This document shows positions 1 through 64,000 of a stretch of 64,000 nt of DNA, in pieces. This stretch comes from Pseudomonas yamanorum (GTDB lineage Bacteria > Pseudomonadota > Gammaproteobacteria > Pseudomonadales > Pseudomonadaceae), in the NCBI RefSeq assembly GCF_900105735.1, contig NZ_LT629793.1:6634001-6698000 (forward strand). Direction: 5' to 3'. The number at the start of each line of letters is the position of its first letter. Position 1 is the first letter of the stretch. The notes beneath the pieces are model-generated. The model was not told the origin of the DNA. It did no database searches and saw nothing but the letters and a program-made list of their open reading frames with translations. The position numbers and the translations under genes are program-made.

Positions 1-271
1 TCTGTTTCTGCATTTCCAGGGTCTTGAAGCCGCTTCTGCCGGTTTCAATGTCGGCGATAAATTCCTGCTTGTTCTGGACCTTGCCGCTGGAATGGCCGTA
101 GGTGAGGTTGTTGGCGGTGAGGGCCTGCAGTTGCGGAATGTCCTTGTGCAGCATGGCCTGGGTCAGGTGATCGACCGCAACGGCGACATCCTTGTCGGCT
201 GCGGCAGGCGCGGCGGCCGCGTAACCGCTGAACAGGCACAGAAAACCAATCAGAACCTTGACGTTTTGCAT
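1..271 (-). CDS. NTF2/SnoaL-like secreted protein, C-terminus cut by window edge
   Basis: The minus-strand frame starts at ATG 269-271, behind an AAGGA ribosome site, and runs off the left edge. The visible 90 residues begin with a signal peptide (MQNVKVLIGFLCLFSGYAAA, then A/P-rich), followed by a helix typical of NTF2-like folds (DHLTQAMLHKDIPQLQAL) and an LTYGHSSGKVQNKQEF stretch. That is the DUF4440/SnoaL-like pattern seen in small exported proteins of Pseudomonas. The biochemical role is unknown, and the family contains both enzymes and binding proteins. The real frame is not the longer one that overlaps it on the same strand; the signal peptide and ribosome site decide this. Confidence 0.7.
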   Translation of the reverse strand, partial: MQNVKVLIGFLCLFSGYAAAAPAAADKDVAVAVDHLTQAMLHKDIPQLQALTANNLTYGHSSGKVQNKQEFIADIETGRSGFKTLEMQKQ

Positions 272-300
272 GGGTGTTTCCTTGTTGTTGTGGGTACTGG

Positions 301-329
301 GACGACTCAGGAGTTGTGCTTAAGTCGTC
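301..329. promoter_or_regulatory. Inverted repeat GACGACT/AGTCGTC upstream of the NTF2-like gene
   Basis: A 7-bp inverted repeat with a 15-bp centre lies 30-58 bp upstream of the start at 271. The 256-bp gap 272-527 is otherwise featureless apart from this repeat and the RidA ribosome site. It could be an operator for the minus-strand gene; no regulator is apparent. Confidence 0.25.
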
Positions 330-527
330 GTACAACCATGCCGTATTTCGTGGGATCAAGGAAAGTGAAATTTGTAGTGGGCCAGAATATAAGCGCTGTT
401 TGTCAGTATTGGTCGTCGTATCACTTGCGAAATAGCGCTCGGCACTTCCCGTGGAAATGGCACATGGCTATGCTGTGGCCGGCGACTTCATGGTGTGGAT
501 TCGCAACAGCCAGTGGGGACAACAAAC

Positions 528-998
528 ATGACACCGGATCAAAAGTACGCGGCGGCCATGGTGCGCCTGGGTTATCAACTCAACGAGTTCAAGATCGGCG
601 GCAACTACACGCCGCTGCTCAGGGATGGCAATCACGTTTATATCAGCGGCCAGATCCCGCGGGTGGGTGACACGATCGTGCTGCCCGGCAAGGTCGGCGA
701 AAGCCTAAGCCTGGCCGATGCACAGATTGCCGCCGGCGTCAGCGCATTGCGTTGCCTGGGCTTGCTCAAGCAGGCACTGGGCTCCCTGGATCAGGTCAAG
801 GCGATCCTCAAGATCAATGTGTACGTGCGCAGCGCGGATGACTTTGACCAGCAAAGCGAAGTGGCCAACGGTGCGTCGGACCTGTTGAACGAGATCCTGG
901 GGACTGCCGGTTCTCACACGCGCACCTCGGTGGGCGTGCTGCAACTGCCCAAGGGCGCCGCCGTGGAAATCGACATGATCGCTGTAGCACAGGGCTGA
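528..998 (+). CDS. RidA (YjgF/YER057c/UK114) family protein
   Basis: A 156-residue protein of the RidA superfamily. This family includes enamine/imine deaminases that remove reactive intermediates of PLP enzymes. Visible family features are the N-terminal strand pattern, DGNHVYISGQIPR (residues about 34-46), LKINVYVRSADDF, and the C-terminal VEIDMIAVA strand. The arginine that archetypal RidA uses for catalysis is not in its usual place (LPKGAAVEID), so this belongs to a divergent subgroup whose activity cannot be assumed. ATG 528 is preferred over the in-frame ATG at 495 because GGGGAC lies just upstream. It is followed after 6 bp by the CPBP gene, probably in one transcript. Confidence 0.85.
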   Translation: MTPDQKYAAAMVRLGYQLNEFKIGGNYTPLLRDGNHVYISGQIPRVGDTIVLPGKVGESLSLADAQIAAGVSALRCLGLLKQALGSLDQVKAILKINVYVRSADDFDQQSEVANGASDLLNEILGTAGSHTRTSVGVLQLPKGAAVEIDMIAVAQG

Positions 999-1004
999 CA
1001 CCGA

Positions 1005-1739
1005 GTGATTGCCGACGCTTTTACAGTGCTGATTCACTATGGGATTTATCTGCTGCCAGGGCTGATCCTGTTCGGCCTGTGGTTCGGCCTCACGCCAAAA
1101 ACATTGCCGGGCGTGCGCATCGTTATTCTGCTGTTGGCCTTCGTGCTGATGCGCGATGCGATGACGCCGTTGGGCATTTGGTCGCTGAGCCGCGAGGTGC
1201 AGATCCAGTTCACGGCCAATCCCTTCGTGCTGGCGGCGCTGGGCGGCTTATCCCTTGGGCTGATCGCACTGCTCGCGCGCTTGGCCCCGGAGTTATGGCA
1301 ACTGACGGTGCTGTTCAAGGGCAATCGCGCTGTGGGCCTGGCAGTGGGGTTGGTGGCCGGCAGTTTGATTGGCCTGCCATTGCGCCTGTATCAAGGCATC
1401 GAACCGGCGGCAATCCCGGCTTACTGGACCTGGCTGATGGGCATGCTGGTGCTTGCCTACTGCGCCAATGCGCTGGAAGAGGTGTTGTTTCGCGGCTTCT
1501 TGCAGGGCTATCTCGAACAGCACGTTAGGCCGCTGCGTGCGGCGTTGCTCAGCGGGCTGGCGTTCGCCGCGTGCCATTCATTTTTGGCCCTGAGCGTGAC
1601 GCAACTGGGCTGGCCAGTGTTGGCTTTTACCCTGATTGAAGGCGTGGCCTGCGGGCTGGTGCGGATGCGTTACGGCGTGGTGGCGGCGACGGCCACCCAT
1701 GGCACGGCGATCTTGCTGATTGCCGTACCGATGGTGTGA
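1005..1739 (+). CDS. CPBP family intramembrane metalloprotease
   Basis: A 244-residue polytopic membrane protein with a GTG start 6 bp after the RidA stop. It carries the CPBP (Abi/Rce1-like) motifs: motif 1 EEVLFRG with E158, E159 and R163, motif 2 with His191 (FAACHSF), and motif 3 with His232 (TATHGTA). These residues form the metal and catalytic site in a membrane-embedded glutamate-type protease. Seven or so hydrophobic segments are visible. Substrates of bacterial members are mostly unknown; some process peptides or give immunity to bacteriocins. Coupling to RidA suggests co-transcription but not a shared function. Confidence 0.85.
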   Translation: MIADAFTVLIHYGIYLLPGLILFGLWFGLTPKTLPGVRIVILLLAFVLMRDAMTPLGIWSLSREVQIQFTANPFVLAALGGLSLGLIALLARLAPELWQLTVLFKGNRAVGLAVGLVAGSLIGLPLRLYQGIEPAAIPAYWTWLMGMLVLAYCANALEEVLFRGFLQGYLEQHVRPLRAALLSGLAFAACHSFLALSVTQLGWPVLAFTLIEGVACGLVRMRYGVVAATATHGTAILLIAVPMV

Positions 1740-1745
1740 GCCGTC

Positions 1746-2168
1746 TCAGGCCTGTACATCCACGCCGATGTGGGCCTGGAGCCAATCCTTGTAGACCGCG
1801 ATGTTATCGGTCGACTGGTCGCCATTTTTCGCGGTGACGGTCTTGCCGTCCAGGCGCCCGATATCGAGCAGGTACTGAAGACCGTTGGCCACATGGGTGG
1901 CGTCACTTTTGCTGAGTGACTGGACATCGGGCAGTTCGACGGCGTTGCCTTTATCGTCGAAGGTCGCCCATGAAGGGTTGGCCCTGGCGGTGGCAACGGT
2001 TTGCGCGGTCGAGCGCACTTGCTCCTGATAGCTGGCTTCCAGCTTGGCCTTGATCTCGGGCGTGGCGTTGGTGACTTCAATCCTCCCGGCCCGCAGGGTG
2101 CCGTTTTCCATGGATTGTGTAAAAGCCTTCTGTCCCAGCGCTAACAGACTTGTCGTGCTTCCTATCAT
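1746..2168 (-). CDS. Conserved hypothetical protein, 140 residues
   Basis: A soluble protein (MIGSTTSLLALGQKAF...) with no signal peptide, membrane segment or recognisable domain. It is moderately charged with a central helix (ATPEIKAKLEASYQEQV) and a C-terminal segment with KNGDQSTDNIAVYKDWL. It is convergent with the CPBP gene, only 6 bp from that stop. I do not recognise the family. Composition matches neighbouring core genes, so it is probably real. The 231-bp gap 2169-2399 beyond its start shows no clear feature except the ribosome site of the next gene. Confidence 0.6.
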   Translation of the reverse strand: MIGSTTSLLALGQKAFTQSMENGTLRAGRIEVTNATPEIKAKLEASYQEQVRSTAQTVATARANPSWATFDDKGNAVELPDVQSLSKSDATHVANGLQYLLDIGRLDGKTVTAKNGDQSTDNIAVYKDWLQAHIGVDVQA

Positions 2169-2399
2169 GGTGCCGCTCCCTTATTGGTAGCAGCAACAGA
2201 GCAAAACCCGGGCCATGTGCTGCATGCCTTGTGCGGCGCGGGCTGGGTGGTATTGCCGGGGCAGGGCGCAGGCCAGGAGTTGCCGGGGCTGGCAAAGGGT
2301 TGCCACGTCGGCTCGCGCGAGCGCATTTCAGAACGTTGGAAACTAAGTTCAGAATCTCCAGTCTGTAATAGCGTATCGCCACCTCTACAAGGAATTAAC

Positions 2400-2816
2400 A
2401 TGAAGCTTAAGGTCGTTTTGCTGGGCACGGTTTTGTTGGCTGCGCCGCTTTACCAAGCGGTTGCCGAGACGTGCAGGGCGAACAGTTATGGTGGGTCCGA
2501 TTGCGAATACGACAATGGCACCTCTTCCAAGAGTCGCGCCAATAGCTACGGTGGGCAAGACACCCAATACAGCGATGGTACTTCCTCCAAGAGCCGCTCC
2601 AATAGTTATGGCGGGCAGGATATCCAATACGGCGACGGCACCTCGGCCAAGACCCGTTCCAACAGCTATGGTGGGCAAGACACTCAATACAGCGACGGCA
2701 CCTCAGCCAAGAGCCGCTCCAATAGCTACGGCGGGCAAGACACCCAATACAGCAACGGCTCCTCCTCCAAGAGCCGCGCCAATAGCTATGGCGGGCAAAA
2801 TACGACAAATAACTAA
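2400..2816 (+). CDS. Secreted protein built from 20-residue tandem repeats
   Basis: A 138-residue protein. A signal peptide (MKLKVVLLGTVLLAAPLYQAVAE) is followed by five complete and one partial copy of a 20-residue unit of the form SRxNSYGGQDTQYSDGTSSK. The repeats start at residue 25. The first copy differs, with Cys at two positions (CRANSYGGSDCEY), which could form a disulfide. The repeats are rich in Ser, Asn, Gly, Gln and Tyr, which suits a stacked beta structure (solenoid or amyloid-like), but no known family is recognised. The start at 2400 is set by AAGGA 5 bp upstream and by the signal peptide; the longer frame from 2184 has neither. Function unknown. Confidence 0.75.
   Translation: MKLKVVLLGTVLLAAPLYQAVAETCRANSYGGSDCEYDNGTSSKSRANSYGGQDTQYSDGTSSKSRSNSYGGQDIQYGDGTSAKTRSNSYGGQDTQYSDGTSAKSRSNSYGGQDTQYSNGSSSKSRANSYGGQNTTNN
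2472..2813 (+). repeat. 60-bp coding tandem repeat, 5.7 copies
   Basis: The DNA of the secreted protein is a 60-bp tandem repeat. Copies begin at about 2472, 2532, 2592, 2652, 2712 and 2772 (the last partial). Copies 2-5 are nearly identical in protein and differ mainly at third codon positions. The copy number may vary between strains by slippage or recombination. Confidence 0.9.
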
Positions 2817-2834
2817 TGGCCCCGCCGCGGCTTT

Positions 2835-3644
2835 CTACCTCACCAATGACCGCTCATACGCCGCGGTCATCACCTGCCACGTCTGCGCATCCGCCGGAAT
2901 CAAATGCTCGATGCGCAACGACGTCACCGTGATGTCCTGAGGCATGCCGAAGGTGGTGAAGGTCGACATGAAGTTCAGCTCACCTTCACGGGAGTTGACG
3001 CGTGTCAGCACCAGTGGCGGTGGTTCATTAACCAAGGCTTCGGTACTTTGCGGGGCTGGCAGGCTGTCCAGAAGCCTGGCAAGTTCGAGGTTGCCCAACG
3101 CCTCGCGCGTCGCCCGTTGCCAGGCGATGGTGCGGATTTCTTCAGCGTTGATCAAATGATCACCCAGGCCGCCAGGCTGTAGCAGGGTGACCAGCAAATT
3201 CAATCCATCAGCCGCCTCCGGTTTGATCCCCACCAGCTCGAACAGCACCTGGGTACTGGCGTTGGCGGCGAGCACTTCCCAATGGCTGCCCAGCACGATC
3301 GCCGGCGCAGGATTGTTCGCGTGGAGCACATGGCTGATCGCCTCGCGAATGGCCTCCATGGAGGGCGAGGAGAGCGGGGTTGCCTCATAACGCGGGGCGA
3401 AGCCGGCGGCGAGGAACACGCTGTTGCATTGCTCCAGCGGAACCTCCAGCGCCATCAGCAAATTATGCAAGGTGCCCGGGCTCGGCTTGGCGCGTCCGGT
3501 CTCGATGCAGCTCAGGTGGCGTTGGGAAACCCCGGTGATCAGCGCCAGTTCCAGCTGGCTCAATCTGGCGTGCCGACGCAGCACGCGCAGTTGCGTGCCG
3601 GCGGTAGTGTCGGGGTTGGCGCGGGGGAAAGGTTGGCTGCTCAT
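2835..3644 (-). CDS. XRE-family transcriptional regulator with MmyB-type ligand domain
   Basis: A 269-residue regulator. The N-terminal helix-turn-helix is seen at LRVLRRHARLSQLELALITGVSQRHLSCIETGRAKPS (residues about 20-55). The rest matches the MmyB-like domain (SHWEVLAANASTQVLFELVG ... FMSTFTTFGMPQDITVTSLRIEHLIPADAQT), a PAS-like ligand pocket. Such regulators usually control a neighbouring gene, here perhaps the divergent DUF2834 gene at 3761. The start is uncertain: ATG 3644 gives the compact family length; ATG 3695 is an alternative. Neither has a strong ribosome site. Confidence 0.8.
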   Translation of the reverse strand: MSSQPFPRANPDTTAGTQLRVLRRHARLSQLELALITGVSQRHLSCIETGRAKPSPGTLHNLLMALEVPLEQCNSVFLAAGFAPRYEATPLSSPSMEAIREAISHVLHANNPAPAIVLGSHWEVLAANASTQVLFELVGIKPEAADGLNLLVTLLQPGGLGDHLINAEEIRTIAWQRATREALGNLELARLLDSLPAPQSTEALVNEPPPLVLTRVNSREGELNFMSTFTTFGMPQDITVTSLRIEHLIPADAQTWQVMTAAYERSLVR

Positions 3645-3760
3645 GGGTTGACTCTGGCCGTGCGGGTCGGTGGTGTCGATGACCTTTGAGGTCATTGAGA
3701 GGGAGAGGACGTTATCACTAATGTGCAGCTTTCCGAATCGTTGTCTCCAAGGAGGAGAGC

Positions 3761-4078
3761 ATGCGCAGACCCTGGATTGCCCTGGCCGGGCTGTTGGCTT
3801 TTGCCCTGTACACATTGATCACGATGCTGATCGCCGATCAATCGCTCATGGCGTTCGGACGTGAATTGATATCGAGGCCGGACACTGCCCAGGTGGTGAT
3901 TGACTTGTATCTGATGGCGGCCTTGGCGGGCGTATGGATGTACCGGGATGCGCGGGCCAGGGGCAAATCCCTGGCGTCGGTGTTGCCCTACTTACTGGTA
4001 ACGGCGGTTTTCGTATCCATCGGTCCGCTGCTGTATATCGTGGTCAACGGGTTTCGCGAACCATCAGGGGGCTGGTGA
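3761..4078 (+). CDS. DUF2834 small integral membrane protein
   Basis: A 105-residue protein with three hydrophobic segments (ALAGLLAFALYTLITMLI, VIDLYLMAALAGVWMY, VLPYLLVTAVFVSIGPLLYIVV) and the spacing of DUF2834 proteins. A strong AAGGAGGAG site precedes ATG 3761. Its stop shares bases with the start of the MAPEG gene (TGATG at 4076-4080), so the two are translationally coupled. It is divergent from the XRE/MmyB regulator, which probably controls it. Role unknown. Confidence 0.75.
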   Translation: MRRPWIALAGLLAFALYTLITMLIADQSLMAFGRELISRPDTAQVVIDLYLMAALAGVWMYRDARARGKSLASVLPYLLVTAVFVSIGPLLYIVVNGFREPSGGW

Positions 4079-4500
4079 TGGAGGTTTATGCGCTGTGCGT
4101 ACTGGTGCTGTTCTTGAAGATGCTGGCGATCTCTTGCTACCAAGGCTTCTTTCGGCTCAGATACCGTGCATTCACTAACCATGAGGATGCAGCTTTCTTC
4201 CATCGCGATGCGAATCCCCAGGAGTTACCGCAAGTCTCCCGGGCCGAAAAGGCTTGGGCCAATGATCTGGAAAATATTCCGTTGTTCTTCATTTTGGGTG
4301 GCCTGTGCCTGGCGATGGAAACGCCAGGCACCGCTACCGCGGGGTTGTTCTGTCTGTTCACCGCTGCCCGTGTGATGCATACGGTGATGTATCTGAGCGG
4401 CCGCCAGCCCTGGCGCACCCTCGCTTATGGAGTGGGAGTGCTCTGTTTGTCGGGGCTGGCCGGTCTGCTTGGCGCTGGGCTGATAACAATCAAGGGGTGA
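4078..4500 (+). CDS. MAPEG family membrane protein
   Basis: A 140-residue protein with four hydrophobic helices and the MAPEG family signature in its centre: RAEKAWANDLENIPLFFILG followed by a second helix and ARVMHTVMYLSGRQPWRT. Eukaryotic relatives are glutathione-dependent enzymes of eicosanoid metabolism and microsomal glutathione transferases; bacterial members are mostly uncharacterised. It is coupled to the upstream DUF2834 gene by a TGATG overlap. Its last 11 bp overlap the convergent end of the binding-protein gene at 4490. Confidence 0.8.
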   Translation: MEVYALCVLVLFLKMLAISCYQGFFRLRYRAFTNHEDAAFFHRDANPQELPQVSRAEKAWANDLENIPLFFILGGLCLAMETPGTATAGLFCLFTAARVMHTVMYLSGRQPWRTLAYGVGVLCLSGLAGLLGAGLITIKG

Positions 4501-5413
4501 GAAAGGCCTGATAGTTGTCCTTGGTGATCTGTTGATAGGGAATGGTCAGCTCCGCCGTGTAGGGCTGCTTCCTGATCATCTTCAGCGCCAGGTCAATCGA
4601 GCCGACGGCCTGGCCCTTGTTGTCCTGATAGGCCGTGACTACCAATAGATCTTTTTTGATCGCATCCAGGCCGGCGGGTCCGCCGTCGCTGCCGCCCACC
4701 AGGATGTCCTTGCCAGGGTGCATACCGGCCTGGGTAATCGCCATCGCGGCACCGATAGCCATTTCATCGGCATTGGCCGCCACGGCGTCGATTTTCTTGC
4801 CCGAGACGATCCAGTTGTTCATCAGGTCCATGGCCTTGCTGCGCTGCCAGTCGGCGCTTTGTTCTTCGACGATATGGATGTTGGGGTAATCCTTCAGTAC
4901 GTTTTTCACGCCCTGTGTGCGGTTGTGGGTGGCGTTGTTAGAGAGCAAGCCGAGCATGATTGCGAGGTTGCCCTTGCCGTTCATTTTTTCCGCGAGGTAG
5001 CGCATCTGAATCTCGCCCGCTTTGATCTCGTCCGAGCCGACATAACCCACCCCGGCCGGTAAGCCGGGGATGTCCGGGCGACGGTTGACGTACACCAGCG
5101 GGATACCCGCCTGCTGGGCATTCACAGTCATTTTCTGGGTAGCGGCGGTGTCGACCGCGTTGACGATAATCGCGTCCATGCCTTGGGCAGAAAAGCTCTG
5201 CACCTGGTTCAGTTGGCGCACCACATCGCCTTGGGCGTCTTCGAATTGCAGGGTCACGTCGGTGAGGTCCCTGGCGTGGGCCGCCATGTAGTCACGCATC
5301 TGGGCGAGGAACACATCGTCCACCTGGGCGATGCTGACGCCGATGCGTGTCTCGGCGAGGGCGAGCGGGGTAACGATGAGGGTCAGGAGCAAGGTCAGCA
5401 GCTGTTTTTTCAT
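4490..5413 (-). CDS. Periplasmic sugar/inositol-type ABC substrate-binding protein
   Basis: A 307-residue type I periplasmic binding protein of the ribose/inositol (RbsB/IbpA-like) group. A signal peptide (MKKQLLTLLLTLIVTPLALA) precedes the mature start ETRIGVSIAQVDDVFLAQM. Typical ligand-contact segments follow (IVNAVDTAA, YVNRRPDIPG, GYVGSDEIKAGE, NNATHNRTQG, AANADEMAIGAA, GGSDGGPAGLDAI). No ATPase or permease is adjacent, so it must work with a transporter elsewhere or act as a sensor. It is the last gene of the minus-strand arm, 47 bp after the dioxygenase. The IolG-like enzyme across the divergent promoter suggests an inositol-like ligand; that is inference. Confidence 0.88.
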   Translation of the reverse strand: MKKQLLTLLLTLIVTPLALAETRIGVSIAQVDDVFLAQMRDYMAAHARDLTDVTLQFEDAQGDVVRQLNQVQSFSAQGMDAIIVNAVDTAATQKMTVNAQQAGIPLVYVNRRPDIPGLPAGVGYVGSDEIKAGEIQMRYLAEKMNGKGNLAIMLGLLSNNATHNRTQGVKNVLKDYPNIHIVEEQSADWQRSKAMDLMNNWIVSGKKIDAVAANADEMAIGAAMAITQAGMHPGKDILVGGSDGGPAGLDAIKKDLLVVTAYQDNKGQAVGSIDLALKMIRKQPYTAELTIPYQQITKDNYQAFLTP

Positions 5414-5460
5414 GGTTTCAGTCCGTTTTTTGTTGTTTTGGAAGACGTTGAAAACATTCC

Positions 5461-6603
5461 TCAGCCTTGGCGTTTGGCGCGTAGTTGCGCAACGTGTTCG
5501 GCAAAGGTCTCGTAGGGCCAGCGTTCGTTCAGTGCCTGCAACATCAGTTGCTGCCCGGTTTGCGGAGCCAGGCCCTGTAAGGGTGGGTCGGTATCCAGAT
5601 TGGTGGGAAAGGAATAGCCATCGGCGGTGCAGGCGATCACCGCGTGCAGCGCCTCGTCATCCATGACGTTGTCCGCCAGGCGCTCCAACAGGCAAGGGTA
5701 GAGCGCCAGCATCATCCGGTCGCGGTCCACAGCCTCCATCGTTTTGCCGAACGCCGAGGAGATTTGCAGCAGGTTGGCCATGCGCTGGCGGTCCGGTGTG
5801 CGATTGGTGCCAGCGGCGTGAAACAGGGCCGGGTTGAAGAACAGCAGGTCACCTTTGTTCAGCGGCAATTGCACTGCATGCTGCTGGAAGTACTCGATGA
5901 ATTCAGTGCGCCTCCAGGCCAGGTAGCCCAGCGGGTATTGCTGGGAAAACGGCAGCAGTTGGGTCGGGCCGGTTTCCAGGGGCATGTCGCTATGGGCCAC
6001 GGCCCCTTGCAGCGTGAGGTATTGGGACAGCGTGTGCAGGGGCAACGGAAAGCGCTCCACCACGTCGATGGTCTGGAATCCCAGGTGATAATCACGGTGC
6101 GGTTGCTGGGCTTGGCCACCGGGGTGCACCACGTTGACCTGGGCCGTGACTTGGTAGCCTGGGCCGAGCCAGGCTTGTGCGATCAACCCCAGCAGTGGGT
6201 TGGCGTAATATTCGACAAAGGATGCCGGTGACTGTAGTGCCGCCTTCTGTAATGAGTTCCAGATACGTCCGTTACTGCCGGCCTTGGCGAAGTGGTCGGC
6301 GGCCACACCTTGTGCAGCCTCTTGGGCAAAGATCGCTTCGAATACCTGGCTGTGACGGTCTACCACGTCCAGGTCGGCGTAGCCCTGGCGCACCACCATC
6401 ACTCCCGGCCCCTGGCTGAACAGGCGATGCAGTTCGTCCAGCACGGCGTGATGATCGCCGTTGCGCAGTGCCTGGGCTTGATAGATCGGGATGTTGCTGC
6501 ACACTTCGGCGCAGTGCGGGTAGTCCTCGGCAGCCGCCTGCTGGGCACAGATCGAGTGAAAATCTTCCAGTTGCACTGCGTCGGCGCTGACAAAGGCAGG
6601 CAT
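5461..6603 (-). CDS. Phytanoyl-CoA dioxygenase (PhyH) family Fe(II)/2-oxoglutarate oxygenase
   Basis: A 380-residue protein with the facial triad of the PhyH family: His169-Arg-Asp171 (QPHRDYH), His262 (ALFHAAGTN), and an arginine (TPDRQR, about 273-275) for the 2-oxoglutarate carboxylate. This family hydroxylates a C-H bond, sometimes leading to demethylation or ring changes, using O2 and 2-oxoglutarate. ATG 6603 is preferred (GGAGGG ribosome site) and overlaps the SDR stop as TGATG, so it is translationally coupled. Placement with an SDR, a sugar-binding protein and an IolG homologue implies a polyol or sugar derivative as substrate; the actual substrate is unknown. Confidence 0.85.
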   Translation of the reverse strand: MPAFVSADAVQLEDFHSICAQQAAAEDYPHCAEVCSNIPIYQAQALRNGDHHAVLDELHRLFSQGPGVMVVRQGYADLDVVDRHSQVFEAIFAQEAAQGVAADHFAKAGSNGRIWNSLQKAALQSPASFVEYYANPLLGLIAQAWLGPGYQVTAQVNVVHPGGQAQQPHRDYHLGFQTIDVVERFPLPLHTLSQYLTLQGAVAHSDMPLETGPTQLLPFSQQYPLGYLAWRRTEFIEYFQQHAVQLPLNKGDLLFFNPALFHAAGTNRTPDRQRMANLLQISSAFGKTMEAVDRDRMMLALYPCLLERLADNVMDDEALHAVIACTADGYSFPTNLDTDPPLQGLAPQTGQQLMLQALNERWPYETFAEHVAQLRAKRQG

Positions 6604-7448
6604 CACGCACCCTCCACCAGGCTCAGGGCCTGATCGGGGCGTGGGGTGCCGCCGTCGCCACAGCCGATGACGCCTTGCTCCAGGTCGATCACCGTGCCGG
6701 TCATCATTCCCGACTCGCGTGACAATAGAAATGCCACGCTCTGGGCCACCTCTTCAGGTTTGAGCAGGCGGCCGAAGGGCTGCGCGGCTTCGGCGGCCTC
6801 CAACCAGCCATCCCCGGCACCGTGGTAGTGCCGCTGGATTTCATCCTCGTGAGGTGTGTCCATCCAGCCGATGTTCAAGCCGTTGACCCGAATCCGGTTG
6901 CGCAGGGCGCTGAACGCTACGTTTTTGGTCAGAATCGCGAGAGCGCCCTTGGACGCCGCGTAGGCACTCAAGAACGATTGCCCGCCGTGGCCGGTGACAC
7001 TCTGGATATTGACCACTGCACCTTCAACCCTCTGGCTGATCATCAGCTTCAAGGCTTCCTGCATCAGGAAAAACGGCGCCCTCACATTGACCGCAAACAG
7101 TCGGTCAAACAGTTCGGGGGAGGTGTCGAGAATGGTGCCGCGATCCGACATCCCGGCGCAGTTGATCAGCCCGTGGAGGGTGCCGAAGTGGGCACGGGCC
7201 GCCTCGATCACGGCGCGGCAGTCGCCGATCTGTTCCAGGTCCGCCTGGACAAACACCGCGCGGCAATCGAGCGCTGCCAACTGCCGTACTTGCTCCTGGC
7301 CCTGGTCCGGGCGGCGTCCGCAGATGATCAGGCCGGCAGCACCGCGCCGCGCGAGGGTATGGGCGACGGCAGCACCCAACCCCTGGGTGCTGCCGGTGAC
7401 GACAAAGTATTGGCCTTTGAAGGTATGGCTGAGGTCGGTTGAAGGCAT
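6603..7448 (-). CDS. SDR family oxidoreductase
   Basis: A 281-residue classical short-chain dehydrogenase/reductase. It has the cofactor glycine motif TGSTQGLG (residues 18-25), NCAG (95-98), and the catalytic Ser149, Tyr162 and Lys166 (AYAASKG). Arginines after the second strand (CGRRPDQ) suggest NADP(H). AGGAG lies before ATG 7448. It is the first gene of the minus-strand arm and shares a divergent control region with the LacI gene at 7572. It probably oxidises or reduces a hydroxyl or keto group made or used by the adjacent dioxygenase. Confidence 0.85.
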   Translation of the reverse strand: MPSTDLSHTFKGQYFVVTGSTQGLGAAVAHTLARRGAAGLIICGRRPDQGQEQVRQLAALDCRAVFVQADLEQIGDCRAVIEAARAHFGTLHGLINCAGMSDRGTILDTSPELFDRLFAVNVRAPFFLMQEALKLMISQRVEGAVVNIQSVTGHGGQSFLSAYAASKGALAILTKNVAFSALRNRIRVNGLNIGWMDTPHEDEIQRHYHGAGDGWLEAAEAAQPFGRLLKPEEVAQSVAFLLSRESGMMTGTVIDLEQGVIGCGDGGTPRPDQALSLVEGA

Positions 7449-7503
7449 CGGGGTCTCCTGGGTTTTTGTTGTTTTGAAGGCCGGGCTCGACGCCGGGCAA
7501 AAC

Positions 7504-7561
7504 TGAGACTAGCATTGCGGTCACCTCAATGAGTCTCAAAAAGACCTCAAAAAAACCTCAG
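7504..7561. promoter_or_regulatory. Divergent operator region with four phased ACCTCA repeats
   Basis: Between the SDR and LacI genes four direct copies of (A/G)(C/T)CTCA(A/G) start at 7523, 7533, 7544 and 7555, spaced 10, 11 and 11 bp, one per helical turn. An overlapping inverted repeat TGAGACT (7504-7510) / AGTCTCA (7532-7538) is also present. The last copy ends 10 bp before the LacI start codon. This is the likely binding site of the LacI-family regulator and probably controls both arms. Confidence 0.5.
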
Positions 7562-7571
7562 GCTCAACGGC

Positions 7572-8597
7572 ATGCTCGAACGCGCTAAACACTTTTCCAT
7601 CAAGCAACTGGCCACCCAGGCGGGCGTCAGCAAGGCGACGGTCGATCGCGTCTTGCATGAGCGCGGCAGCGTGCACGCCCAAACCCGGCGGCGTATCGAA
7701 CAGGCTCTGGATGAGCTGGAATCCCAGGAAAAAAATGGCCTGGCAGTAGGCCGGACCTTTCATGTCGATGTGATCATGCACACGCCCAAGCGCTTCAGTG
7801 CGGCGGTGCAGGCCGCCATCACCGCCCAACTGGGCAGCCTGGCACCGTTTCGTATCGCCCCGCGGTTTCATTTGTTCGAAGAAATCGAGCCTCAGGCGAT
7901 GCACGACCAATTGCTGCGCTGCCTCGAGACCGGCAGCCAGGGTGTGGTGCTCAAGGCCGCGGACGAGCCGGCGGTGAATCTGGCGGTCAAGCACCTGGCG
8001 GCCGCAGGTATTCCGGTGGTGACCCTGGTCACCGATCTGCCCCACAGCGAGCGCATCGGCTACGTAGGCATGGATAACCGCACCGCCGGACAAACCGCCG
8101 CGTACCTCCTTTCCCGCTGGCTGTCACCCCAACCCCAGGAAGTGGCGGTGGTGATTGGCAGCGAATTGTTCCGGGGCGAGGAGGAACGCGAAATGGGTTT
8201 TCGCATGTGGCTGCGCGGCCGTGCGACGCACCTGCGGGTACTGGATATCAGCGGTGGGTACGGCGTGTATGACCGAACGTTTGCCCGGGTCACCGAAGCG
8301 TTGAAGCAGCATCCCGAACTGAAGGCGGTGTACAGCGTCGGCGGTGGCAACCGCGCAATTGTCGACGCCTTCGCAGCTCTGGATCGCCCGTTGGACGTGT
8401 TTATTGCTCACGACCTCGACGAAGAGAATCGCCAACTGTTGGCTGAAGAAAAAGTCGCCGCGATTATCGATCACAACCTGCAGATCGATGCGCGCCATGT
8501 GTTCCTGCACATCCTGCAATTTCATCGGCTGTGGAAGGCTGGGCCGATTGCGCCGTCACAGGTACAGATCGTCACACCGTTCAACCTGCCGGACTGA
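7572..8597 (+). CDS. LacI-family transcriptional regulator
   Basis: A 341-residue regulator. The N-terminal LacI helix-turn-helix is FSIKQLATQAGVSKATVDRVLHERG (residues 8-32). A periplasmic-binding-protein-like sensor domain (type I) then follows through the C-terminus (TGSQGVVLKAADEP, GIPVVTLVTDLPHSERIGYVGMDN, AVYSVGGGNRAIVDAF, FIAHDLDEENRQLL). The sensor resembles those that bind sugars or polyols, in keeping with the neighbouring binding protein and IolG homologue. It is divergent from the SDR-dioxygenase-binding protein arm and 36 bp upstream of the IolG-like gene. No strong ribosome site is seen; only AGG lies about 10 bp upstream. Confidence 0.87.
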   Translation: MLERAKHFSIKQLATQAGVSKATVDRVLHERGSVHAQTRRRIEQALDELESQEKNGLAVGRTFHVDVIMHTPKRFSAAVQAAITAQLGSLAPFRIAPRFHLFEEIEPQAMHDQLLRCLETGSQGVVLKAADEPAVNLAVKHLAAAGIPVVTLVTDLPHSERIGYVGMDNRTAGQTAAYLLSRWLSPQPQEVAVVIGSELFRGEEEREMGFRMWLRGRATHLRVLDISGGYGVYDRTFARVTEALKQHPELKAVYSVGGGNRAIVDAFAALDRPLDVFIAHDLDEENRQLLAEEKVAAIIDHNLQIDARHVFLHILQFHRLWKAGPIAPSQVQIVTPFNLPD

Positions 8598-8633
8598 ATC
8601 TCCAAACCCAATAACAATCCCAGGAGTTCGACC

Positions 8634-9638
8634 ATGCTACGTATCGCTGTCCTTGGTGCAGGGCGCATCGCCAACATTCACGCGGCCAATGTCGCGGCCC
8701 ATCCTGATGCCACTCTGGTGGTGGTCGCCGACCCCTGGCGGGAGGGCGTCGATGGCTTGGCTGCGCAGCTGGGTTGCGAGGCGGCCTATGACTGCGCAGC
8801 AGTGCTAAGTCGGGACGATATCGACGCGGTGGTGATTGGCACACCCACCGACACTCATATCGATTTGCTGCTGGCGGCCGTGTCCCAGGGCAAGGCCGTG
8901 CTGTGCGAGAAGCCCATTGACCTGAATTTCGCCAAGGCGCGGGCGGCGGCGCAAGCTGTGGAGCGCGAGGGCGGCAAAGTAATGCTGGGCTTCAACCGCC
9001 GCTTCGATCCCGACACGCTGCGCCTGCGCCAGGCCATCGACGCGGGGCAAATTGGTGCTGTGCGGCAGGTGATCATCACCAGCCGTGACCCGGGGTTGGC
9101 GCCACGGGATTACCTGGCACATTCCGGCGGCATCCTGCGGGACATGACCATTCATGACTTCGACATGGCGCGGCACCTGCTGGGTGAAGAGCCCATCGAA
9201 GTCAGCGCGATAGCCAGCCGGCTGGTAGACCCGAGCCTGGCGCAGATTGACGACTTCGACAGCGTGATGGTGCTACTGCGCACCGCATCCGGGAAACAGT
9301 GCCATATCAACTGCTGTCGGGAGGCGGTCTACGGGTATGACCAGCGACTTGAGGTGTCCGGGGCCAATGGGGTGTTGCTCACGGATAACCATCGCCCCAG
9401 CACCTTGCGCCATTGGAACCACGAGCACACCGAGGCGTTGGAGCCGTTGCAGCATTTCTTCCTGGAACGTTATGCGGAGGCCTACCGCAATGAGTTGGGG
9501 CAGTTTATCCAGGCACTGAGCGCGGGGCGCGCGCTGCCCACCAACATGCGCGATGGGCTGTATGCGTTGCACTTGGCTGACTGTGCGCTGGAGTCCATCA
9601 AGACTGGGCGAATGGTTGAGGTCAATTACGCTATTTAA
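8634..9638 (+). CDS. iolG: Gfo/Idh/MocA-family dehydrogenase, inositol 2-dehydrogenase-like
   Basis: A 334-residue NAD-dependent sugar/polyol dehydrogenase. It shows the Rossmann motif GAGRIANIHAANV (8-20), the EKP motif (CEKPIDLNF, about 86-94) and the catalytic Asp/His segment GGILRDMTIHDFDMARHLLGE. Length and motifs fit IolG (myo-inositol 2-dehydrogenase), but no iolBCDE genes are adjacent, so this may be a paralogue for another inositol isomer or derivative. AGGAG precedes ATG 8634. It lies in the same transcript as the LacI gene and ends at a bidirectional hairpin. Confidence 0.8.
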   Translation: MLRIAVLGAGRIANIHAANVAAHPDATLVVVADPWREGVDGLAAQLGCEAAYDCAAVLSRDDIDAVVIGTPTDTHIDLLLAAVSQGKAVLCEKPIDLNFAKARAAAQAVEREGGKVMLGFNRRFDPDTLRLRQAIDAGQIGAVRQVIITSRDPGLAPRDYLAHSGGILRDMTIHDFDMARHLLGEEPIEVSAIASRLVDPSLAQIDDFDSVMVLLRTASGKQCHINCCREAVYGYDQRLEVSGANGVLLTDNHRPSTLRHWNHEHTEALEPLQHFFLERYAEAYRNELGQFIQALSAGRALPTNMRDGLYALHLADCALESIKTGRMVEVNYAI

Positions 9639-9643
9639 AGTGT

Positions 9644-9671
9644 TGCCGGAGCGGGCGTGCTCGCTCCGGCA
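9644..9671. terminator. Hairpin between convergent iolG-like and transsulfuration genes
   Basis: TGCCGGAGCG (9644-9653) pairs with CGCTCCGGCA (9662-9671) across an 8-base loop. It sits in the 42-bp gap between convergent stops, so it could end transcripts from both sides, although the following T-run is short. Confidence 0.55.
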
Positions 9672-9680
9672 GTTTGCGCG

Positions 9681-10847
9681 TTAGATTTTTGCCAACGCCT
9701 GCGCCAGATCCGCCCGCAGGTCTTCCACGTCCTCAACCCCCACCGATAACCGCACCAACCCATCACCAATCCCCAGCTGCGCCCGGGTCGCTGCCGGGAT
9801 GCTCGCATGGGTCATGATCGCCGGGTGCTCAATCAAACTTTCGACGCCCCCCAGACTTTCAGCCAACGCAAAGATCTTCACGTTTTCCAGGAAGCGTGTG
9901 GCGCCCGCCAGGTCGCTTTTCAGGTCTACCGAAATCATCCCGCCAAACCCACGCATCTGCCGGCGTGCCAGCTCATGCTGCGGGTGTGATGCCAGGCCTG
10001 GGTAATAAACCCGCGCCACTTGCGGCTGTTGCTCCAGCCATGTCGCCAGTTCCAGCGCATTGCTGCAATGGCGCTCCATGCGCAACGCCAATGTCTTCAC
10101 CCCACGCAGGGTCAGGAACGCATCAAACGGTCCGGCAATCGCACCCACGGAGTTTTGCAGGAAGCCCACGCGTTCGGCCAGTTCAGGATTCTGGCCCACC
10201 ACCGCAATGCCGCCGATCACATCCGAGTGGCCGTTGAGGTACTTGGTGGTGGAGTGCACCACGATGTCGAAACCCAACTCCAGCGGGCGCTGGATCCATG
10301 GGCTGGCGAAGGTGTTGTCTGCTACGCAGAGGATGCCCCGGGCCTTGCAGATGCGGGAGATGGCGCTGAGGTCGGTCAGGCTCAGCAGCGGGTTGCTCGG
10401 GGTTTCGACCCAGACCATCCGGGTGTCGTCCTGCAACGCGGCTTCGAAAGCCGACAGGTCGGTCAGGTCGACGAAGCTGAAGCGATGCCCGGCGCTGCGT
10501 TGGCGCACTTTGTCGAAGAGACGGAAGGTGCCGCCGTACAAGTCATTGCCGGAGACCACGTGGGAACCGGCGTCGAGCAGTTCCAGCACGGTGGAAATCG
10601 CCGCCAGCCCCGAGGCAAACGCGAAGGCCTGGGTGCCGCCTTCCAGGTCGGCCACGCAGCGTTCCAGGGCGAAGCGCGTCGGGTTGTGGGAACGCCCGTA
10701 GTCGAAGCCTTTGTGAACACCGGGGCTTTCCTGCAGGTAGGTGGAGTTGGCGTAGATCGGCGGCATCAGCGCCCCGGTGGTCGGGTCCGGGGATTGCCCG
10801 GCATGGATCACGCGGGTGGCGAAGGCGCTTTTATCGTGCTGGGTCAT
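9681..10847 (-). CDS. PLP-dependent cystathionine gamma-lyase/gamma-synthase family enzyme
   Basis: A 388-residue Cys/Met metabolism PLP enzyme. Visible motifs are the cofactor phosphate site YGRSHNPTR, substrate-loop residues, and the PLP lysine K202 in HSTTKYLNGHSD. Its start overlaps the stop of the cystathionine beta-synthase gene by 4 bp (10844-10847). That pairing points to the gamma-lyase step of reverse transsulfuration (cystathionine to cysteine, 2-oxobutyrate and ammonia). A gamma-synthase activity cannot be excluded from sequence alone. An open frame continues upstream to 11360 on the same strand but overlaps the cystathionine beta-synthase gene and is not coding. Confidence 0.88.
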   Translation of the reverse strand: MTQHDKSAFATRVIHAGQSPDPTTGALMPPIYANSTYLQESPGVHKGFDYGRSHNPTRFALERCVADLEGGTQAFAFASGLAAISTVLELLDAGSHVVSGNDLYGGTFRLFDKVRQRSAGHRFSFVDLTDLSAFEAALQDDTRMVWVETPSNPLLSLTDLSAISRICKARGILCVADNTFASPWIQRPLELGFDIVVHSTTKYLNGHSDVIGGIAVVGQNPELAERVGFLQNSVGAIAGPFDAFLTLRGVKTLALRMERHCSNALELATWLEQQPQVARVYYPGLASHPQHELARRQMRGFGGMISVDLKSDLAGATRFLENVKIFALAESLGGVESLIEHPAIMTHASIPAATRAQLGIGDGLVRLSVGVEDVEDLRADLAQALAKI

Positions 10848-12220
10848 GCAAGGGATCTCCGTAAGTGATTGAGCAGGTCGACGCGGGTGATCAGGCCGTA
10901 AAAGCCCGAGGCGTCGGCAATGATTGCCACCAGTCCGCGATCCAGTTCGGCCTGCAATTGCGCAAGGCTGGCGCTGGGCGCAAGGGTGTGAAGAGCATTG
11001 GTCATGGCGCTGGCCACGGTCATGGAAAAATGCGCGGCGTTCTGATGCAGGCCGAGCAATACGTCCGACTCGTCGAGCACCCCCACCAGTTTTTGGCCGT
11101 CCACCAGCACCGGTAATTGCGACACGTCCGCCAGGCGCATGCGCTGGAAGGCGGTGAGCAGGCTGTCGTCGGGGCCGACGCTGATCACCCGGCCGTCCTC
11201 GAAACGGCGGGCGATCAGGTCGCGCAGGTCTCCGTAGTGTTTGTATTGGAGCAGGCCGGCATCGTTCATCCATTGGTCGTTGTAGACCTTGGACAGGTAG
11301 CGCGTGCCGGTGTCGCAGACGAAGGTGACGACGCGCTTGGGCTCGGTCTGTTCGCGGCAATAGCGCAGGGCGGCGGCGAGCAGGGTACCGGTGGAAGAGC
11401 CGCCGAGAATGCCTTCGGCCCGCAGCAGCTGGCGGGCGTGGTCGAAGCTTTCTTCGTCGCTGATGGAGTAGGCGTGGCGCACGCTGGAGAGGTCGGCGAT
11501 GGAGGGGATGAAGTCTTCACCGATGCCTTCCACGGCCCACGAGCCGGGTTCGATCATGGTACCGCTGCGGCTGTATTCCGCCATCACCGAGCCGACCGGG
11601 TCGGCCAGCACCATGGCCAGGTCGGGTTGTACGCGCTTGAAGAAACGGGTCAGGCCGGTGAGGGTGCCGGCCGAGCCGACGCCGACCACGATGGCGTCGA
11701 GGTCATGCTGGGTCTGGGCCCAGATTTCCGGCGCAGTGCTGGTCTCGTGGGCCAGGGGATTGGCCGGGTTGTTGAACTGGTCGGCGAAGAACGAATCGGG
11801 AATGTCCTTGGCCAGCCGTGCCGCCACGTCCTGGTAATACTCGGGGTGGCCTTTGCCGACGTCGGAGCGGGTGATGTGCACCTCGGCGCCCATGGCTTTC
11901 AGGTGCAAGACCTTTTCGGTGGACATCTTGTCCGGCACCACCAACACCACCCGGTAACCTTTGGCGCGGCCCACCAGCGCCAGGCCGAGGCCGGTATTGC
12001 CGGCGGTGGCTTCGATGATGGTGCCACCGGGGCGAAGGCGGCCGTCGCGTTCGGCGGCGTCGATCATGGCCAGGCCGATGCGGTCCTTGATGGAGCCGCC
12101 GGGGTTCTGGGATTCAAGCTTGAGGAACAGCGTGCACGGGCCGGTATCGAAGCGGCTGACCCGCACCAGCGGGGTGTTGCCGATCAGTTCGAGCACGGCT
12201 GGGCGGGAAGCGGTGGGCAT
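10844..12220 (-). CDS. cbs: Cystathionine beta-synthase
   Basis: A 458-residue enzyme condensing serine and homocysteine to cystathionine. The fold-type II PLP domain carries GNTPLVR (14-20), K45 in NPGGSIKDRIG, EATAGNTGLGLA (cofactor asparagine loop) and GVGSAGTLTG. The C-terminal third contains two CBS domains (about 335-395 and 400-458), as in regulated cystathionine beta-synthases rather than CysK/CysM. AGGTG precedes ATG 12220. It is the first gene of a two-gene operon with the gamma-lyase-type enzyme, giving a complete homocysteine-to-cysteine route. Confidence 0.92.
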   Translation of the reverse strand: MPTASRPAVLELIGNTPLVRVSRFDTGPCTLFLKLESQNPGGSIKDRIGLAMIDAAERDGRLRPGGTIIEATAGNTGLGLALVGRAKGYRVVLVVPDKMSTEKVLHLKAMGAEVHITRSDVGKGHPEYYQDVAARLAKDIPDSFFADQFNNPANPLAHETSTAPEIWAQTQHDLDAIVVGVGSAGTLTGLTRFFKRVQPDLAMVLADPVGSVMAEYSRSGTMIEPGSWAVEGIGEDFIPSIADLSSVRHAYSISDEESFDHARQLLRAEGILGGSSTGTLLAAALRYCREQTEPKRVVTFVCDTGTRYLSKVYNDQWMNDAGLLQYKHYGDLRDLIARRFEDGRVISVGPDDSLLTAFQRMRLADVSQLPVLVDGQKLVGVLDESDVLLGLHQNAAHFSMTVASAMTNALHTLAPSASLAQLQAELDRGLVAIIADASGFYGLITRVDLLNHLRRSLA

Positions 12221-12460
12221 GTCGTCACCTGCTACGGAAAGGGCGTATGGGATGGACAGCAGCGTCTACAGCATGGTTTCGAACATAGGCCGGTATCGAC
12301 CCGCTCGCAACCGGGCGGCCGCCTGAATGTCTTTTTTTGGCGCATTGCTGCTTCATCACGGAGCACGGTTGAGGGCGGCTAATTCGCCGGTTTTCTGCCA
12401 GCGCCACGTATTCATTGGCTTGCAGCTGATTGGCCCAGCGATTGCTAAAAGAAATCCAAA

Positions 12461-12472
12461 CTTGGATACAAG
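12461..12472. promoter_or_regulatory. Palindrome CTTGGATACAAG abutting the atzF start
   Basis: This 12-bp palindrome (CTTG-GATA-CAAG) resembles operators of FCD-type GntR regulators (TTGTATACAA-like). It touches the first candidate start codon of atzF. The GntR gene just downstream of atzF is the natural candidate regulator. The rest of the 252-bp gap 12221-12472 shows nothing else. Confidence 0.45.
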
Positions 12473-14284
12473 ATGGAATCCTCAATGCGCAACGAACAAC
12501 TTGGCTGGACCCTTGGCGAATGGCAGGCCGCTTACCGCAGCCAAGCGCTGACCCCCGACATCCTGTTGACCCTGGCGGGCACGCTTCCCGCCGACGACAA
12601 CGCCTGGATCAGCCGGGTACAACCGCAGCAGTTGCGTGACCAGTTGGCGCAACTGGCCGAGCGGCTTGTGGCGGTCGACGGCGATATCGACAAGTTGCCG
12701 TTGTATGGCGTGCCGTTTGCCATCAAGGACAACATCGATGCGGCAGGTTGGGAGACCACGGCGGCGTGTCCTGAGTTTGCCTATACGGCCAAGGCGGATG
12801 CATCAGTGGTGGCCCGGCTGCGGGCGGCCGGGGCGATCTTGATGGGCAAGACCAACCTGGATCAGTTCGCCACTGGCCTGGTGGGTACACGCTCGCCCTA
12901 CGGCGCGGTGGGTAACAGCTTCAACCCGGACTATGTCAGCGGCGGTTCCAGCTCGGGCTCTGCGTCGGTGGTTGCCCGTGGCCTGGTAGCGTTCTCCCTG
13001 GGCACCGACACCGCCGGCTCCGGGCGGGTACCGGCGGGCTTCAACAATATCGTCGGGCTGAAACCGACCAAAGGTCGACTGTCCAACACCGGGTTGGTGC
13101 CGGCCTGTCGCACCGTGGACTGTATTTCGGTGTTTGCGCTGACCGTTGAAGATGCCGAGACGGTTGCGGGCGTCGCTGCGGCTTACGACGGGAACGACGC
13201 TTATTCACGCATCAATCCCAACACCGCGCCGGTAGCGGTGGGGGCCACGATCAAACTGGCGGTGCCGGCCAGCCTGGAGTTTTTTGGCGACGCACAGAAC
13301 CAGGCCGTGTTCGAACAGGCGCTGCTCAGGTTTCGATCCCTCGGGGCCGAGATCACGGCGGTGGATTTCAGCCCGTTCCAGCAACTCGCCGAGCAGCTCT
13401 ATTACGGCTCCTGGGTTGCGGAGCGCACGGTGGCATTGGAAGGCATGCTCGCCAGCAACGCCGAAGCGATCAACCCGGTGGTGCGTGGCATCGTTGAAAA
13501 CGGCCACAAGTACAGCGCCTGCGATGCCTATAAAGCCGAATACCTGCGCGCCGAACTGAGCCGCCGCATCAACGACACCCTGGCCGGTTTCGACGCCTTG
13601 CTGGTGCCGACCTCGCCGACGATTCGTACCCTGGCGGAAATGGCCTTGGAGCCGGTGCTCTACAACTCGCAGTTTGGTTTCTACACCAACTTCACCAACC
13701 TGGCCGATCTCTCGGCACTGGCCGTGCCCGCCGGGCTGCGCAGCGATGGCCTGCCGTGCGGCATCACCCTGATTGCGCCTGCCTGGCACGACGCCGCCCT
13801 GGCGCATCTGGGTAAGCGTTGGCAGGCCGGCCTCGATCTGTCGCTGGGAGCTACCGAACGCCACCTGCCACAACCGGCCCCTGCACGGCAGGCTCCGGGC
13901 AGCGTGCGGGTGGCGGTGGTGGGCGCGCACCTCACCGGGATGCCGCTGAATTTCCAACTGACCAGCCGCAACGCCGTGCTGGTGGAGCAAACCCTGACGG
14001 CGAGCCAATACCGCTTGCATGCGCTGCCTGGCACGGTTCCGCCCAAGCCGGGGCTGGTCAAGGATGATTCGGGCCGCTCGATCATCGTTGAACTGTGGGA
14101 CATGCCGATCGCCCGCTTTGGCGAGTTCGTCGCGGAGATTCCGGCGCCGCTGGGTATCGGCAACCTGACCCTGGCGGACGGGCGCAGTGTGAAAGGGTTT
14201 ATCTGCGAGCCCTGGGCCCTGGCAGGCGCCACCGACATCACCGAATTCGGTGGCTGGCGCGCCTACATGGCGAGCAGGAAATAG
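12473..14284 (+). CDS. atzF: Allophanate hydrolase
   Basis: A 603-residue enzyme that splits allophanate to CO2 and ammonia. The amidase-signature domain has Lys85 (FAIKDN), a cis-Ser in GGSSSGSA (157-164) and nucleophile Ser183 (GTDTAGSGR). The extra C-terminal domain of allophanate hydrolases follows from about residue 470 (VAVVGAHLTGMPLN ... WELP-like LPGTVPPKPGL ... GGWRAYM). No urea or guanidine carboxylase gene lies beside it, so the allophanate source must be encoded elsewhere. The start is ATG 12473 or ATG 12485; the latter has a GGAA upstream and leaves room for the operator palindrome. The GntR gene follows after 2 bp. Confidence 0.92.
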   Translation: MESSMRNEQLGWTLGEWQAAYRSQALTPDILLTLAGTLPADDNAWISRVQPQQLRDQLAQLAERLVAVDGDIDKLPLYGVPFAIKDNIDAAGWETTAACPEFAYTAKADASVVARLRAAGAILMGKTNLDQFATGLVGTRSPYGAVGNSFNPDYVSGGSSSGSASVVARGLVAFSLGTDTAGSGRVPAGFNNIVGLKPTKGRLSNTGLVPACRTVDCISVFALTVEDAETVAGVAAAYDGNDAYSRINPNTAPVAVGATIKLAVPASLEFFGDAQNQAVFEQALLRFRSLGAEITAVDFSPFQQLAEQLYYGSWVAERTVALEGMLASNAEAINPVVRGIVENGHKYSACDAYKAEYLRAELSRRINDTLAGFDALLVPTSPTIRTLAEMALEPVLYNSQFGFYTNFTNLADLSALAVPAGLRSDGLPCGITLIAPAWHDAALAHLGKRWQAGLDLSLGATERHLPQPAPARQAPGSVRVAVVGAHLTGMPLNFQLTSRNAVLVEQTLTASQYRLHALPGTVPPKPGLVKDDSGRSIIVELWDMPIARFGEFVAEIPAPLGIGNLTLADGRSVKGFICEPWALAGATDITEFGGWRAYMASRK

Positions 14285-14286
14285 GC

Positions 14287-14973
14287 ATGCAGCTCTCAAC
14301 CACGAGAAAACCCAGCGAACGCCCGGACAGCCTGGCAGAGCGGGTCTACCAGCAGTTGAAGGACGACATCTTCGACTTTCGCTTGTTACCGGGTGATCGC
14401 TTCAGCGAAGGCGACGTGGCCGAACGCATGCAGGCCAGCCGCACGCCGGTGCGCCAGGCGCTGTATCGTCTGGAGCGGGAAGGGCACCTGGAGGTGTTCT
14501 TCAGGAGCGGCTGGCAGGTGCGGCCGTTCGACTTCAACTATTTCGAAGAGCTTTACGACGTTCGGATCGTGCTGGAGTTGGCCGCCGTCAATCGCTTGTG
14601 TGGCATGGCGGAGCAGGGGCTTGAAGGGCTTGGGGCGATTTGGCAGGTCGACGAAAGTGCGCGGCTGGATGACGCCCAGATCGTCTCGGCGCTGGATGAG
14701 GCGTTCCACTGCGGGCTGGTGCAGGCCACGGGCAACGCTGAAATGGCGCGCATGCATTACGAGATTACCGAGAAAATCCGCATCATTCGGCGGCTGGATT
14801 TCACTCAGCAAGCGCGTATTGCAGCGACCTATGAGGAGCACGGAAGCATCCTCGATGCGATCCTGCGACGGCAAAGCGATCAGGCGCAGCAACTGCTCAA
14901 GACTCACATTGAGGTGAGCAAGCAGGAGGTGCGCAAGATCACGTTGCATCGGTTGGCGGTGGCGAGAGGATAA
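14287..14973 (+). CDS. GntR-family regulator, FCD subfamily
   Basis: A 228-residue regulator. The winged helix is DSLAERVYQQLKDDIFDFRLLPGDRFSEGDVAERMQASRTPVRQALYRLEREG (about 13-65). An FCD all-helical ligand domain follows (YDVRIVLELAAVNRL ... DEAFHCGLVQATGN ... HGSILDAILRRQSDQAQQLLKTHI). Starting 2 bp after atzF, it is surely co-transcribed with it and probably autoregulates through the palindrome at 12461. The effector may be a urea or pyrimidine breakdown product; this is inference. Confidence 0.88.
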   Translation: MQLSTTRKPSERPDSLAERVYQQLKDDIFDFRLLPGDRFSEGDVAERMQASRTPVRQALYRLEREGHLEVFFRSGWQVRPFDFNYFEELYDVRIVLELAAVNRLCGMAEQGLEGLGAIWQVDESARLDDAQIVSALDEAFHCGLVQATGNAEMARMHYEITEKIRIIRRLDFTQQARIAATYEEHGSILDAILRRQSDQAQQLLKTHIEVSKQEVRKITLHRLAVARG

Positions 14974-14990
14974 GCAGCCCTCGCCACAGG

Positions 14991-15854
14991 TTATTCCCGC
15001 GCGGCTAATACGTGTTGCAACCGGCTTTTCAGCGCCTCACTCGCCCTCAACATCGGCGCCCGCAACTCACTGCCGATCAAGCCTTCCATCGCCAGTGCCG
15101 CCTTCACCGGCGCGGGGTTGGGCTCCACGAACATTGTGTGAATCAACGGCAGCAAGCCGAAAAACGTCTCACGAGCCGCCAGCAACTGGTGATCGCGAAC
15201 CTGCCGATGCAGCGTCACAAAATCCTCGGTCCGCACATGCGCCGACGCGGCAATCGCCCCGGTCGCTCCCAGGCACAGTGCGTTGAATATCTGCACATCC
15301 TCGCCACACAACACATCAACCTTCCCACTGGCCAGCAACGCCAAGGTGCTGGCCAGGTTGCCGCCGCAATCCTTGATCGCGACGATTCGTTCATGGGCAA
15401 CGATGTTCAGCAGCGTCGCCTGTTCGAAGGCTATACCGGTGCGATAGGGGATGTCATACAGAATGATCGGCACGCTGGACGCATCGGCCACAGTGCGGAA
15501 GAACGCCTCGAGGCCCGCCTGGGACGGGCGGATGTAGCTCGGCGGCGGCACCAGCAAACCGGCCACCGGGCGCTTCAGGATTTCGGCCTGGAACTGCAAC
15601 AGCTCAATCTGGTTATACCCCGCCAGGCCCATCACCACCTGCTGCGGCGGTACGAGTTCCAGGACGGCATCCAGCATCGCCAACTGCTCCTGGCGGCTCA
15701 GCGAGGCGGCTTCGCCGGTGGTGGTGCAGACCATGATCCCGGCCACGCCTTTTTCCAGCAGATGGCAGACCAGGCGGCGCAAGCCAATGAAGTCGATGGC
15801 GCCGTTATGAAACGGTGTAACGACGGGAACCCAGATACCTTGAAACGATGACAT
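14991..15854 (-). CDS. Dihydrodipicolinate synthase (DapA) family aldolase
   Basis: A 287-residue class I aldolase of the DapA/NAL family. It has the TTG motif (CTTTGEAASLS), the tyrosine and arginine segment ILYDIPYRTG, and the Schiff-base lysine in IVAIKDCGGN. These fit 4-hydroxy-tetrahydrodipicolinate synthase, and it may be one of the DapA paralogues common in pseudomonads; some family members act on other 2-keto acids. AGGAG precedes ATG 15854. It is a single gene, convergent with the atzF-gntR unit. Confidence 0.85.
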   Translation of the reverse strand: MSSFQGIWVPVVTPFHNGAIDFIGLRRLVCHLLEKGVAGIMVCTTTGEAASLSRQEQLAMLDAVLELVPPQQVVMGLAGYNQIELLQFQAEILKRPVAGLLVPPPSYIRPSQAGLEAFFRTVADASSVPIILYDIPYRTGIAFEQATLLNIVAHERIVAIKDCGGNLASTLALLASGKVDVLCGEDVQIFNALCLGATGAIAASAHVRTEDFVTLHRQVRDHQLLAARETFFGLLPLIHTMFVEPNPAPVKAALAMEGLIGSELRAPMLRASEALKSRLQHVLAARE

Positions 15855-15939
15855 GCGCTTTCTCCTGATGGTTGACCGATTTCGTCACCGTCAGAAGGGC
15901 AGAGGGAAGTAAGCAAGAGGAGGGGGCCTTCGCGCTCAA

Positions 15940-15966
15940 TGTCCTGTCAGCTCATCTGACGGGACA
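15940..15966. promoter_or_regulatory. 11-bp stem hairpin upstream of the DapA-like gene
   Basis: TGTCCTGTCAG (15940-15950) pairs with CTGACGGGACA (15956-15966), with one G-U pair and a 5-base loop. It lies 86-112 bp upstream of the minus-strand DapA-like gene in the 292-bp gap 15855-16146. There is no T-tract, so it is more likely an operator or leader structure than a terminator. Confidence 0.35.
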
Positions 15967-16083
15967 GCGCGCCCCGGTCACATGAGCGACTGTTTCTTCG
16001 ATTTGAGGGCGTGCGCAACGCAACCTTGCGCCTTGGCAATCAAGCCAATGACGGAAAAGTTGAAGGTCGTTGCAGACATTGAG

Positions 16084-16134
16084 GACACACCCTGAAGAAG
16101 ACGCTCATCTTTATGGATTACTACAGGGTGTGTC
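16084..16134. repeat. Perfect 11-bp inverted repeat GACACACCCTG/CAGGGTGTGTC
   Basis: The arms at 16084-16094 and 16124-16134 are separated by 29 bp, just beyond the stop of the minus-strand esterase gene. It could be the ends of a small repeat element or an RNA stem; no T-run supports a terminator. Confidence 0.4.
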
Positions 16135-16146
16135 AACTCGCAGCGA

Positions 16147-17115
16147 TCAGGCGCGGTTCAGCCAGTGGCGCACGAAACGTACCTGTTCCGCCGACAGTTC
16201 TGCGTCTTCCGGCGCGCCCATGAAACCGCCGTGGGGCATTGCTTCAAAAATATGCAGATCCACCGGCACCTCGGCCCGTCGCAGTGCGCGATGCAGGCGC
16301 ACAGCGTTGGAGAGGAACAGATCGCGGGTGCCGCTTTGCACGAACGTCGGCGGGAAGCCCGCAGCGAAATCTCCAAACAGAGGCGACAGGTACGGATGAG
16401 ACAAGTCCGCGCCAGCGGCGTACAGCAGGTTGGTGCTCATCAGCGGGTTGGGCAACACCACGTCGACGGTGCGGTTGACCTGGAAGCTGTCGCCCGATTC
16501 GGTCAGGTCCACTTCGGGGGACAGCAATACCAGCGCGGCCGGCAGCGGCAAGCCTTCGTCGCGGGCCCGCAGCACCGTGGCGGCGGCGAGGTTGCCACCG
16601 GCCGAGCGGCCGCCGATCACAATCTTGTCCGGGGTGTGATGCGCCAGTACGTGCCGGTAGGTGGCCATGCAGTCATCGAGTGCCGCCGGGTATGGGTGGT
16701 CAGGTGGCATGCGGTAGTCCACGCCGTAGCAGGTCAGGTTGTGCAGGTCGGCGTGCTTGCCGGCGGCGAGGCGGGCGTTTTCGCCGCCGCCGAACACCAG
16801 CGCGCCGCCGTGCAGGTCGATATAGGCGAACTCCGCCCCGTATGACGGTGTCGCCCGGTACACGGTGGCGTCTTCCACGGTGAATGTCTCAACGTGTTCT
16901 GCCGTCTGTCCCACCTGTGACGCTGCGTACTGTTGGGCGACTGCGGCTTGCATGCGGCGCCAGCCATCGTGGTCATCGGCGGCGGGCAGGGTGTACAGGC
17001 TGTTCAGCGGTACGCCCTCGTCATTCACCGAGCGACGCAACATCGCCTGGGCCTCGGGGCTGATGGATTGCGGGACCGGGACTGTTCGCGGGTCGATCCT
17101 TACACCGTTACTCAT
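16147..17115 (-). CDS. Alpha/beta hydrolase, hormone-sensitive-lipase-like esterase
   Basis: A 322-residue esterase of the HSL (family IV) group. It has the oxyanion HGG motif (DLHGGALVFGGG, about 101-112), nucleophile Ser171 in GGRSAGG, an acid residue in SGTRDLF, and the catalytic His in MPHGGF near the C-terminus. The family usually has HGGGF; here the third position is Ala. ATG 17115 (MSNGVRIDP) is preferred over GTG 17124. A carboxylester substrate is likely but not identifiable. No signal peptide. Confidence 0.85.
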   Translation of the reverse strand: MSNGVRIDPRTVPVPQSISPEAQAMLRRSVNDEGVPLNSLYTLPAADDHDGWRRMQAAVAQQYAASQVGQTAEHVETFTVEDATVYRATPSYGAEFAYIDLHGGALVFGGGENARLAAGKHADLHNLTCYGVDYRMPPDHPYPAALDDCMATYRHVLAHHTPDKIVIGGRSAGGNLAAATVLRARDEGLPLPAALVLLSPEVDLTESGDSFQVNRTVDVVLPNPLMSTNLLYAAGADLSHPYLSPLFGDFAAGFPPTFVQSGTRDLFLSNAVRLHRALRRAEVPVDLHIFEAMPHGGFMGAPEDAELSAEQVRFVRHWLNRA

Positions 17116-17221
17116 TATCTGCACCGTTGGGGTTAAAGCGGGGGCGTGTCAGGACGCGAACGCATTCTTGTCGGTAGCGGTACTACACTGCAAGTCCGAA
17201 CCTCCACGCTGGAGAACACTC

Positions 17222-17701
17222 ATGCTCAGCAAAAACACGGTGTGCCTTTGGTACGACGGCAGCGCATTGGACGCTGCCAACTTCTACGCCAAGACCTTCC
17301 CGGACAGCGCAGTGACCGCAGTCCATCATGCGCCCGGTGATTATCCCGCCGGCAAGCAGGGCGATGTCCTGACCGTGGATTTCACGGTCATGGGCATTCC
17401 TTGCCTGGGGCTGAACGGCGGCTCTGGCGTGCAGCACAACGAGGCGTTCTCGTTCCAGGTGGCCACCGACGACCAGGCGGAAACCGATCGCTTGTGGCAC
17501 GCAATTGTCAGCCATGGCGGCCAGGAAAATGTCTGCGGCTGGTGTCAGGATAAATGGGGCGTGCGTTGGCAGATTACCCCGAGGGTGCTGAGCGCGGCGA
17601 TCACTAATCCCGACCCTGCAGCAGCCAAGCGGGCGTTTGACGCGATGATGGGAATGACCAAGATTGATGTCGCGGGGATTGAGGCGGCGCTTAAAGGTTG
17701 A
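17222..17701 (+). CDS. VOC-family (PhnB/glyoxalase-like) protein
   Basis: A 159-residue protein of the vicinal-oxygen-chelate superfamily, PhnB/3-demethylubiquinone-like type. It opens with NTVCLWYDGSALDAANFYAKTFPDS and carries LTVDFTVMGIPCLGLNGG, FSFQVATDDQAETDRLW and CGWCQDKWGVRWQI. GGAG precedes ATG 17222. Members of this subgroup often lack proven activity. It is divergent from the esterase gene and stands alone. Confidence 0.82.
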   Translation: MLSKNTVCLWYDGSALDAANFYAKTFPDSAVTAVHHAPGDYPAGKQGDVLTVDFTVMGIPCLGLNGGSGVQHNEAFSFQVATDDQAETDRLWHAIVSHGGQENVCGWCQDKWGVRWQITPRVLSAAITNPDPAAAKRAFDAMMGMTKIDVAGIEAALKG

Positions 17702-17714
17702 CGCGCCGATTGAG

Positions 17715-18878
17715 TCAATCAGCGCTCACCGCAGTCCGGTCCACCAGACGAATACGGTTGCGTCCACCGCGCTTGGATTCATAAAGCGCTGCGTCGCCTT
17801 GCTCGATCAAGGCGGCAAGGCTCGCGGGCGGCGCGTCGAACAGGCTGGCGCCGATGCTCAATGTCACCGCCTCGGGCGTGGCGAACGCCTGTGAGGCGGT
17901 TTGATGAAACTCTTCACGTAGGACGCTGCCCAGCGCGACAATGCGCGCGTTCGAGGTGTCATTAAGCAGGATCACGAACTCGTCGCCGCCCAACCGCGCC
18001 GCCAGCGAATCATCGGGCAACTGCGCGCGGATCATCTCGCTCAGCGCCACCAGAAGCCGGTCGCCTGCGGTATGGCCGTACAGGTCGTTGATCAGCTTGA
18101 AATTGTCGATGTCGATCAACAGCAGGGCACCTGGCCGGGACTGCGAGACCTTGCTCAGCAGGCTTGGTGCTCGCACTTCAAGGGCGCGGCGGTTGTACAA
18201 CGCCGTCAACGGATCGCGGGCGGCCAATCGTGCAATCTGTTCCTCACGGCGATAGCGCTCGGTGCCGGTCATCGACAACGCAATCAGCATGATCGCCATG
18301 GCGCCTTCCACCAGCGACACCTGAATGATCTCGCCACGAAACGCCGTCAGGTCGATCAGCGTACCCGGCACGATCGCCACCAGCGACTTGGCCAGATAAA
18401 ACAGCCCGTGGGCCAGCAGCACATAACGCAGCTGCACCGCGCCCACGCTGAGTGAGCGGCCATGGGGGCGCAGCAGGAAACTGGCCCGCAGGGTCGGCAG
18501 AGCAACCAGCAGCGAGTTGGCCAGCAGCATGGCCTTGGACCACGACTGTCCTTCCGGTAGTAGGAGCATGGCAAACCAGGCCACGAAGATCAGGTACCAG
18601 GCGCGAGACAGGCGCACCTGAGTAAAACGCGCAACGCCCAACAGGAACAGCCAATGCGCGGTGATCAGCAGCCCGTTGGCGAACCAGATGCCGATCAACA
18701 GCAGGCCGCTGGCCCGCAGCAGCGCCAGGGTGCTGCCCACGCTGATGATGGCGAAACCGGCGGTCCAGTACAGCAGTGATGGTTCGCGAACGTTGCGCCA
18801 CTCGACCGCCAGGTACAGCGCGGCGGCGCCTGCCAGGGCGATGGTGAGGACCAGTATGGTGATGGGGTCGAGCGCCAT
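17715..18878 (-). CDS. Membrane diguanylate cyclase (GGDEF)
   Basis: A 387-residue protein with six or seven hydrophobic N-terminal helices (residues about 5-200) and a C-terminal GGDEF domain: DPLTALYNRRALE, LLLIDIDNFKLINDLYGHTAGDRLL, and the catalytic LGGDEFVILL. It should make cyclic di-GMP at the inner membrane. The inhibitory I-site RxxD five residues before GGDEF is absent (PDDS), so product feedback is probably missing. It is convergent with the VOC gene. Confidence 0.88.
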   Translation of the reverse strand: MALDPITILVLTIALAGAAALYLAVEWRNVREPSLLYWTAGFAIISVGSTLALLRASGLLLIGIWFANGLLITAHWLFLLGVARFTQVRLSRAWYLIFVAWFAMLLLPEGQSWSKAMLLANSLLVALPTLRASFLLRPHGRSLSVGAVQLRYVLLAHGLFYLAKSLVAIVPGTLIDLTAFRGEIIQVSLVEGAMAIMLIALSMTGTERYRREEQIARLAARDPLTALYNRRALEVRAPSLLSKVSQSRPGALLLIDIDNFKLINDLYGHTAGDRLLVALSEMIRAQLPDDSLAARLGGDEFVILLNDTSNARIVALGSVLREEFHQTASQAFATPEAVTLSIGASLFDAPPASLAALIEQGDAALYESKRGGRNRIRLVDRTAVSAD

Positions 18879-18948
18879 GGGCGAACTGGCCTGCCTGAGT
18901 TGCGGTGAGACGGCGATTGTAAGCGGTTTGGCCGGTTTTTCGCAGTGC

Positions 18949-19569
18949 TCAGGCCCTGCGCGCCATCAGCAATACCGTCGCGGCGGCCGACAACAATCCC
19001 GCACAGCAGCGGTTGAAAATCCGCTTGCCCCGAGGCTGCGCGAACCAGCGGCGCATATGCAAACCCATATAGGCGTAGGCGCTGATGGCGACCCATTCCA
19101 GGGCCAGGAACATCGCTCCCAGCAGGGCAAATTGCGGCGTGATCGGACGTGCCGGGTCGACGAATTGCGGCAGGAAGGCGGTAAAAATCAGGATTGCCTT
19201 GGGATTGCCGGCGGCCACCAGGAACTCCTGTCGCGCCAAGGCCCACAAGCCCGCCTTGGGCGCTGTCGACTCAGCCTCCGGGTGCGGATTGGACCGCCAC
19301 AGTTGATACGCCAGATAAAATAGATACGCCGCCCCCAAGATCTTGATCCCGTAGAACAGCAACTCCGAGGTTTGCAGCACCACCGCCAGCCCGGCGGACG
19401 CGAGGGCGATCATCCCGGCAAAGGCCAGCAGTCGCCCGACGCCTGCCAGGCACGAAGTGCGGTAGCCGTAGCGGGTGGAGTTGCTCACGGACAGCAGGTT
19501 GTTCGGGCCTGGCGCCATGTTCAGGGCGAAGCAGGCCGGGAGGAAGAGGGTGAGGGTGGCGAGGTCCAT
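18949..19569 (-). CDS. LysE/RhtB-family amino-acid exporter
   Basis: A 206-residue protein with six hydrophobic helices. The LysE family signature is near the N-terminus (FALNMAPGPNNLLSVSNSTRYG), with AAGNPKAILIFTAFLPQF in the middle. It exports amino acids or derivatives across the inner membrane. ATG 19569 has GGAG just upstream and fits the family length; the longer frame up to 19716 is not supported. The 240-bp gap 19570-19809 shows no feature beyond the next gene's ribosome site, and marks the left side of the AT-richer block. Confidence 0.87.
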   Translation of the reverse strand: MDLATLTLFLPACFALNMAPGPNNLLSVSNSTRYGYRTSCLAGVGRLLAFAGMIALASAGLAVVLQTSELLFYGIKILGAAYLFYLAYQLWRSNPHPEAESTAPKAGLWALARQEFLVAAGNPKAILIFTAFLPQFVDPARPITPQFALLGAMFLALEWVAISAYAYMGLHMRRWFAQPRGKRIFNRCCAGLLSAAATVLLMARRA

Positions 19570-19809
19570 GGGGGGCTCCGGCGGGCGCTGGCAGGTAAGG
19601 CCACGAGGATAAGGGATGTGAGGCGGTTGAACAATTTGCGCTAATGGGTAGAACCGATGGTGCTCTGGCCATGTCTGTGAGTCGTGGGTAAATAGATCGG
19701 TCACCATGACGCTCATTCGTTAATATGCCCGGCATGCCAATCGGGTAAAGGAAGTTGGCGTGAAGCACGAAGCGCTTTTCCCGGGAATTAAAAATAGAGT
19801 AGGCAGGGA

Positions 19810-20376
19810 ATGGAATATCCTTCATTTGAAAACAAATCAAAGAAAAGAACCTTGTTGTTGGTGGTGTGTCTGGTATTTGGAGCATGGATTGCTTATATGC
19901 TCTGGGCCGGTCGCATTGTAACGCGAACGGTTTTAATGCCATCGATTCCCGAGTGGACGACCTATATAGTCATTGGTTGTCTGGTTGGACTCTTTTTTGC
20001 TGCAAGGGCCACCTACTATCGTCCGGCTGTAAGAAACCCGAACCGTGTTGGAGAATCTTTTTTTGGTGGTTTTTGCCTGGGTCTGATTTTGTCCTTGCAC
20101 AGTTATGACGTCGTTACGTACCTGTTGCCCGGCGACATTGTTCAGTATGCGTCACCTTACGAGCTGGTGACTCCGGGGCCCTACGTTGGAAAGTTCAGTC
20201 GTTGTGAGGCGGGTCTGCGGATTAAGGATTTAAAGACTGAACGCTGGGTTGAGCTTTGTACCACTCAGTCGGAATTCAACGATCAAAGAAAGAAAGGCAT
20301 GAATGCAGTGTGGGTGACTGCCCATTCAAACAAGATAGGTTCTTATATCGAGGCGTATAAATTTATTTATAAATAA
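19810..20376 (+). CDS. Hypothetical membrane protein of the accessory block
   Basis: A 188-residue protein with two or three hydrophobic segments (TLLLVVCLVFGAWIAYMLW, WTTYIVIGCLVGLFFAA, FFGGFCLGLILSL). A soluble C-terminal part of about 80 residues has three cysteines, with CEAGLRIKDLKTERWVELC suggesting a possible disulfide outside the membrane. Codon use is visibly AT-richer than in neighbours, suggesting transfer. AGGCAGGGA precedes ATG 19810. I do not recognise the family. The following gap 20377-20552 holds nothing convincing. Confidence 0.6.
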   Translation: MEYPSFENKSKKRTLLLVVCLVFGAWIAYMLWAGRIVTRTVLMPSIPEWTTYIVIGCLVGLFFAARATYYRPAVRNPNRVGESFFGGFCLGLILSLHSYDVVTYLLPGDIVQYASPYELVTPGPYVGKFSRCEAGLRIKDLKTERWVELCTTQSEFNDQRKKGMNAVWVTAHSNKIGSYIEAYKFIYK

Positions 20377-20552
20377 ATCATGTCGTCGTTGTACCAGCCT
20401 TCGTTCATAAGCCAATGACTCATTGTTGGCCGGGAGGGGAAGGTTTCGGTTTGCCATCAGCAACTTGTGTTTTGCCACAAACTTGCTGCGTTGCATTCGG
20501 CAGTATTGCGCCCCCTTGAAAGCCTCAGATGAACAGATCCGCCCCTTGCCTC

Positions 20553-21698
20553 TCAAAGCGCCGCATAGACAAGGGGTGAAAGTCGGCGTGGGCGTGGATC
20601 AATCATCGAATGGCTGCCCGAAGTCGTGGTGACAAAACCGAAGCTCACTTGTTTTTCGGGATCAGCGAAACTGATCGGGCCACCAAGCCCGATATGGCCA
20701 AAGGTGTTCGGGCCCATTGCATGGGAAGCCGTCGGGTCGCGTTGCTGCTCGAGCATGCAACCCAATCCATAACGCATGGGGCGCATCCATACTCGATCCA
20801 TGCCATGACTGTGCTCACGGCTGAATTCAGTAAGCAGTTCGGGACCGATAAAGTTTCCTGCCATCAATGCACTGTAGAAACCGGCCAGGCCGTGAGCCGA
20901 ACCGTGTCCACATACGGCGGGTTGCCGGTAGGCCCACCAGCGCGGGTCACTGGTTCGTCTGGGCACCATTCCGGGGTTGGTGAAGGCGAGTGTCGCGATA
21001 TGCGACGGCTCGTTTTTCACCACGGTTCGCAATGCCTGCGAGTAAGGATCACCGACCCGTCCGGTGGCACTGTCGAAACGCGCGATACGATGAAAGTGTT
21101 CTTCGTCCACGCCAAGGTGCACGTCCAACTCATGGGGATCCAGAATCTCTTCGTGGATAAACACACAGGGATCGCGTCCGTCCACCCGACGAATCAACTC
21201 ACCGAGAATCCAGCCAAACGTGGTGGTGCCGTACCCCAGGTCTGTTCCCGCTTCCCACCAAAGCGGCTCGGCCTCCAGCACCCGCAGCATATGTTCCCAG
21301 TCATACATCATGGGGTTATGGTCGGGTGCTCGCAGCGCCGGCAGGCCTGCGGTGTGGTTCATCACCTGGCGCAAGGTGACCCGTGCTTTCCCGCCCTGGG
21401 CGAATTCAGGCCAGTAACGGGCCACGAGCGCATCCAGCTCCAACTTGCCGTCCTCGACCAACATCAGGACGGCCACCGCGACGTAGGGTTTTATAACGCA
21501 AAAGGTATTGGCCAGCGTATCGCGGGTCCAGGGCTTCGTGCCTGCCAGATCCGCCATGCCCGCCCAGAGGTCGACAACGGTCTCTGCGCCTACCTGCACG
21601 CATAGGCCGGCCCCACGTTCCTGCGGATCATCAAACATGTCCTCGAAGGCCTGCTTGACCGCTTCAAACTGCTTCGCACACATCCCTTGCGCTTTCAT
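20553..21698 (-). CDS. Class C beta-lactamase-fold hydrolase with Cys in place of the catalytic Ser
   Basis: A 381-residue protein of the serine beta-lactamase/EstB-type (family VIII esterase) fold. The usual S-x-x-K motif reads Cys67-Val-Ile-Lys70 (NTFCVIKPYVAVAV), encoded by TGC at 21498-21500. The second motif tyrosine is present (Tyr156 in DLGYGTTTFGWILGEL) and a late GHIGLGG segment matches the third motif. Other family features (NHTAGLP, GLAGFYSALMAG) are intact, so the gene does not look decayed. No signal peptide is seen. It lies 71 bp downstream of the desaturase and is probably co-transcribed with it. It could be inactive or a thiol hydrolase. Confidence 0.85.
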   Translation of the reverse strand: MKAQGMCAKQFEAVKQAFEDMFDDPQERGAGLCVQVGAETVVDLWAGMADLAGTKPWTRDTLANTFCVIKPYVAVAVLMLVEDGKLELDALVARYWPEFAQGGKARVTLRQVMNHTAGLPALRAPDHNPMMYDWEHMLRVLEAEPLWWEAGTDLGYGTTTFGWILGELIRRVDGRDPCVFIHEEILDPHELDVHLGVDEEHFHRIARFDSATGRVGDPYSQALRTVVKNEPSHIATLAFTNPGMVPRRTSDPRWWAYRQPAVCGHGSAHGLAGFYSALMAGNFIGPELLTEFSREHSHGMDRVWMRPMRYGLGCMLEQQRDPTASHAMGPNTFGHIGLGGPISFADPEKQVSFGFVTTTSGSHSMIDPRPRRLSPLVYAAL

Positions 21699-21769
21699 AC
21701 CTCAACGTCCTCGTATTTAAAGTGTGGCCCTTGATACTTGCCGAACACCGATAATGGTTGTCGGGGAAT

Positions 21770-22858
21770 TCACCCACGAGACCGAGTTTGGGAGTGCTCC
21801 ACGGAGAAGCGGTTCGCTCGCTTGTAGGTGCCGAAGTCATTGAACCTGACACCGGCCTGGGCCATGACTTTATGAGCATAAGGTGCCGTCATCTGACGCA
21901 GATAAAACGGGTCTCTCACCACGAAGTGATGGATGCTGTGGGTGCTGCCAAAGTTGAAACAGAACAACTGGAAGGGCCACAGCCACCAAGGGTTCATCAC
22001 CTGGGTTTGTTGTAATGCGTTACGCGGGGCAACATCGCCGTAATAGTGCATGTTTGAACTTATAAAAAATAGGCAGAACTGCCGTATCATATTGGGCGCT
22101 ATAAGAATAACTACTGCGCTATTAACGATATCCATTAATTCCAGCGTCGTGGCAGAGCTATGAACCTCCATCCCAATCATTGACCCTGACCAGACATACA
22201 GGTGGTAGCCGAGGAACACATACCAGCACCCCCAATACAGAAGCCCGAATGGTGTATTGAGCCGAATAATCTTGCCTAACAATTTTACCTTTTGCCGCCA
22301 TCCCGGGGCAAAAATCGCATTTAGAAAACCAAATACAAATCCGTCCACCAGTTTCAATAATCGCAGTATTCCCCAAGGGCTGCCGCTCGTGGTGATCCAG
22401 GCTTCAACATCAGAATCAGTTCCGGACTCCTTATGGTGATGAAAGTGCAGAGTACGTCTTAGCCACGGGCTGGGCATACCCGGGCGTGCCAGCCAGCAGA
22501 AGAGCATCATGGCATTATGGGCCAGCGGTTGTTTTCTAAAATAAAGGCGATGAATCAGGTCGTGTTCGATTTCATGAATGAACGAAGTCAGCAGCGCATT
22601 GACCAGAATACACATCCATGCGGGGATAAAACCCTTTATATAGAGCCCTCCCGTAATGACCATCCCTATCAGGGAGAACGCCATGACACCCGCGCCCAGC
22701 GCATTCTGGTGCTGCAGGATCGGATAACGCTTTCGCAGGTAGTTTCCATGGTCCGTAATGCTCCGAGTTACCTTATCAATCTTTTCCTGATCGGTAGTTG
22801 GGTGATCAATTTCGATGGCGTTTTCCAAGACCTTCATCCATTCATCCTCTGATTGCAT
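21770..22858 (-). CDS. Membrane fatty acid desaturase
   Basis: A 362-residue integral membrane protein with the three histidine clusters of di-iron desaturases: HEIEHDLIH, LHFHHHKESG and THSIHHF. Four or more hydrophobic helices lie around them. It should oxidise an acyl chain or related lipid or aldehyde using O2. The start may be ATG 22858 or ATG 22837; the second has a good AGAGGA site upstream. It is followed by the Cys-type hydrolase gene, suggesting a two-gene lipid-modifying unit. Base composition is lower in GC than the flanking core genes. Confidence 0.85.
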   Translation of the reverse strand: MQSEDEWMKVLENAIEIDHPTTDQEKIDKVTRSITDHGNYLRKRYPILQHQNALGAGVMAFSLIGMVITGGLYIKGFIPAWMCILVNALLTSFIHEIEHDLIHRLYFRKQPLAHNAMMLFCWLARPGMPSPWLRRTLHFHHHKESGTDSDVEAWITTSGSPWGILRLLKLVDGFVFGFLNAIFAPGWRQKVKLLGKIIRLNTPFGLLYWGCWYVFLGYHLYVWSGSMIGMEVHSSATTLELMDIVNSAVVILIAPNMIRQFCLFFISSNMHYYGDVAPRNALQQTQVMNPWWLWPFQLFCFNFGSTHSIHHFVVRDPFYLRQMTAPYAHKVMAQAGVRFNDFGTYKRANRFSVEHSQTRSRG

Positions 22859-23065
22859 GGGAAATTACCAGCCGCGTCAAGCCGGTCAAGTCAATTGTTT
22901 GAGCTATAAAACAGTAGTTATTCATATTCGCCTGCTTGAATTACTTGCGTCATCCAAGAAATATGAAATCGACTTTTTTGCGAAAAGCTTGTTAGAATTC
23001 CAAGCTTCAAAATGATAAGGCAAGTTCAACTCTTTGCAACTGTGTATTTTGGGTGGGGTCAGTGT

Positions 23066-23138
23066 TACAAGTATCGGTGTAAGGGTTTGATAATTTAGTT
23101 ACAGTTTGTACAAGTATAAAAAGACTCTGTACAAGTAT
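23066..23138. promoter_or_regulatory. Three phased TACAAGTAT direct repeats before the recombinase-like gene
   Basis: Exact copies of TACAAGTAT lie at 23066-23074, 23109-23117 and 23130-23138; the last two extend to TGTACAAGTAT. Start-to-start spacings are 43 and 21 bp, close to four and two helical turns, so all three face the same side of the DNA. The third copy ends 5 bp before the AAGGAGG ribosome site. This looks like an autoregulatory operator. The rest of the AT-rich 295-bp gap 22859-23153 shows no gene. Confidence 0.6.
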
Positions 23139-23153
23139 TGCCAAGGAGGCACC

Positions 23154-23717
23154 ATGAGATTGCATCGCATCAAATATTTTCGGCGTTCTCTACAAGCGTC
23201 CGAGGGCGCTATAGAGACAATAACGAGCGATGATGTATTTGATGCCGTGTTTTGCGATGAGCCGGCAGACAATGCCGCGAATCCCGCGGGCCAGGAAAGG
23301 CTACTTCGCTACCTACAGTGTGGAGATACCGTGGTAGTGGACAGCATGGCCTCGCTCACCTCCAGTACGGAGCAGCTGTGCACCCTCATTCGCCGGCTGA
23401 TTGAAAAGCAGGTCACGCTTGAGTGCTTGAACGAAAACCTGATTTTCCGGCATGACTGCCTTGAAGTTGTGGAGTCCATCATTGCGGTGATGGAGCTGAT
23501 TGCAGAATTCGAGCGCGCGGCGATGAGGGAAAAACAAGCGGCAGGCATTGCTACTGCAAAGGTCCGGGGGATGTATAAGGGCCGCAAGAAGAAACTGTCT
23601 GACAATCAGGTTGTAAATCTAATTGACCGGGCCGGTGCTGGAGAAAGTAAATCTAAATTGGCACGTGATTTTGAGATCAGTCGGCAGACGCTTTATCGGT
23701 ACTTGAGATCAACTTAG
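23154..23717 (+). CDS. Serine-recombinase-like protein lacking catalytic arginines, likely DNA-binding regulator
   Basis: A 187-residue homologue of gamma-delta resolvase and DNA invertases. The N-terminal domain keeps Arg10 and Ser12 (YFRRS), the long E-helix ([21 protein letters not shown]), a GRKKK minor-groove arm and a C-terminal helix-turn-helix ([17 protein letters not shown]). However, the LDRLGR motif that carries the catalytic arginines R68 and R71 reads MASLTS (65-70), and the R45 position is also changed. Strand exchange is therefore doubtful, and a transcriptional role is plausible. A strong AAGGAGG precedes ATG 23154. Its 3' end overlaps the convergent kinase gene by 9 bp. Confidence 0.8.
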
Positions 23718-24254
23718 TGGCTTATTCAGACGCAGAGATGCTGCGGGCAAACCGTCGAGAAACTCGGCGATCTGTTGGCCACCGCGCAAGTGCACCACGG
23801 GCACCAACGGACCTGCTGCCAGGCGCACCGCCTCGATACTGGGTCGGTAGCTGCGATCAAACGTCCACACGTACTTCAGGAACGTCAGGAACTCCCGGTC
23901 GAGTTTCTCGGTACAGCCAGCGGGAATGTCCGGGCGCGGGCGGTTCAGCACACTGCGCAGGATCACCCGGCCGAAGCAGGTGAGCCGTGGCGTGTCGAGC
24001 CAGATGATCAGGTCGGCCCGGGGCAGGCGCAGGTCGAACGTGCGTCGAGCGTAGTTGCCCTCGCAGACCCATCCATCGGGTGCGACTGCGTTGCGAACTC
24101 GCGTTCGGAACTGCTCGGCATCGGGCTCGACCCAGCCGGGCGACCAGAACAAGGTGTCGAGGTGCACCACGGGCAGGCTCAGACGTTCGCCGAGGGCCCG
24201 GGCGAGGGTGGATTTTCCGCTGCCGGCATTGCCGAGAATCACGATGCGTTGCAT
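23709..24254 (-). CDS. P-loop nucleotide kinase-like protein (FlaR/topology-modulation type)
   Basis: A 181-residue P-loop NTPase related to small adenylate-kinase-like proteins often annotated as DNA topology modulation or FlaR proteins. The Walker A motif is GNAGSGKST (8-16). [48 protein letters not shown] and a C-terminal basic region follow. ATG 24254 immediately precedes the first strand; the upstream extension to 24302 is less likely. Its true role is not established. It overlaps the end of the recombinase-like gene, marking the right edge of the accessory block. Confidence 0.78.
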
Positions 24255-24375
24255 GAGGGGCGTCCTGTCGCGGAAAAGCCCGCAATTGTGCAGGTTTTGC
24301 ATGACCGGTTAAAGCCATATGCGGTAGGTTGACCACCCAGGGAACGGACCCTGTCGACCAAGGAAGCGCCTTCAT

Positions 24376-24747
24376 ATGCCAACCGCCTTTTCCCAAATCA
24401 GCGAACGCCTGAACAATCGCCGATTTGTCGTAGCGGGCAACACCCATGGACTGTCCGGTACAGGCACCGTGTTTGATTACCATGTTGACGCCAATGCCAT
24501 CTGGGGAACTTACCAGGGTGGTCGGATTCGTATGGGTAATCAGGTCGGGCGCGCCACAGGGCCCGATACAATTGAGCTGCTTTATCAGTGCCTGACCACA
24601 GAGGGCGAGATTCTGGCCGGTTGGTCGCGGGGCACGGTAAGCGTTGATCACACCGGGCGGACCACCCTGGCCTTCGTATGGGGTTGGTTGTCAGGCGCGA
24701 CGGGCGGCGGGGAGTCCAGCTATGTCGAGCTAGTCCCGGAGTCGTGA
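24376..24747 (+). CDS. Conserved hypothetical beta-rich protein, 123 residues
   Basis: A small soluble protein with alternating hydrophobic strands and glycines (RRFVVAGNTHGLSGTGTVFDYHVDANAIWGTYQGGRIRMGNQVGR ... TEGEILAGWSRGTVSVDHTGRTTLAFVWGWLSG). The spacing suggests a small beta-barrel of lipocalin or similar type. No signal peptide or catalytic motif is recognised. AGGAAG lies about 10 bp upstream of ATG 24376. It sits 45 bp before the epoxide hydrolase gene and may be co-transcribed. Function unknown. Confidence 0.65.
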   Translation: MPTAFSQISERLNNRRFVVAGNTHGLSGTGTVFDYHVDANAIWGTYQGGRIRMGNQVGRATGPDTIELLYQCLTTEGEILAGWSRGTVSVDHTGRTTLAFVWGWLSGATGGGESSYVELVPES

Positions 24748-24792
24748 TGGAGTGCGCTGGCAGCGTCCATGGAAACTCACCAGGAGCCCCCC

Positions 24793-25923
24793 ATGATCTT
24801 GCCCTACACCATCAACATCCCCGACGAACGTCTTGCCGCCATCCGCGACAAAGTCGCCGCCTACGATTGGACCCAACTTCCCGATCTGGGCGGGTGGAAG
24901 TCGGGTGTAGGCGTCAGCGACCTCAAGCGCCTGACCCGTTACTGGCTTGAGTCCTACGACTGGCGCCAGGTCGAAAAACATCTGAATCAACTACCCAACT
25001 TCATCACCGAAATTGAGGGCGAGCATCTGCATTTCCTCCATGTGCGGGGGGACGGTTCCAAGCCGCCGGTGCTGTTGCTCCACGGCTGGCCAGGTTCGTA
25101 CCTGGAGTTCGAGGCGTTGCTTGAGCCGCTGGCGGCTGACGGACACGATGTGATCGTGCCGTCGCTTCCGGGGTTTGCGTTTTCCAAGCCGATCACCGGC
25201 GTAATGGGTCCGCGCCGGGCTGCCGAACTGATGCACGGGCTGATGGTTCGTTTGTTCGGGCCATCCCGCTTCATCGTTCAGGGCGGAGACTGGGGTTCAG
25301 GCATCGCGGGCTGGATGGCCCATGACCGGCCTGAGGCGTTATTGGGAATTCACCTGAATATGGCCGACCTGCTGGCCAAGGGCACCGTTGCAACCACGGC
25401 TGAGGAGGAGGCTTTCGTCGCCCGGCGTAAAGTGCTGATCGACTGGGAAACCGGCTACAACCACCAGCAGGAAACCCGTCCGCAAACCCTGGGCGTCGCG
25501 CTGGCTGATAGCCCGGTGGGCGCCGCGGGCTGGATTCTCGAAAAAATCGGTACATGGGCCGATCTGCCCAGGACCGCTGACGGCAGCCCGGACCTCTGGC
25601 ACACCTTTACCGAAGAGCAACTGCTCACCAACATCATGCTGTATCTCGCGCCGTCTTCCATGGTCACCGCGACGTGGATGTATCACGGCAAACGCCTGGA
25701 GGGCTCATCGAGATTCCCGGCCGGCACCCGCATCCAGGTGCCAACCGGATTTGCCGCCTTTCGCGACCCGGTGTTCGTGCCGCCGCCACGCTCATTTGCC
25801 GAAAAGACCTTCAACATCGTGCACTGGAGCGAGATGCCCGCCGGCGGTCACTTTGCGGCCTGGGAGCAGCCGGCGTTGGTGCTGGCGGACTTGAGAGCCT
25901 TCATTGCTAAGGTCTGTGCTTGA
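24793..25923 (+). CDS. Epoxide hydrolase (N-terminal EHN domain, alpha/beta hydrolase)
   Basis: A 376-residue enzyme. The N-terminal EHN region ([44 protein letters not shown]) is typical of microsomal-type epoxide hydrolases. The hydrolase core has HGWPGS (97-102), nucleophile Asp166 in GGDWGS, and the catalytic His in [11 protein letters not shown]. It should open an epoxide to a diol by a covalent ester intermediate. ATG 24793 with an AGGAG site is preferred over ATG 24769. Its last 17 bp overlap the convergent argC gene. Confidence 0.88.
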
Positions 25924-26839
25924 TCATCAAGTCCAGGTTTTGCACGGCGGCACCTGCGGCGCCCTTGCCGAGGTTGTCGAACACCGCCGCCAGCAGGACC
26001 TGGCCCGTCTCGTAGTTTTCACACACGATCAAACGCACATCGTCCGTGCCGTTCAGCGCTTGAGGATCGAGGTAGGTCAGTTCTTTGGCGGCCTGCATCG
26101 ACAGCACCTGGACGTGATTCGTATCGCTGTAGTGCTGCGTCAGGCAGGCATGCAAGCGTGTCGCGTCCACGCCCGGGGTCAACAGCCGCAGTTGCAGCGG
26201 AATGGTCAGTACGATGCCCTGGCGGAACGCCCCGTAGGCCGGCACAAACATGGGCCTTTCCGTCAGCCCGCTTTGCAACTGAATCTCCGGCACATGCTTG
26301 TGTGCCAGCCCGAGCCCATACACCAGGAAGGCGGGCGCTTGTGAAGCATCCGCGCCCTCATGTTCCTGCACCCCGGCGCGGCCCTTGCCGGAATAACCCG
26401 ACACGGCATGAATGGTCGTCGGGTAGTCCTTGGGCAGCAGCCCGGCCTCAAGCAAGGGGCGCAACAGTCCGATCGCTCCGGTGGGGTAGCAACCGGGATT
26501 GCTGACTCGCTGCGCCGTGGCAATGCGTTGCGCCTGTTGCGGGCTCATTTCGGCGAAACCGTAGGTCCATTCAGGGTGAGTACGGTGGGCCGAACTCGCG
26601 TCGATCACTCGCACAGCCGGGTTCTGGATGCTGGCGACGGCGTCGCGTGCGGCGTCGTCGGGCAGGCAGAGAATCGCAATGTCGCAGGCGTTGATCATCT
26701 CGGCGCGCTGCTGCGGGTCCTTGCGGTGTTCCGGGCTCAGGGTGATCAGTTGCAGATCGGTGCGGTCGCGCAGGCGCTGATGGATCTGCAACCCGGTGGT
26801 GCCTTGGTCGCCGTCGATAAATACAAGAGGATTTGCCAT
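25907..26839 (-). CDS. argC: N-acetyl-gamma-glutamyl-phosphate reductase, type 2
   Basis: A 310-residue NADPH-dependent reductase of arginine biosynthesis, short (type 2) form. Features are the N-terminal [17 protein letters not shown] cofactor loop, the catalytic cysteine in [23 protein letters not shown] and a C-terminal [17 protein letters not shown]. Pseudomonads normally carry a longer type-1 ArgC, so this is probably a second copy. ATG 26839 (MANPLVF) is preferred over GTG 26848. A LysR gene is transcribed divergently 112 bp away and may control it. Confidence 0.88.
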
Positions 26840-26951
26840 GGGATGCACTCGCAGAGGAAATCAGGTGTTCCAATCTTCGGCGAGCCGCTAGGATAGGAAA
26901 AGTTGAATTTCCAAACGATGAAGTTCAGGTTTTCTGAATAAGGATTGACCC

Positions 26952-27836
26952 ATGCGCGAAATCAGCCTGGACCGCCTGCGCACACTCGTGGCGATTGCCG
27001 ACCTTGGTTCGTTCGCCGAGGCGGCCCGAATGCTGAACCTCGCGCCACCGACGGTCAGCCTGCACATTGCTGATCTTGAGTCGCGAGTGGGCGGCAAGCT
27101 GTTGTCGCGTACCCGTGGGCGGGTTCAGCCTTCGGCGATTGGCGAAACCCTGGTGGAGCGTGCACGCCGGTTGTTGGCGGATGCGGAACAGGCGCTTGAA
27201 GACGTGGAGCGGCAGGTGCAGGGCCTGGCTGGACGTGTGCGGCTGGGTGCCTCCACCGGGGCCATCGCACAGTTGCTGCCGCAAGCCCTCGAGACCTTGA
27301 GCCAACACCACCCAGCCATCGATGTGCAGGTCGCAGTGCTCACCTCGCAGGACACGCTGAAGAAACTTGCCGAAGGCGCACTCGAAATTGGCCTGGTGGC
27401 GCTGCCGCAGGCGCCAGTGAAGGGTTTGCGCATCGAGCCCTGGCGGCGGGATCCGGTCATGGCGTTTTTGCCGGCGCGCCGGGAATGCCCGGAGGTGGTG
27501 ACACCTGCTTGGCTGGCCGCCCAGCCCTTGATTCTGAATGACACCACCACCCGGCTTTCACGCCTGACTTCGGAGTGGTTCGCCAGTGACGGGCATCAGC
27601 CCACGCCGCGTATTCAACTCAACTATAACGACGCAATCAAAAGCCTGGTGGCTGCCGGTTATGGCGCTACGTTGTTGCCCCATGAAGCGAGCACGCCTTT
27701 GCCTGACAGCCGGATCGTGATGCGTCCAATCCAGCCCTTGCTGTGGCGCCAACTGGGGATTGCCCACCGCGCCGGGGACATCGAGCGGCCAACGCAACAT
27801 GTGCTGGATGTGTTGTGGGGGTTGAGTGCGGGGTAG
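26952..27836 (+). CDS. LysR-family transcriptional regulator
   Basis: A 294-residue LysR-type regulator. The N-terminal winged helix is LDRLRTLVAIADLGSFAEAARMLNLAPPTVSLHIADLESRVGGKLLSR. The substrate-binding domain runs from about residue 92 (GRVRLGASTGAIAQLLPQALETL). It is divergent from argC, the usual arrangement for a LysR regulator and its target, so control of argC or of the argC-side transcript is likely. The effector is unknown. Confidence 0.87.
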   Translation: MREISLDRLRTLVAIADLGSFAEAARMLNLAPPTVSLHIADLESRVGGKLLSRTRGRVQPSAIGETLVERARRLLADAEQALEDVERQVQGLAGRVRLGASTGAIAQLLPQALETLSQHHPAIDVQVAVLTSQDTLKKLAEGALEIGLVALPQAPVKGLRIEPWRRDPVMAFLPARRECPEVVTPAWLAAQPLILNDTTTRLSRLTSEWFASDGHQPTPRIQLNYNDAIKSLVAAGYGATLLPHEASTPLPDSRIVMRPIQPLLWRQLGIAHRAGDIERPTQHVLDVLWGLSAG

Positions 27837-27917
27837 CGCCTTAAAGTTGTGTGTACCGTGCGGGACGGGTAGCCTTGCGCCCCGATGTAACTAGCCATTT
27901 CAAGGAAGGAAGCGCGC

Positions 27918-28250
27918 GTGAGGATTTTTCAAGGAGTGATCGGGTTGGCGGGATTAGGCCTGTTGCTCGGTTGCAGCGTTGCCCAGGCTAAAGACGGTGT
28001 CTCCTTTGGCGACGATCCGCTTGGGTGGTCATTCCTGAAGTTCTCCACCTTCACCTTGCTGACTTCGGAACTGACCACCCGTCCCGGCAGCTTTCTTTCA
28101 GCCAAGAATGACGCGTTGGCGTTTGTAGGGTCCGAGGGCCAGATCCGGGGTGCGTATTTTGAGCAGGCGTTGCGGGATTTTCGCGGTGCTGGCGGTAACC
28201 CTGATGTCAGCGATGCGCAGTTTGCCGAGGCGGTGGCGGTGATTGAGTAA
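27918..28250 (+). CDS. DUF2388 periplasmic protein
   Basis: A 110-residue Pseudomonas-type DUF2388 protein with a GTG start behind AAGGAAGGA. The signal peptide is MRIFQGVIGLAGLGLLLGCSVAQA; the LLGCS could also be read as a lipobox, but the AQA-K cut is equally good. The mature domain shows the DUF2388 pattern (SFLKFSTFTLLTSELTTRP ... AKNDALAFVGSEGQIRGAYFEQALRDFR). Function unknown. It lies just upstream of the broken lipoprotein gene. Confidence 0.8.
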   Translation: MRIFQGVIGLAGLGLLLGCSVAQAKDGVSFGDDPLGWSFLKFSTFTLLTSELTTRPGSFLSAKNDALAFVGSEGQIRGAYFEQALRDFRGAGGNPDVSDAQFAEAVAVIE

Positions 28251-28291
28251 ACACGTTTCAACCCTGAACTTGACCTGCTCATGGAGAGCTT

Positions 28292-28918
28292 ATGCCATTT
28301 CGTAACGTCCTCGTTTTTACCCATCTCGCCTTAGCGCTGTTGCTTTCAGGCTGCGCAAACCCTCAGGTTGCTGTCGCACCGGCGGCGCCCTTTGATCTTG
28401 AACCCCTGGGCCAGCCGCTGGCGCAGACCAGCGTCCGTACTGCGCTGATCGACCAGATCATCGTCAAGGACCCGGTGGTGATCTCATCGCAATAGCCGGT
28501 TCTCGCGCCTTCTGATAACGATGCGCGCATCGCCAAACTACGCAAAGCAGACGGCGGCGCACTGCCTGACGGTTACTGGGCACTCTACAAACAAAACCTT
28601 GAAGCGATGCAGTACGACCTCAATCACCAGCATGACGCCGCTCGTGTGCAGTACGAGCAGACGTATCGTGACGAATTGAGCCGAGTGGATGACCGCACGC
28701 TGCAAGTCATGGCCACGGCGCCCACGACGCTGGATGAGCCGACGCGGCGTCAGTGGAACGCCCGCATGGCCGATAGACAGTCGCATTACATAAAGACCAG
28801 CGAGCAATCGCTGCGCGCCGCTGCCGATGCGCATATCAATCGCATGGCCTTGATGGACCGACAATACAACGTGTGCGCACGTAACCCGGAGTGCTGGGAT
28901 GCGCCGGTTAAGAAGTAA
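28292..28918 (+). pseudogene. Lipoprotein gene interrupted by an in-frame TAG
   Basis: The frame from ATG 28292 encodes a lipoprotein signal (LALALLLSGCANPQ) and 67 residues, then meets TAG at 28493-28495. The same frame stays open without a break for another 140 codons to TAA 28916-28918 (PVLAPSDNDARIAK ... PECWDAPVKK). The downstream half starts with no ribosome site and has no signal of its own; the later ATG at 28607 is internal. The simplest reading is a single 208-codon lipoprotein gene with one amber mutation or a sequencing error. Family not recognised; the C-terminal part is helical and contains a Cys pair (CARNPEC). Confidence 0.75.
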
Positions 28919-29046
28919 TGCGCTGTCCTTGACCATGACGCGCTGAATCATACGATTGGGCTATGAGTGCCTTAGTGACTCAGGAATTTACACAGACCTG
29001 AATCTCCTTGAGATTGGCGCGGTCGTTTTTTCAAGGAGTCAGCCAT

Positions 29047-29853
29047 ATGTCCCTACCCGAACCGTTCACCCATGCACAGCTCCCCATGACGGTCGACGGT
29101 GTGCCGTTGAGCATCGCAACGATCCACCGCGCGGGCGGCCTGGCGCCAATCGTGTTCCTGCATGGCTTTGGCTCCACCAAGGAAGACTACGCCGACATCG
29201 TCCAGCAACCTGCATTCGACGGTCACCCGTTTGTGGCCTACGACGCCCCCGGTTGCGGTGAAAGCCAGTGCGGCGACCTGTCGAAGATCTCAATCCCGTT
29301 CCTGCTGCAAACCGCCACGCAAGTGCTTGACCACTTCAACATCGAGCGCTTCCATCTAGTAGGCCACTCCATGGGCGGGCTCACCGCTCTGATGCTGGCG
29401 CACCAGTTCCCGGGCAGGGTGCTGAGCTTTGTCGATATCGAAGGCAATATCGCGCCGGAAGACTGCTTCCTCAGCCGGCAGATCGTCGACTACCCGGCAG
29501 ATGATCCCGAGGCGTTTTTCAGCGCCTTTATCGAGCGCACTCGCCAGGCACCGGCCTACGCCAGTGCGCTGTATTCGGCGAGCCTGAGGCACAAGGTGCG
29601 TGCCGGTGCGGTGCGGGGGATTTTCCAGTCCATGGTCGAGCTGTCCGATAACGCCGACCTGATGGGCAAGTTCCTCGGCCTGGAATGCCCGCGCCTGTTC
29701 ATGTACGGCGAGCAGAATGCACACCTGTCGTACCTGGCGCATATCCAGGCGCAGGGCGTGCGGCTGGCGCCGATTGCGCAGTGCGGGCACTTCCCGATGT
29801 ACTCCAACCCGATCGCGATGTGGAAGCAGATTGCGGACTTTCAGCACAGCTGA
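29047..29853 (+). CDS. Alpha/beta-fold hydrolase
   Basis: A 268-residue cytosolic hydrolase with HGFGSTKEDY (39-48), nucleophile Ser108 in GHSMGG, and a late His in AQCGHFPMYSNP. The lid segment (DYPADDPEAFFSAFIERTRQAP) is typical of small esterases and C-C bond hydrolases. AAGGAG precedes ATG 29047. A small hairpin at 29001-29015 lies in the leader. It is a single gene; substrate unknown. Confidence 0.82.
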   Translation: MSLPEPFTHAQLPMTVDGVPLSIATIHRAGGLAPIVFLHGFGSTKEDYADIVQQPAFDGHPFVAYDAPGCGESQCGDLSKISIPFLLQTATQVLDHFNIERFHLVGHSMGGLTALMLAHQFPGRVLSFVDIEGNIAPEDCFLSRQIVDYPADDPEAFFSAFIERTRQAPAYASALYSASLRHKVRAGAVRGIFQSMVELSDNADLMGKFLGLECPRLFMYGEQNAHLSYLAHIQAQGVRLAPIAQCGHFPMYSNPIAMWKQIADFQHS

Positions 29854-29954
29854 TCTCAACCGCCAGCGATCAGACAGGCCCGAAAGCACAAGACTTACGC
29901 CTCGAAACCCGGATAATGGCGGCCATATTTTGCTCGCTATTCTGGTAAACCCGC

Positions 29955-32150
29955 ATGGAAATCAAGGTCAATTTTCTCGACAACCTTCGACTTGAAGCCA
30001 AGTTCGACGACTTCACCGTGGTGGCCGACCAGCCTATTCGCTACAAAGGCGATGGCTCGGCCCCGGGTCCGTTCGATTACTTCCTGGCTTCGTCGGCGTT
30101 GTGTGCGGCTTACTTTGTGAAGTTGTACTGCGAAACCCGCAACATCCCCACCGACAACATTCGCCTGTCCCAGAACAACATTGTCGACCCGGAAAACCGC
30201 TACAACCAGATCTTCAAGATCCAGGTAGAGCTGCCGGCGGATATCTCTGATAAAGACCGCCAGGGCATCCTGCGTTCCATCGACCGTTGCACCGTGAAGA
30301 AAGTGGTGCAGGCCGGGCCGGAGTTTGTGATCGAGGAAGTGGAAAACCTGGATGCCGATGCCCAGGCATTGCTGATGCCAAGCGCGGCGTCGGATGCGGG
30401 CACCTACATCGCGGGCAAGGACCTGCCGCTGGAAACAACCATCGCCAACATGTCGGCCATTCTGGCGGGCCTGGGCATGAAGATTGAAATCGCTTCGTGG
30501 CGCAATATCGTGCCCAACGTGTGGTCGCTGCATATCCGCGATGCGCACTCGCCAATGTGCTTTACCAACGGCAAGGGCGCGACCAAGGAAGGCGCGCTGG
30601 CGTCGGCGTTGGGCGAGTTTATCGAGCGGCTGAACTGCAACTTCTTCTACAACGACCAGTTCTGGGGCGAAGACATCGCCAATGCGCCCTTCGTGCATTA
30701 CCCGGATGAGCGCTGGTTCAAGCCCGGCCGCAAGGACGAACTGCCGCCGGAGATTCTCGACGCCCATTGCCTGCATATCTACAACCGCGATGGCGAGCTG
30801 CGTGGCTCGCACCTGTACGACACCAACTCCGGCAACGAGGAGCGCGGCATTGTTTCGCTGCCGTTCGTGCGCCAGTCCGACGGCGAGGTGGTGTATTTCC
30901 CGTCCAACCTGATCGAGAACCTGTACCTCAGCAACGGCATGAGTGCCGGTAACACCTTGGCTGAAGCGCAGGTGCAGTGCCTGTCGGAAATCTTCGAGCG
31001 TGCGGTAAAACGCGAAATCATCGAAGGCGAATTCGCGCTGCCGGATGTACCGCAGGAAGTGCTGGCGAAGTTCCCGGGCATCCTGGCCGGTATTCAGGGC
31101 CTGGAAGCCCAAGGCTTTCCGGTACTGGTGAAGGATGCGTCCCTGGGCGGTGAATTCCCAGTGATGTGCGTCACCTTGATGAACCCGCGCACCGGCGGCG
31201 TATTTGCTTCGTTCGGCGCGCACCCAAGCCTGGAAGTGGCGCTGGAACGCAGCCTGACGGAACTGCTGCAAGGCCGAAGCTTCGAAGGCCTGAATGACTT
31301 GCCGCAGCCGACGTTTGAAGGCCACGCAGTGACCGAGCCGAACAACTTCGTCGAGCACTTCATCGACTCCAGCGGCGTGGTGTCGTGGCGCTTCTTCAGC
31401 TCCAAGTCGGATTACGAGTTCGTCGAATGGGACTTCTCCGGCCAGGGTGAAAACTCCAACGCCGAAGAGGCGGCAACCTTGTTTGGCATCCTCGAAGGCA
31501 TGGGCAAGGAAGTGTACATGGCGGTGTACGAGCACATCGGCGCGACCGCCTGCCGCATCCTGGTGCCGGATTATTCGGAGATCTATCCGATCGACGATCT
31601 GATCTGGGACAACACCAACAAGGCGCTGTTTTTCCGCGAAGACATCCTGAACCTGCATCGCCTTGATGAGGCTGAATTGAAGGGTCTGGTTGAGCGTCTG
31701 GTGGAAAGCGAGCTGGACGACTACACCGACATTACCACCTTGATCGGCATCGAATTTGATGACAACACGGCGTGGGGTCAGCTGACGATTCTGGAATTGA
31801 AGCTGCTGATTTACCTGGCCTTGCAGCAGTTTGAAGAGGCCAAGGAACTGGTGGAAATGTTCCAGCAGTACAACGACAACACGGTCGAGCGTGGCTTGTT
31901 CTACCAGGCCGTGAATGCGGTGCTGGAGATGGAACTGGACGAAGACCTGGAACTGGCGGACTACGAAGTGAACTTCCGCCGCATGTTTGGCAACGAGCGG
32001 ATGGATGCGGCGATAGGGTCGGTGAATGGTAGCGTGCGGTTCTATGGTTTGACGCCGACGAGCATGAAGCTGGAAGGGCTGGATCGGCACCTGCGGTTGA
32101 TCGACAGCTACAAGAAGCTGCACGCGGCGCGGGCCAATACGGCGCGCTAA
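29955..32150 (+). CDS. OsmC domain / YcaO domain fusion protein
   Basis: A 731-residue two-domain protein. Residues 1-140 form an OsmC-like domain that keeps both candidate redox cysteines, Cys50 (ASSALCAAY) and Cys112 (SIDRCTVKK). The rest is a YcaO domain with the ATP-binding glutamates (ALGEFIERLNCNFFYND, QCLSEIFERAVKREII) and the C-terminal acidic helical (TPR-like) region of E. coli-type YcaO. That protein is linked to RimO-dependent methylthiolation of ribosomal protein S12. No azole or thioamide precursor peptide or partner enzymes are nearby, so a ribosome-related role is more likely than natural-product synthesis. No strong ribosome site is seen. Confidence 0.88.
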   Translation: MEIKVNFLDNLRLEAKFDDFTVVADQPIRYKGDGSAPGPFDYFLASSALCAAYFVKLYCETRNIPTDNIRLSQNNIVDPENRYNQIFKIQVELPADISDKDRQGILRSIDRCTVKKVVQAGPEFVIEEVENLDADAQALLMPSAASDAGTYIAGKDLPLETTIANMSAILAGLGMKIEIASWRNIVPNVWSLHIRDAHSPMCFTNGKGATKEGALASALGEFIERLNCNFFYNDQFWGEDIANAPFVHYPDERWFKPGRKDELPPEILDAHCLHIYNRDGELRGSHLYDTNSGNEERGIVSLPFVRQSDGEVVYFPSNLIENLYLSNGMSAGNTLAEAQVQCLSEIFERAVKREIIEGEFALPDVPQEVLAKFPGILAGIQGLEAQGFPVLVKDASLGGEFPVMCVTLMNPRTGGVFASFGAHPSLEVALERSLTELLQGRSFEGLNDLPQPTFEGHAVTEPNNFVEHFIDSSGVVSWRFFSSKSDYEFVEWDFSGQGENSNAEEAATLFGILEGMGKEVYMAVYEHIGATACRILVPDYSEIYPIDDLIWDNTNKALFFREDILNLHRLDEAELKGLVERLVESELDDYTDITTLIGIEFDDNTAWGQLTILELKLLIYLALQQFEEAKELVEMFQQYNDNTVERGLFYQAVNAVLEMELDEDLELADYEVNFRRMFGNERMDAAIGSVNGSVRFYGLTPTSMKLEGLDRHLRLIDSYKKLHAARANTAR

Positions 32151-32170
32151 CCTGCTAGTGAGGGAACCCT

Positions 32171-32257
32171 TGTGGGAGCTGGCTTGCCTGCGATGCAGGC
32201 AACTCGGTGTATCTGGTACACCCAGTTGATGCCATCGCAGGCAAGCCAGCTCCCACA
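32171..32257. repeat. REP-type inverted repeat, GGGAGCTGGCTTGCCTGCGATG family
   Basis: TGTGGGAGCTGGCTTGCCTG... (32171-32195) is repeated inverted at 32233-32257, enclosing about 37 bp. This is the well-known Pseudomonas REP doublet type. It lies between convergent genes (osmC-ycaO and the efflux outer-membrane factor) and can fold into a long stem that may end transcription from either side. Confidence 0.85.
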
Positions 32258-32280
32258 GGGTTTAGCGTTGTCCTGACGCG

Positions 32281-33699
32281 TTACAGAGTCCAACCCAACC
32301 CCAGCGCCTTGTGCAACGACGCAAAGTCCTTGAGCAACGCCGCGTCCCCGGAAATCCGGCTTTCCTGCGCCTGATACCGCGTACGTTCCGCATCCAGCCA
32401 GTCCAGCGTGCTCGCCGTGCCTGCTTTATAACGCTGGCGCGTCAGGTCCGCAGCCCGTACCGCCGAAGACTCCACATTACGCAGCAGCACCACGTTCTGC
32501 CGCTGGTTGCCATACCGGGCCAACGCCACATCCGCATCACGCAACGCACTCAACACCACGCTTTTGTAATGCGCGAGGGCCTCGTCGCGCCCGGCTTCGG
32601 CGCCTTTGACATTGGCCGCCACCCGGCCGAAATCCAGTGCGTTCCAGGTCAAACGCGGCAACAGCAGCCAGGTGCCGCTGTCCTTGCGCGCCAGGTGCCC
32701 GGGGTCGGCCGCCGAGAACGACAAGTCACCCATCAGGCTGAGCTTGGGAAACCAGTCGGCGGTTTTCTCGCCGATCTGCGCGTTGCTGGAGGCCAGCTGG
32801 CGCTCGGCGACGCGGATGTCAGGCCGTGCTTTCAGGATCGCCGCCGGGTCGGCAAACGGCACCTGGCTCGGGATGGCGGGCAGGGCGCGGGGCGTGCTGA
32901 GCTGTGCGTCCAGCTCGCCCGGTTCCAGGCCGCAGAGCAGGTTCAGTTGATCCACGGCCTCGACAATGGAGGCTTGCAACGGCAGTCGCTGGGCCCGGGT
33001 ATTTTCTGCCTGGGTCAGTACCTGCTCCAGTTGCAACTGTGAGGCCACACCACGGCTGCGCCGTTGCTGGGTCAAGTCCAGCGCCTGCTGCTCGATGTCG
33101 ACACTGGCGTCCACCAGGGCGAGGCGTGCCTGTTGGTCGCGCAGGTCGGCGTAGGTCTGCACCACCTCGGCCGCCAACTGCACCTGGGCATCGGCCAGTT
33201 GCGCCTGCGAAGCGTCGTTTTCCGCCTGGGCCGCCTCGATGGCACGCCGGGTGCCGCCAAACAGGTCGGCTTCCCAGCTGGCATCAAAGCCGGCGAGGTA
33301 AAGGCTCAATGGCCCGCGACCGCCGCCACTGCTGCCACCCAGCGCCGAGGTGTCGGGGGAGCGCAGCTTGAGCATCGCCGCATCGCCGGTGACCTTGGGC
33401 AGGGCGTTGGCATTGGCGCCACTCAGGCTGGCCCGCGATTGCTTGAGTCGGGCCTGGGCGGTCGCCATGTCGGGGCTGTTTTGCAGCGCTTGGGCCACCA
33501 GTTGATTGAGTTGCGGATCGCCGAGGGCTTGCCACCATTGGGCGACACCCGGCGTACTCGACTCGCTGCCTGCGTGAGGCAAGCGCCCGGCCGCCAGGGT
33601 TTTTGGCGCGGCATCCGGTGCGCCATGGTAGTCCGGCCCCACAGTACAGGCTGCCAGCAGCCCGACGGTGAAGAGCAGGGGAAGTGAGCGATAAATCAT
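32281..33699 (-). CDS. Outer-membrane efflux lipoprotein (NodT/OprM family)
   Basis: A 472-residue TolC-type outer-membrane factor with a lipoprotein signal (LPLLFTVGLLAACTVGPDY), two OEP repeats (about 60-250 and 270-470) and characteristic WWQALGDPQLNQLVAQAL and LARYGNQRQNVVLLRN stretches. ATG 33699 overlaps the MFS stop by 4 bp and gives the proper signal peptide; the frame further upstream is not used. It completes the tripartite pump by opening to the outside. Confidence 0.9.
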   Translation of the reverse strand: MIYRSLPLLFTVGLLAACTVGPDYHGAPDAAPKTLAAGRLPHAGSESSTPGVAQWWQALGDPQLNQLVAQALQNSPDMATAQARLKQSRASLSGANANALPKVTGDAAMLKLRSPDTSALGGSSGGGRGPLSLYLAGFDASWEADLFGGTRRAIEAAQAENDASQAQLADAQVQLAAEVVQTYADLRDQQARLALVDASVDIEQQALDLTQQRRSRGVASQLQLEQVLTQAENTRAQRLPLQASIVEAVDQLNLLCGLEPGELDAQLSTPRALPAIPSQVPFADPAAILKARPDIRVAERQLASSNAQIGEKTADWFPKLSLMGDLSFSAADPGHLARKDSGTWLLLPRLTWNALDFGRVAANVKGAEAGRDEALAHYKSVVLSALRDADVALARYGNQRQNVVLLRNVESSAVRAADLTRQRYKAGTASTLDWLDAERTRYQAQESRISGDAALLKDFASLHKALGLGWTL

Positions 33700-35276
33700 G
33701 TTCGTTGGCCTGCCTGCGCCGCGCGCTTTTTCAGGATGAAGATCAGGGGAAGGCACGCCAGCATGGCGAGTCCCAGCACGTAGAACGCGTCGTTATAGGC
33801 CATCACCGCCGCTTGTTGGGCGATGTCGTTGGCCAGGTGGCTGAGGGCTTGCAGCGAGGCGGTGGACGGGTCGCCGCTTTGCGCCAGGTAGCTGGCGGTG
33901 TTGCTCGCCATCTGGTCCTGGGTCAACTGGGTGTTGGCCTGGATGCCTTCGCGCAGCATGTCGTCATGGAAGTGGCTGCGCCGGTCCATCAGTACGCCGA
34001 GCAGCGCCAGCCCCAATGTGCCGCCGAGGTTGCGCGACATGTTGTAGAGCCCGGCGGCATCGCCCGCATCGCGGGTTTCCACCGAGCGCATGGACAGCTG
34101 ACTGAGGGGCATCATCACCAGGATCTGCCCGAAGCCCCGCAGTATCTGCGACCAGTAAAAATCATGGCCGACGCTCTGGGCGGTGAGCTGGGTGTCGAGA
34201 AAACAGCTGGCCCAGTACATCAACAGACCCACGCCGACCATCATCCTGAGGTCCAGGCGGCCAAGCATTCTCGGCAGAATCGGCATCAGCAAAAACGCCG
34301 GAATCCCCGACAGCAGCATGATTGAACCTGACTGTTGCGCGTTGTAGCCGGACAAGATCCCGAGGAACTGCGGCACCAGATACGCCGTGCCATACAACCC
34401 GGCGCCGACCGCCGTGGCAATCAGCAGCACGCTGCCAAAGCTGCGGTTGAGCACCAGTTGCAGGCGCAGGATCGGCGTGCTCGAGCGGACTTGCCCGACG
34501 GCGATCAGGAAGAAACCGATCACCATCGTGATGCTTAACCCGATGATCAACTGCGAGTCGAACCAGTGTTCACGCTGGCCTTCTTCCAGCACCACGGTGA
34601 GTGAGCTCAAGCCCATGGCCAGGCCAATGATGCCCAGCCAGTCGGCCTTGATGAATTGCTGAAGGTTCATGCGCTCGCTGGGCAGGCCGGTGATCAGCAG
34701 GGTGATCAAGGTGATGCTGACAGGCAGGTTGATGAAGAAGCACCAGCGCCAGTTGATGTTTTCCGTGAGCCATCCGCCAATCACCGGGCCCAACAGTGGG
34801 CCGAGGATCACGGTCATGCCAAACATTGTGGTGCCGATTGCCAACTGGTGGGCGGGGAGGCGGGTGCGCACGATGGTCTGCGCAGTCGGGATCATTGCGC
34901 CGCCGGCAAAGCCCTGGCCGATGCGCCCGGCAATCATCGCGCCGAGGCTTGAAGACAGGCCACAGAACATCGAGAAAAAAGTGAACATCAACGCGGTGCC
35001 GATCAGGAATCGGCGCAGGCCGAATACCCGCGTCAGCCAGGCTGCGAGGGGGATCATGACGATTTCCGACATCAGGTAACCCGTGGCGATCCACGTGCCT
35101 TCAGTTCCAGTTGCGCCGATCTGGCCCTGGATTTGCGGGAGTGCCGAGTTGGTGATCGAGATGTCCAGGGTCGCCAGCAACGCCCCCAGCGAGCCGGCGG
35201 CGACCGCGATCCAGTCCGTCAGCGAGGCGTTGCGCGGTTTGTCCGCGGGCACCTCGGTCAAGATGGCTTCAGCCAT
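33696..35276 (-). CDS. DHA2-family MFS drug transporter (EmrB-type)
   Basis: A 526-residue transporter with 14 predicted helices and the DHA2 motifs: LDISITNSALPQI in helix 1, GRIGQGFAGGAMIP in motif C and GPLLGPVIGGWL. It exports drugs or toxic metabolites by proton antiport. Its start overlaps the HlyD-type adaptor by 8 bp and its stop overlaps the outer-membrane factor start by 4 bp, so the three are one tightly coupled operon. Confidence 0.92.
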   Translation of the reverse strand: MAEAILTEVPADKPRNASLTDWIAVAAGSLGALLATLDISITNSALPQIQGQIGATGTEGTWIATGYLMSEIVMIPLAAWLTRVFGLRRFLIGTALMFTFFSMFCGLSSSLGAMIAGRIGQGFAGGAMIPTAQTIVRTRLPAHQLAIGTTMFGMTVILGPLLGPVIGGWLTENINWRWCFFINLPVSITLITLLITGLPSERMNLQQFIKADWLGIIGLAMGLSSLTVVLEEGQREHWFDSQLIIGLSITMVIGFFLIAVGQVRSSTPILRLQLVLNRSFGSVLLIATAVGAGLYGTAYLVPQFLGILSGYNAQQSGSIMLLSGIPAFLLMPILPRMLGRLDLRMMVGVGLLMYWASCFLDTQLTAQSVGHDFYWSQILRGFGQILVMMPLSQLSMRSVETRDAGDAAGLYNMSRNLGGTLGLALLGVLMDRRSHFHDDMLREGIQANTQLTQDQMASNTASYLAQSGDPSTASLQALSHLANDIAQQAAVMAYNDAFYVLGLAMLACLPLIFILKKRAAQAGQRT

Positions 35277-36384
35277 GGTTGGTGTCTGCCGTGTGGGTGC
35301 GAGTGTCGACCTCTACGGTGGCGGACAAGCCGGGTACCAGTGCCTGGCGAACGTCGTCATCCGGTACATCCAGGGAAATCCGCACGGGCACCCGCTGCAC
35401 GATCTTGGTGAAGTTGCCGGTGGCGTTCGACGGCGGCAGCAACGCGAACTGCGCGCCGGTGCCGGGGGAGAGGCTGTCGATATGGCCCTGGATGGCATGG
35501 CCGGGCAGTGCGTCTACATGCACGGTGACGGTCTGCCCGGCGCGCATCTCGCCGATCTGGGTTTCCTTGTAGTTGGCGGTCAGGTAGATCGCGCTGACCG
35601 GCACCACCGTCAACAGGCGCGTGCCCGGCTGCACGTATTGGCCGACACGCACACCACGGTCAGCCACGCGACCGTCGAGGGGGCTGCGGATCACCGCGTC
35701 GTCCACATCCAGCTGGCTTTGCGCTTCACTGGCCTTGGCCACGCCGAGTTGTGCCTGGGCTTGCTTCAGCTGGGCTTCGAGGGTGCCGTAGCGGGTTTGG
35801 CTGGAGCGCAATGCGGCCTGCTTGGCGGCCACGGTGCTGCGGGCTTGGGCGAGTTGGTTATTGAGCTGCGCCAGGCGCTCTTCCGGCTCGGCACCGGAAC
35901 GCGCCAAGGGGGCATAACGCGCGACTTCGGTTTGGGCGTGCTGGGCGTCGGCTTGGGCGCCTTGGAGTTGGGCGCGCGCTTCGGCGATGGTCGAGTCCTG
36001 TTGCACCAGGTCGGCCTGGGCCTTGGCAAAGTCGGCCTCGCGGGCGGCAATCGTCGCCGAGGCTTCGTCACTCACCGCCTGGTATTTACGGGCGTCCAGG
36101 CGCACCAGCACGTCGCCGCGCTTCACGTTCTGGTTATCCGCCACCAACACCTCGGCTACGTAGCCGTTGATTTTGGGGGCGACGCTGATGCTGTCGGCTT
36201 GCAGGTAAGCGTCGTCGGTGGTCTCGATAAAGCGCCCGGTGAGCCACCACCAGGCGCCCCACGCCAGCCCGGCCAACAGCGCCACGCCGGCGAGACTCAG
36301 CAGAATCCGTCGGGCTTTGCCGCGTTGGCCGTTGACGGTGGTTTCAGGAATGACCTGAGAAGAGGGAGGTGCAGCGGACATCAA
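35269..36384 (-). CDS. HlyD/EmrA-family membrane fusion protein
   Basis: A 371-residue periplasmic adaptor. One N-terminal transmembrane helix (ILLSLAGVALLAGLAWGAWWWL) is followed by the lipoyl half (YVAEVLVADNQNVKRGDVLVRL), a long coiled coil (about 90-200, Ala/Gln/Glu rich), then the second lipoyl half and beta-barrel (DGRVADRGVRVGQYVQPG). GGAG precedes ATG 36384. It is the first gene of the efflux operon and faces the divergent TetR-type regulator across a 96-bp control region. Confidence 0.92.
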   Translation of the reverse strand: MMSAAPPSSQVIPETTVNGQRGKARRILLSLAGVALLAGLAWGAWWWLTGRFIETTDDAYLQADSISVAPKINGYVAEVLVADNQNVKRGDVLVRLDARKYQAVSDEASATIAAREADFAKAQADLVQQDSTIAEARAQLQGAQADAQHAQTEVARYAPLARSGAEPEERLAQLNNQLAQARSTVAAKQAALRSSQTRYGTLEAQLKQAQAQLGVAKASEAQSQLDVDDAVIRSPLDGRVADRGVRVGQYVQPGTRLLTVVPVSAIYLTANYKETQIGEMRAGQTVTVHVDALPGHAIQGHIDSLSPGTGAQFALLPPSNATGNFTKIVQRVPVRISLDVPDDDVRQALVPGLSATVEVDTRTHTADTNHG

Positions 36385-36398
36385 GTCACTCCAGTTTT

Positions 36399-36448
36399 AT
36401 ATCAGTTGGAATAAATTCGTTTTTTCGCGAAAATTTGTCAACTGGTAT
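36399..36448. promoter_or_regulatory. Large palindromic operator between the efflux operon and its TetR regulator
   Basis: ATATCAGTTG (36399-36408) and CAACTGGTAT (36439-36448) form an imperfect inverted repeat centred on the perfect palindrome TTTTCGCGAAAA (36422-36433). The region is very AT-rich and fills most of the divergent gap. This is the expected binding site of the TetR-family repressor at 36481. Confidence 0.55.
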
Positions 36449-36480
36449 ATTTTGGTTACGTTAAAAAAATGGAGTTACCC

Positions 36481-37185
36481 ATGGCACGACACAAACCGGC
36501 CGCCGAAGGGGGTTATCAGCGGGGTGAAGAAACCCGTGCACGTATTGTCGAGGCTGCCGTCGTGGTCTTTGGCGAGCGCGGCTACGACGGTGCGTCCACC
36601 CGGGACATCGCGAATGCCGCCGGGGTCAATGCGCCAGCGATCCAGTACTACTTCGACGGCAAGGAAGGCGTCTACCTGGAATGCGTCGAGCATTTGATCA
36701 CGCTGTTATGGCGGAAAATGGCGCCCACTGTTGAAGCGGCCGAAAGCGCATTGGCGGAAGACGGCGCTAATGATCAAGGGTTGATCGAAGCCTCATTGGG
36801 CATCCTGGGCGCAGTGGTTTCCACGATCCAGGACAGTCCCCAGACTACTGCGTGGCGAGCGTTTCTTGATCGTCATCAGGCTGGACTGTGCCCCGAAAGC
36901 GCGACCATGGCTTTCGAGGAACGCTTCAAGGCGCGCATCGCCAACGTGATCCGCCTGCTGATCGCGCGCCTGGCGGGCCTTGCCGTTGACGACGAGCGCA
37001 CGGTGATTCACTCCATGGCGCTGTTCACCCAGGGCCTGGCGTTTCGGGTGCAGAAACCCAAGCTGCTATCAGCTTTGAACTGGACTGAAGTGAACCAGAA
37101 GGAAATGGAGTTGGTGCGGGAGGTGGTGCTGATGCAGGCGCGGTTCACCCTCGAAGGCCTGGTACGGCACCGGGGCCGGCACTGA
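36481..37185 (+). CDS. TetR-family regulator, CecR (YbiH) type
   Basis: A 234-residue repressor. The N-terminus MARHKPAAEGGYQRGEETRARIVEAAVVVFGERGYDGASTRDIANAAGVNAPAIQYYFDGKEGVY matches the CecR subgroup, and the C-terminal half fits its DUF1956 ligand domain. In E. coli CecR controls efflux-related genes, in accord with the divergent HlyD-MFS-outer membrane operon. ATG 36481 with GGAG is preferred over ATG 36469. Confidence 0.87.
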   Translation: MARHKPAAEGGYQRGEETRARIVEAAVVVFGERGYDGASTRDIANAAGVNAPAIQYYFDGKEGVYLECVEHLITLLWRKMAPTVEAAESALAEDGANDQGLIEASLGILGAVVSTIQDSPQTTAWRAFLDRHQAGLCPESATMAFEERFKARIANVIRLLIARLAGLAVDDERTVIHSMALFTQGLAFRVQKPKLLSALNWTEVNQKEMELVREVVLMQARFTLEGLVRHRGRH

Positions 37186-37187
37186 CC

Positions 37188-37808
37188 TCAGCGCTTGCTG
37201 AACGCCAGCCGGGCTGCGAACAGCACAAAGATCATGCCGGTGGTGCGGTCCATCCACTTGATCACCTTTTCGCGTCGCAGCACACCGGCCAAAGGCTGCG
37301 TGGCGCCAATCAGTATCAGTGACCAGATCAGGCTGATCACTACATGGATGCTGACCAGGCCGAACGTCCATACCACCATGGAATGCCCCTGGGGAATGAA
37401 CTGCGGCAGGAAGGAAACGTAGAAAATCCCGATCTTGGGGTTGAGCACGTTGCCCATCATGCCCTTCAAAAACCAGTTGGCGCCGGGTTTCCCATCGGCC
37501 TCGACGGGTGCCAGCGAGCTGCGCGGGCGCAACAGCATGTTCAGGCCCAGCCAGGCCAGGTAAGCCGCGCCGCAATACTTCAAGACGTTGAAGGCCACCT
37601 CGGACACGGCAATCAACGCGCCCAGCCCAAAGGCAACCGCGGCACCCCATAACAAACAGCCGGCGTTGATGCCCAGGGTGGCGCGCAGCGCTTGTTGCTT
37701 GCCCTCGACGGTGGCGGTGCGCAGCACCAGGGCCGTGTCCAGCCCTGGGGTCAGCGTCAGCAGTGTGGCGGCGAAGGTAAAGGCCAGCAGGTTATCGGTG
37801 ATGGACAT
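37188..37808 (-). CDS. LysE/RhtB-family amino-acid exporter
   Basis: A 206-residue six-helix exporter with LLTLTPGLDTALVLRTATVEGKQQAL near the N-terminus and GNVLNPKIGIFYVSFLPQF in the middle. It is a paralogue of the exporter at 18949. Its own ribosome site is weak (AGG), and its start lies only 6 bp after the stop of the small gene at 37815-37967, so its translation probably depends on that gene. It is convergent with the TetR gene (2-bp gap). Confidence 0.88.
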   Translation of the reverse strand: MSITDNLLAFTFAATLLTLTPGLDTALVLRTATVEGKQQALRATLGINAGCLLWGAAVAFGLGALIAVSEVAFNVLKYCGAAYLAWLGLNMLLRPRSSLAPVEADGKPGANWFLKGMMGNVLNPKIGIFYVSFLPQFIPQGHSMVVWTFGLVSIHVVISLIWSLILIGATQPLAGVLRREKVIKWMDRTTGMIFVLFAARLAFSKR

Positions 37809-37814
37809 GGATAT

Positions 37815-37967
37815 TTACCTGGATAAAGCCCTGGAAATCGTCATCTGCTTCTGCTGCGCGAATTCGGGAGGGCGCATCTCTCGCATGATGGCGGCATGGC
37901 TGGCGTCGGTTTCCTCGGGCGGTGGCATGGTAAAGCGCCCGCCAAACAGACGATCCCAAATGCCCAT
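37815..37967 (-). CDS. Small 50-residue protein upstream of the LysE exporter
   Basis: This short frame starts at ATG 37967 directly behind a near-perfect ribosome site (AGGGAGG, 5 bp spacer) and ends at TAA 37815-37817. The protein begins MGIWDRLFGGRFTMPPPEE and ends KQMTISRALSR. It is amphipathic with an aromatic N-terminus and no signal peptide. It is 6 bp from the exporter start, so it is either a small partner protein or a leader controlling exporter translation. I do not recognise the family. Confidence 0.6.
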   Translation of the reverse strand: MGIWDRLFGGRFTMPPPEETDASHAAIMREMRPPEFAQQKQMTISRALSR

Positions 37968-38081
37968 GCTGCCTCCCTGTATACGCGGCTTTCCTTATTG
38001 GTGAAGCAGGTTACTGTCATGGACGCAGGGCTGTCGATACTGTGCAAGAATATGGCGCTTAGCCACTTAGGGAACTCAAGG

Positions 38082-39119
38082 ATGAAAACGCTGTGTGCTG
38101 CGCTGTTGTTGACGGTTGTAACCACCCTGGTCCAGGCCAATGAGGTTCGGATCGGCTTCCAGGAAATAGTGATTCCCGACGCTGAGCACGGCAGGCCGTT
38201 GCAGGTGGCGGTGTGGTACCCGACCCATGCTTCCGGCACACCAGAACTGATTGCTGACAATCCGGTGTTTGTCGGCGCACCCGCCTTGAAGGAGGCCACG
38301 CCGGCTGCTGGCGAACACCCGCTGGTGGTGATCTCCCACGGCATTTTCGGCAACTGGATCAACCAGTCGTGGCTCGCCAGTGCGTTGGCCGGGCAGGGTT
38401 ACATCGTTGCCTCGCCCAACCACCCCGGCACTACCAGCAAGGACCGCACCCAGCCCGCGGCCTCCGAACTATGGAAACGTCCCCTTGATATCCATCGGGT
38501 GATTGATGCCGTGATCGCACAGCCAAAACGCTTTGGCGCGGTGGCCGAGCACAAGATCGCCGTGGTGGGGCACTCGCTCGGCGGCTGGACCGCGATGGAA
38601 GTTGGCGGCGCACGCTTCGACCCACAGCGCTTTACCGAGGACTGCAAGGTGCATTCCGAGATCGCCCCTTGCAAGGCGTACGACCTGATCGAGGTGGGTC
38701 GCACGGAGCAGGCCAAACAGCGCCTGGCCGAGGACTTGAGCGACAAGCGCGTGGAGGCCATCGTTTCGCTGGACCTGGGCTTTGCCCGCGGCTTCAGCGA
38801 CGAAAGTCTGGCGGCGCTGAACCGGCCCACACTGGTGATTGCGGCGGGTACGCCGTCCCCGGAATTGCCCGCCGCGCTGGAGTCGGCCGACTTGGCCAAG
38901 CGCTTGCCGCAGGCCACGTCGCGCTACGTGGAAATCAGCGACGCCACGCACTTCAGCTTCCTGCCCCTCTGCAAGCCGGGCGCGGTGGAGCGGATTGAAC
39001 AGAGCGACCCCGGTGAAGGCTTTATCTGCCTGGATGCCAAGGGGGCTCGTCCCAAGCCGCAGATTCAGCAGCAGGTAATCAGCTTGATCAGTGAGTTCCT
39101 GCAGCAGTCCCTGCGCTAG
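38082..39119 (+). CDS. Exported alpha/beta hydrolase (dienelactone-hydrolase/PAF-hydrolase-like)
   Basis: A 345-residue protein with a signal peptide (MKTLCAALLLTVVTTLVQA) and a hydrolase core: PLQVAVWYPT, HPLVVISHGIFGN, nucleophile Ser165 in VVGHSLGG, and a late His in ISDATHFSFL. Four cysteines (CKVHSEIAPC and CKPGA ... CLDA) could form disulfides in the periplasm. Such proteins act on lipid or cyclic esters. ATG 38082 is chosen for its signal peptide; the frame upstream to 37896 overlaps the small gene on the other strand and is not coding. Confidence 0.82.
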   Translation: MKTLCAALLLTVVTTLVQANEVRIGFQEIVIPDAEHGRPLQVAVWYPTHASGTPELIADNPVFVGAPALKEATPAAGEHPLVVISHGIFGNWINQSWLASALAGQGYIVASPNHPGTTSKDRTQPAASELWKRPLDIHRVIDAVIAQPKRFGAVAEHKIAVVGHSLGGWTAMEVGGARFDPQRFTEDCKVHSEIAPCKAYDLIEVGRTEQAKQRLAEDLSDKRVEAIVSLDLGFARGFSDESLAALNRPTLVIAAGTPSPELPAALESADLAKRLPQATSRYVEISDATHFSFLPLCKPGAVERIEQSDPGEGFICLDAKGARPKPQIQQQVISLISEFLQQSLR

Positions 39120-39145
39120 CCGTTAGCTGCCTTTGCGTCGAGGCG

Positions 39146-39652
39146 TTATGTTCGATTCCGGTCTGCCGCCGGAATCGCCACCCGACTCGTCGCCTTCACC
39201 TCCTTCAACGCCAAACTCGACTGAATCGACGCAATCCCCAACTGCCGCCGCAACACGCTCTCCACAAAATCGCTGTACGCATCCAGATCCTCCGCCAGCA
39301 CCTGCAACAGATAATCCGCATCCCCAGTGATCTTGTGGCACGCCTGCACCTGCGGCAGTTCCTTGATCACTGCTTCAAAATCTTCCGGCGTATGGTCGGA
39401 ATGCACCGCAAACCGCACGTGCACAAACGCCATGATTTCCAGGCCCAGCATCTTGCGATCGAGGTTGGCCTGGTAGTCCTTGATCACGCCTTCTTCCTCC
39501 AGCCGCTTACGCCGTCTCCAGCACGGCGTGAGGCTAAGGGACAGGCGTTCGCTGAGTTCGGCGTTGGAGATACTCGCGTCTTCCTGCAGCAACGCGAGGA
39601 TGGCGAGATCGGTGTCGTCAAGTGCGACCTGTTTGGTTTTATTTTTCTTCAT
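39146..39652 (-). CDS. Lrp/AsnC-family regulator
   Basis: A 168-residue Lrp-type regulator. The N-terminal helix-turn-helix is DDTDLAILALLQEDASISNAELSERLSLSLTPCWRRRKRLEEEGVIKDY. The C-terminal RAM ligand domain contains the GDADYLLQVL motif. It is divergent from the acetylpolyamine deacetylase, permease and porin genes, with a 118-bp gap, so it probably responds to an amino acid or polyamine derivative and controls that operon. Confidence 0.88.
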   Translation of the reverse strand: MKKNKTKQVALDDTDLAILALLQEDASISNAELSERLSLSLTPCWRRRKRLEEEGVIKDYQANLDRKMLGLEIMAFVHVRFAVHSDHTPEDFEAVIKELPQVQACHKITGDADYLLQVLAEDLDAYSDFVESVLRRQLGIASIQSSLALKEVKATSRVAIPAADRNRT

Positions 39653-39770
39653 GGCGGCTCATTGGGGTAAAAATGCCCGATTACGCTAGCATCGGCGCAC
39701 ATAAAAGCAAAGAAAGCCCACCGTAGCCAGAACAAAATAATCACCTGTCTTTCACGGGTGGATGTCTTTC

Positions 39771-40805
39771 ATGTTGACTGTTTTTAGTGATTCTCATCGT
39801 TTGCACCATGGCACCGAACTCAAGGATGGCGTGCTCAAACCGTCCTTCGAACAACCCAGCCGGGCCGACACCGTGCGTGACCGGGTCAAGCATGTGGGCC
39901 TGGGCGATATCATCGTCCCGCGCAAGTTTGACCGGGCCTGTTACGTCAACGCCCACAGTGAACGCTACGTGTCTTTCCTGGAAACCGCCTGGGCTGAATG
40001 GACCGCCATCGGCCGTGCCCACGACGCCTTGCCGCTGGTGTGGCCGGTGCGTGACCTGGCCAATGAGCAGGTGCCGGAATTCATCGACGGCAAGCTCGGC
40101 TTCTTCGCGATGGATGCCGGTTCACCCATCACCAGTGCCACCTGGGAAGCGGTGAAGACCAGCGCCGATATCGCGCTCACCGGCCTGGCGTTGATCGATG
40201 AAGGCCACAACAGCGCCTTCGCCTTGTGCCGTCCACCGGGCCACCATGCGGCGCGGGAATACATGGGCGGTTATTGCTACCTGAATAACGCGGCCATCGC
40301 AGCGCAGCAGGCGATCACTCAAGGCGCCAAGCGTGTTGCGGTGCTGGACGTGGATTTCCACCACGGTAACGGCACGCAGAACATTTTCTACGACCGCAGT
40401 GACGTGATGTTCGTCTCGCTGCATGGCGAACCGTCCGTGTCGTATCCGTACTATTCGGGCTTCAGTACCGAGCGCGGCACAGGGGCAGGCGAGGGCTTCA
40501 ACCTCAACTACCCGCTGGCAAAAAACACCGGTTGGAGCACCTATAGAGACGCGTTGCTCGACGCCTGCATCCAACTGCGAAAGTTCTCACCTGAAGTGCT
40601 GGTGATCTCCCTCGGCGTCGACACCTTCAAGGACGATCCCATCAGCCATTTCCTCCTCGAAAGCCGCGACTTTCTGGGCATTGGCGAGATCATCGCCAGC
40701 GTCGGCGTGCCCACCCTGTTTGTGATGGAAGGCGGTTACATGGTCGATGAAATCGGCATCAATGCCGTCAACGTGCTGCATGGTTTCGAGAACAAACACG
40801 CCTGA
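39771..40805 (+). CDS. Acetylpolyamine amidohydrolase (histone-deacetylase family)
   Basis: A 344-residue zinc deacetylase. MLTVFSDSHRLHHG at the N-terminus is typical of bacterial acetylpolyamine amidohydrolases. Catalytic His158-His159 (PPGHHAARE), zinc ligands Asp195 and His197 (DVDFHHGNG) and a third Asp in SLGVDTFKDDP are present. MEGGYMVDEIG holds the catalytic Tyr. It should release acetate from acetylputrescine or acetylcadaverine. ATG 39771 fits the family N-terminus better than ATG 39762. The permease follows after 77 bp. Confidence 0.87.
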   Translation: MLTVFSDSHRLHHGTELKDGVLKPSFEQPSRADTVRDRVKHVGLGDIIVPRKFDRACYVNAHSERYVSFLETAWAEWTAIGRAHDALPLVWPVRDLANEQVPEFIDGKLGFFAMDAGSPITSATWEAVKTSADIALTGLALIDEGHNSAFALCRPPGHHAAREYMGGYCYLNNAAIAAQQAITQGAKRVAVLDVDFHHGNGTQNIFYDRSDVMFVSLHGEPSVSYPYYSGFSTERGTGAGEGFNLNYPLAKNTGWSTYRDALLDACIQLRKFSPEVLVISLGVDTFKDDPISHFLLESRDFLGIGEIIASVGVPTLFVMEGGYMVDEIGINAVNVLHGFENKHA

Positions 40806-40882
40806 TCCCGACCCCATTCCAACAATAAAAACCGCCTGACTTTTTTCTGCCAAAACTCAAAAACATAACAAGAGGTTTTGTG

Positions 40883-42292
40883 ATGAAAACAACTGCGCCC
40901 GGGCTGATTGAAAAGCCTGCTTTGCAACGCACCCTCAACAACCGGCATATCCAGCTGATGGCCATGGGCGGTGCGATTGGCACCGGCCTGTTCATGGGCT
41001 CGGGCAAGATCATCGCGCTGTCCGGCACCTCGATCATCCTGATCTACATGATCATCGGGCTGTTTGTGTATTTTGTGATGCGCGCCATGGGCGAGCTGCT
41101 GTTATCCAACCTCAACTTCAAAAGCTTCGCCGACTTTGCCGGTGCCTACCTGGGGCCGCGTGCGGCGTTTTTTCTCGGCTGGTCGTATTGGCTGAGCTGG
41201 AGCGTGGCGGTGGTGGGGGATGCGGTGGTGGTCGGGGGCTTTTTCCAGTATTGGTTCCCGGACGTGCCGGCCTGGATCCCGGCGATAGCGATGTTGCTGA
41301 CCCTGTTTGCCTTGAATGTGCTGACGGTGAGGTTATTCGGCGAGGTGGAGTTCTGGTTTGCGATCATCAAGATCATCGCCGTGGTGACCTTGATCAGCGT
41401 GAGCGTGGTATTGATCGTCAGCTCGTTTGTGTCACCCACCGGTGTCACGGCTTCCCTCAATCATTTGCTGGATAAGCAGGCGGCGTTTCCCAATGGCTTG
41501 TTCGGGTTCTTTGCCGGATTCCAGATGGCGATCTTTTCGTTTGCCGGCACTGAGTTGATTGGCACGGCGGCGGCGGAAACCCGCTCGCCGGAGAAGACGC
41601 TGCCCAAGGCGATCAACTCGATTCCGCTGCGGATCATCCTGTTCTATGTGCTGGCCCTGGCGTGCATCATCGCAGTGACGTCCTGGGAGCAGGTGTCACC
41701 GAGCAAGAGTCCGTTTGTCGAGCTGTTCCTGGTGGCCGGCTTTCCTGCCGCCGCGGGGATTGTGAATTTTGTGGTGCTGACGTCAGCGGCTTCCTCGGCC
41801 AACAGTGGAGTGTTTTCGGCCAGTCGCATGTTGTTTGGTTTGGCGGATCTGGGGGACGCACCGGGGATATTCCGACGGCTATCAAAAAGCAGCGTGCCGT
41901 TTATCAGCCTGGCGTTTACCACCTTCCTGATGCTGCTTGGCTTGCTGCTGCTGTTTATAGTCCCGGAAGTGATGACGGCCTTTACCATCGTCTCCACCGT
42001 TTCGGCGATTCTGGTGATCTTTACCTGGTCGACTATCCTGGCGTCCTACATTGCCTATCGGAAAAAGTGCCCGGAGCTACATGAAAAATCCCTCTACAAA
42101 ATGCCCGGTGGCGTGCCGTTGGCGTGGGTTTCACTTGGCTTCCTGGCGTTCGTACTTTGCTTGCTGGCACTTCGCCCAGATACCCGCCTGGCCCTTTGCG
42201 TGATGCCTGCCTGGTTTATGTGGCTGGCGGTTGCCTACCATTTCTCGCATTTTCGCCACCGACTCCAGCCTGATCAGCACACCGCACGTTAG
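40883..42292 (+). CDS. Amino acid/polyamine permease (APC superfamily)
   Basis: A 469-residue transporter with 12 hydrophobic helices. The amino-acid-permease signature is at the N-terminus (NRHIQLMAMGGAIGTGLFMGSGKII) and FAGTELIGTAAAETRSPEKTLPKAINSIPLRI in the middle. ATG 40883 follows GTG directly; AGAGG lies upstream. It sits between the deacetylase and an OprD porin, so an acetylated polyamine or related amine is a likely substrate. Confidence 0.88.
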   Translation: MKTTAPGLIEKPALQRTLNNRHIQLMAMGGAIGTGLFMGSGKIIALSGTSIILIYMIIGLFVYFVMRAMGELLLSNLNFKSFADFAGAYLGPRAAFFLGWSYWLSWSVAVVGDAVVVGGFFQYWFPDVPAWIPAIAMLLTLFALNVLTVRLFGEVEFWFAIIKIIAVVTLISVSVVLIVSSFVSPTGVTASLNHLLDKQAAFPNGLFGFFAGFQMAIFSFAGTELIGTAAAETRSPEKTLPKAINSIPLRIILFYVLALACIIAVTSWEQVSPSKSPFVELFLVAGFPAAAGIVNFVVLTSAASSANSGVFSASRMLFGLADLGDAPGIFRRLSKSSVPFISLAFTTFLMLLGLLLLFIVPEVMTAFTIVSTVSAILVIFTWSTILASYIAYRKKCPELHEKSLYKMPGGVPLAWVSLGFLAFVLCLLALRPDTRLALCVMPAWFMWLAVAYHFSHFRHRLQPDQHTAR

Positions 42293-42328
42293 CGGTCGTC
42301 ATACAACTCAACGGCATTCAACCCTCGG

Positions 42329-42353
42329 AAAAGGCCGGCTTTTACGGCCTTTT
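42329..42353 (+). terminator. Intrinsic terminator after the permease
   Basis: AAAAGGCCG (42329-42337) pairs with CGGCCTTTT (42345-42353) around a 7-base loop, with Ts within and after the 3' arm. It lies 37 bp after the permease stop in the 204-bp gap before the porin gene, implying that the porin has its own promoter. Confidence 0.7.
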
Positions 42354-42496
42354 CATGACGGTTTTTTCATTCCAACATGACAAAGATTTCACAATCTGCG
42401 CCATAGACCCCATGCCACAATCCGCAGCGTTTGCAGGGCCGCAACGGTATTCGCTCGAAGGACAGTAAAAAAATAATGTTCACAGGGGCGCAGTAA

Positions 42497-43906
42497 ATGA
42501 AACTCTCTACATTAGCGTTGGCCATCACGGCGGCTGTCCTTGCACAACAAGCCAGCGCAGATGGTTTTGGTCTTGGTTCACTCGGCACGGGTGACGGCCA
42601 TAGCGGCTTCCTCGAAGACAGCCACTCGTCGATCAGTTCGCGCACCATGTACTACAACGCCGACGTTCACTCCGGCACCGCGAACGACCTGCGTGAAGCG
42701 GCTCAAGTACTGCGTTTCGACTACAAATCCGGCTACACCCAAGGCACCATCGGGGTAGGTTTTGACGTGATGGCGTTCGGCGCCTTGCGTCTCGACGGTG
42801 GCGATGGCCACGCAGCGGGCAATGGCCTGTCGGGTAACGGCAACAGCTTCTTCCCGGTGAAGAACAACGGCACCGAGCCTGCTGACAGCTTCGGTCGTGC
42901 AGCCGGCAACGTTAAATTCCGTATTTCCCAGACTGAATTGCACGTGGGCGGTGGTTTGGCGCCGATCCTGCCGATCCTGGTGTCCAACGATAGCCGCGCA
43001 GCGCCGCAAACGTTCGATGGCGGTATCCTGACCTCCAAGGACATCCCTAACGTCACCTTCACCGGTGGCGAGCTGAACAAGGCTGAAGGTCGTGCATCGA
43101 GTAACTCCACAGGCTTGAGCGTTGCCGGTGCCACTCGCGACAGCGACAGCTTCCGTTTTGGCGGCGTTGACTACCAGCCGTTTGGTTCTTCTGACAACGT
43201 CATCGCTAAAAACCTGACGTTGCAGTACTACTACGCCAACCTGGAAGACTTCTACAAACAGAACTATTTCGGCCTGGTGCACGTACTGCCGTTGGGCAAT
43301 GACCAATCGTTCAAAACCGACCTGCGCTATTTCGACAGCACCAGCGACGGTAAAAACGGTTCGGCCGGCTATGCGTTCAACAACAACGGCGGCTATGCCA
43401 AGCACGCTGGTGAAGTCGACAACAAAACCTACAGTGCTGCATTCACGTACCAGTTGGGCGGCAGTCAGTTGATGCTCGGCCACATTGGCGTGAGCGATGA
43501 CGGCGGCTTCGTCTGGGTCAACCAGGGCAGCATCGCCGACCCAACCGCACAAGGCGCGGCGGGCTCCGACTTCTACCTGTTTACGGACGCAGTGGTTGGG
43601 CAGTTCTCCCGCGCGGGCGAGCAGGTCAATTTCGGCCAGTATCTGTATGACTTCAGAACCCTGGTGCCTGGCCTGAAAGCGTCCATTGCTTACCTCAACG
43701 GCAGCGACATCAAGGCCAAGGTTGCCGGTGGCAGCGATCAGTCGGAACGCGAAACCGATTTCCGTCTTGATTACGTCGTGCAGGAAGGCCCGCTGAAAGG
43801 CTTCGGTACCACCTTCCGTACTGGTAGCTACCACGGCCACAACACCGGCACTGCCGACCAGGATCAAACCCGCCTGATCTTCAACTACACCTACGCGCTG
43901 TTTTAA
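42497..43906 (+). CDS. OprD-family outer-membrane porin
   Basis: A 469-residue OprD-type specific porin. A signal peptide (MKLSTLALAITAAVLAQQASA) is followed by DGFGLGSLGTGDGHSGFLEDSHSSISSRTMYYN at the mature start, many amphipathic beta-strands, and a C-terminal YTYALF ending in Phe as outer-membrane barrels do. It is longest in its loop around residues 95-120 (Gly/Asn rich). Given its neighbours it may admit acetylpolyamines or basic amino acids; this is inference. A strong terminator follows. Confidence 0.9.
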   Translation: MKLSTLALAITAAVLAQQASADGFGLGSLGTGDGHSGFLEDSHSSISSRTMYYNADVHSGTANDLREAAQVLRFDYKSGYTQGTIGVGFDVMAFGALRLDGGDGHAAGNGLSGNGNSFFPVKNNGTEPADSFGRAAGNVKFRISQTELHVGGGLAPILPILVSNDSRAAPQTFDGGILTSKDIPNVTFTGGELNKAEGRASSNSTGLSVAGATRDSDSFRFGGVDYQPFGSSDNVIAKNLTLQYYYANLEDFYKQNYFGLVHVLPLGNDQSFKTDLRYFDSTSDGKNGSAGYAFNNNGGYAKHAGEVDNKTYSAAFTYQLGGSQLMLGHIGVSDDGGFVWVNQGSIADPTAQGAAGSDFYLFTDAVVGQFSRAGEQVNFGQYLYDFRTLVPGLKASIAYLNGSDIKAKVAGGSDQSERETDFRLDYVVQEGPLKGFGTTFRTGSYHGHNTGTADQDQTRLIFNYTYALF

Positions 43907-43934
43907 TGAGTCGTCGGTAAACGCTCCACCTGAA

Positions 43935-43961
43935 GGCCGCCCATTGGGCGGCCTTTTTTTT
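43935..43961 (+). terminator. Strong intrinsic terminator after the porin
   Basis: GGCCGCCC (43935-43942), loop ATT, GGGCGGCC (43946-43953), then eight Ts. A textbook rho-independent terminator. Confidence 0.93.
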
Positions 43962-44068
43962 GCGTGGGATTCCCGGCAGAGCAGGGCGCTATAGTTGTTT
44001 TTACACAACGCTACGTTTGATCATGCGCGGCAATTCCTAACCTATAAGTCAAGAAAAGGACCGTTCCC

Positions 44069-44497
44069 ATGAAAGTCAGTGCACGCAACGTATTCAAAGG
44101 CCAGGTCAGCCAGGTCCAGGACGGCGCGGTCAACGCTGAAGTGGTGTTGACCCTGCCCGGCGGCGAACAGTTGGTGGCGGTGGTGACCATGGAAAGCATC
44201 CGCAACCTGGGCATTGCCGTAGGCAAGGAAGCGGTCGCGCTGATCAAGGCGCCGTGGGTGATGCTGATGACTGAATCCAGCGACATCCGCCTGTCGGCCC
44301 GCAACTGCCTGGAAGGCAAGGTGCTGAGCGTGAATGACGGTGCGGTGAATGCTGAGGTGGTAATCGAATTGGCGGGCGGTTCGAAGGTGTTTTCCATCGT
44401 GACCCGCGATGCGGTAACCGAGTTGGGTTTGAAGCCGGGCGTGAGTGCCACGGCGGTGATCAAGGCGTCCCATATCATCCTGGGTGTGCCGGCCTGA
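44069..44497 (+). CDS. Two-domain TOBE (molybdate-binding, Mop-like) protein
   Basis: A 142-residue protein made of two tandem Mop/TOBE domains of about 70 residues each: SARNVFKGQVSQVQDGAVNAEVVLTLPGG ... and SARNCLEGKVLSVNDGAVNAEVVIELAGG .... Such di-Mop proteins bind molybdate or tungstate oxyanions in the cytosol, as store or sensor. AAAGGA lies upstream. No molybdate transporter genes are adjacent. Confidence 0.88.
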   Translation: MKVSARNVFKGQVSQVQDGAVNAEVVLTLPGGEQLVAVVTMESIRNLGIAVGKEAVALIKAPWVMLMTESSDIRLSARNCLEGKVLSVNDGAVNAEVVIELAGGSKVFSIVTRDAVTELGLKPGVSATAVIKASHIILGVPA

Positions 44498-44512
44498 TAA
44501 CACCCCACACAA

Positions 44513-44603
44513 CGTAGCAGCTGTCGAGCCCGAGCGAGGCTGCGTTTGCGGTGTATCTGACACACCGCCGACGCAGCCTCGCTCGGGCTCGACAGCTGCT
44601 ACG
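44513..44603. repeat. 32-bp perfect inverted repeat (second REP-like family)
   Basis: CGTAGCAGCTGTCGAGCCCG... (44513-44544) is repeated exactly inverted at 44572-44603, with a further GCGGTGT/ACACCGC pairing in the centre. It is a different family from the element at 32171. It lies between convergent genes (TOBE protein and cytochrome P460), where it can form a very stable stem. Confidence 0.88.
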
Positions 44604-44649
44604 GGATGTCCGGTTGCCGCGGCGTTTGTTGTGGGAGAGGGCTATTGCG

Positions 44650-45159
44650 CTAAGGCGCCAGCCGGGTGAACACATAATCATGGTTCTTCACCAGCGCCTG
44701 GTGGCAGGCAAAGCACGTCTCATGCTGCGCCTGGTCCACCGGTTTGCCATTGATGAACCGCCCAAAACCCCAGCCTCCCGTCGCTGCGTATTTCTTCGAA
44801 TCCTTGACCATGAACTGCACGGTGGTGGCCGCGCCGGGAATCGACGCGGTCTTGAACTCGGGCGACTGCACATGTTTCCACGCCAGCTTGGCCAGCACGG
44901 TGCCGTCGGGGAAGGGCAGCGTACCGTCGCGGTAGGCCTTGAGCGCGACCTTGTTGCCCAGTACCACGCGCAGTTCATTCAACGGGTCGGCTTCCTGGGC
45001 CGGCGCGACGAGTTCCCATTGGCGGTAGCCGTCGGGAATCGTCACGCCGTAGATCGGCGATGGCTCGCTGGTGGTAGAGCCGCCAAAGGCGAACCCGGTC
45101 GCCGTGGCCACCACGGCGGCGGTTGCAGCGACGAGTGCAGCAAGGTGCAGGCGCTTCAT
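44650..45159 (-). CDS. Cytochrome P460-family periplasmic haem protein
   Basis: A 169-residue protein with a signal-type N-terminus (MKRLHLAALVAATAAVVATATGFAFG), the P460 fold pattern (IPDGYRQWELV, FPDGTVLAKLAWKH, QFMVKDSKKYAATGGWGFGRF) and a c-type haem site C149-F-A-C152-H153 near the C-terminus. P460 proteins can oxidise hydroxylamine or act as detoxifying haem proteins. ATG 45159 overlaps the stop of the upstream hydrolase (TGATG), so the two are coupled. Confidence 0.87.
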   Translation of the reverse strand: MKRLHLAALVAATAAVVATATGFAFGGSTTSEPSPIYGVTIPDGYRQWELVAPAQEADPLNELRVVLGNKVALKAYRDGTLPFPDGTVLAKLAWKHVQSPEFKTASIPGAATTVQFMVKDSKKYAATGGWGFGRFINGKPVDQAQHETCFACHQALVKNHDYVFTRLAP

Positions 45160-46211
45160 CACAGGTGATCCGCATCAATTACAGCCTTGGCAAAAGCTTG
45201 CGGTGCTTCCTGCGGCAGGTTGTGGCCGATGCCGCCGCTGATCAACCGGTACTCGTATTTGCCGGTAAAGTGCTTGGCGTAGTCTTCCGCTGCCGGATGC
45301 GGTGCGCCGTTGGCGTCGCCTTCCAGGGTGATGGTGGGCACGCCGATGGACGGGGCAGTGGCGAGTTTTTGCTCCAGCGCTGCGTATTTCTTTTCACCCT
45401 GCACCAGCCCGAGGCGCCAGCGGTAGTTGAAGATCGACACGGCGACATGGTCGGGGTTGTCCAGGCCTTTGGCGCTGCGGTCGAAGGTGGCGTCGTCAAA
45501 CGCCCATTTCGGCGAGGCGATCTGCCAGATCAGCTTGGCGAAGTCGTGGGTGTTTTTTGCATAGCCGGCGGCGCCGCGGTCGGTGGCGAAGTAGAACTGG
45601 TACCACCATTGCAGCTCGGCCTTGGGCGGCAGCGGGTTCTTGCCGGCAGCCTGGTTGCCGATCAGGTAGCCGCTGACCGACACCAGCGCCTTGACCCGCT
45701 CCGGCCACAGCGCGGAGACGATGTCGGCGGTGCGTGCGCCCCAGTCGTAGCCGCCGAGCACCGCGTGTTTGACTTTCAGTGCATCCATGAAGTCGATCAG
45801 ATCGACCGCGAGTGCGGCCGGCTGGCCGTTGCGCAGGGTCTTCGCCGACAGGAAATGTGTGTCGCCATAGCCGCGGGCGTAAGGCACCAACACCCGGTAG
45901 CCCTGGGCGCCCAGCAGCGGCGCTACTTCGGAGTAGCTGTCAATGTCGTAGGGCCAGCCATGCAGCAGGATCACCACCGGTCCATCGGCCGGGCCGACTT
46001 CGGCGTAGGCCACATCCAGCAAGCCGGCCTTTACATGCTTCAACGGGCCAAGCGCGGTGTGGGCACTTGCGCTGGCAACCGCAGGTGCTTGTGTGTCCTG
46101 TGCACTGGCTACGCCGACGGCACCGAACTGCAACAGCGCAAAGGCCAGCAACGACGCGCCCATCAGGCGGCGGGGTTTGAAACCGGGCGGGGTGTTCAAC
46201 TGTGTGTGCAT
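45159..46211 (-). CDS. Exported alpha/beta hydrolase (epoxide-hydrolase/dehalogenase-like)
   Basis: A 350-residue protein with an N-terminal export signal (PRRLMGASLLAFALLQFGAVGVASA; the twin arginine suggests possible Tat export). The core has HGWP (84-87), nucleophile Asp156 in GGYDWGAR, and His330 in GGIGHNLPQEAP. An Asp nucleophile points to epoxide hydrolase or dehalogenase chemistry rather than esterase. It is translationally coupled to the cytochrome P460 gene. A perfect inverted repeat lies upstream. Confidence 0.85.
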   Translation of the reverse strand: MHTQLNTPPGFKPRRLMGASLLAFALLQFGAVGVASAQDTQAPAVASASAHTALGPLKHVKAGLLDVAYAEVGPADGPVVILLHGWPYDIDSYSEVAPLLGAQGYRVLVPYARGYGDTHFLSAKTLRNGQPAALAVDLIDFMDALKVKHAVLGGYDWGARTADIVSALWPERVKALVSVSGYLIGNQAAGKNPLPPKAELQWWYQFYFATDRGAAGYAKNTHDFAKLIWQIASPKWAFDDATFDRSAKGLDNPDHVAVSIFNYRWRLGLVQGEKKYAALEQKLATAPSIGVPTITLEGDANGAPHPAAEDYAKHFTGKYEYRLISGGIGHNLPQEAPQAFAKAVIDADHL

Positions 46212-46304
46212 GGTGAGTCTCCAGCGGCGGGTGATGTGCCTGGCTCACAGTTGAACGCAGTTGTGTATCCCGCCTGTTTCGGGAAAACCCTTGGGTTAAA
46301 GCTT

Positions 46305-46341
46305 TTGTATCGCAGAGTGGTTTGGACACACTGCGATACAA
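46305..46341. promoter_or_regulatory. Inverted repeat TTGTATCGCAG/CTGCGATACAA upstream of the hydrolase-P460 operon
   Basis: Perfect 11-bp arms at 46305-46315 and 46331-46341 are separated by 15 bp, 94-130 bp upstream of the hydrolase start. The stretch GACACACTGCGATAC (46325-46339) recurs in near-identical form upstream of ohr (see 51843-51890), which argues for an operator rather than a terminator of the preceding gene. Confidence 0.5.
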
Positions 46342-46347
46342 GGCAGG

Positions 46348-47265
46348 TTAATGATTGGCGTTGGCCTGGAGCGCGTCGAAGAAACCTGCCAGGTCGTGAT
46401 TGAATCGGTCGGGCTCTTCGGCGAACGGTGCATGGCCGGCGTTTGCATACAACCTACTGTGCACCTGTGGATTGAGCTGTTTCGCCCGGGCGATGGCCGG
46501 CCCCGCCTGGACCAGGGCATCGCGGGCGCCATACAGCAGCAACACCGGCACTTTCGCGCCGCCCAGGCCTTTGGCGGCGTCGACCGTCATGGATTGCACG
46601 GCGCGCTGCATGTCCCAGGAAGCCATGGCTGCGTTGGCCAGCAGGCGTTCGAATGTGCGGCTGTCGGGTTGGGTGTGAAAACACAGGGCCAGGAACTCGC
46701 GCACGGTGTCCAGATGAGTCTTCAGGTTTGGCGAGTTCAAGTCGCGGTACACCTCGGGATGCGCCACGATTTGGTCCGCCTTAAGCTCAATGACGCCGTC
46801 GACATACACCGCGCCCGCAATCTGGCTATCGCCGTACCGGGACAGGTAGTTGGAAATCACTGCGCCGCCAAGCGACCAGCCGACCAGTAAGGGTTTGTCG
46901 GCATGGGAGGCGGTTATCACCGCATTGAGATCATCCGCCCAGCGACGGCCTTCGATGTAGGCCGCGTCTTCGGTGGGTTTGCTCGAAAGGCCATGGCCGC
47001 GCAGGTCGTAGGTGATCATGCGAAAACGTTGTAGTTGCGGGCTGTTTACCTGCGCTTCCCAGTTCAAGTGACTGCCCAGCAAGCCGTGAATGAAGAGCAG
47101 GGTGGGGCCGTCGGGGTTTCCTGATTCCTGGACCGTCAGGGTGACGCCGTCCGGCGCGGTAACGGTATAGGTGTTGGTCTGGGCAAGGGCGGCCGCGGAT
47201 ACGGCAAGCAGCACGCCTGCCAGCAACAGTGCGCACAGGCGACGGGTGAGGGTACGAAAGGGCAT
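46348..47265 (-). CDS. Exported alpha/beta hydrolase (serine nucleophile)
   Basis: A 305-residue hydrolase with a signal peptide (MPFRTLTRRLCALLLAGVLLAVSAAALA), HG at 60-61 (FIHGLLGSHLNW), nucleophile Ser131 in VGWSLGG, an acid in YGARDALV and His278 in NAGHAPFAEEP. The form resembles haloperoxidase or ester hydrolases of the periplasm. It is divergent from a MerR regulator across a 90-bp gap containing a perfect palindrome, so it is probably that regulator's target. Confidence 0.85.
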   Translation of the reverse strand: MPFRTLTRRLCALLLAGVLLAVSAAALAQTNTYTVTAPDGVTLTVQESGNPDGPTLLFIHGLLGSHLNWEAQVNSPQLQRFRMITYDLRGHGLSSKPTEDAAYIEGRRWADDLNAVITASHADKPLLVGWSLGGAVISNYLSRYGDSQIAGAVYVDGVIELKADQIVAHPEVYRDLNSPNLKTHLDTVREFLALCFHTQPDSRTFERLLANAAMASWDMQRAVQSMTVDAAKGLGGAKVPVLLLYGARDALVQAGPAIARAKQLNPQVHSRLYANAGHAPFAEEPDRFNHDLAGFFDALQANANH

Positions 47266-47304
47266 GAACGGTGCTCCGGTTCAGGGTCGGTGCCCTAGCG
47301 TCAG

Positions 47305-47324
47305 CCCTCACACTGGTGTGAGGG
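47305..47324. promoter_or_regulatory. MerR-type operator palindrome CCCTCACACtgGTGTGAGGG
   Basis: A perfect 9+9 palindrome with a 2-bp centre lies between the divergent hydrolase and MerR genes. On the minus strand it is preceded by TTGACC, as the -35 box of a MerR-controlled promoter with an operator in a long spacer. That orientation would drive the hydrolase gene. Confidence 0.6.
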
Positions 47325-47355
47325 TCAAGGGGGAAAATCGTGTTATGTTTTTTCG

Positions 47356-47742
47356 ATGAAAAATACCCAAGCCTCCAGCGCCTTGAGCATCGGCGAACTT
47401 GCGCGGCAGAGCGGCGCGAGTGTGCGTTCGATCCGCCATTACGATGAGCATGGTTTGCTCACGTCCAGCCGTGCCAGTAATGGCTATCGCACGTTTCCCG
47501 CTGCGGCCGTGGCGCAGGTCCGGCAGATCCAGCGGATGATCGCGACGGGCTTCAGCCTGGCCGAGATCCGCAGTTTCCCTGACTGCATGCGCATGATCGA
47601 AGGGGCTGCCGCGTGTTCGCAGACGTCCGCTGCCCAGCGGGAACGACTGGCCTCGATCGAGCGGCAGATTGCCGACCTTGAGCTGCGGCGCGCACGGTTG
47701 CTTAAAACCCTGGCTGACGGGGTCATTCCGCCGCTGGATTAA
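47356..47742 (+). CDS. MerR-family regulator
   Basis: A 128-residue regulator with the MerR winged helix (SIGELARQSGASVRSIRHYDEHGLLTSSRASNGYR, about 10-44), a dimerisation coiled coil (SAAQRERLASIERQIADLELRRARLLKTL), and a Cys (AAACSQT) where metal or redox-sensing members carry ligands. Divergent from the exported hydrolase, which it probably controls. Its stop overlaps the convergent acetyltransferase stop by 4 bp. Confidence 0.87.
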   Translation: MKNTQASSALSIGELARQSGASVRSIRHYDEHGLLTSSRASNGYRTFPAAAVAQVRQIQRMIATGFSLAEIRSFPDCMRMIEGAAACSQTSAAQRERLASIERQIADLELRRARLLKTLADGVIPPLD

Positions 47743-48266
47743 TCCGCGCGCGTGGCCACGAACACCAGGCTCGGCGCCTGCCCGGGCACATCGTCCAGCT
47801 CATCGATGGGCCGCATACCGATTTTCTCCAGCACCTTGATCGAGGCTGTATGGGCCGGACGCACCACGCCGTACACCTGCGGCTGGTCCAGTTCGACAAA
47901 GCCAAACTGCAACGCTGCCCTGGCAAGCTCCGTCGCGTAGCCTTGGCCCCAGGCGCTGACCGCGAAGCGGTAGCCCAGGTTGATTCGCTCAACGTCGTTG
48001 TACTTGTACAACGTGATGCCGCCGAAACCGATCACACACTCCGGCGCCTCCCGGGTCGCAATCGCCCATTGGCCGAAGCCATGTTCTGCCCAGTGCTTCA
48101 GCCAGCGAGCCAGGGCGGCCTCGGCTTGACCCAGGTCGGTCAAGGGGCCCGCCGGGTTGTAGCGGTTGGTCTCGGGATCGCCATAAATGGCGAATACACT
48201 GGCCGCATCGTCGACCGTCGGGGCCCTGAGAATCAGGCGTGAGGTGGTTATCGGGCGAGTATTCAT
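47739..48266 (-). CDS. GNAT acetyltransferase, RimJ/RimL-like
   Basis: A 175-residue N-acetyltransferase. TSRLILRAPTVDDAASVFAIYGDPETNRY at the N-terminus is typical of the RimJ/RimL (Acetyltransf_3) group, and YRFAVSAWGQGYATELARAALQFGF holds the acetyl-CoA pyrophosphate loop. Substrate unknown; candidates are ribosomal proteins or small amines. It is a single gene; the 150-bp gap 48267-48416 beyond its start shows nothing notable. Confidence 0.85.
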   Translation of the reverse strand: MNTRPITTSRLILRAPTVDDAASVFAIYGDPETNRYNPAGPLTDLGQAEAALARWLKHWAEHGFGQWAIATREAPECVIGFGGITLYKYNDVERINLGYRFAVSAWGQGYATELARAALQFGFVELDQPQVYGVVRPAHTASIKVLEKIGMRPIDELDDVPGQAPSLVFVATRAD

Positions 48267-48416
48267 GGATGGGCTCTGGTCCTTGGAGCGAGAGAGAAGG
48301 TGTTCACCTATATTTATCCTGCTTTCGGCGCTCTAGCACGCTTGATTCAGTTGTTAGGGCTACTGGCAGGATGCCACAATGGCACTTTGTCGCGGCAGTA
48401 AGATCAGGCGGACCAA

Positions 48417-49544
48417 ATGAATGGCCTTGGGCGTGGGCAGGACCAGGATTGCTTCATCGAGGAGCAGGTACGAACAGATCGATTGCACCAGCTGTTTCGC
48501 CAATCATTTTCTGCGGTGTTCGGCAGTTATATGGCCGCCGCAATGCTCTGCTGGCTGTGCTGGGAACGTTTTGATCACTCGGTAATGCTGGTCTGGCTGG
48601 TGGTGCTGGCGGGCACGTCGCTGCTGCGAGTGTCGATGTTCATGGCCTGGTTTCGCTGCCCCAACAGTGATCGCACCCCCGCACGCTGGGAACGGCGTTA
48701 CTGGGTGACGCTGATGTTGTCAGCCGGGGTCTGGGGGATCGGTGCACTCGCGCTGATGCCCACCGACGACCGACTCTCCCAGGCCCTGGTGATGTTGTTC
48801 ACTGTGGGCATGTCGGTCAGCGCCGTTTCTTGTTATTCGGCCTATCGCTACATGACCCTGGTCTCTATGGGCCTGGTTCTGCTGCCATGCACCCTGTGGC
48901 TGCTGTTTCAACCGTCCTCGATGCAAGTCGGCATGGCGCTGGCGGTGCTGGTGTTCTCTTCGTTTGTTGGCGGCGCCACGCGCAAGTTGTCGGATGCTTT
49001 GGAGAAAGCCTTTCGCCTGACTCGGCAAATGGAACGTGCCCACAATATCTCCACCCGCGCCGCACAAACCGACGAGCTTACCGGGCTGATGAACCGCCGG
49101 GCGTTCTTCGAGCATGCGCAGTTGCTCTACGAACAGTGCCGGCATAACCAGCAGCCGTTGTGCGCGCTGATGATGGACATGGATCACTTCAAAAACATCA
49201 ATGACACCTACGGCCACCAGGCCGGGGACCAGGTGCTGCGGCAGATCGGCGGGGTGATCAGCGCGTCGTTTCGCCAGGCCGATGTCTACGGACGGCTGGG
49301 GGGCGAGGAGTTTGCGGTGCTGCTGCCGGATACGTCGCTGGAGACCGGGCGGCACATCGCCGAACAGTTGATCAAGGCCATCGCAGGGCTGGCCAGCGAG
49401 CCGGTCCATGGGTTGACCGCGAGCCTCGGCGTGGCCTGGGCTCGGGCGGTGGACCAGGACCTGCACGGCTTGATGAACACCGCAGACAAGGCGCTGTACC
49501 GCGCCAAGGCCCTCGGGCGCAACCAGGTGGCCGTGGCCGAATAG
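48417..49544 (+). CDS. Membrane diguanylate cyclase (GGDEF with I-site)
   Basis: A 375-residue protein with five or six hydrophobic helices (about 35-205) and a C-terminal GGDEF domain: DELTGLMNRRAFF, LMMDMDHFKNINDTYGHQAGDQVL, and the catalytic LGGEEFAVLL. The inhibitory site RQAD lies exactly five residues before GGEEF, so product inhibition by cyclic di-GMP is expected, unlike in the paralogue at 17715. Convergent with the histidine kinase gene (3-bp gap). Confidence 0.9.
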   Translation: MNGLGRGQDQDCFIEEQVRTDRLHQLFRQSFSAVFGSYMAAAMLCWLCWERFDHSVMLVWLVVLAGTSLLRVSMFMAWFRCPNSDRTPARWERRYWVTLMLSAGVWGIGALALMPTDDRLSQALVMLFTVGMSVSAVSCYSAYRYMTLVSMGLVLLPCTLWLLFQPSSMQVGMALAVLVFSSFVGGATRKLSDALEKAFRLTRQMERAHNISTRAAQTDELTGLMNRRAFFEHAQLLYEQCRHNQQPLCALMMDMDHFKNINDTYGHQAGDQVLRQIGGVISASFRQADVYGRLGGEEFAVLLPDTSLETGRHIAEQLIKAIAGLASEPVHGLTASLGVAWARAVDQDLHGLMNTADKALYRAKALGRNQVAVAE

Positions 49545-49547
49545 GGC

Positions 49548-51224
49548 TCAGCCTTTGAGCAATGCCTTGGCCAATACCTGTGAGACCTGGTCGGCGGAGT
49601 AGGGCTTGGGCAGGAAGGCCAGGCCTTCGTAGCCGCTTTCTGCCAGCTCCTCGCTGTAGCCCGAGGTCAGCACCACCGGCAAGCCAGGCCTGCGCCGCCG
49701 CAGTTCCCTGGCCAGCGCCACGCCGGTGATGCCGGGCATCACCACATCGGAAAACACCGCATCGAAGCCCTTTACCTCTGTACCGGCCAGCTCCAGGGCC
49801 TGTTCGGCATTGGTGGCCCAGGTGGTCTGGTAGCCCAGGTCCTGGAGGATCTGATTGGCAAAACGGCCCACTTCCAGGTTGTCTTCCACCACCAGAATAT
49901 GGCGCTGGGCGCAGTCCGCGATCAGGCCACACCGCTCGGGGACGCAGCGCTCGAAGCCCTCTTCGGGCACCACTTGCGGCAGGTACAGGGTAAACACCGT
50001 GCCTTGGCCGACCTCGCTGGCCACATCGACGTTGCCGCCTGACTGCTTGGCGAAGCCGAACACCTGGGACAGCCCAAGGCCGGTGCCCTTGCCGACTTCC
50101 TTGGTAGTGAAAAACGGTTCGAAGATGCGCTCGAACGTCTCACCGGGAATCCCGCTGCCGGTGTCAGTGAGGGAGATCGCAATAAACGCCTGACGTGAGC
50201 CGGCGTCACCGCGGATGCTCGGCAGTGTCTGCTCGGCATCCAGGCGCAGGGTCAGGGTGCCCTGGCCGTTCATGGCGTCCCGGGCGTTGAGGGCGATATT
50301 GATCAGTGCGGTTTCAAACTGGCTGGAGTCGGCGCGGATGTAGCACGGCTGCCCCGGCATTTCGACGCGCACCTGAATCCGTGCGCCAGTGACCGTCTCG
50401 AGCATCTCGCCGATGTTCTTGACCCGCTGGGCCGCATCGAACACTTCCGGGTTGAGCGGCTGGCGGCGGGCGAACGCGAGCAACTGGCTGGTCAATTTCC
50501 CGGCCCGTTCCACGGTGTCGGTGACGGCGCTCATGTAGCGCTGGCGACGTTCTTCAGACAGGCTCGGCAGGCGCAGGAAATCGACGGATGAACGAATGAT
50601 GGTCAGCAGGTTGTTGAAGTCATGGGCCACGCCTCCGGTCAACTGGCCGATGGCTTCGAGCTTTTGCGATTGGCGTAATGCGGCTTCGGTCTGGGTCAGC
50701 AGGGCAGTTCTTTCGTTGACACGCTGCTCCAGGCTCGCATTCAACTCGGTCAATCGTCGCGACAGGACAACGGTGGCGGTGGTTTCGGTGACGGTGTCGA
50801 GCATGCCGACCACCTTGCCCTGCACGTCGCGGATCGGGCTGTAGCAGAAGGTGAAGTACGCCTGCTCCGGCGCGCCGCCCCGTTCGATCGTCAACGGGTA
50901 ATTTTCGATAAAAGTGGCTTTACCGGCGAAGGCTGCGTCGGCAAACGGACTGATTTGGGGCCAGGCTTCCTGCCAGATGTGGCTGAAAGGCCGCCCGAGG
51001 GCATCGGGTTTGTCGCCAAGGATCGGGATAAACCCATCGTTGTACAGCGTGATCAGCGAAGGCCCCCAGACGATCGCCTGGGGAAAACTGGAGGCAAGGC
51101 ATAGCGCGACGGTGGTCTTCAATACGTCTGGCCATTGGTCCAGCGGCCCCAGTGGGGTATTGGCCCAATCGTGATGCCGGACCCGTTCGGCCATTTCGCC
51201 GCCGCCTTGCAGCCAGTTTGTCAT
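49548..51224 (-). CDS. Hybrid sensor histidine kinase with receiver domain
   Basis: A 558-residue signalling protein. A PAS-like sensor occupies about 40-150 (SFPQAIVWGPSLITLYNDGFIPILGDKPDALGRPFSHIW). A coiled coil precedes the HisKA phospho-acceptor His201 (GGVAHDFNNLLTII). The HATPase domain has NIALNARDAM, DTGSGIP and GKGTGLGLSQV. A C-terminal receiver carries Asp493 (AVFSDVVMP) and LPKPY. No transmembrane segment is seen, so it senses a cytosolic cue. ATG 51224 (MTNWLQGGG) is preferred over the longer frame. No separate response regulator is adjacent. Confidence 0.9.
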   Translation of the reverse strand: MTNWLQGGGEMAERVRHHDWANTPLGPLDQWPDVLKTTVALCLASSFPQAIVWGPSLITLYNDGFIPILGDKPDALGRPFSHIWQEAWPQISPFADAAFAGKATFIENYPLTIERGGAPEQAYFTFCYSPIRDVQGKVVGMLDTVTETTATVVLSRRLTELNASLEQRVNERTALLTQTEAALRQSQKLEAIGQLTGGVAHDFNNLLTIIRSSVDFLRLPSLSEERRQRYMSAVTDTVERAGKLTSQLLAFARRQPLNPEVFDAAQRVKNIGEMLETVTGARIQVRVEMPGQPCYIRADSSQFETALINIALNARDAMNGQGTLTLRLDAEQTLPSIRGDAGSRQAFIAISLTDTGSGIPGETFERIFEPFFTTKEVGKGTGLGLSQVFGFAKQSGGNVDVASEVGQGTVFTLYLPQVVPEEGFERCVPERCGLIADCAQRHILVVEDNLEVGRFANQILQDLGYQTTWATNAEQALELAGTEVKGFDAVFSDVVMPGITGVALARELRRRRPGLPVVLTSGYSEELAESGYEGLAFLPKPYSADQVSQVLAKALLKG

Positions 51225-51364
51225 TCGGTGAACGCCTTCTTTGCCACGGTTTGCTGAGCAGGGATGCCAAGCAACAGACACCCCTGGACCCAGCCAGTTC
51301 AGCGGGATTATCCACTAGATGGCACTTTAATGCCTGCGCTGGACAATGACCCGCCAAACCGCCT

Positions 51365-51784
51365 TCAGACCACGCTGATCGCAACCTCGATATTGCCGCG
51401 AGTGGCCTTGGAGTACGGGCACGTCTGGTGGGCAAGGTCTACCAGTGCCTGGGCGGTCGAATGTTCAATACCCGGCAAGCTGACCCGCAGGCGGGCTTGC
51501 AGGTAATAGCCGTTTTCCGGGCTGTTCACCAGGTCCACTTCGGCGCTCACCGCAGTGTCGGCCGGCAGGCGGATTTGCAGGGTTTGTGCAGCTTTGCCCA
51601 TTGCGCCGATGAAGCAGGCGGACCAGCCGGCACCAAACAGTTGCTCGGGGTTGGTGCCAGCTGCCTTGGAACCGGGCGGCGACAGCTTGATGTCCAGTTG
51701 CAGGTCATCGCTGTGGGACGCGCCTTCACGGCCGCCAGTGGTGTGGGTTTTGCCGGTGTAGAGCACGGTGCTGTTCTGGGACAT
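51365..51784 (-). CDS. ohr: Organic hydroperoxide resistance protein (Ohr, OsmC family)
   Basis: A 139-residue thiol peroxidase of the Ohr subfamily: N-terminal VLYTGKTHTTGGREG with Arg19, peroxidatic Cys57 (GWSACFIGA) and resolving Cys122 (HQTCPYSKA). It reduces organic hydroperoxides. ATG 51784 fits the family N-terminus. No OhrR-type MarR gene is nearby; the upstream gap holds repeated GACACAyTGCG-type motifs that may be its control site. Confidence 0.92.
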   Translation of the reverse strand: MSQNSTVLYTGKTHTTGGREGASHSDDLQLDIKLSPPGSKAAGTNPEQLFGAGWSACFIGAMGKAAQTLQIRLPADTAVSAEVDLVNSPENGYYLQARLRVSLPGIEHSTAQALVDLAHQTCPYSKATRGNIEVAISVV

Positions 51785-51842
51785 GACGGTTTCCTTGTGA
51801 GTGGCCCGGGGCGGGCCGGTGTGCACAGGAAACCGCGCTGGC

Positions 51843-51890
51843 GTATCCGCAATGTGTCATCGCCAGTGGCGCCGCGTCTCGCAGTGTGTC
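51843..51890. promoter_or_regulatory. Two GACACA(C/T)TGCG motifs upstream of ohr
   Basis: Read on the minus strand, GACACATTGCGGATAC (51843-51858) and GACACACTGCGAGAC (51876-51890) are two related copies 33 bp apart, 59-106 bp upstream of the ohr start. They match GACACACTGCGATAC at 46325-46339 near the hydrolase-P460 operon, suggesting a shared regulator. Confidence 0.45.
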
Positions 51891-51924
51891 GCCTCGGCGC
51901 GAAGATACGTTGGGATACAAACCG

Positions 51925-52779
51925 CTACTGCTGCACGCCAAACAAGCCCGTCCAGTAGATGCCGGCATCACTTTTCGGGTCCATGGCGTAGGCGGCGCCC
52001 ATCTCGCGGAACTGCGGGTTCATCAGGTTGGCGCAATGCCCGGGGCTGGCGAGCCAGCCGTCGACCACTTTGCGCGGGGTGTCCATGCCGGCGGCGATGT
52101 TCTCGCCGATCTGCTGGCCGATGTAGCCCGCCAGTTCAGCCCGGTCCCCCGGCGTGCGGCCGTCGTGGTCGAGGTGATCGAAGAAGTTGCCATTGGCCAT
52201 GTTGCGGGCGTGGCCGGCGGCGGCGGTGGCCAGTTCTTCGTTCCAGCTCAGGGGTGTGGTGGCGGCAAAGGCCTGGCCGCCACACTGGTGGGGTAGCTGG
52301 CGGGCGGCGTTGATGAGGTCGAGGACCTTCCTGCCTTCGGTCTGGGTCTCGCCCAGGCCACTGGTCAACAGCGGACGGGCCAGCACGATGCGCCAGTCCT
52401 GGCCGCTGTTGCTCACGCCGATATCAATGAATTGCGGGTCGAGCACCACCCGGCAAAAACTTTCACGCACGGCTTTCATCGCGGCTTCGGCGTTCTTGGG
52501 CCCCGACAGGCTGATGGCCTGGACGTTGACCATCGGGTACGCCGCCCGCGCCAACGCCTGCTGCAGATCGCCGACGCTGTTGACCGGCAGCACCAGACGC
52601 GTGTCGCTGGCCAGCGGAGGCAATTCCTGGGAACCCTGAGTGCCGCAGCGCTGAACCTGGCTGCGGTATTGATTGATCGAGTCGACCAACAGGCTTTCTT
52701 CACCCGCCTGCGCCTGGGCGCTAAACACCAGACTGGCGGCCAGCGTCGTAAGACCCATCATCAATGACAGAACGCGCAT
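51925..52779 (-). CDS. CAP/SCP-domain exported protein
   Basis: A 284-residue protein with a signal peptide (MRVLSLMMGLTTLAASLVFSAQAQA) and a C-terminal CAP domain (about 145-284) carrying the conserved pattern LSWNEELATAAAGHARNMANGNFFDHLDHDGRTPGDRAELAGY ... GENIAAG ... VVDGWLASPGHCANLMNP. The N-terminal half (about 26-140) is an extra domain with INQYRSQ, perhaps a degenerate second CAP-like unit. Bacterial CAP proteins have unknown roles at the envelope. Confidence 0.86.
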   Translation of the reverse strand: MRVLSLMMGLTTLAASLVFSAQAQAGEESLLVDSINQYRSQVQRCGTQGSQELPPLASDTRLVLPVNSVGDLQQALARAAYPMVNVQAISLSGPKNAEAAMKAVRESFCRVVLDPQFIDIGVSNSGQDWRIVLARPLLTSGLGETQTEGRKVLDLINAARQLPHQCGGQAFAATTPLSWNEELATAAAGHARNMANGNFFDHLDHDGRTPGDRAELAGYIGQQIGENIAAGMDTPRKVVDGWLASPGHCANLMNPQFREMGAAYAMDPKSDAGIYWTGLFGVQQ

Positions 52780-52860
52780 GGACGTTTCCCTTGAGCTTGA
52801 AAGTGCCCATGATGCGCGATGAAGGGGCATCCATGCACCCGTTGGTCCGAACTTTTTGCC

Positions 52861-54186
52861 TCAGTTCTTGAATGCCGAGTGTTTACGGCCCTGATCGCAC
52901 AGGGCGAACACCACCACCAGCAGCGATGAGATGGCGAGGATTATCACAACGCCATCAGTGGAGTGGGTGGCCGACGCCGCAACCATCGACAAGGCGCCTA
53001 ATGGCGCGAGGCCACCTGCGATCGCGGTGCCGATTTCACGCCCGGTGCCAAAGCCTGAAGAGCGGGTCTGGGTCGGGAACTGCCGGCTCAGGAACGAACC
53101 CTGGGGCGCGAACATCATCGGGGCGAGGATGCCGGTGCCCACGCCGATGGCGATGTAGATCATCAGGCTCTCACCGGTATTGAGCAGCGCCAGGAACGGG
53201 TAGGCAAACAGCAGCGACAGCAGGCCGCCGAGCATCAGCACGGTCTTGCTGCTCCACTTGTCGCACAACCAGCCGAAGCACGGCACGGCGACGATGGCGA
53301 TCAGGCTGGCGATGGTCACCGACAGCGACGTCACGTGCACATCTACGCCCTTGAACTGGGTCAGGTACGCCAGGGAAAAGGTCTTGAAGATGTAGCTCAG
53401 GGCGTTGTAGCCAATCGCCACGAAGAACACCACGGCCAAACCCTTGAGGTCATTCTTGAACAGCGCCTTGAGCGGCGAGGCCTTGGCCTTCGCGGTTTCC
53501 TTGCTCAGTTCTTTGAACTCCGGGGTTTCCGGGATGCTGTTGCGCACCCACAGGCCCACACCCACCAGCGCGATGCTGCAAATGAACGGAATCCGCCAGC
53601 CGCCGGCCAGCAGGAATTCGTTGCCGTTGATGGTCAGCAGGTACACGGTCAGCGACGACAGCAGCAAACCCAGGTTCAAGCCCAGCGCCGGCCACGCACC
53701 CTGGCTGCCGCGCTTGCCTTCCGAGGCGTGCTCATAGGAAGTGACCGCCGCGCCGGACAATTCGGCACCGGCGCCCAGGCCCTGGATGATGCGGATAAAC
53801 ACCAGCACGATCGGCGCCCAGATGCCGATGGAGGCGTAGCTGGGGATCAGGCCGATCAGCGTGGTGCACACGCCCATCATGCAGAACGTCAGCACCAGCA
53901 CTTGTTTACGCCCGAACTTGTCGCCCAGGTAGCCAAACAGAATGCCGCCGAACGGGCGGGCGATAAAGCCGATGGCAAAGGTAGAAAACGCCATCAGCGT
54001 GGCGGCCTTCGGGTCGCTGTTATCGAAGAAGATCTTCGAGAACACAATCGCCGCCATGGTGGCGTACAGGTAAAAGTCATACCACTCCAGCATCGAGCCG
54101 AAGATCGTCGCGGCCGCGACTTTGCGCAGGCGTTTCTTGGTTTGCTCGGGGGTTTCAACGTCCGGGGTGCGGGCTGTTGCCGTCAT
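52861..54186 (-). CDS. MFS metabolite:proton symporter (KgtP/ShiA-like)
   Basis: A 441-residue transporter of the metabolite:H+ symporter group with 12 hydrophobic helices, FGSMLEWYDFYLYATMAAIVF in helix 1 and the loop motif FGYLGDKFGRKQVL. The family carries dicarboxylates such as 2-oxoglutarate, or shikimate and related acids. It lies 57 bp downstream of lhgO on the same strand, so an uptake role for 2-hydroxyglutarate or a related diacid is likely. Confidence 0.88.
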   Translation of the reverse strand: MTATARTPDVETPEQTKKRLRKVAAATIFGSMLEWYDFYLYATMAAIVFSKIFFDNSDPKAATLMAFSTFAIGFIARPFGGILFGYLGDKFGRKQVLVLTFCMMGVCTTLIGLIPSYASIGIWAPIVLVFIRIIQGLGAGAELSGAAVTSYEHASEGKRGSQGAWPALGLNLGLLLSSLTVYLLTINGNEFLLAGGWRIPFICSIALVGVGLWVRNSIPETPEFKELSKETAKAKASPLKALFKNDLKGLAVVFFVAIGYNALSYIFKTFSLAYLTQFKGVDVHVTSLSVTIASLIAIVAVPCFGWLCDKWSSKTVLMLGGLLSLLFAYPFLALLNTGESLMIYIAIGVGTGILAPMMFAPQGSFLSRQFPTQTRSSGFGTGREIGTAIAGGLAPLGALSMVAASATHSTDGVVIILAISSLLVVVFALCDQGRKHSAFKN

Positions 54187-54243
54187 TCTGTACTTCCTTA
54201 TGAGTCATTATATTTATTGTCAAAGTGAGGCGTGTCGCGGGTG

Positions 54244-55437
54244 TCAGTCGGGCTTGAACATGCGGTCGGCGATCATCGCGCCGATGGGGATTGCGGAGGT
54301 GGCAGCGGGTGAGGGCGCATTGCACACGTGGAGCATTCGCGGGGTCTGGGCGAACAGAAAGTCGTGCACCAGGGTGCCGTCGCGCATCACGGCCTGGGCG
54401 CGGATGCCGGCTTCGTAGGGCAACAGGTCTTCGATGTTCAGCGACGGACAGTACTTGCGGCATTGCTCCAGGTAGCCGGACTTGAACAGCGAGTTCTTCA
54501 TCTCGACGCTGCCTGAACCGAGGTTCTGCCAGAGGGTTTTCCAGAAGCCGGGGAAGCTCGCGTACTGCGCCACATCGCGCCAGTTGATTGAGAACTTGCG
54601 GTAGTTCTCGCGGCCAAGGCCCAGTACCGCATTCGGGCCGACCGTGACGCTGCCGTCGATCATGCGGGTCAGGTGCACGCCGAGGAAGGGCAGCTCCGGG
54701 TCTGGAATCGGATAGATCAGGTGGTTGACGATGTTGTTCTTCGATTCCGGCAGGCGGAAGTATTCGCCGCGAAACGGGATGATCTGGTGGTCGATCTTGA
54801 CCCCGGCCATTACCGCCAGACGGTCCGATTGCAAACCTGCACACACCACCAGGTGCTTGGCCTGCCAGCTTTCACCTCGGGTGCTGACGGTGACTTTGTC
54901 GGTGTCTTCGACGATGGAGGTCACGGTGCGCTCCAGGCAGATTTCCCCGCCGGCGCGGCGAATCACCCGGGCCATGGTTTCGCAGACTTCGCGGTAATCG
55001 ACGATGCCGGTGGCGTCGAGAAACAACCCGCCCAGCCCGACGATGTTTGGTTCGCGCTGGCGCAACTGGTCGGCGTCCAGGCGTTCGACCTTCATGCCGT
55101 TGAGCTGCGAGCGGGCGTACAGGGCTTCCATTCGCTGCACTTCCAGCGGGGTCGAGGCCACCAGCAACTTGCCGCACACCTCGAACTTGATCCCGTGCTC
55201 GGTGCAGAACTGCTTGGTGGCTTCGGCGCCCCGTTTGCACAAGTCGGCCTTGAGGCTGCCCGGCGCGTAGTAGATGCCGGCATGGATCACGCCGCTGTTG
55301 TGGCCGGTCTGGTGCTTGGCCAGGAGGGTTTCCTTTTCCAGGATCACCAGGGAAGCGTTGGGCTGGCGCTTGAGCAACTCCATCGCGGTGGCCAGGCCGA
55401 CGATGCCGCCGCCGATGATGCAAAAGTCATAAATCAT
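54244..55437 (-). CDS. lhgO: L-2-hydroxyglutarate oxidase
   Basis: A 397-residue FAD enzyme that oxidises L-2-hydroxyglutarate to 2-oxoglutarate. FAD motif CIIGGGIVGLATAMELLKR at the N-terminus, then LAKHQTGHNSGVIHAGIYYAPGSLKADLCKRGA, which is characteristic of the LhgO/L2HGDH family, and GPNAVLGLGRENYRK. The C-terminus GAMIADRMF fits the DAO fold. It is followed by the symporter gene and preceded by a FadR-type operator identical in core to the one before the regulator at 56255. Confidence 0.9.
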   Translation of the reverse strand: MIYDFCIIGGGIVGLATAMELLKRQPNASLVILEKETLLAKHQTGHNSGVIHAGIYYAPGSLKADLCKRGAEATKQFCTEHGIKFEVCGKLLVASTPLEVQRMEALYARSQLNGMKVERLDADQLRQREPNIVGLGGLFLDATGIVDYREVCETMARVIRRAGGEICLERTVTSIVEDTDKVTVSTRGESWQAKHLVVCAGLQSDRLAVMAGVKIDHQIIPFRGEYFRLPESKNNIVNHLIYPIPDPELPFLGVHLTRMIDGSVTVGPNAVLGLGRENYRKFSINWRDVAQYASFPGFWKTLWQNLGSGSVEMKNSLFKSGYLEQCRKYCPSLNIEDLLPYEAGIRAQAVMRDGTLVHDFLFAQTPRMLHVCNAPSPAATSAIPIGAMIADRMFKPD

Positions 55438-55475
55438 TGTTTTAGGTACCTACGCATTTCAGTCTGCTTATCAGG

Positions 55476-55487
55476 TTGTCAGACTAA
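55476..55487. promoter_or_regulatory. FCD-GntR operator before lhgO
   Basis: TTGTCAGACTAA lies 39-50 bp upstream of the lhgO start. With its left flank it shares ATCAGGTTGTCAGAC exactly with the operator before the GntR gene (56271-56285). Confidence 0.65.
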
Positions 55488-55497
55488 TGGTTTTGTT

Positions 55498-55524
55498 AAA
55501 AAAACGGCGTGCCCGAAGGCACGC
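55498..55524 (-). terminator. Intrinsic terminator after the FCD-GntR gene
   Basis: On the minus strand GCGTGCC, loop TTCG, GGCACGC (55507-55524) is followed by CG and a run of seven Ts (55498-55504). It ends the regulator transcript 20 bp past its stop, so lhgO has its own promoter. Confidence 0.85.
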
Positions 55525-55544
55525 TTCAAAAGGGTTTGGATCGT

Positions 55545-56255
55545 TTAATTGATGGCGGGCAATTCCAGGTGCAAACGCCGTGCTGCCGCGCGCAAGTGGG
55601 CCTCGGCACAGGCTGCGGCGCCTTGGGCGTCGCCGTCGACGATGGCCTGGTACAGCGCGGTGTGTTCCTGGGTGGCGTCGGCCGAACCGCTGACAAAGCG
55701 GGTGGCAGAGTTTTCCCAGGCGGTCTTGCGCGCACTGGCCAGTTGGCTTCGGAGGAAGTCATGGAAGGCTACGAAATAGTCGTTCTTGCTGGCCTCGGCG
55801 ATGGCGCGATGAAATTCCACATCGGCCAGGGCGGCGGCTTCAAAGTCGGCGCGTTTGTCGTGCATTTCCTGCAGGGCGGTTTTCATGCGGTGCAGGTCAG
55901 CGGCATCACGGCGCTGGGCGGCAATCGAGGCGGCCTGGGTTTCGATCCACAGGCGTACTTCGAACATTTGCGCGAGGTCCGGGCGGCGGCCGTTTTTTTC
56001 CGGAAAGCGGAACACGGTGCCGGCCGGGGTCTGGGAAATAAATGAGCCCAGGCCACGCCGCGCAGTCAGTACGCCATCAGCCTTGAGCTGGGCAATCGCT
56101 TCGCGCACCACCGAGCGGCTGACATTGAGCTGTTCAGCCAATTGCTGTTCGGTGGGCAGGCGCGCTTCGGGCGCCAGTTGGCCGGAGTCGATTTCTGCAC
56201 GAATGGCGCTGACAACGCGCATAACGAGCGAATCAGGGCGCTGGAGCTCAAGCAT
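55545..56255 (-). CDS. GntR-family regulator, FCD subfamily, of the lhgO locus
   Basis: A 236-residue FadR-type regulator. The winged helix has the pattern DSLVMRVVSAIRAEIDSGQLAPEARLPTEQQLAEQLNVSRSVVREAIAQLKADGVLTARRGLGSFI. The FCD domain carries the usual Asp/His metal-ligand positions (EVRLWIETQAASIAA, DVEFHRAIAEAS, EHTALYQAIVDGDAQGA). Position and the paired operators support the role of LhgR, the 2-hydroxyglutarate-responsive repressor described in Pseudomonas. AAGG precedes ATG 56255. Confidence 0.88.
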   Translation of the reverse strand: MLELQRPDSLVMRVVSAIRAEIDSGQLAPEARLPTEQQLAEQLNVSRSVVREAIAQLKADGVLTARRGLGSFISQTPAGTVFRFPEKNGRRPDLAQMFEVRLWIETQAASIAAQRRDAADLHRMKTALQEMHDKRADFEAAALADVEFHRAIAEASKNDYFVAFHDFLRSQLASARKTAWENSATRFVSGSADATQEHTALYQAIVDGDAQGAAACAEAHLRAAARRLHLELPAIN

Positions 56256-56276
56256 GGCAAAACCTTGGTAATCAGG

Positions 56277-56287
56277 TTGTCAGACAA
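56277..56287. promoter_or_regulatory. FCD-GntR operator TTGTCAGACAA before its own gene
   Basis: A perfect palindrome TTGTC-A-GACAA lies 22-32 bp upstream of the regulator start, the expected site for negative autoregulation. It matches the FadR-type consensus TnGTnnnACnA. Confidence 0.7.
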
Positions 56288-56301
56288 TAGTCGTTACGAT
56301 T

Positions 56302-57528
56302 TTACCTTGTCAAGACAGGCGTCACGCGGAACCGGGCGCGTAGGGCCAGGAAAAGGCCTACACCAATCAGTGCCAATGCCACGCCGAACGTGGCTCGCAT
56401 CCCACTTCCCACGTCGACGGGAGTGGCCGTGGCGAGGTTACCTGAAACCCGCGCAAACACCGCGCCCAAGGCCGAAGCGCCGGCGATCAGTCCCAGATTG
56501 CGCGACAGGTTGAGCAAGCCAGCGACCACGCCACGGCGGTCCGCCTTTACGTCGCTCATCACTGCGGTGTTGTTGGCGGCCTGAAACTGGGCGTAGCCGA
56601 GGGTGAGGATAATCAGCGGGCCGATGTACCCGGCAATGCCGAGGTTCGGTGGCGTCAGTGCGAGCAACAGGCAGCCGGTCAGCATCGCCAGTAGCCCGAC
56701 AATCGTCATCGGCCCGCTGCCGAAACGGTCGGTCAAACGCCCCGCAGGTACGCCCATCAATGCGGAAACGCAGGGCCCGACTGCCATGGTCAGGCCCATC
56801 CAGGCGGGGTCGAGACCCGCACCGTGGGTCAGGTAGAACGGCCCGACGACGAGTGTCGCCATCATCACCGCCGATACCAGCGCGCTCATGGCCAGGCCGG
56901 CGCTCAGGGTCGAATCCCGTAGCGTCGACAGGAAACTGAACCTGGATTGAGCAGGCTGTCGCTCGCGGCGGTCGACGCGCAGATAACGCCGGGCGAGGGC
57001 AAAGGTCAGCAACCCCAGCGGCACGGTGATGAAGAACAGCGCGCGCCAGCCAAACCCGGCGATCAACATCCCGCCAAGGCTTGGCCCCAGCGCGGTGCCC
57101 ATGGCCGACATCGTGCCCAGCAAACCCATGGCACGGCCGGTACGCTCCTGGGCGACGGTCTCACCCACCAGCGCCATGGTCATCGCCATCATGATCGCCG
57201 CGCCCAGGCCTTGCAGGGCGCGGGCGGCAATCAACAGCCCGAGGGACGGGGCCATGCCGCACAAGGCCGAGGCCACGGTGAAGAGCAGTAACCCCGCCAG
57301 TAGCAAGCGGCTGCGGCCCATCAGGTCGCCCAGTCGCCCGACGCTGACGATCACGGCGGTGATCGCCAGCAAGTATGCGAGCACCACCCACTGCGCCGCC
57401 TGAAAGGATGCGTCAAACGCTTGTACCAGGCTTGGCAGGCCAACGTTGGCGATGCTGGTGCCCAAAGACGCCAGCAACATGGACAGCGACAGGGCGGCGA
57501 GGGCGCCACGGGGTGCAGGTGATTTCAT
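56302..57528 (-). CDS. MFS transporter, DHA-type
   Basis: A 408-residue transporter with 12 or more hydrophobic helices, LASLGTSIANVGLPSLVQAF in helix 1, motif A-like GRLGDLMGRSRLLLAG and motif C GTALGPSLGGMLI. This is a drug or metabolite exporter of the DHA group. ATG 57528 follows TTG directly. It is divergent from a LysR gene, the likely regulator. The substrate is unknown. Confidence 0.87.
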   Translation of the reverse strand: MKSPAPRGALAALSLSMLLASLGTSIANVGLPSLVQAFDASFQAAQWVVLAYLLAITAVIVSVGRLGDLMGRSRLLLAGLLLFTVASALCGMAPSLGLLIAARALQGLGAAIMMAMTMALVGETVAQERTGRAMGLLGTMSAMGTALGPSLGGMLIAGFGWRALFFITVPLGLLTFALARRYLRVDRRERQPAQSRFSFLSTLRDSTLSAGLAMSALVSAVMMATLVVGPFYLTHGAGLDPAWMGLTMAVGPCVSALMGVPAGRLTDRFGSGPMTIVGLLAMLTGCLLLALTPPNLGIAGYIGPLIILTLGYAQFQAANNTAVMSDVKADRRGVVAGLLNLSRNLGLIAGASALGAVFARVSGNLATATPVDVGSGMRATFGVALALIGVGLFLALRARFRVTPVLTR

Positions 57529-57639
57529 CAAGAGGCTCCTGGATTTGACCGCTGTCGGAAATCTACGCCGTCACCTAACATGGCGGAAGGCGCAGCATTT
57601 GCACTTTATACGTGCGCCAAACGCCCTGTGAGGTCTGCC

Positions 57640-58530
57640 GTGTCGACACCTGATTTCAATCTGCTGGTCACCCTGGATGTGTTGCTCGCCGAAGGCAGCG
57701 TCGCCCGTGCCGCTCAACGCTTGCGCCTGAGCCCGTCGGCGATGAGTCGGGCGTTGGCGCGACTGCGGGAAACCACGGGCGATCCGTTACTGGTGCGTGC
57801 TGGACGCGGCCTGGTACCCACGCCGCGGGCGTTGGCGTTGCGCGAACAGGTCAGTCAGTTGGTGCAGGACGCCGAAGCAGTCTTGCGACCGGCGGCGACG
57901 CTGGACCTAAGTCAACTGGTACGCACCTTCACCTTGCGCACCAGCGACGGATTTGTTGAAAACTTCGGCCCGGCGCTGTTGACGCGGATCGCCCGGGAGG
58001 CGCCGGGCGTGAGGTTGCGCTTCGTGCAGAAGCCGGACAAAGGCAGTACGCCGCTGCGCGACGGCAGCGTCGACTTGGAAACCGGCGTGGTCGACAGCAG
58101 CGCCAGCCCCGAGGTGCTGACCCAGGCGCTGTTTCGCGACCGGTTTATCGGCGTGGTGCGCAAAGGGCACCCGCTGAGCGAAGGCATCGTCACACCGCAA
58201 CGCTTCGCCGAGGGCCAGCACATCTACGTGTCCCGGCGCGGTCGTGATCAGGGCCAGATCCATCAAACCCTTGAAGCGCTGGGGCTGACCCGGGACGTGG
58301 TAACCATCGTCGCCGGCTTCTCCACCGCCCTGGCGTTAGCCCGCAGCACCGACCTGATCGCCAGCGTGCCGGAGCGCCATACCGCCAACCTGCACAGCGA
58401 CCTCCATCGCTTTGCGCTACCGTTTGCCTTCCCGGACTTCACCGTGTCGATGCTCTGGCACCCGCGCCTGGACGCCGACCTGGCCCATCGCTGGCTGCGC
58501 GGTTGCCTGCGGGAAGTGTGTGCGCAATGA
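57640..58530 (+). CDS. LysR-family regulator
   Basis: A 296-residue LysR regulator: DFNLLVTLDVLLAEGSVARAAQRLRLSPSAMSRALARLRETTGDPLLVRAGRGLVPTPRA at the N-terminus and a NodD/NahR-like effector domain after residue 90. GTG 57640 with AGG upstream matches the family length; the frame from ATG 57580 adds 20 unlikely residues. Divergent from the MFS gene, which is probably its target. Confidence 0.86.
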   Translation: MSTPDFNLLVTLDVLLAEGSVARAAQRLRLSPSAMSRALARLRETTGDPLLVRAGRGLVPTPRALALREQVSQLVQDAEAVLRPAATLDLSQLVRTFTLRTSDGFVENFGPALLTRIAREAPGVRLRFVQKPDKGSTPLRDGSVDLETGVVDSSASPEVLTQALFRDRFIGVVRKGHPLSEGIVTPQRFAEGQHIYVSRRGRDQGQIHQTLEALGLTRDVVTIVAGFSTALALARSTDLIASVPERHTANLHSDLHRFALPFAFPDFTVSMLWHPRLDADLAHRWLRGCLREVCAQ

Positions 58531-58642
58531 GCCGAGCCTGGACACCCCTTTGGAAAGCGCCACAATGGGTGTTTCCGGGTCCACGGCGGCCCTTCAGCAG
58601 GTACAATCCGCCGGGCCTTAAAATGAAACACCAGGAATTCGA

Positions 58643-59317
58643 ATGTTCAGCCTTACCCATTATGAAACCCCATGCGCCGAGCCGATCAACGCGCAGATCC
58701 TGCAGATGGTGGTCGACAACCTGACGGACATCAGCATGGTCGCCATCCCGCCGAGCAACCTGCTGTACAACGTCTACCAGTACGCGATCGGCTACGAAGT
58801 GCACCTGTACCTCGAAGCGCTGGGCGGCTCCAAAGGCATTGCGGTTGAATTGATCGTCGCACTGGACGCGCAGGAGCAGGTGATCGGCTTCCTGCTGTAC
58901 CTGCCGGTGAAAGACGATCCCGAGGCGTGCGGCGTGGCGTACATGGCGGTGCACGCCAGCCATCGGCGCAAAGGCGTGGCGCGGGCGATGATGCAGGACA
59001 TGCTGGCCCGCTACCCCCATGCCGAACTGACCTGCGCGGTAGAGAAGGTACCGGCGTTCGAGTCCATGGGCTTTCAACTGCGCGGCGTGCGCGGTACCCA
59101 GGTGCTGATGAACACCCGCGACTACAGCACTGACGGTCTGATGGGTTTGCTGGATGTGGCGTCGATCTACAGCTCGCTGGAGGTGCGACAGATCCACACT
59201 TATCTCCTGCAAAAACACGGTAAGCGGGCGATGATCGATGCGGAAAAACAACGTGATCGTCACTTCGACCAAATGACCCACAAGGCCCGGATGTTTGTGC
59301 ACGCAAGGCTGGGCTAA
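58643..59317 (+). CDS. GNAT-family N-acetyltransferase
   Basis: A 224-residue protein with a central GNAT core: VAYMAVHASHRRKGVARAMMQDMLARY contains the R-x-x-G-x-A acetyl-CoA loop. A C-terminal extension of about 70 residues (STDGLMGLLDVASIYSSLEVRQIHTYLLQKHG ...) is not part of the usual fold. AGGA precedes ATG 58643. Its last 4 bp overlap the convergent TetR gene. Substrate unknown. Confidence 0.83.
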   Translation: MFSLTHYETPCAEPINAQILQMVVDNLTDISMVAIPPSNLLYNVYQYAIGYEVHLYLEALGGSKGIAVELIVALDAQEQVIGFLLYLPVKDDPEACGVAYMAVHASHRRKGVARAMMQDMLARYPHAELTCAVEKVPAFESMGFQLRGVRGTQVLMNTRDYSTDGLMGLLDVASIYSSLEVRQIHTYLLQKHGKRAMIDAEKQRDRHFDQMTHKARMFVHARLG

Positions 59318-59916
59318 CGCGCTCCTCGACTCACCATCGACTTGATGCTTGCAAACAGCTCCTCCTGTGCCTCCAGCGCGCTGATTTCCCCGCTCGCTGC
59401 GGCATGGGACAAGGCTTCCGCTGCACCCAGCATCCCCCTCAAACCGGCCTGGGTTATCACACCGTCCATGGCAAAAGGGGCGAGGGCATCGCGGCACTTG
59501 CCGAGGAATATCACGTCGTACTCACGCTTGATGCTCTCCAGTTCCGGACTGCCAGCCAAGGCGGAAATCACGCCCGGAATTTCACGTCCCTGCAGCAACA
59601 CACAGTCGACATAGCACGAGGCGATGACCCACGCGCGGTCGTCCAGGGTGGGTTCGCTGGCTTCGATCGCGGCGGCAAACACTTGGTTCTGACGGGCGTC
59701 GAAATCTTCATACAGCGCGGCCAACAGCCCCGCGCGATCGCCAAAATGGCCATACACCACCGGCTTTGTAACACCGGCCAACTCAGCCAGGTGCCCCAGG
59801 GTCAGGGCATCGGTGCCTTCTTCTCGCACCAGTTGCCAGGCCACGTCGAGCAACTGGCGCAACCGGTCATCCCGGGACAGGCGACGGCGAGGGGCAGGGG
59901 ATTGATCGCTTGACAT
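59314..59916 (-). CDS. TetR-family regulator
   Basis: A 200-residue repressor: RDDRLRQLLDVAWQLVREEGTDALTLGHLAELAGVTKPVVYGHFGDRAGLLAALYEDF is a clear TetR helix-turn-helix, with a helical ligand domain after residue 70. It is divergent from the quinone-reductase-like gene at 60007 across a 90-bp gap containing a TTACCagcGGTAA palindrome, so it most likely represses that gene. Confidence 0.88.
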   Translation of the reverse strand: MSSDQSPAPRRRLSRDDRLRQLLDVAWQLVREEGTDALTLGHLAELAGVTKPVVYGHFGDRAGLLAALYEDFDARQNQVFAAAIEASEPTLDDRAWVIASCYVDCVLLQGREIPGVISALAGSPELESIKREYDVIFLGKCRDALAPFAMDGVITQAGLRGMLGAAEALSHAAASGEISALEAQEELFASIKSMVSRGAR

Positions 59917-59931
59917 GCTTATATACCAAAA

Positions 59932-59953
59932 GTAACTTACCAGCGGTAACTTA
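59932..59953. promoter_or_regulatory. TetR operator: TTACCagcGGTAA inside GTAACTTA direct repeats
   Basis: The palindrome TTACC-AGC-GGTAA occupies 59937-59949. It is embedded in two direct copies of GTAACTTA (59932-59939 and 59946-59953). It lies 16-37 bp upstream of the TetR start in the divergent gap. Confidence 0.6.
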
Positions 59954-60006
59954 GCTCAAGCCTACTCAATTTGCCTTCTCATCGCCACCCCGAAGGAGTC
60001 ACCGCT

Positions 60007-60612
60007 ATGCACGCGCTGATCGTTGTTGCTCATCATGACTCACACTCCCTGAACCACAGCCTCGCCAAACAGACCGCCGCCGGCATAACCGCCGCCGGCC
60101 ACACCTTTGAAATCGCCGACCTCGCCGCTGAAGGTTTCGACCCGCGTTACAACGCCGCCGACCATAAAGTGCATCGCACCCGCGCCACGCCGCCGGCCGA
60201 CGTACTGGCCGAACAGGCCCGTCTGGACCGCGCCGACGCCTTGGTGCTGGTGTTCCCGATATTCTGGTGGTCGATGCCGGCCTTGCTCAAGGGCTGGATC
60301 GACCGGGTATTCGTCAACGGTTGGGCGATCGACTACAGCCTTGAGACGAAGGTGGTGAAAAAGCTCGGCCACTTGCAGGTTCACTTGCTGGGCGTCGGCG
60401 GGGCGGACGAAGGTGTGTTTGAACGCCACGGCTATGCCAACGCCATGCGTACGCAAATCGACCACGGGATCTTTGATTACTGCGGTGCGAAAGTGCTGAC
60501 ATCCGAGCTGCTACTGGACTCGGAAAGTGGCGCTGCCGAACAGCACCTGGAAACGGTGGCGAAGTTGGGGCGACAACTGTTCGTGACCCTTGAACCTTGC
60601 GAAACCGCCTAA
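60007..60612 (+). CDS. NAD(P)H quinone oxidoreductase-like flavoprotein (MdaB/KefF type)
   Basis: A 201-residue flavodoxin-fold protein: ALIVVAHHDSHSLNHSLAKQ (FMN/FAD phosphate loop), ADALVLVFPIFWWSMPALLKGWIDRVFVNGWAIDY, and HLLGVGGADEGVFERHGY. The family reduces quinones with two electrons. AAGGAG precedes ATG 60007; the longer frame from 59971 is not needed. Divergent from the TetR gene, so it is probably induced by quinones or similar electrophiles. Confidence 0.88.
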   Translation: MHALIVVAHHDSHSLNHSLAKQTAAGITAAGHTFEIADLAAEGFDPRYNAADHKVHRTRATPPADVLAEQARLDRADALVLVFPIFWWSMPALLKGWIDRVFVNGWAIDYSLETKVVKKLGHLQVHLLGVGGADEGVFERHGYANAMRTQIDHGIFDYCGAKVLTSELLLDSESGAAEQHLETVAKLGRQLFVTLEPCETA

Positions 60613-61478
60613 ACCAGGCTGCTCTGTATGAGCGCTGCCAGCTGTGCTACCGCAGCGCCTGGCGCTGGATGGCTGCAATGCAATTCATAGCCAAGGGACG
60701 GCACCGGCGGCAGGCCGTCGAGCACCCGCAGGTGCGCAGGCAAACCGATGCGGGTGCGCAAGGTCACGCCCAGCCCGGCATCGACCGCCGCCCAGATCCC
60801 GCCCACGCTGGGGCTGGTCAAGGCAATGCGCCAGGCAATGCCGGCGCGGTCCAGGGCTTCAGTGGCCGCGCTGCGCAATACGCAGGGCGCCTCGAACATC
60901 ACCAGCGGCAGCGGCGCATCTTCGGCGCGCGGTAGTAGGGGGTTGTCCCGGGGCCCGATCCAGTGCATGGGTGTCTGCCCCAGGCGGGTGCGGCAGGACG
61001 ATGTCTGACCGATTTCCCAGGTCAGCGCCAGGTCCAGGCTCGCGCTGTCGATCAGGGTCAGCAGCTCGGCATTGCGGCCTATCCGCACTTCAAGACTGAT
61101 CATCGGATACAACCTGGCGAAGCGTCGAAGGATGTCACTGAGCACGTGCTCGCCAAAATCCTCCTGCAAGCCGAGGCGCAAAGTGCCGGCGGTTTGGGTT
61201 TCGTTAAGGCTGCTAAAAACAGTGTCATTGAGGTCCAGCAACCGCCTGGCGTGGCCGAGCAGCGCTTCACCCACCGGCGTCAGCACCAGCCCGCGCCCGG
61301 ATTTGCTCAGCACCGGCGTGCCGACCTGTTCTTCGAGTTTCTTTAATTGCGCGCTGACGGCTGAGGTCGAACGGCCCAGGCGGTCCGCCGCTTTGGCAAA
61401 GCTGTTCAGCTCCACGCCCGTGACGAAGGTGCGCAGTACATCAAGGTCGAAGGTGGGGCGGCGCATTGAATGGTCCAT
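60609..61478 (-). CDS. LysR-family regulator
   Basis: A 289-residue LysR regulator: FDLDVLRTFVTGVELNSFAKAADRLGRSTSAVSAQLKKLEEQVGTPVLSKSGRGLVLTPVG at the N-terminus, effector domain from residue 95. It is divergent from the carboxymuconolactone-decarboxylase remnant and tautomerase genes, its likely targets. The start may be ATG 61478 or ATG 61466. Its stop overlaps the convergent flavoprotein stop by 4 bp. Confidence 0.86.
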   Translation of the reverse strand: MDHSMRRPTFDLDVLRTFVTGVELNSFAKAADRLGRSTSAVSAQLKKLEEQVGTPVLSKSGRGLVLTPVGEALLGHARRLLDLNDTVFSSLNETQTAGTLRLGLQEDFGEHVLSDILRRFARLYPMISLEVRIGRNAELLTLIDSASLDLALTWEIGQTSSCRTRLGQTPMHWIGPRDNPLLPRAEDAPLPLVMFEAPCVLRSAATEALDRAGIAWRIALTSPSVGGIWAAVDAGLGVTLRTRIGLPAHLRVLDGLPPVPSLGYELHCSHPAPGAAVAQLAALIQSSLV

Positions 61479-61573
61479 TAAAACGGGATGGTGGGTGCCA
61501 TTAAATCTGATATTCGGAATGATCCTGGCTTGCTAGTTTTTGCCCGTCAACTGAATTGTCGGAGCGAGAGCCC

Positions 61574-61714
61574 ATGAGCAACAAATTTACCGAGCTGACC
61601 CGCGACGTGCTGTTTGCCGATATCTGGGAGCGCGAGGGCCTGTCGCCCAGGGAGCGCAGCCTGATCACCGTGGCGGCGCTGAACCTGTTGGCAGCCATCC
61701 CTCCTGCGGAGTAA
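61574..61714 (+). pseudogene. Truncated carboxymuconolactone decarboxylase-family gene
   Basis: ATG 61574 begins a clear CMD-family N-terminus (KFTELTRDVLFADIWERE, then GLSPRERSLITVAAL), but the frame ends after 46 codons (NLLAAIPPAE, TAA 61712-61714) where the family continues for 80 or more residues. The catalytic Cys-x-x-Cys/His region is missing. The tautomerase ATG follows after 5 bp. The likely cause is an internal in-frame deletion that joined the N-terminal part to the last codons. Not listed by ordinary ORF cut-offs because of its length. Confidence 0.7.
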
Positions 61715-61719
61715 CCACC

Positions 61720-62094
61720 ATGCCTTACGCCCGAATCTCACTGCACCGTGGGAAATCCCCTGAGTATCTGCAAGCGCTTTCAAAGGGATTGCATGACGCC
61801 CTGGTTGAAAGCTTCAAGATTCCTGACGCGGATCGCTTCCACGTGATCCACCAGCACGAAATTGGCGAGATGATCATCGACCCCAACTACCTGGGCGGCC
61901 CCCGCAGCCACGACTATGTACTCATCGCGATCACGGGCGGTAAACCTCGTGATACCGAGACAAAACGGCGGTTTTACCAAGTATTGGTAGAGCGGCTGGA
62001 GGCTGCGATTGGGCTGAGCCCCGAGGATGTGATGGTGGTGATTACGACGACGGCGGCGGATGAGTGGTCGTTTGCAGGTGGCAGAGGGAACTGA
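61720..62094 (+). CDS. Tautomerase-family protein (4-OT/MIF superfamily)
   Basis: A 124-residue protein starting Met-Pro-Tyr-Ala-Arg-Ile, so the catalytic Pro1 of the tautomerase superfamily would be exposed after Met removal. DRFHVIHQHEIGEMIIDPNYLGGPRSHDYVLIAIT and GLSPEDVMVVITTTAADEWSFAGG match the long (fused-length) tautomerases. It is preceded by the CMD remnant and controlled presumably by the divergent LysR. Substrate unknown. Confidence 0.87.
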   Translation: MPYARISLHRGKSPEYLQALSKGLHDALVESFKIPDADRFHVIHQHEIGEMIIDPNYLGGPRSHDYVLIAITGGKPRDTETKRRFYQVLVERLEAAIGLSPEDVMVVITTTAADEWSFAGGRGN

Positions 62095-62484
62095 TCAACT
62101 TTCGCGAAACAAGTCATGAGCATCCAGCAACCGATACGCAATCTCCGGCCGTTTCTCCATGCCCTTGCGAATCGCTGCCGGAATCGACTGCCGGGTCTTG
62201 CGACACAACCCCGGCAAGTCATCGATAACGATCTGAATCCCGCGCATCGTCTTCACTTCCGTATGGCCCGGCGCGACATGCACGCGAATCCCCAGTTGCT
62301 GGTGCATCAGCTGTTGCATGCGCTCCAGGTCGGGCAGGCTTTGCAGGTTTTCGAGGCGTTCGAGCAGGCGTTTTTCTTCCTGGCGCGTCAGGTGCAGGAT
62401 GCGCGGATCGGCGCCGGGAACGTCGAGCAGTTGCTCACGATTGCAGTCGCAGACGCCGGGTGGGCAGGGTTGGCGAATCGTCAT
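62095..62484 (-). CDS. Conserved hypothetical protein, 129 residues
   Basis: A soluble protein with an N-terminal cysteine cluster (PCPPGVCDCNRE, Cys at 7, 12 and 14) that could bind metal. A helical segment (LTRQEEKRLLERLENLQSLPDLERMQQLMHQQLGIRVHV) follows, then a basic region (GMEKRPEIAYRLLDAHDLF). GGGAGG precedes ATG 62484. It abuts the tautomerase stop (adjacent bases) and lies 32 bp after aroA on the same strand, perhaps co-transcribed. Family not recognised. Confidence 0.65.
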   Translation of the reverse strand: MTIRQPCPPGVCDCNREQLLDVPGADPRILHLTRQEEKRLLERLENLQSLPDLERMQQLMHQQLGIRVHVAPGHTEVKTMRGIQIVIDDLPGLCRKTRQSIPAAIRKGMEKRPEIAYRLLDAHDLFRES

Positions 62485-62516
62485 GCAGTCTCCCTCCCGT
62501 TACCGGCGCCGGCGGC

Positions 62517-63773
62517 TTAATACGTCAGATGGACCCCAAGGCTTTCCAGCTCTTTCCAGTACTCAGGATAGGTCTTGCCGACGCAGTCCGGGTCCTGAAT
62601 CCTGATCCCCGAGACCTTCAAGCCCGCCAAGGCAAAGCACATGGCGATGCGGTGGTCGGCGTGGGTGTCGATCAGCGCGTTGCACGTGGTGCCCGCCAGG
62701 GCCGGATCGCTGGCCACCAGCAAGTCATCACCTTCAATGGTCGCCAGGCCCGGACGGATTTCATTCAGGCCGTCATGCAGTGCCTGCACCCGATCACATT
62801 CCTTGACCCGCAGGTTGGCCAGTTCCGTGAAACGTACCGGCGTGTTGTTGAACGCGGCCAGTACGGCGAGGGTGGGGATTGCGTCCTGCATCTGCGAGCC
62901 GATGACTACCGGCTGCATCTGCGGGAACTGTGCGATCACTGCCTGGGCCTTGGCATCGGGCTGGGTGAAATCCTGCGGGGCGACACCGAGGTCGATGCGG
63001 CCGCCGGTCAACACTTCGGCAGCCCACAAGTAGGTGGCGGCGGAAGCGTCAGGTTCGATCAGGTAATCGTGGGCGGTGTAGCCGGTCGGGGCCACGCGCC
63101 AGGTGCTTTCATCAACGATGTCCACCTGGGCACCGAAGGCGCGCATGCAGTCCAGAGTCAGGTCGACGTAGCCACGGGCGCCAATGTCCTTGCCGGTCAG
63201 GGCCACTTCAATGGGGGCTTCGCCGCACGCCGCCAGCATCAACAGTGCTGATACATACTGGCTCGACAGGCCGCCGTCGATCTCGAAACGCTTGGCTTGC
63301 ACGCGGCCAGTGCCATGGACGGTCACGGGTGGGCAACCGGTAGGGCTATCGACCTGGATGCCATTCTGGCCGAGGGTCGCCAGCAGCGGGCCGATCGGGC
63401 GTTTTTGCATGTAGGCGTCGCCGTCCAGCACCACGGTGCCTTGCACGGTGGCCACGGCGGCGGTGAGAAAGCGCATCGCGGTGCCGGCGTTGCCGAGGAA
63501 CAGCGGTTGCGCCGGCAATTGCAGCTTGCCAACGCTGGTGACGACGAACGTGGTGTCGTCCGGTTCATCGATCACCACGCCCATCTGCCGCAGGGCCACC
63601 GACATGTGGCGGGTGTCATCGCTTTTCAGCGCGCCGCTCAAACGGCTGGTGCCCTTGGCCAGGGCCGCCAGCAGCAGGGCACGGTTGGTAATGGATTTGG
63701 AGCCGGGGGGCGCTACCTTGCCGTTCAGTGGAAAGTTGGGCGGTGTAACGGTCACGGTTTTCTGCGAACTCAA
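62517..63773 (-). CDS. aroA: Stand-alone EPSP synthase (3-phosphoshikimate 1-carboxyvinyltransferase)
   Basis: A 418-residue enzyme of the shikimate pathway. KVAPPGSKSITNRALLLAALAKG, LGNAGTAMRFLTAAVA, the QKRPIGPLL segment, DGGLSSQYVSALLML, and the LRVKECDR motif are all class I-like. In Pseudomonas the main EPSP synthase is usually fused to a prephenate dehydrogenase, so this is likely a second copy. At the position of E. coli Pro101 (after NAGTAMR) it has Phe102. The start is taken as TTG 63773, with AGGAG 10 bp upstream; TTG 63794 has no such site. Confidence 0.9.
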   Translation of the reverse strand: MSSQKTVTVTPPNFPLNGKVAPPGSKSITNRALLLAALAKGTSRLSGALKSDDTRHMSVALRQMGVVIDEPDDTTFVVTSVGKLQLPAQPLFLGNAGTAMRFLTAAVATVQGTVVLDGDAYMQKRPIGPLLATLGQNGIQVDSPTGCPPVTVHGTGRVQAKRFEIDGGLSSQYVSALLMLAACGEAPIEVALTGKDIGARGYVDLTLDCMRAFGAQVDIVDESTWRVAPTGYTAHDYLIEPDASAATYLWAAEVLTGGRIDLGVAPQDFTQPDAKAQAVIAQFPQMQPVVIGSQMQDAIPTLAVLAAFNNTPVRFTELANLRVKECDRVQALHDGLNEIRPGLATIEGDDLLVASDPALAGTTCNALIDTHADHRIAMCFALAGLKVSGIRIQDPDCVGKTYPEYWKELESLGVHLTY

Positions 63774-63857
63774 GGTACAAGGCTCCTGCTTCAAGGCGGG
63801 TGGCGTTTGGCGGACACGAATAATCGGCCAAACACGCCACCCTTGTCGAGCATGGAT

Positions 63858-64000
63858 CTACGCCTCAAGCCCCGCCACCGGCTTCCAGCCTGCCAGCGGC
63901 GTCAGAAAGTGCAGCTCAAAGCGCCGCTCGCTGAACGCCCAGCGCCCTTGCCGGCGTTCGAACCGGTCGTGATAAAGACCGCTGATCTGCACCTGCCCCA
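63858..64000 (-). CDS. NTF2/SnoaL-like protein, N-terminus cut by window edge
   Basis: The last 47 codons of a minus-strand gene enter from the right edge and end at TAG 63858-63860. The readable end (GQVQISGLYHDRFERRQG, then RWAFSERRFELHFLTPLAGW) is typical of SnoaL_4/NTF2-like proteins, whose C-terminal strand carries a YxDRFxRxxGxWxFxxR pattern. The gene lies 84 bp upstream of aroA on the same strand. Function unknown. Confidence 0.7.
   Translation of the reverse strand, partial: GQVQISGLYHDRFERRQGRWAFSERRFELHFLTPLAGWKPVAGLEA

Follow-up and report, generated by a model that had tools for sequence, protein, structure and literature searches.

In bacteria, divergent regulators of the LysR and AraC types are encoded opposite their likely target operon, with repeated sites lying between the two. 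Also proteins of mobile elements can become transcription factors, as in the case of TldR, whose ancestors are nucleases related to TnpB and whose active site is dead. The resolvase of Tn3 is reported to bind res, located between the divergent genes tnpR and tnpA, and to autoregulate both (PMC7157771). Mobile-element transcription factors of the Xre and RHH types have been covered elsewhere (PMC8987985), with serine recombinases going unmentioned in section 10 of that paper, and the titles and abstract beginnings of open-licence papers contained no recombination-dead serine recombinase as a transcription regulator, which is weak evidence of absence. In the window (the whole stretch of 64,000 nucleotides of Pseudomonas yamanorum DNA that was analysed), a TnpR-like resolvase with a dead active site has probably been retained as a local one-component regulator of its own gene and of a divergent desaturase-hydrolase operon, acting via TGTACAAGTAT repeats (Table 1).

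The reading frame of this regulator lies where the first-pass annotation had placed it, its ATG is preceded by AGGAGG (23144-23149), and its start methionine is the same as in close homologues. The named close homologues are all from Pseudomonas, and where libraries name homologues, they are called "recombinase family protein" or "DNA invertase Pin-like". Pfam detects Resolvase (E 8.6e-14) and HTH_7 (E 1.5e-11), and a resolvase catalytic-domain fold together with HTH_7 is present according to Pfam, an AlphaFold2 model and fold matches. In resolvases the E helix is the dimerising element; it had been claimed as retained along with the helix-turn-helix, and both are found, as a long helix in the model and as the Pfam domain. 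The genome of the window (7.09 Mb, single contig) holds only one second Resolvase-family match, with the motif DRLSR.

Table 1. Features of the regulator locus, in window positions
Feature	Position	Strand	Basis or remark
Serine hydrolase of beta-lactamase/esterase fold, the second divergent gene	20553..21698	-	PF00144, E 1.9e-65
Fatty-acid desaturase, divergent neighbour of the regulator	21770..22858	-	PF00487, E 5.4e-21
Sigma-70-like match TTGCAA-16-TATCAT, facing the desaturase	23012..23039	-	Promoter scan
Weaker third site GTTACAAGTAT (9/11 matches)	23064..23074	+	At -90, 43 bp upstream; at least 8/11 in only 3/11 loci
Proposed operator site 1, TGTACAAGTAT	23107..23117	+	Exact copy, -47 from the regulator ATG
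Proposed operator site 2, TGTACAAGTAT	23128..23138	+	Exact copy at -26 relative to the same ATG; 21 bp from site 1
Proposed transcription regulator, a recombination-dead protein of 187 aa with resolvase fold	23154..23717	+	ORF, Pfam, residue alignment, model
SMASLTS (codons 64-70), the dead equivalent of D67-R68-L-G-R71	23343..23363	+	R68 0/31, R71 0/31 in the family
Long helix (residues 103-137) equivalent to the resolvase E helix	23460..23564	+	AlphaFold2 model
Arm and HTH_7 DNA-binding domain, most constrained part	23574..23714	+	Pfam; dN/dS 0.070

The catalytic residues were read from an alignment in which 31 family sequences (P0001-P0030 plus the query) and 69 other hits were set against gamma-delta resolvase. 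As the 31 include the shortened P0003, P0027 and P0030 as well as near-copies, the tallies count sequences and not events. Y6, R8 and S10 are still present in the query, which carries P in place of R45, A in place of D67 and S in place of both R68 and R71, so that the alignment agrees with the earlier claim that LDRLGR has become MASLTS with serines for both arginines. Close homologues share this loss: neither arginine occurs in any of the 31 family sequences (position 68: S 23, A 4, T 3, M 1; position 71: S 26, T 2, A 1, C 1, P 1), and the change in the query is therefore no sequencing quirk; among the other hits both are R in all 68 that have a residue there. No alternative arginine is placed at position 68 or 71 in the 31 sequences; R80, ten residues past S70 on the same helix, is invariant in 27/27 family rows. 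Nor did the analysis bring up a homologue that recombines in spite of these substitutions. The Tyr-x-Arg-x-Ser start that had been described as kept is there in the query, and in the family Y6 (30/31) and R8 (29/31) hold, but the nucleophile Ser10 is not conserved (S 20, A 7, P 2, Q 1; n=30), compared with S in 65/66 other hits. Likewise, R45 is changed in the query, but it is retained in 24/31 family sequences. Beyond what had been noted before, Q14 is found in no family sequence and Q19 is a gap in all, and Ser10 is variable. D67 is also lost throughout (0/31; A 28, T 3), which carries less weight since D is found in only 48/68 other hits; position 125 is K in 24 and R in 6. With these catalytic residues missing, the protein is not filed as a recombinase, though by descent it is a small serine recombinase. 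Taking sequence and context together, we infer that strand exchange has been lost and DNA binding retained.

As to ancestry, a quick IQ-TREE of 53 rows picked by hand (19 of the 31 family rows and 34 of the 69 others) places the degenerate family on one side of a branch with SH-aLRT 100 and length 1.35. In the midpoint-rooted tree the family and 15 canonical rows form a group that has support 88 and was drawn open, and its nesting inside canonical resolvases rests on the midpoint rooting and on this branch of 88. The canonical row P0033 has 72% identity to a Tn3-type TnpR-like Pseudomonas resolvase, and matches similar to the canonical tree neighbours are annotated as tnpR in two phage records, which suggests that these neighbours are Tn3-type TnpR-like resolvases. 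The best PHROG match of the regulator is a DNA invertase and its best NCBIfam match is the Mpi invertase, far below cut-off; the tree rows included no named invertase. In the earlier proposal of an "invertase domesticated as transcription factor", the recruitment as a regulator fits the sequence and the context, but the word invertase is doubtful, as the canonical neighbours look TnpR-like.

Homologues of the regulator were matched in 37/398 genomes, 9 of which hold the degenerate type. In others of the 37, the catalytic motif is intact in 12/12 loci that were read, one per genome; of eight more loci (seven further genomes and G192 again), the one in G296 is a broken remnant of the degenerate family, and the motif is intact in L109, L111, L113, L114 and L115, L112 has RLAH and a stop, and L110 has the C-terminal part alone in the piece read. 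At 85% identity or more, the desaturase is found in the same 9/398 genomes as the regulator. The regulator is divergent from the desaturase, which is followed by the serine hydrolase, in 12/12 intact loci read; these are the window, ten others (eight other regulator genomes, L036 and L037) and L107, and three further loci appear to repeat three regulator genomes already included. In L044 the fetched piece stops 50 residues into the hydrolase. L107 comes from a held-out genome (G697) of a different sample and has the three cassette genes and both repeats. The protein distances of regulator, desaturase and hydrolase are correlated (r 0.82 to 0.85; 45 pairs, 10 loci). In L042 (G052; 8743-9827), the first about 55 desaturase codons are split over three frames, for which reason this desaturase looks frameshifted; the regulator there is intact. 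Besides this frameshift, what counts against the proposed regulator function is that the desaturase occurs at 71-76% identity without the regulator in five more genomes, with the hydrolase nearby in four and the desaturase alone in the fifth (11-12 kb read); one of the five, G343, has a canonical resolvase elsewhere in the genome. The desaturase search matched 240/398 genomes, and among the matches listed the next below 71% are at 51-56%.

As regards a res site with inverted subsites, a repeat search of the 295-bp intergenic region yielded a single direct repeat of 11 bp and a single inverted pair (12 bp, with 59 bp between the two); diverged subsites may escape such a search. At both direct repeat positions, each of the 11/11 loci agrees in 9 to 11 of the 11 letters, with unchanged orientation and a spacing of 21 bp (22 bp in L010). 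The pair is unique in the genome of the window (7.1 Mb), even with up to 3 mismatches allowed. In 16 further genomes it is present at the locus in 7/8 with the regulator and in 0/8 without, it is absent from the five genomes that have the desaturase but not the regulator, and the 420 bp before these five desaturases contain no site above 8/11 matches. Since shuffling the 240 bp in front of the regulator produces an exact 11-bp direct repeat in 16/2000 trials, it is the conservation and the genome uniqueness that carry the operator claim. Mean pairwise identity is 91% in the block of the promoter-like match that faces the desaturase, 88% in the repeat block and 61% at the four-fold sites of the regulator gene. 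Resolvase dimers usually use inverted half-sites, unlike the direct repeats found here, which counts against the proposed binding. That the protein regulates transcription is suggested by the conserved repeats and by its linkage to the divergent operon, which it probably controls.

The promoter scan gave 2 promoter-like matches in the region where 0.9 are expected, and the match facing the desaturase is thus weak by itself. The only match reading towards the regulator (22969-22998) is about 155 bp before the ATG and well upstream of the repeats, which therefore may sit in the leader and not in the core promoter. Seen from the regulator, the repeats would be in the leader or promoter, a repressor-like place, and seen from the desaturase they would be upstream of the -35, an activator-like place. 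A 23-bp run at 23031-23053, TCTTTGCAACTGTGTATTTTGGG, is invariant in all 11 aligned loci; it overlaps the block of the promoter-like match facing the desaturase, extends past the hexamer of the -35 match and may be a second protein site.

The most probable course of events would be that the catalytic chemistry of a TnpR-like resolvase disappeared, in the simplest case a single time, with the fold and the resolvase helix-turn-helix being retained, and that the dead resolvase was kept as a local transcription regulator beside the desaturase-hydrolase pair. It would bind the TGTACAAGTAT direct repeats, most likely as a dimer, repress its own gene, whose leader or promoter holds the repeats (autorepression), and also control the divergent desaturase promoter, with either sign. 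Of the two tasks of TnpR, repression would have stayed and recombination would have gone. More speculatively, and rather unlikely at present, the dead catalytic domain might have been remade into a sensor, in which the emptied active site, along with invariant residues found only in the family such as Cys76, would respond to a signal (lipid, thiol or redox) by switching DNA binding; such a protein would found a new one-component regulator family descended from serine recombinases.

The long helix and the helix-turn-helix would be retained also if the protein were a DNA-binding partner of architectural or accessory kind without a direct role for the operon, such as a subunit mixing with the active resolvases of incoming transposons and poisoning them, and active-looking relatives (42-45% identity) indeed occur in Pseudomonas genomes and on plasmids. 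However, the co-occurrence with the desaturase and the conserved intergenic repeats suggest a local role, and most of the 12 canonical loci read are preceded, by eye, by TGTCAG-type sites, unlike TGTACAAGTAT, so that this explanation is improbable.

Selection was analysed for 11 loci with the Nei-Gojobori method (55 pairs, 54 for two of five segments). The overall dN/dS of the regulator gene is 0.154, with 0.457 for residues 1-27, 0.133 for 28-100, 0.163 for 101-140 and 0.070 for 141-187; the degenerate family is under purifying selection, which is strongest in the helix-turn-helix. The residues F29, A31, C76, Q86, R99 and E114 are invariant in 27/27 family rows (a count that left out P0001, P0003, P0027 and P0030) and occur in 0/21 chosen canonical rows; judged from these sequences, the protein is shaped by a new set of constraints. 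A decaying resolvase, the functionless relic of a lost transposon, would explain the missing catalytic residues and the relaxed 27 N-terminal residues, and the broken remnant in G296 could be taken in the same sense, but the frame is open in all 12 intact loci, the low dN/dS and the family-only invariants such as C76, Q86 and E114 speak of maintenance, and the gene is linked with two enzymes, with no transposase family match among the seven proteins neighbouring it. Decay is therefore very improbable.

The remnant in G296 (L108, 2304-2474) comprises 57 residues with an in-frame stop and 79% identity; neither desaturase nor hydrolase gave a match within the 5 kb read around it. Homology to the window's 15-30 kb is limited to about 20550-23740 in 6/8 regulator regions and in L036; L038 and L039 are collinear with the window far past the cassette, and L037 additionally shares a LysE gene. 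To the right of the cassette (20553-23720), 11 loci show 8 different flanks; the cassette ends at stop codons on both sides, and inspection of its end sequences by eye revealed no terminal repeats. Carriage on plasmids was considered and rejected, for the degenerate family because all among the 5000 matches listed have less than 60% identity, and for the cassette because blastn coverage is at most 9% of it on any plasmid. Viral carriage was rejected as well, with no relative of the family in viral_contigs. MT839397.1 (L090, 1-7909), an unverified "Bacteriophage sp." record from human faeces with an 89% match, corresponds to window 22625-29871 in five collinear blocks of about 88-89% identity; it is thus Pseudomonas chromosomal DNA filed as phage, which removes it as a case of phage carriage. 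That the protein is a still-active recombinase using other residues, which perhaps moves or inverts the cassette found at several chromosomal places, could be argued from the changing flanks and from the frequently kept Y6, R8, Ser10 and R45, but with the nucleophile being A, P or Q in 10/30, R68 and R71 missing in 31/31 yet present in 68/68 other hits, and the cassette ending at stop codons without visible terminal repeats, it is hardly credible.

If a dead resolvase indeed serves as a local regulator here, the two jobs of a transposon resolvase have been split naturally: recombination is lost, and the regulatory job lives on in association with a metabolic cassette. As homologues are named "recombinase family protein" or "DNA invertase Pin-like", annotation would conceal such regulators; the signature of the loss (neither R68 nor R71, but a constrained helix-turn-helix) could be scanned for across all serine recombinases.

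Among known systems, the Tn3-family TnpR proteins (Tn3, gamma-delta) resemble the regulator in fold and HTH_7, with the canonical tree neighbours looking TnpR-like, and the autoregulation of divergent genes from sites between them, as reported for Tn3 TnpR (PMC7157771), is the same layout as is proposed here. The regulator differs from them in lacking R68, R71, Q14 and Q19 and in its variable Ser10, it is tied to metabolic enzymes and not to a transposase as far as its seven neighbours are concerned, and its proposed sites are a direct repeat of different sequence. With the DNA invertases Hin, Gin and Pin it shares the superfamily fold (Gin 3uj3 and 4m6f are among the fold matches) and the best PHROG assignment, but its catalytic residues are lost, and named invertases were not among the rows of the tree. 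The TldR RNA-guided transcription factors (PMC13418256) are alike in outline, as there too a mobile-element protein has been recruited for transcription control, although the regulator belongs to an unrelated protein family and no guide RNA is proposed for it. Like regulators of the LysR and AraC types, finally, it has a divergent layout with repeated sites, and it differs from these by a resolvase fold that takes the place of a known sensor domain.
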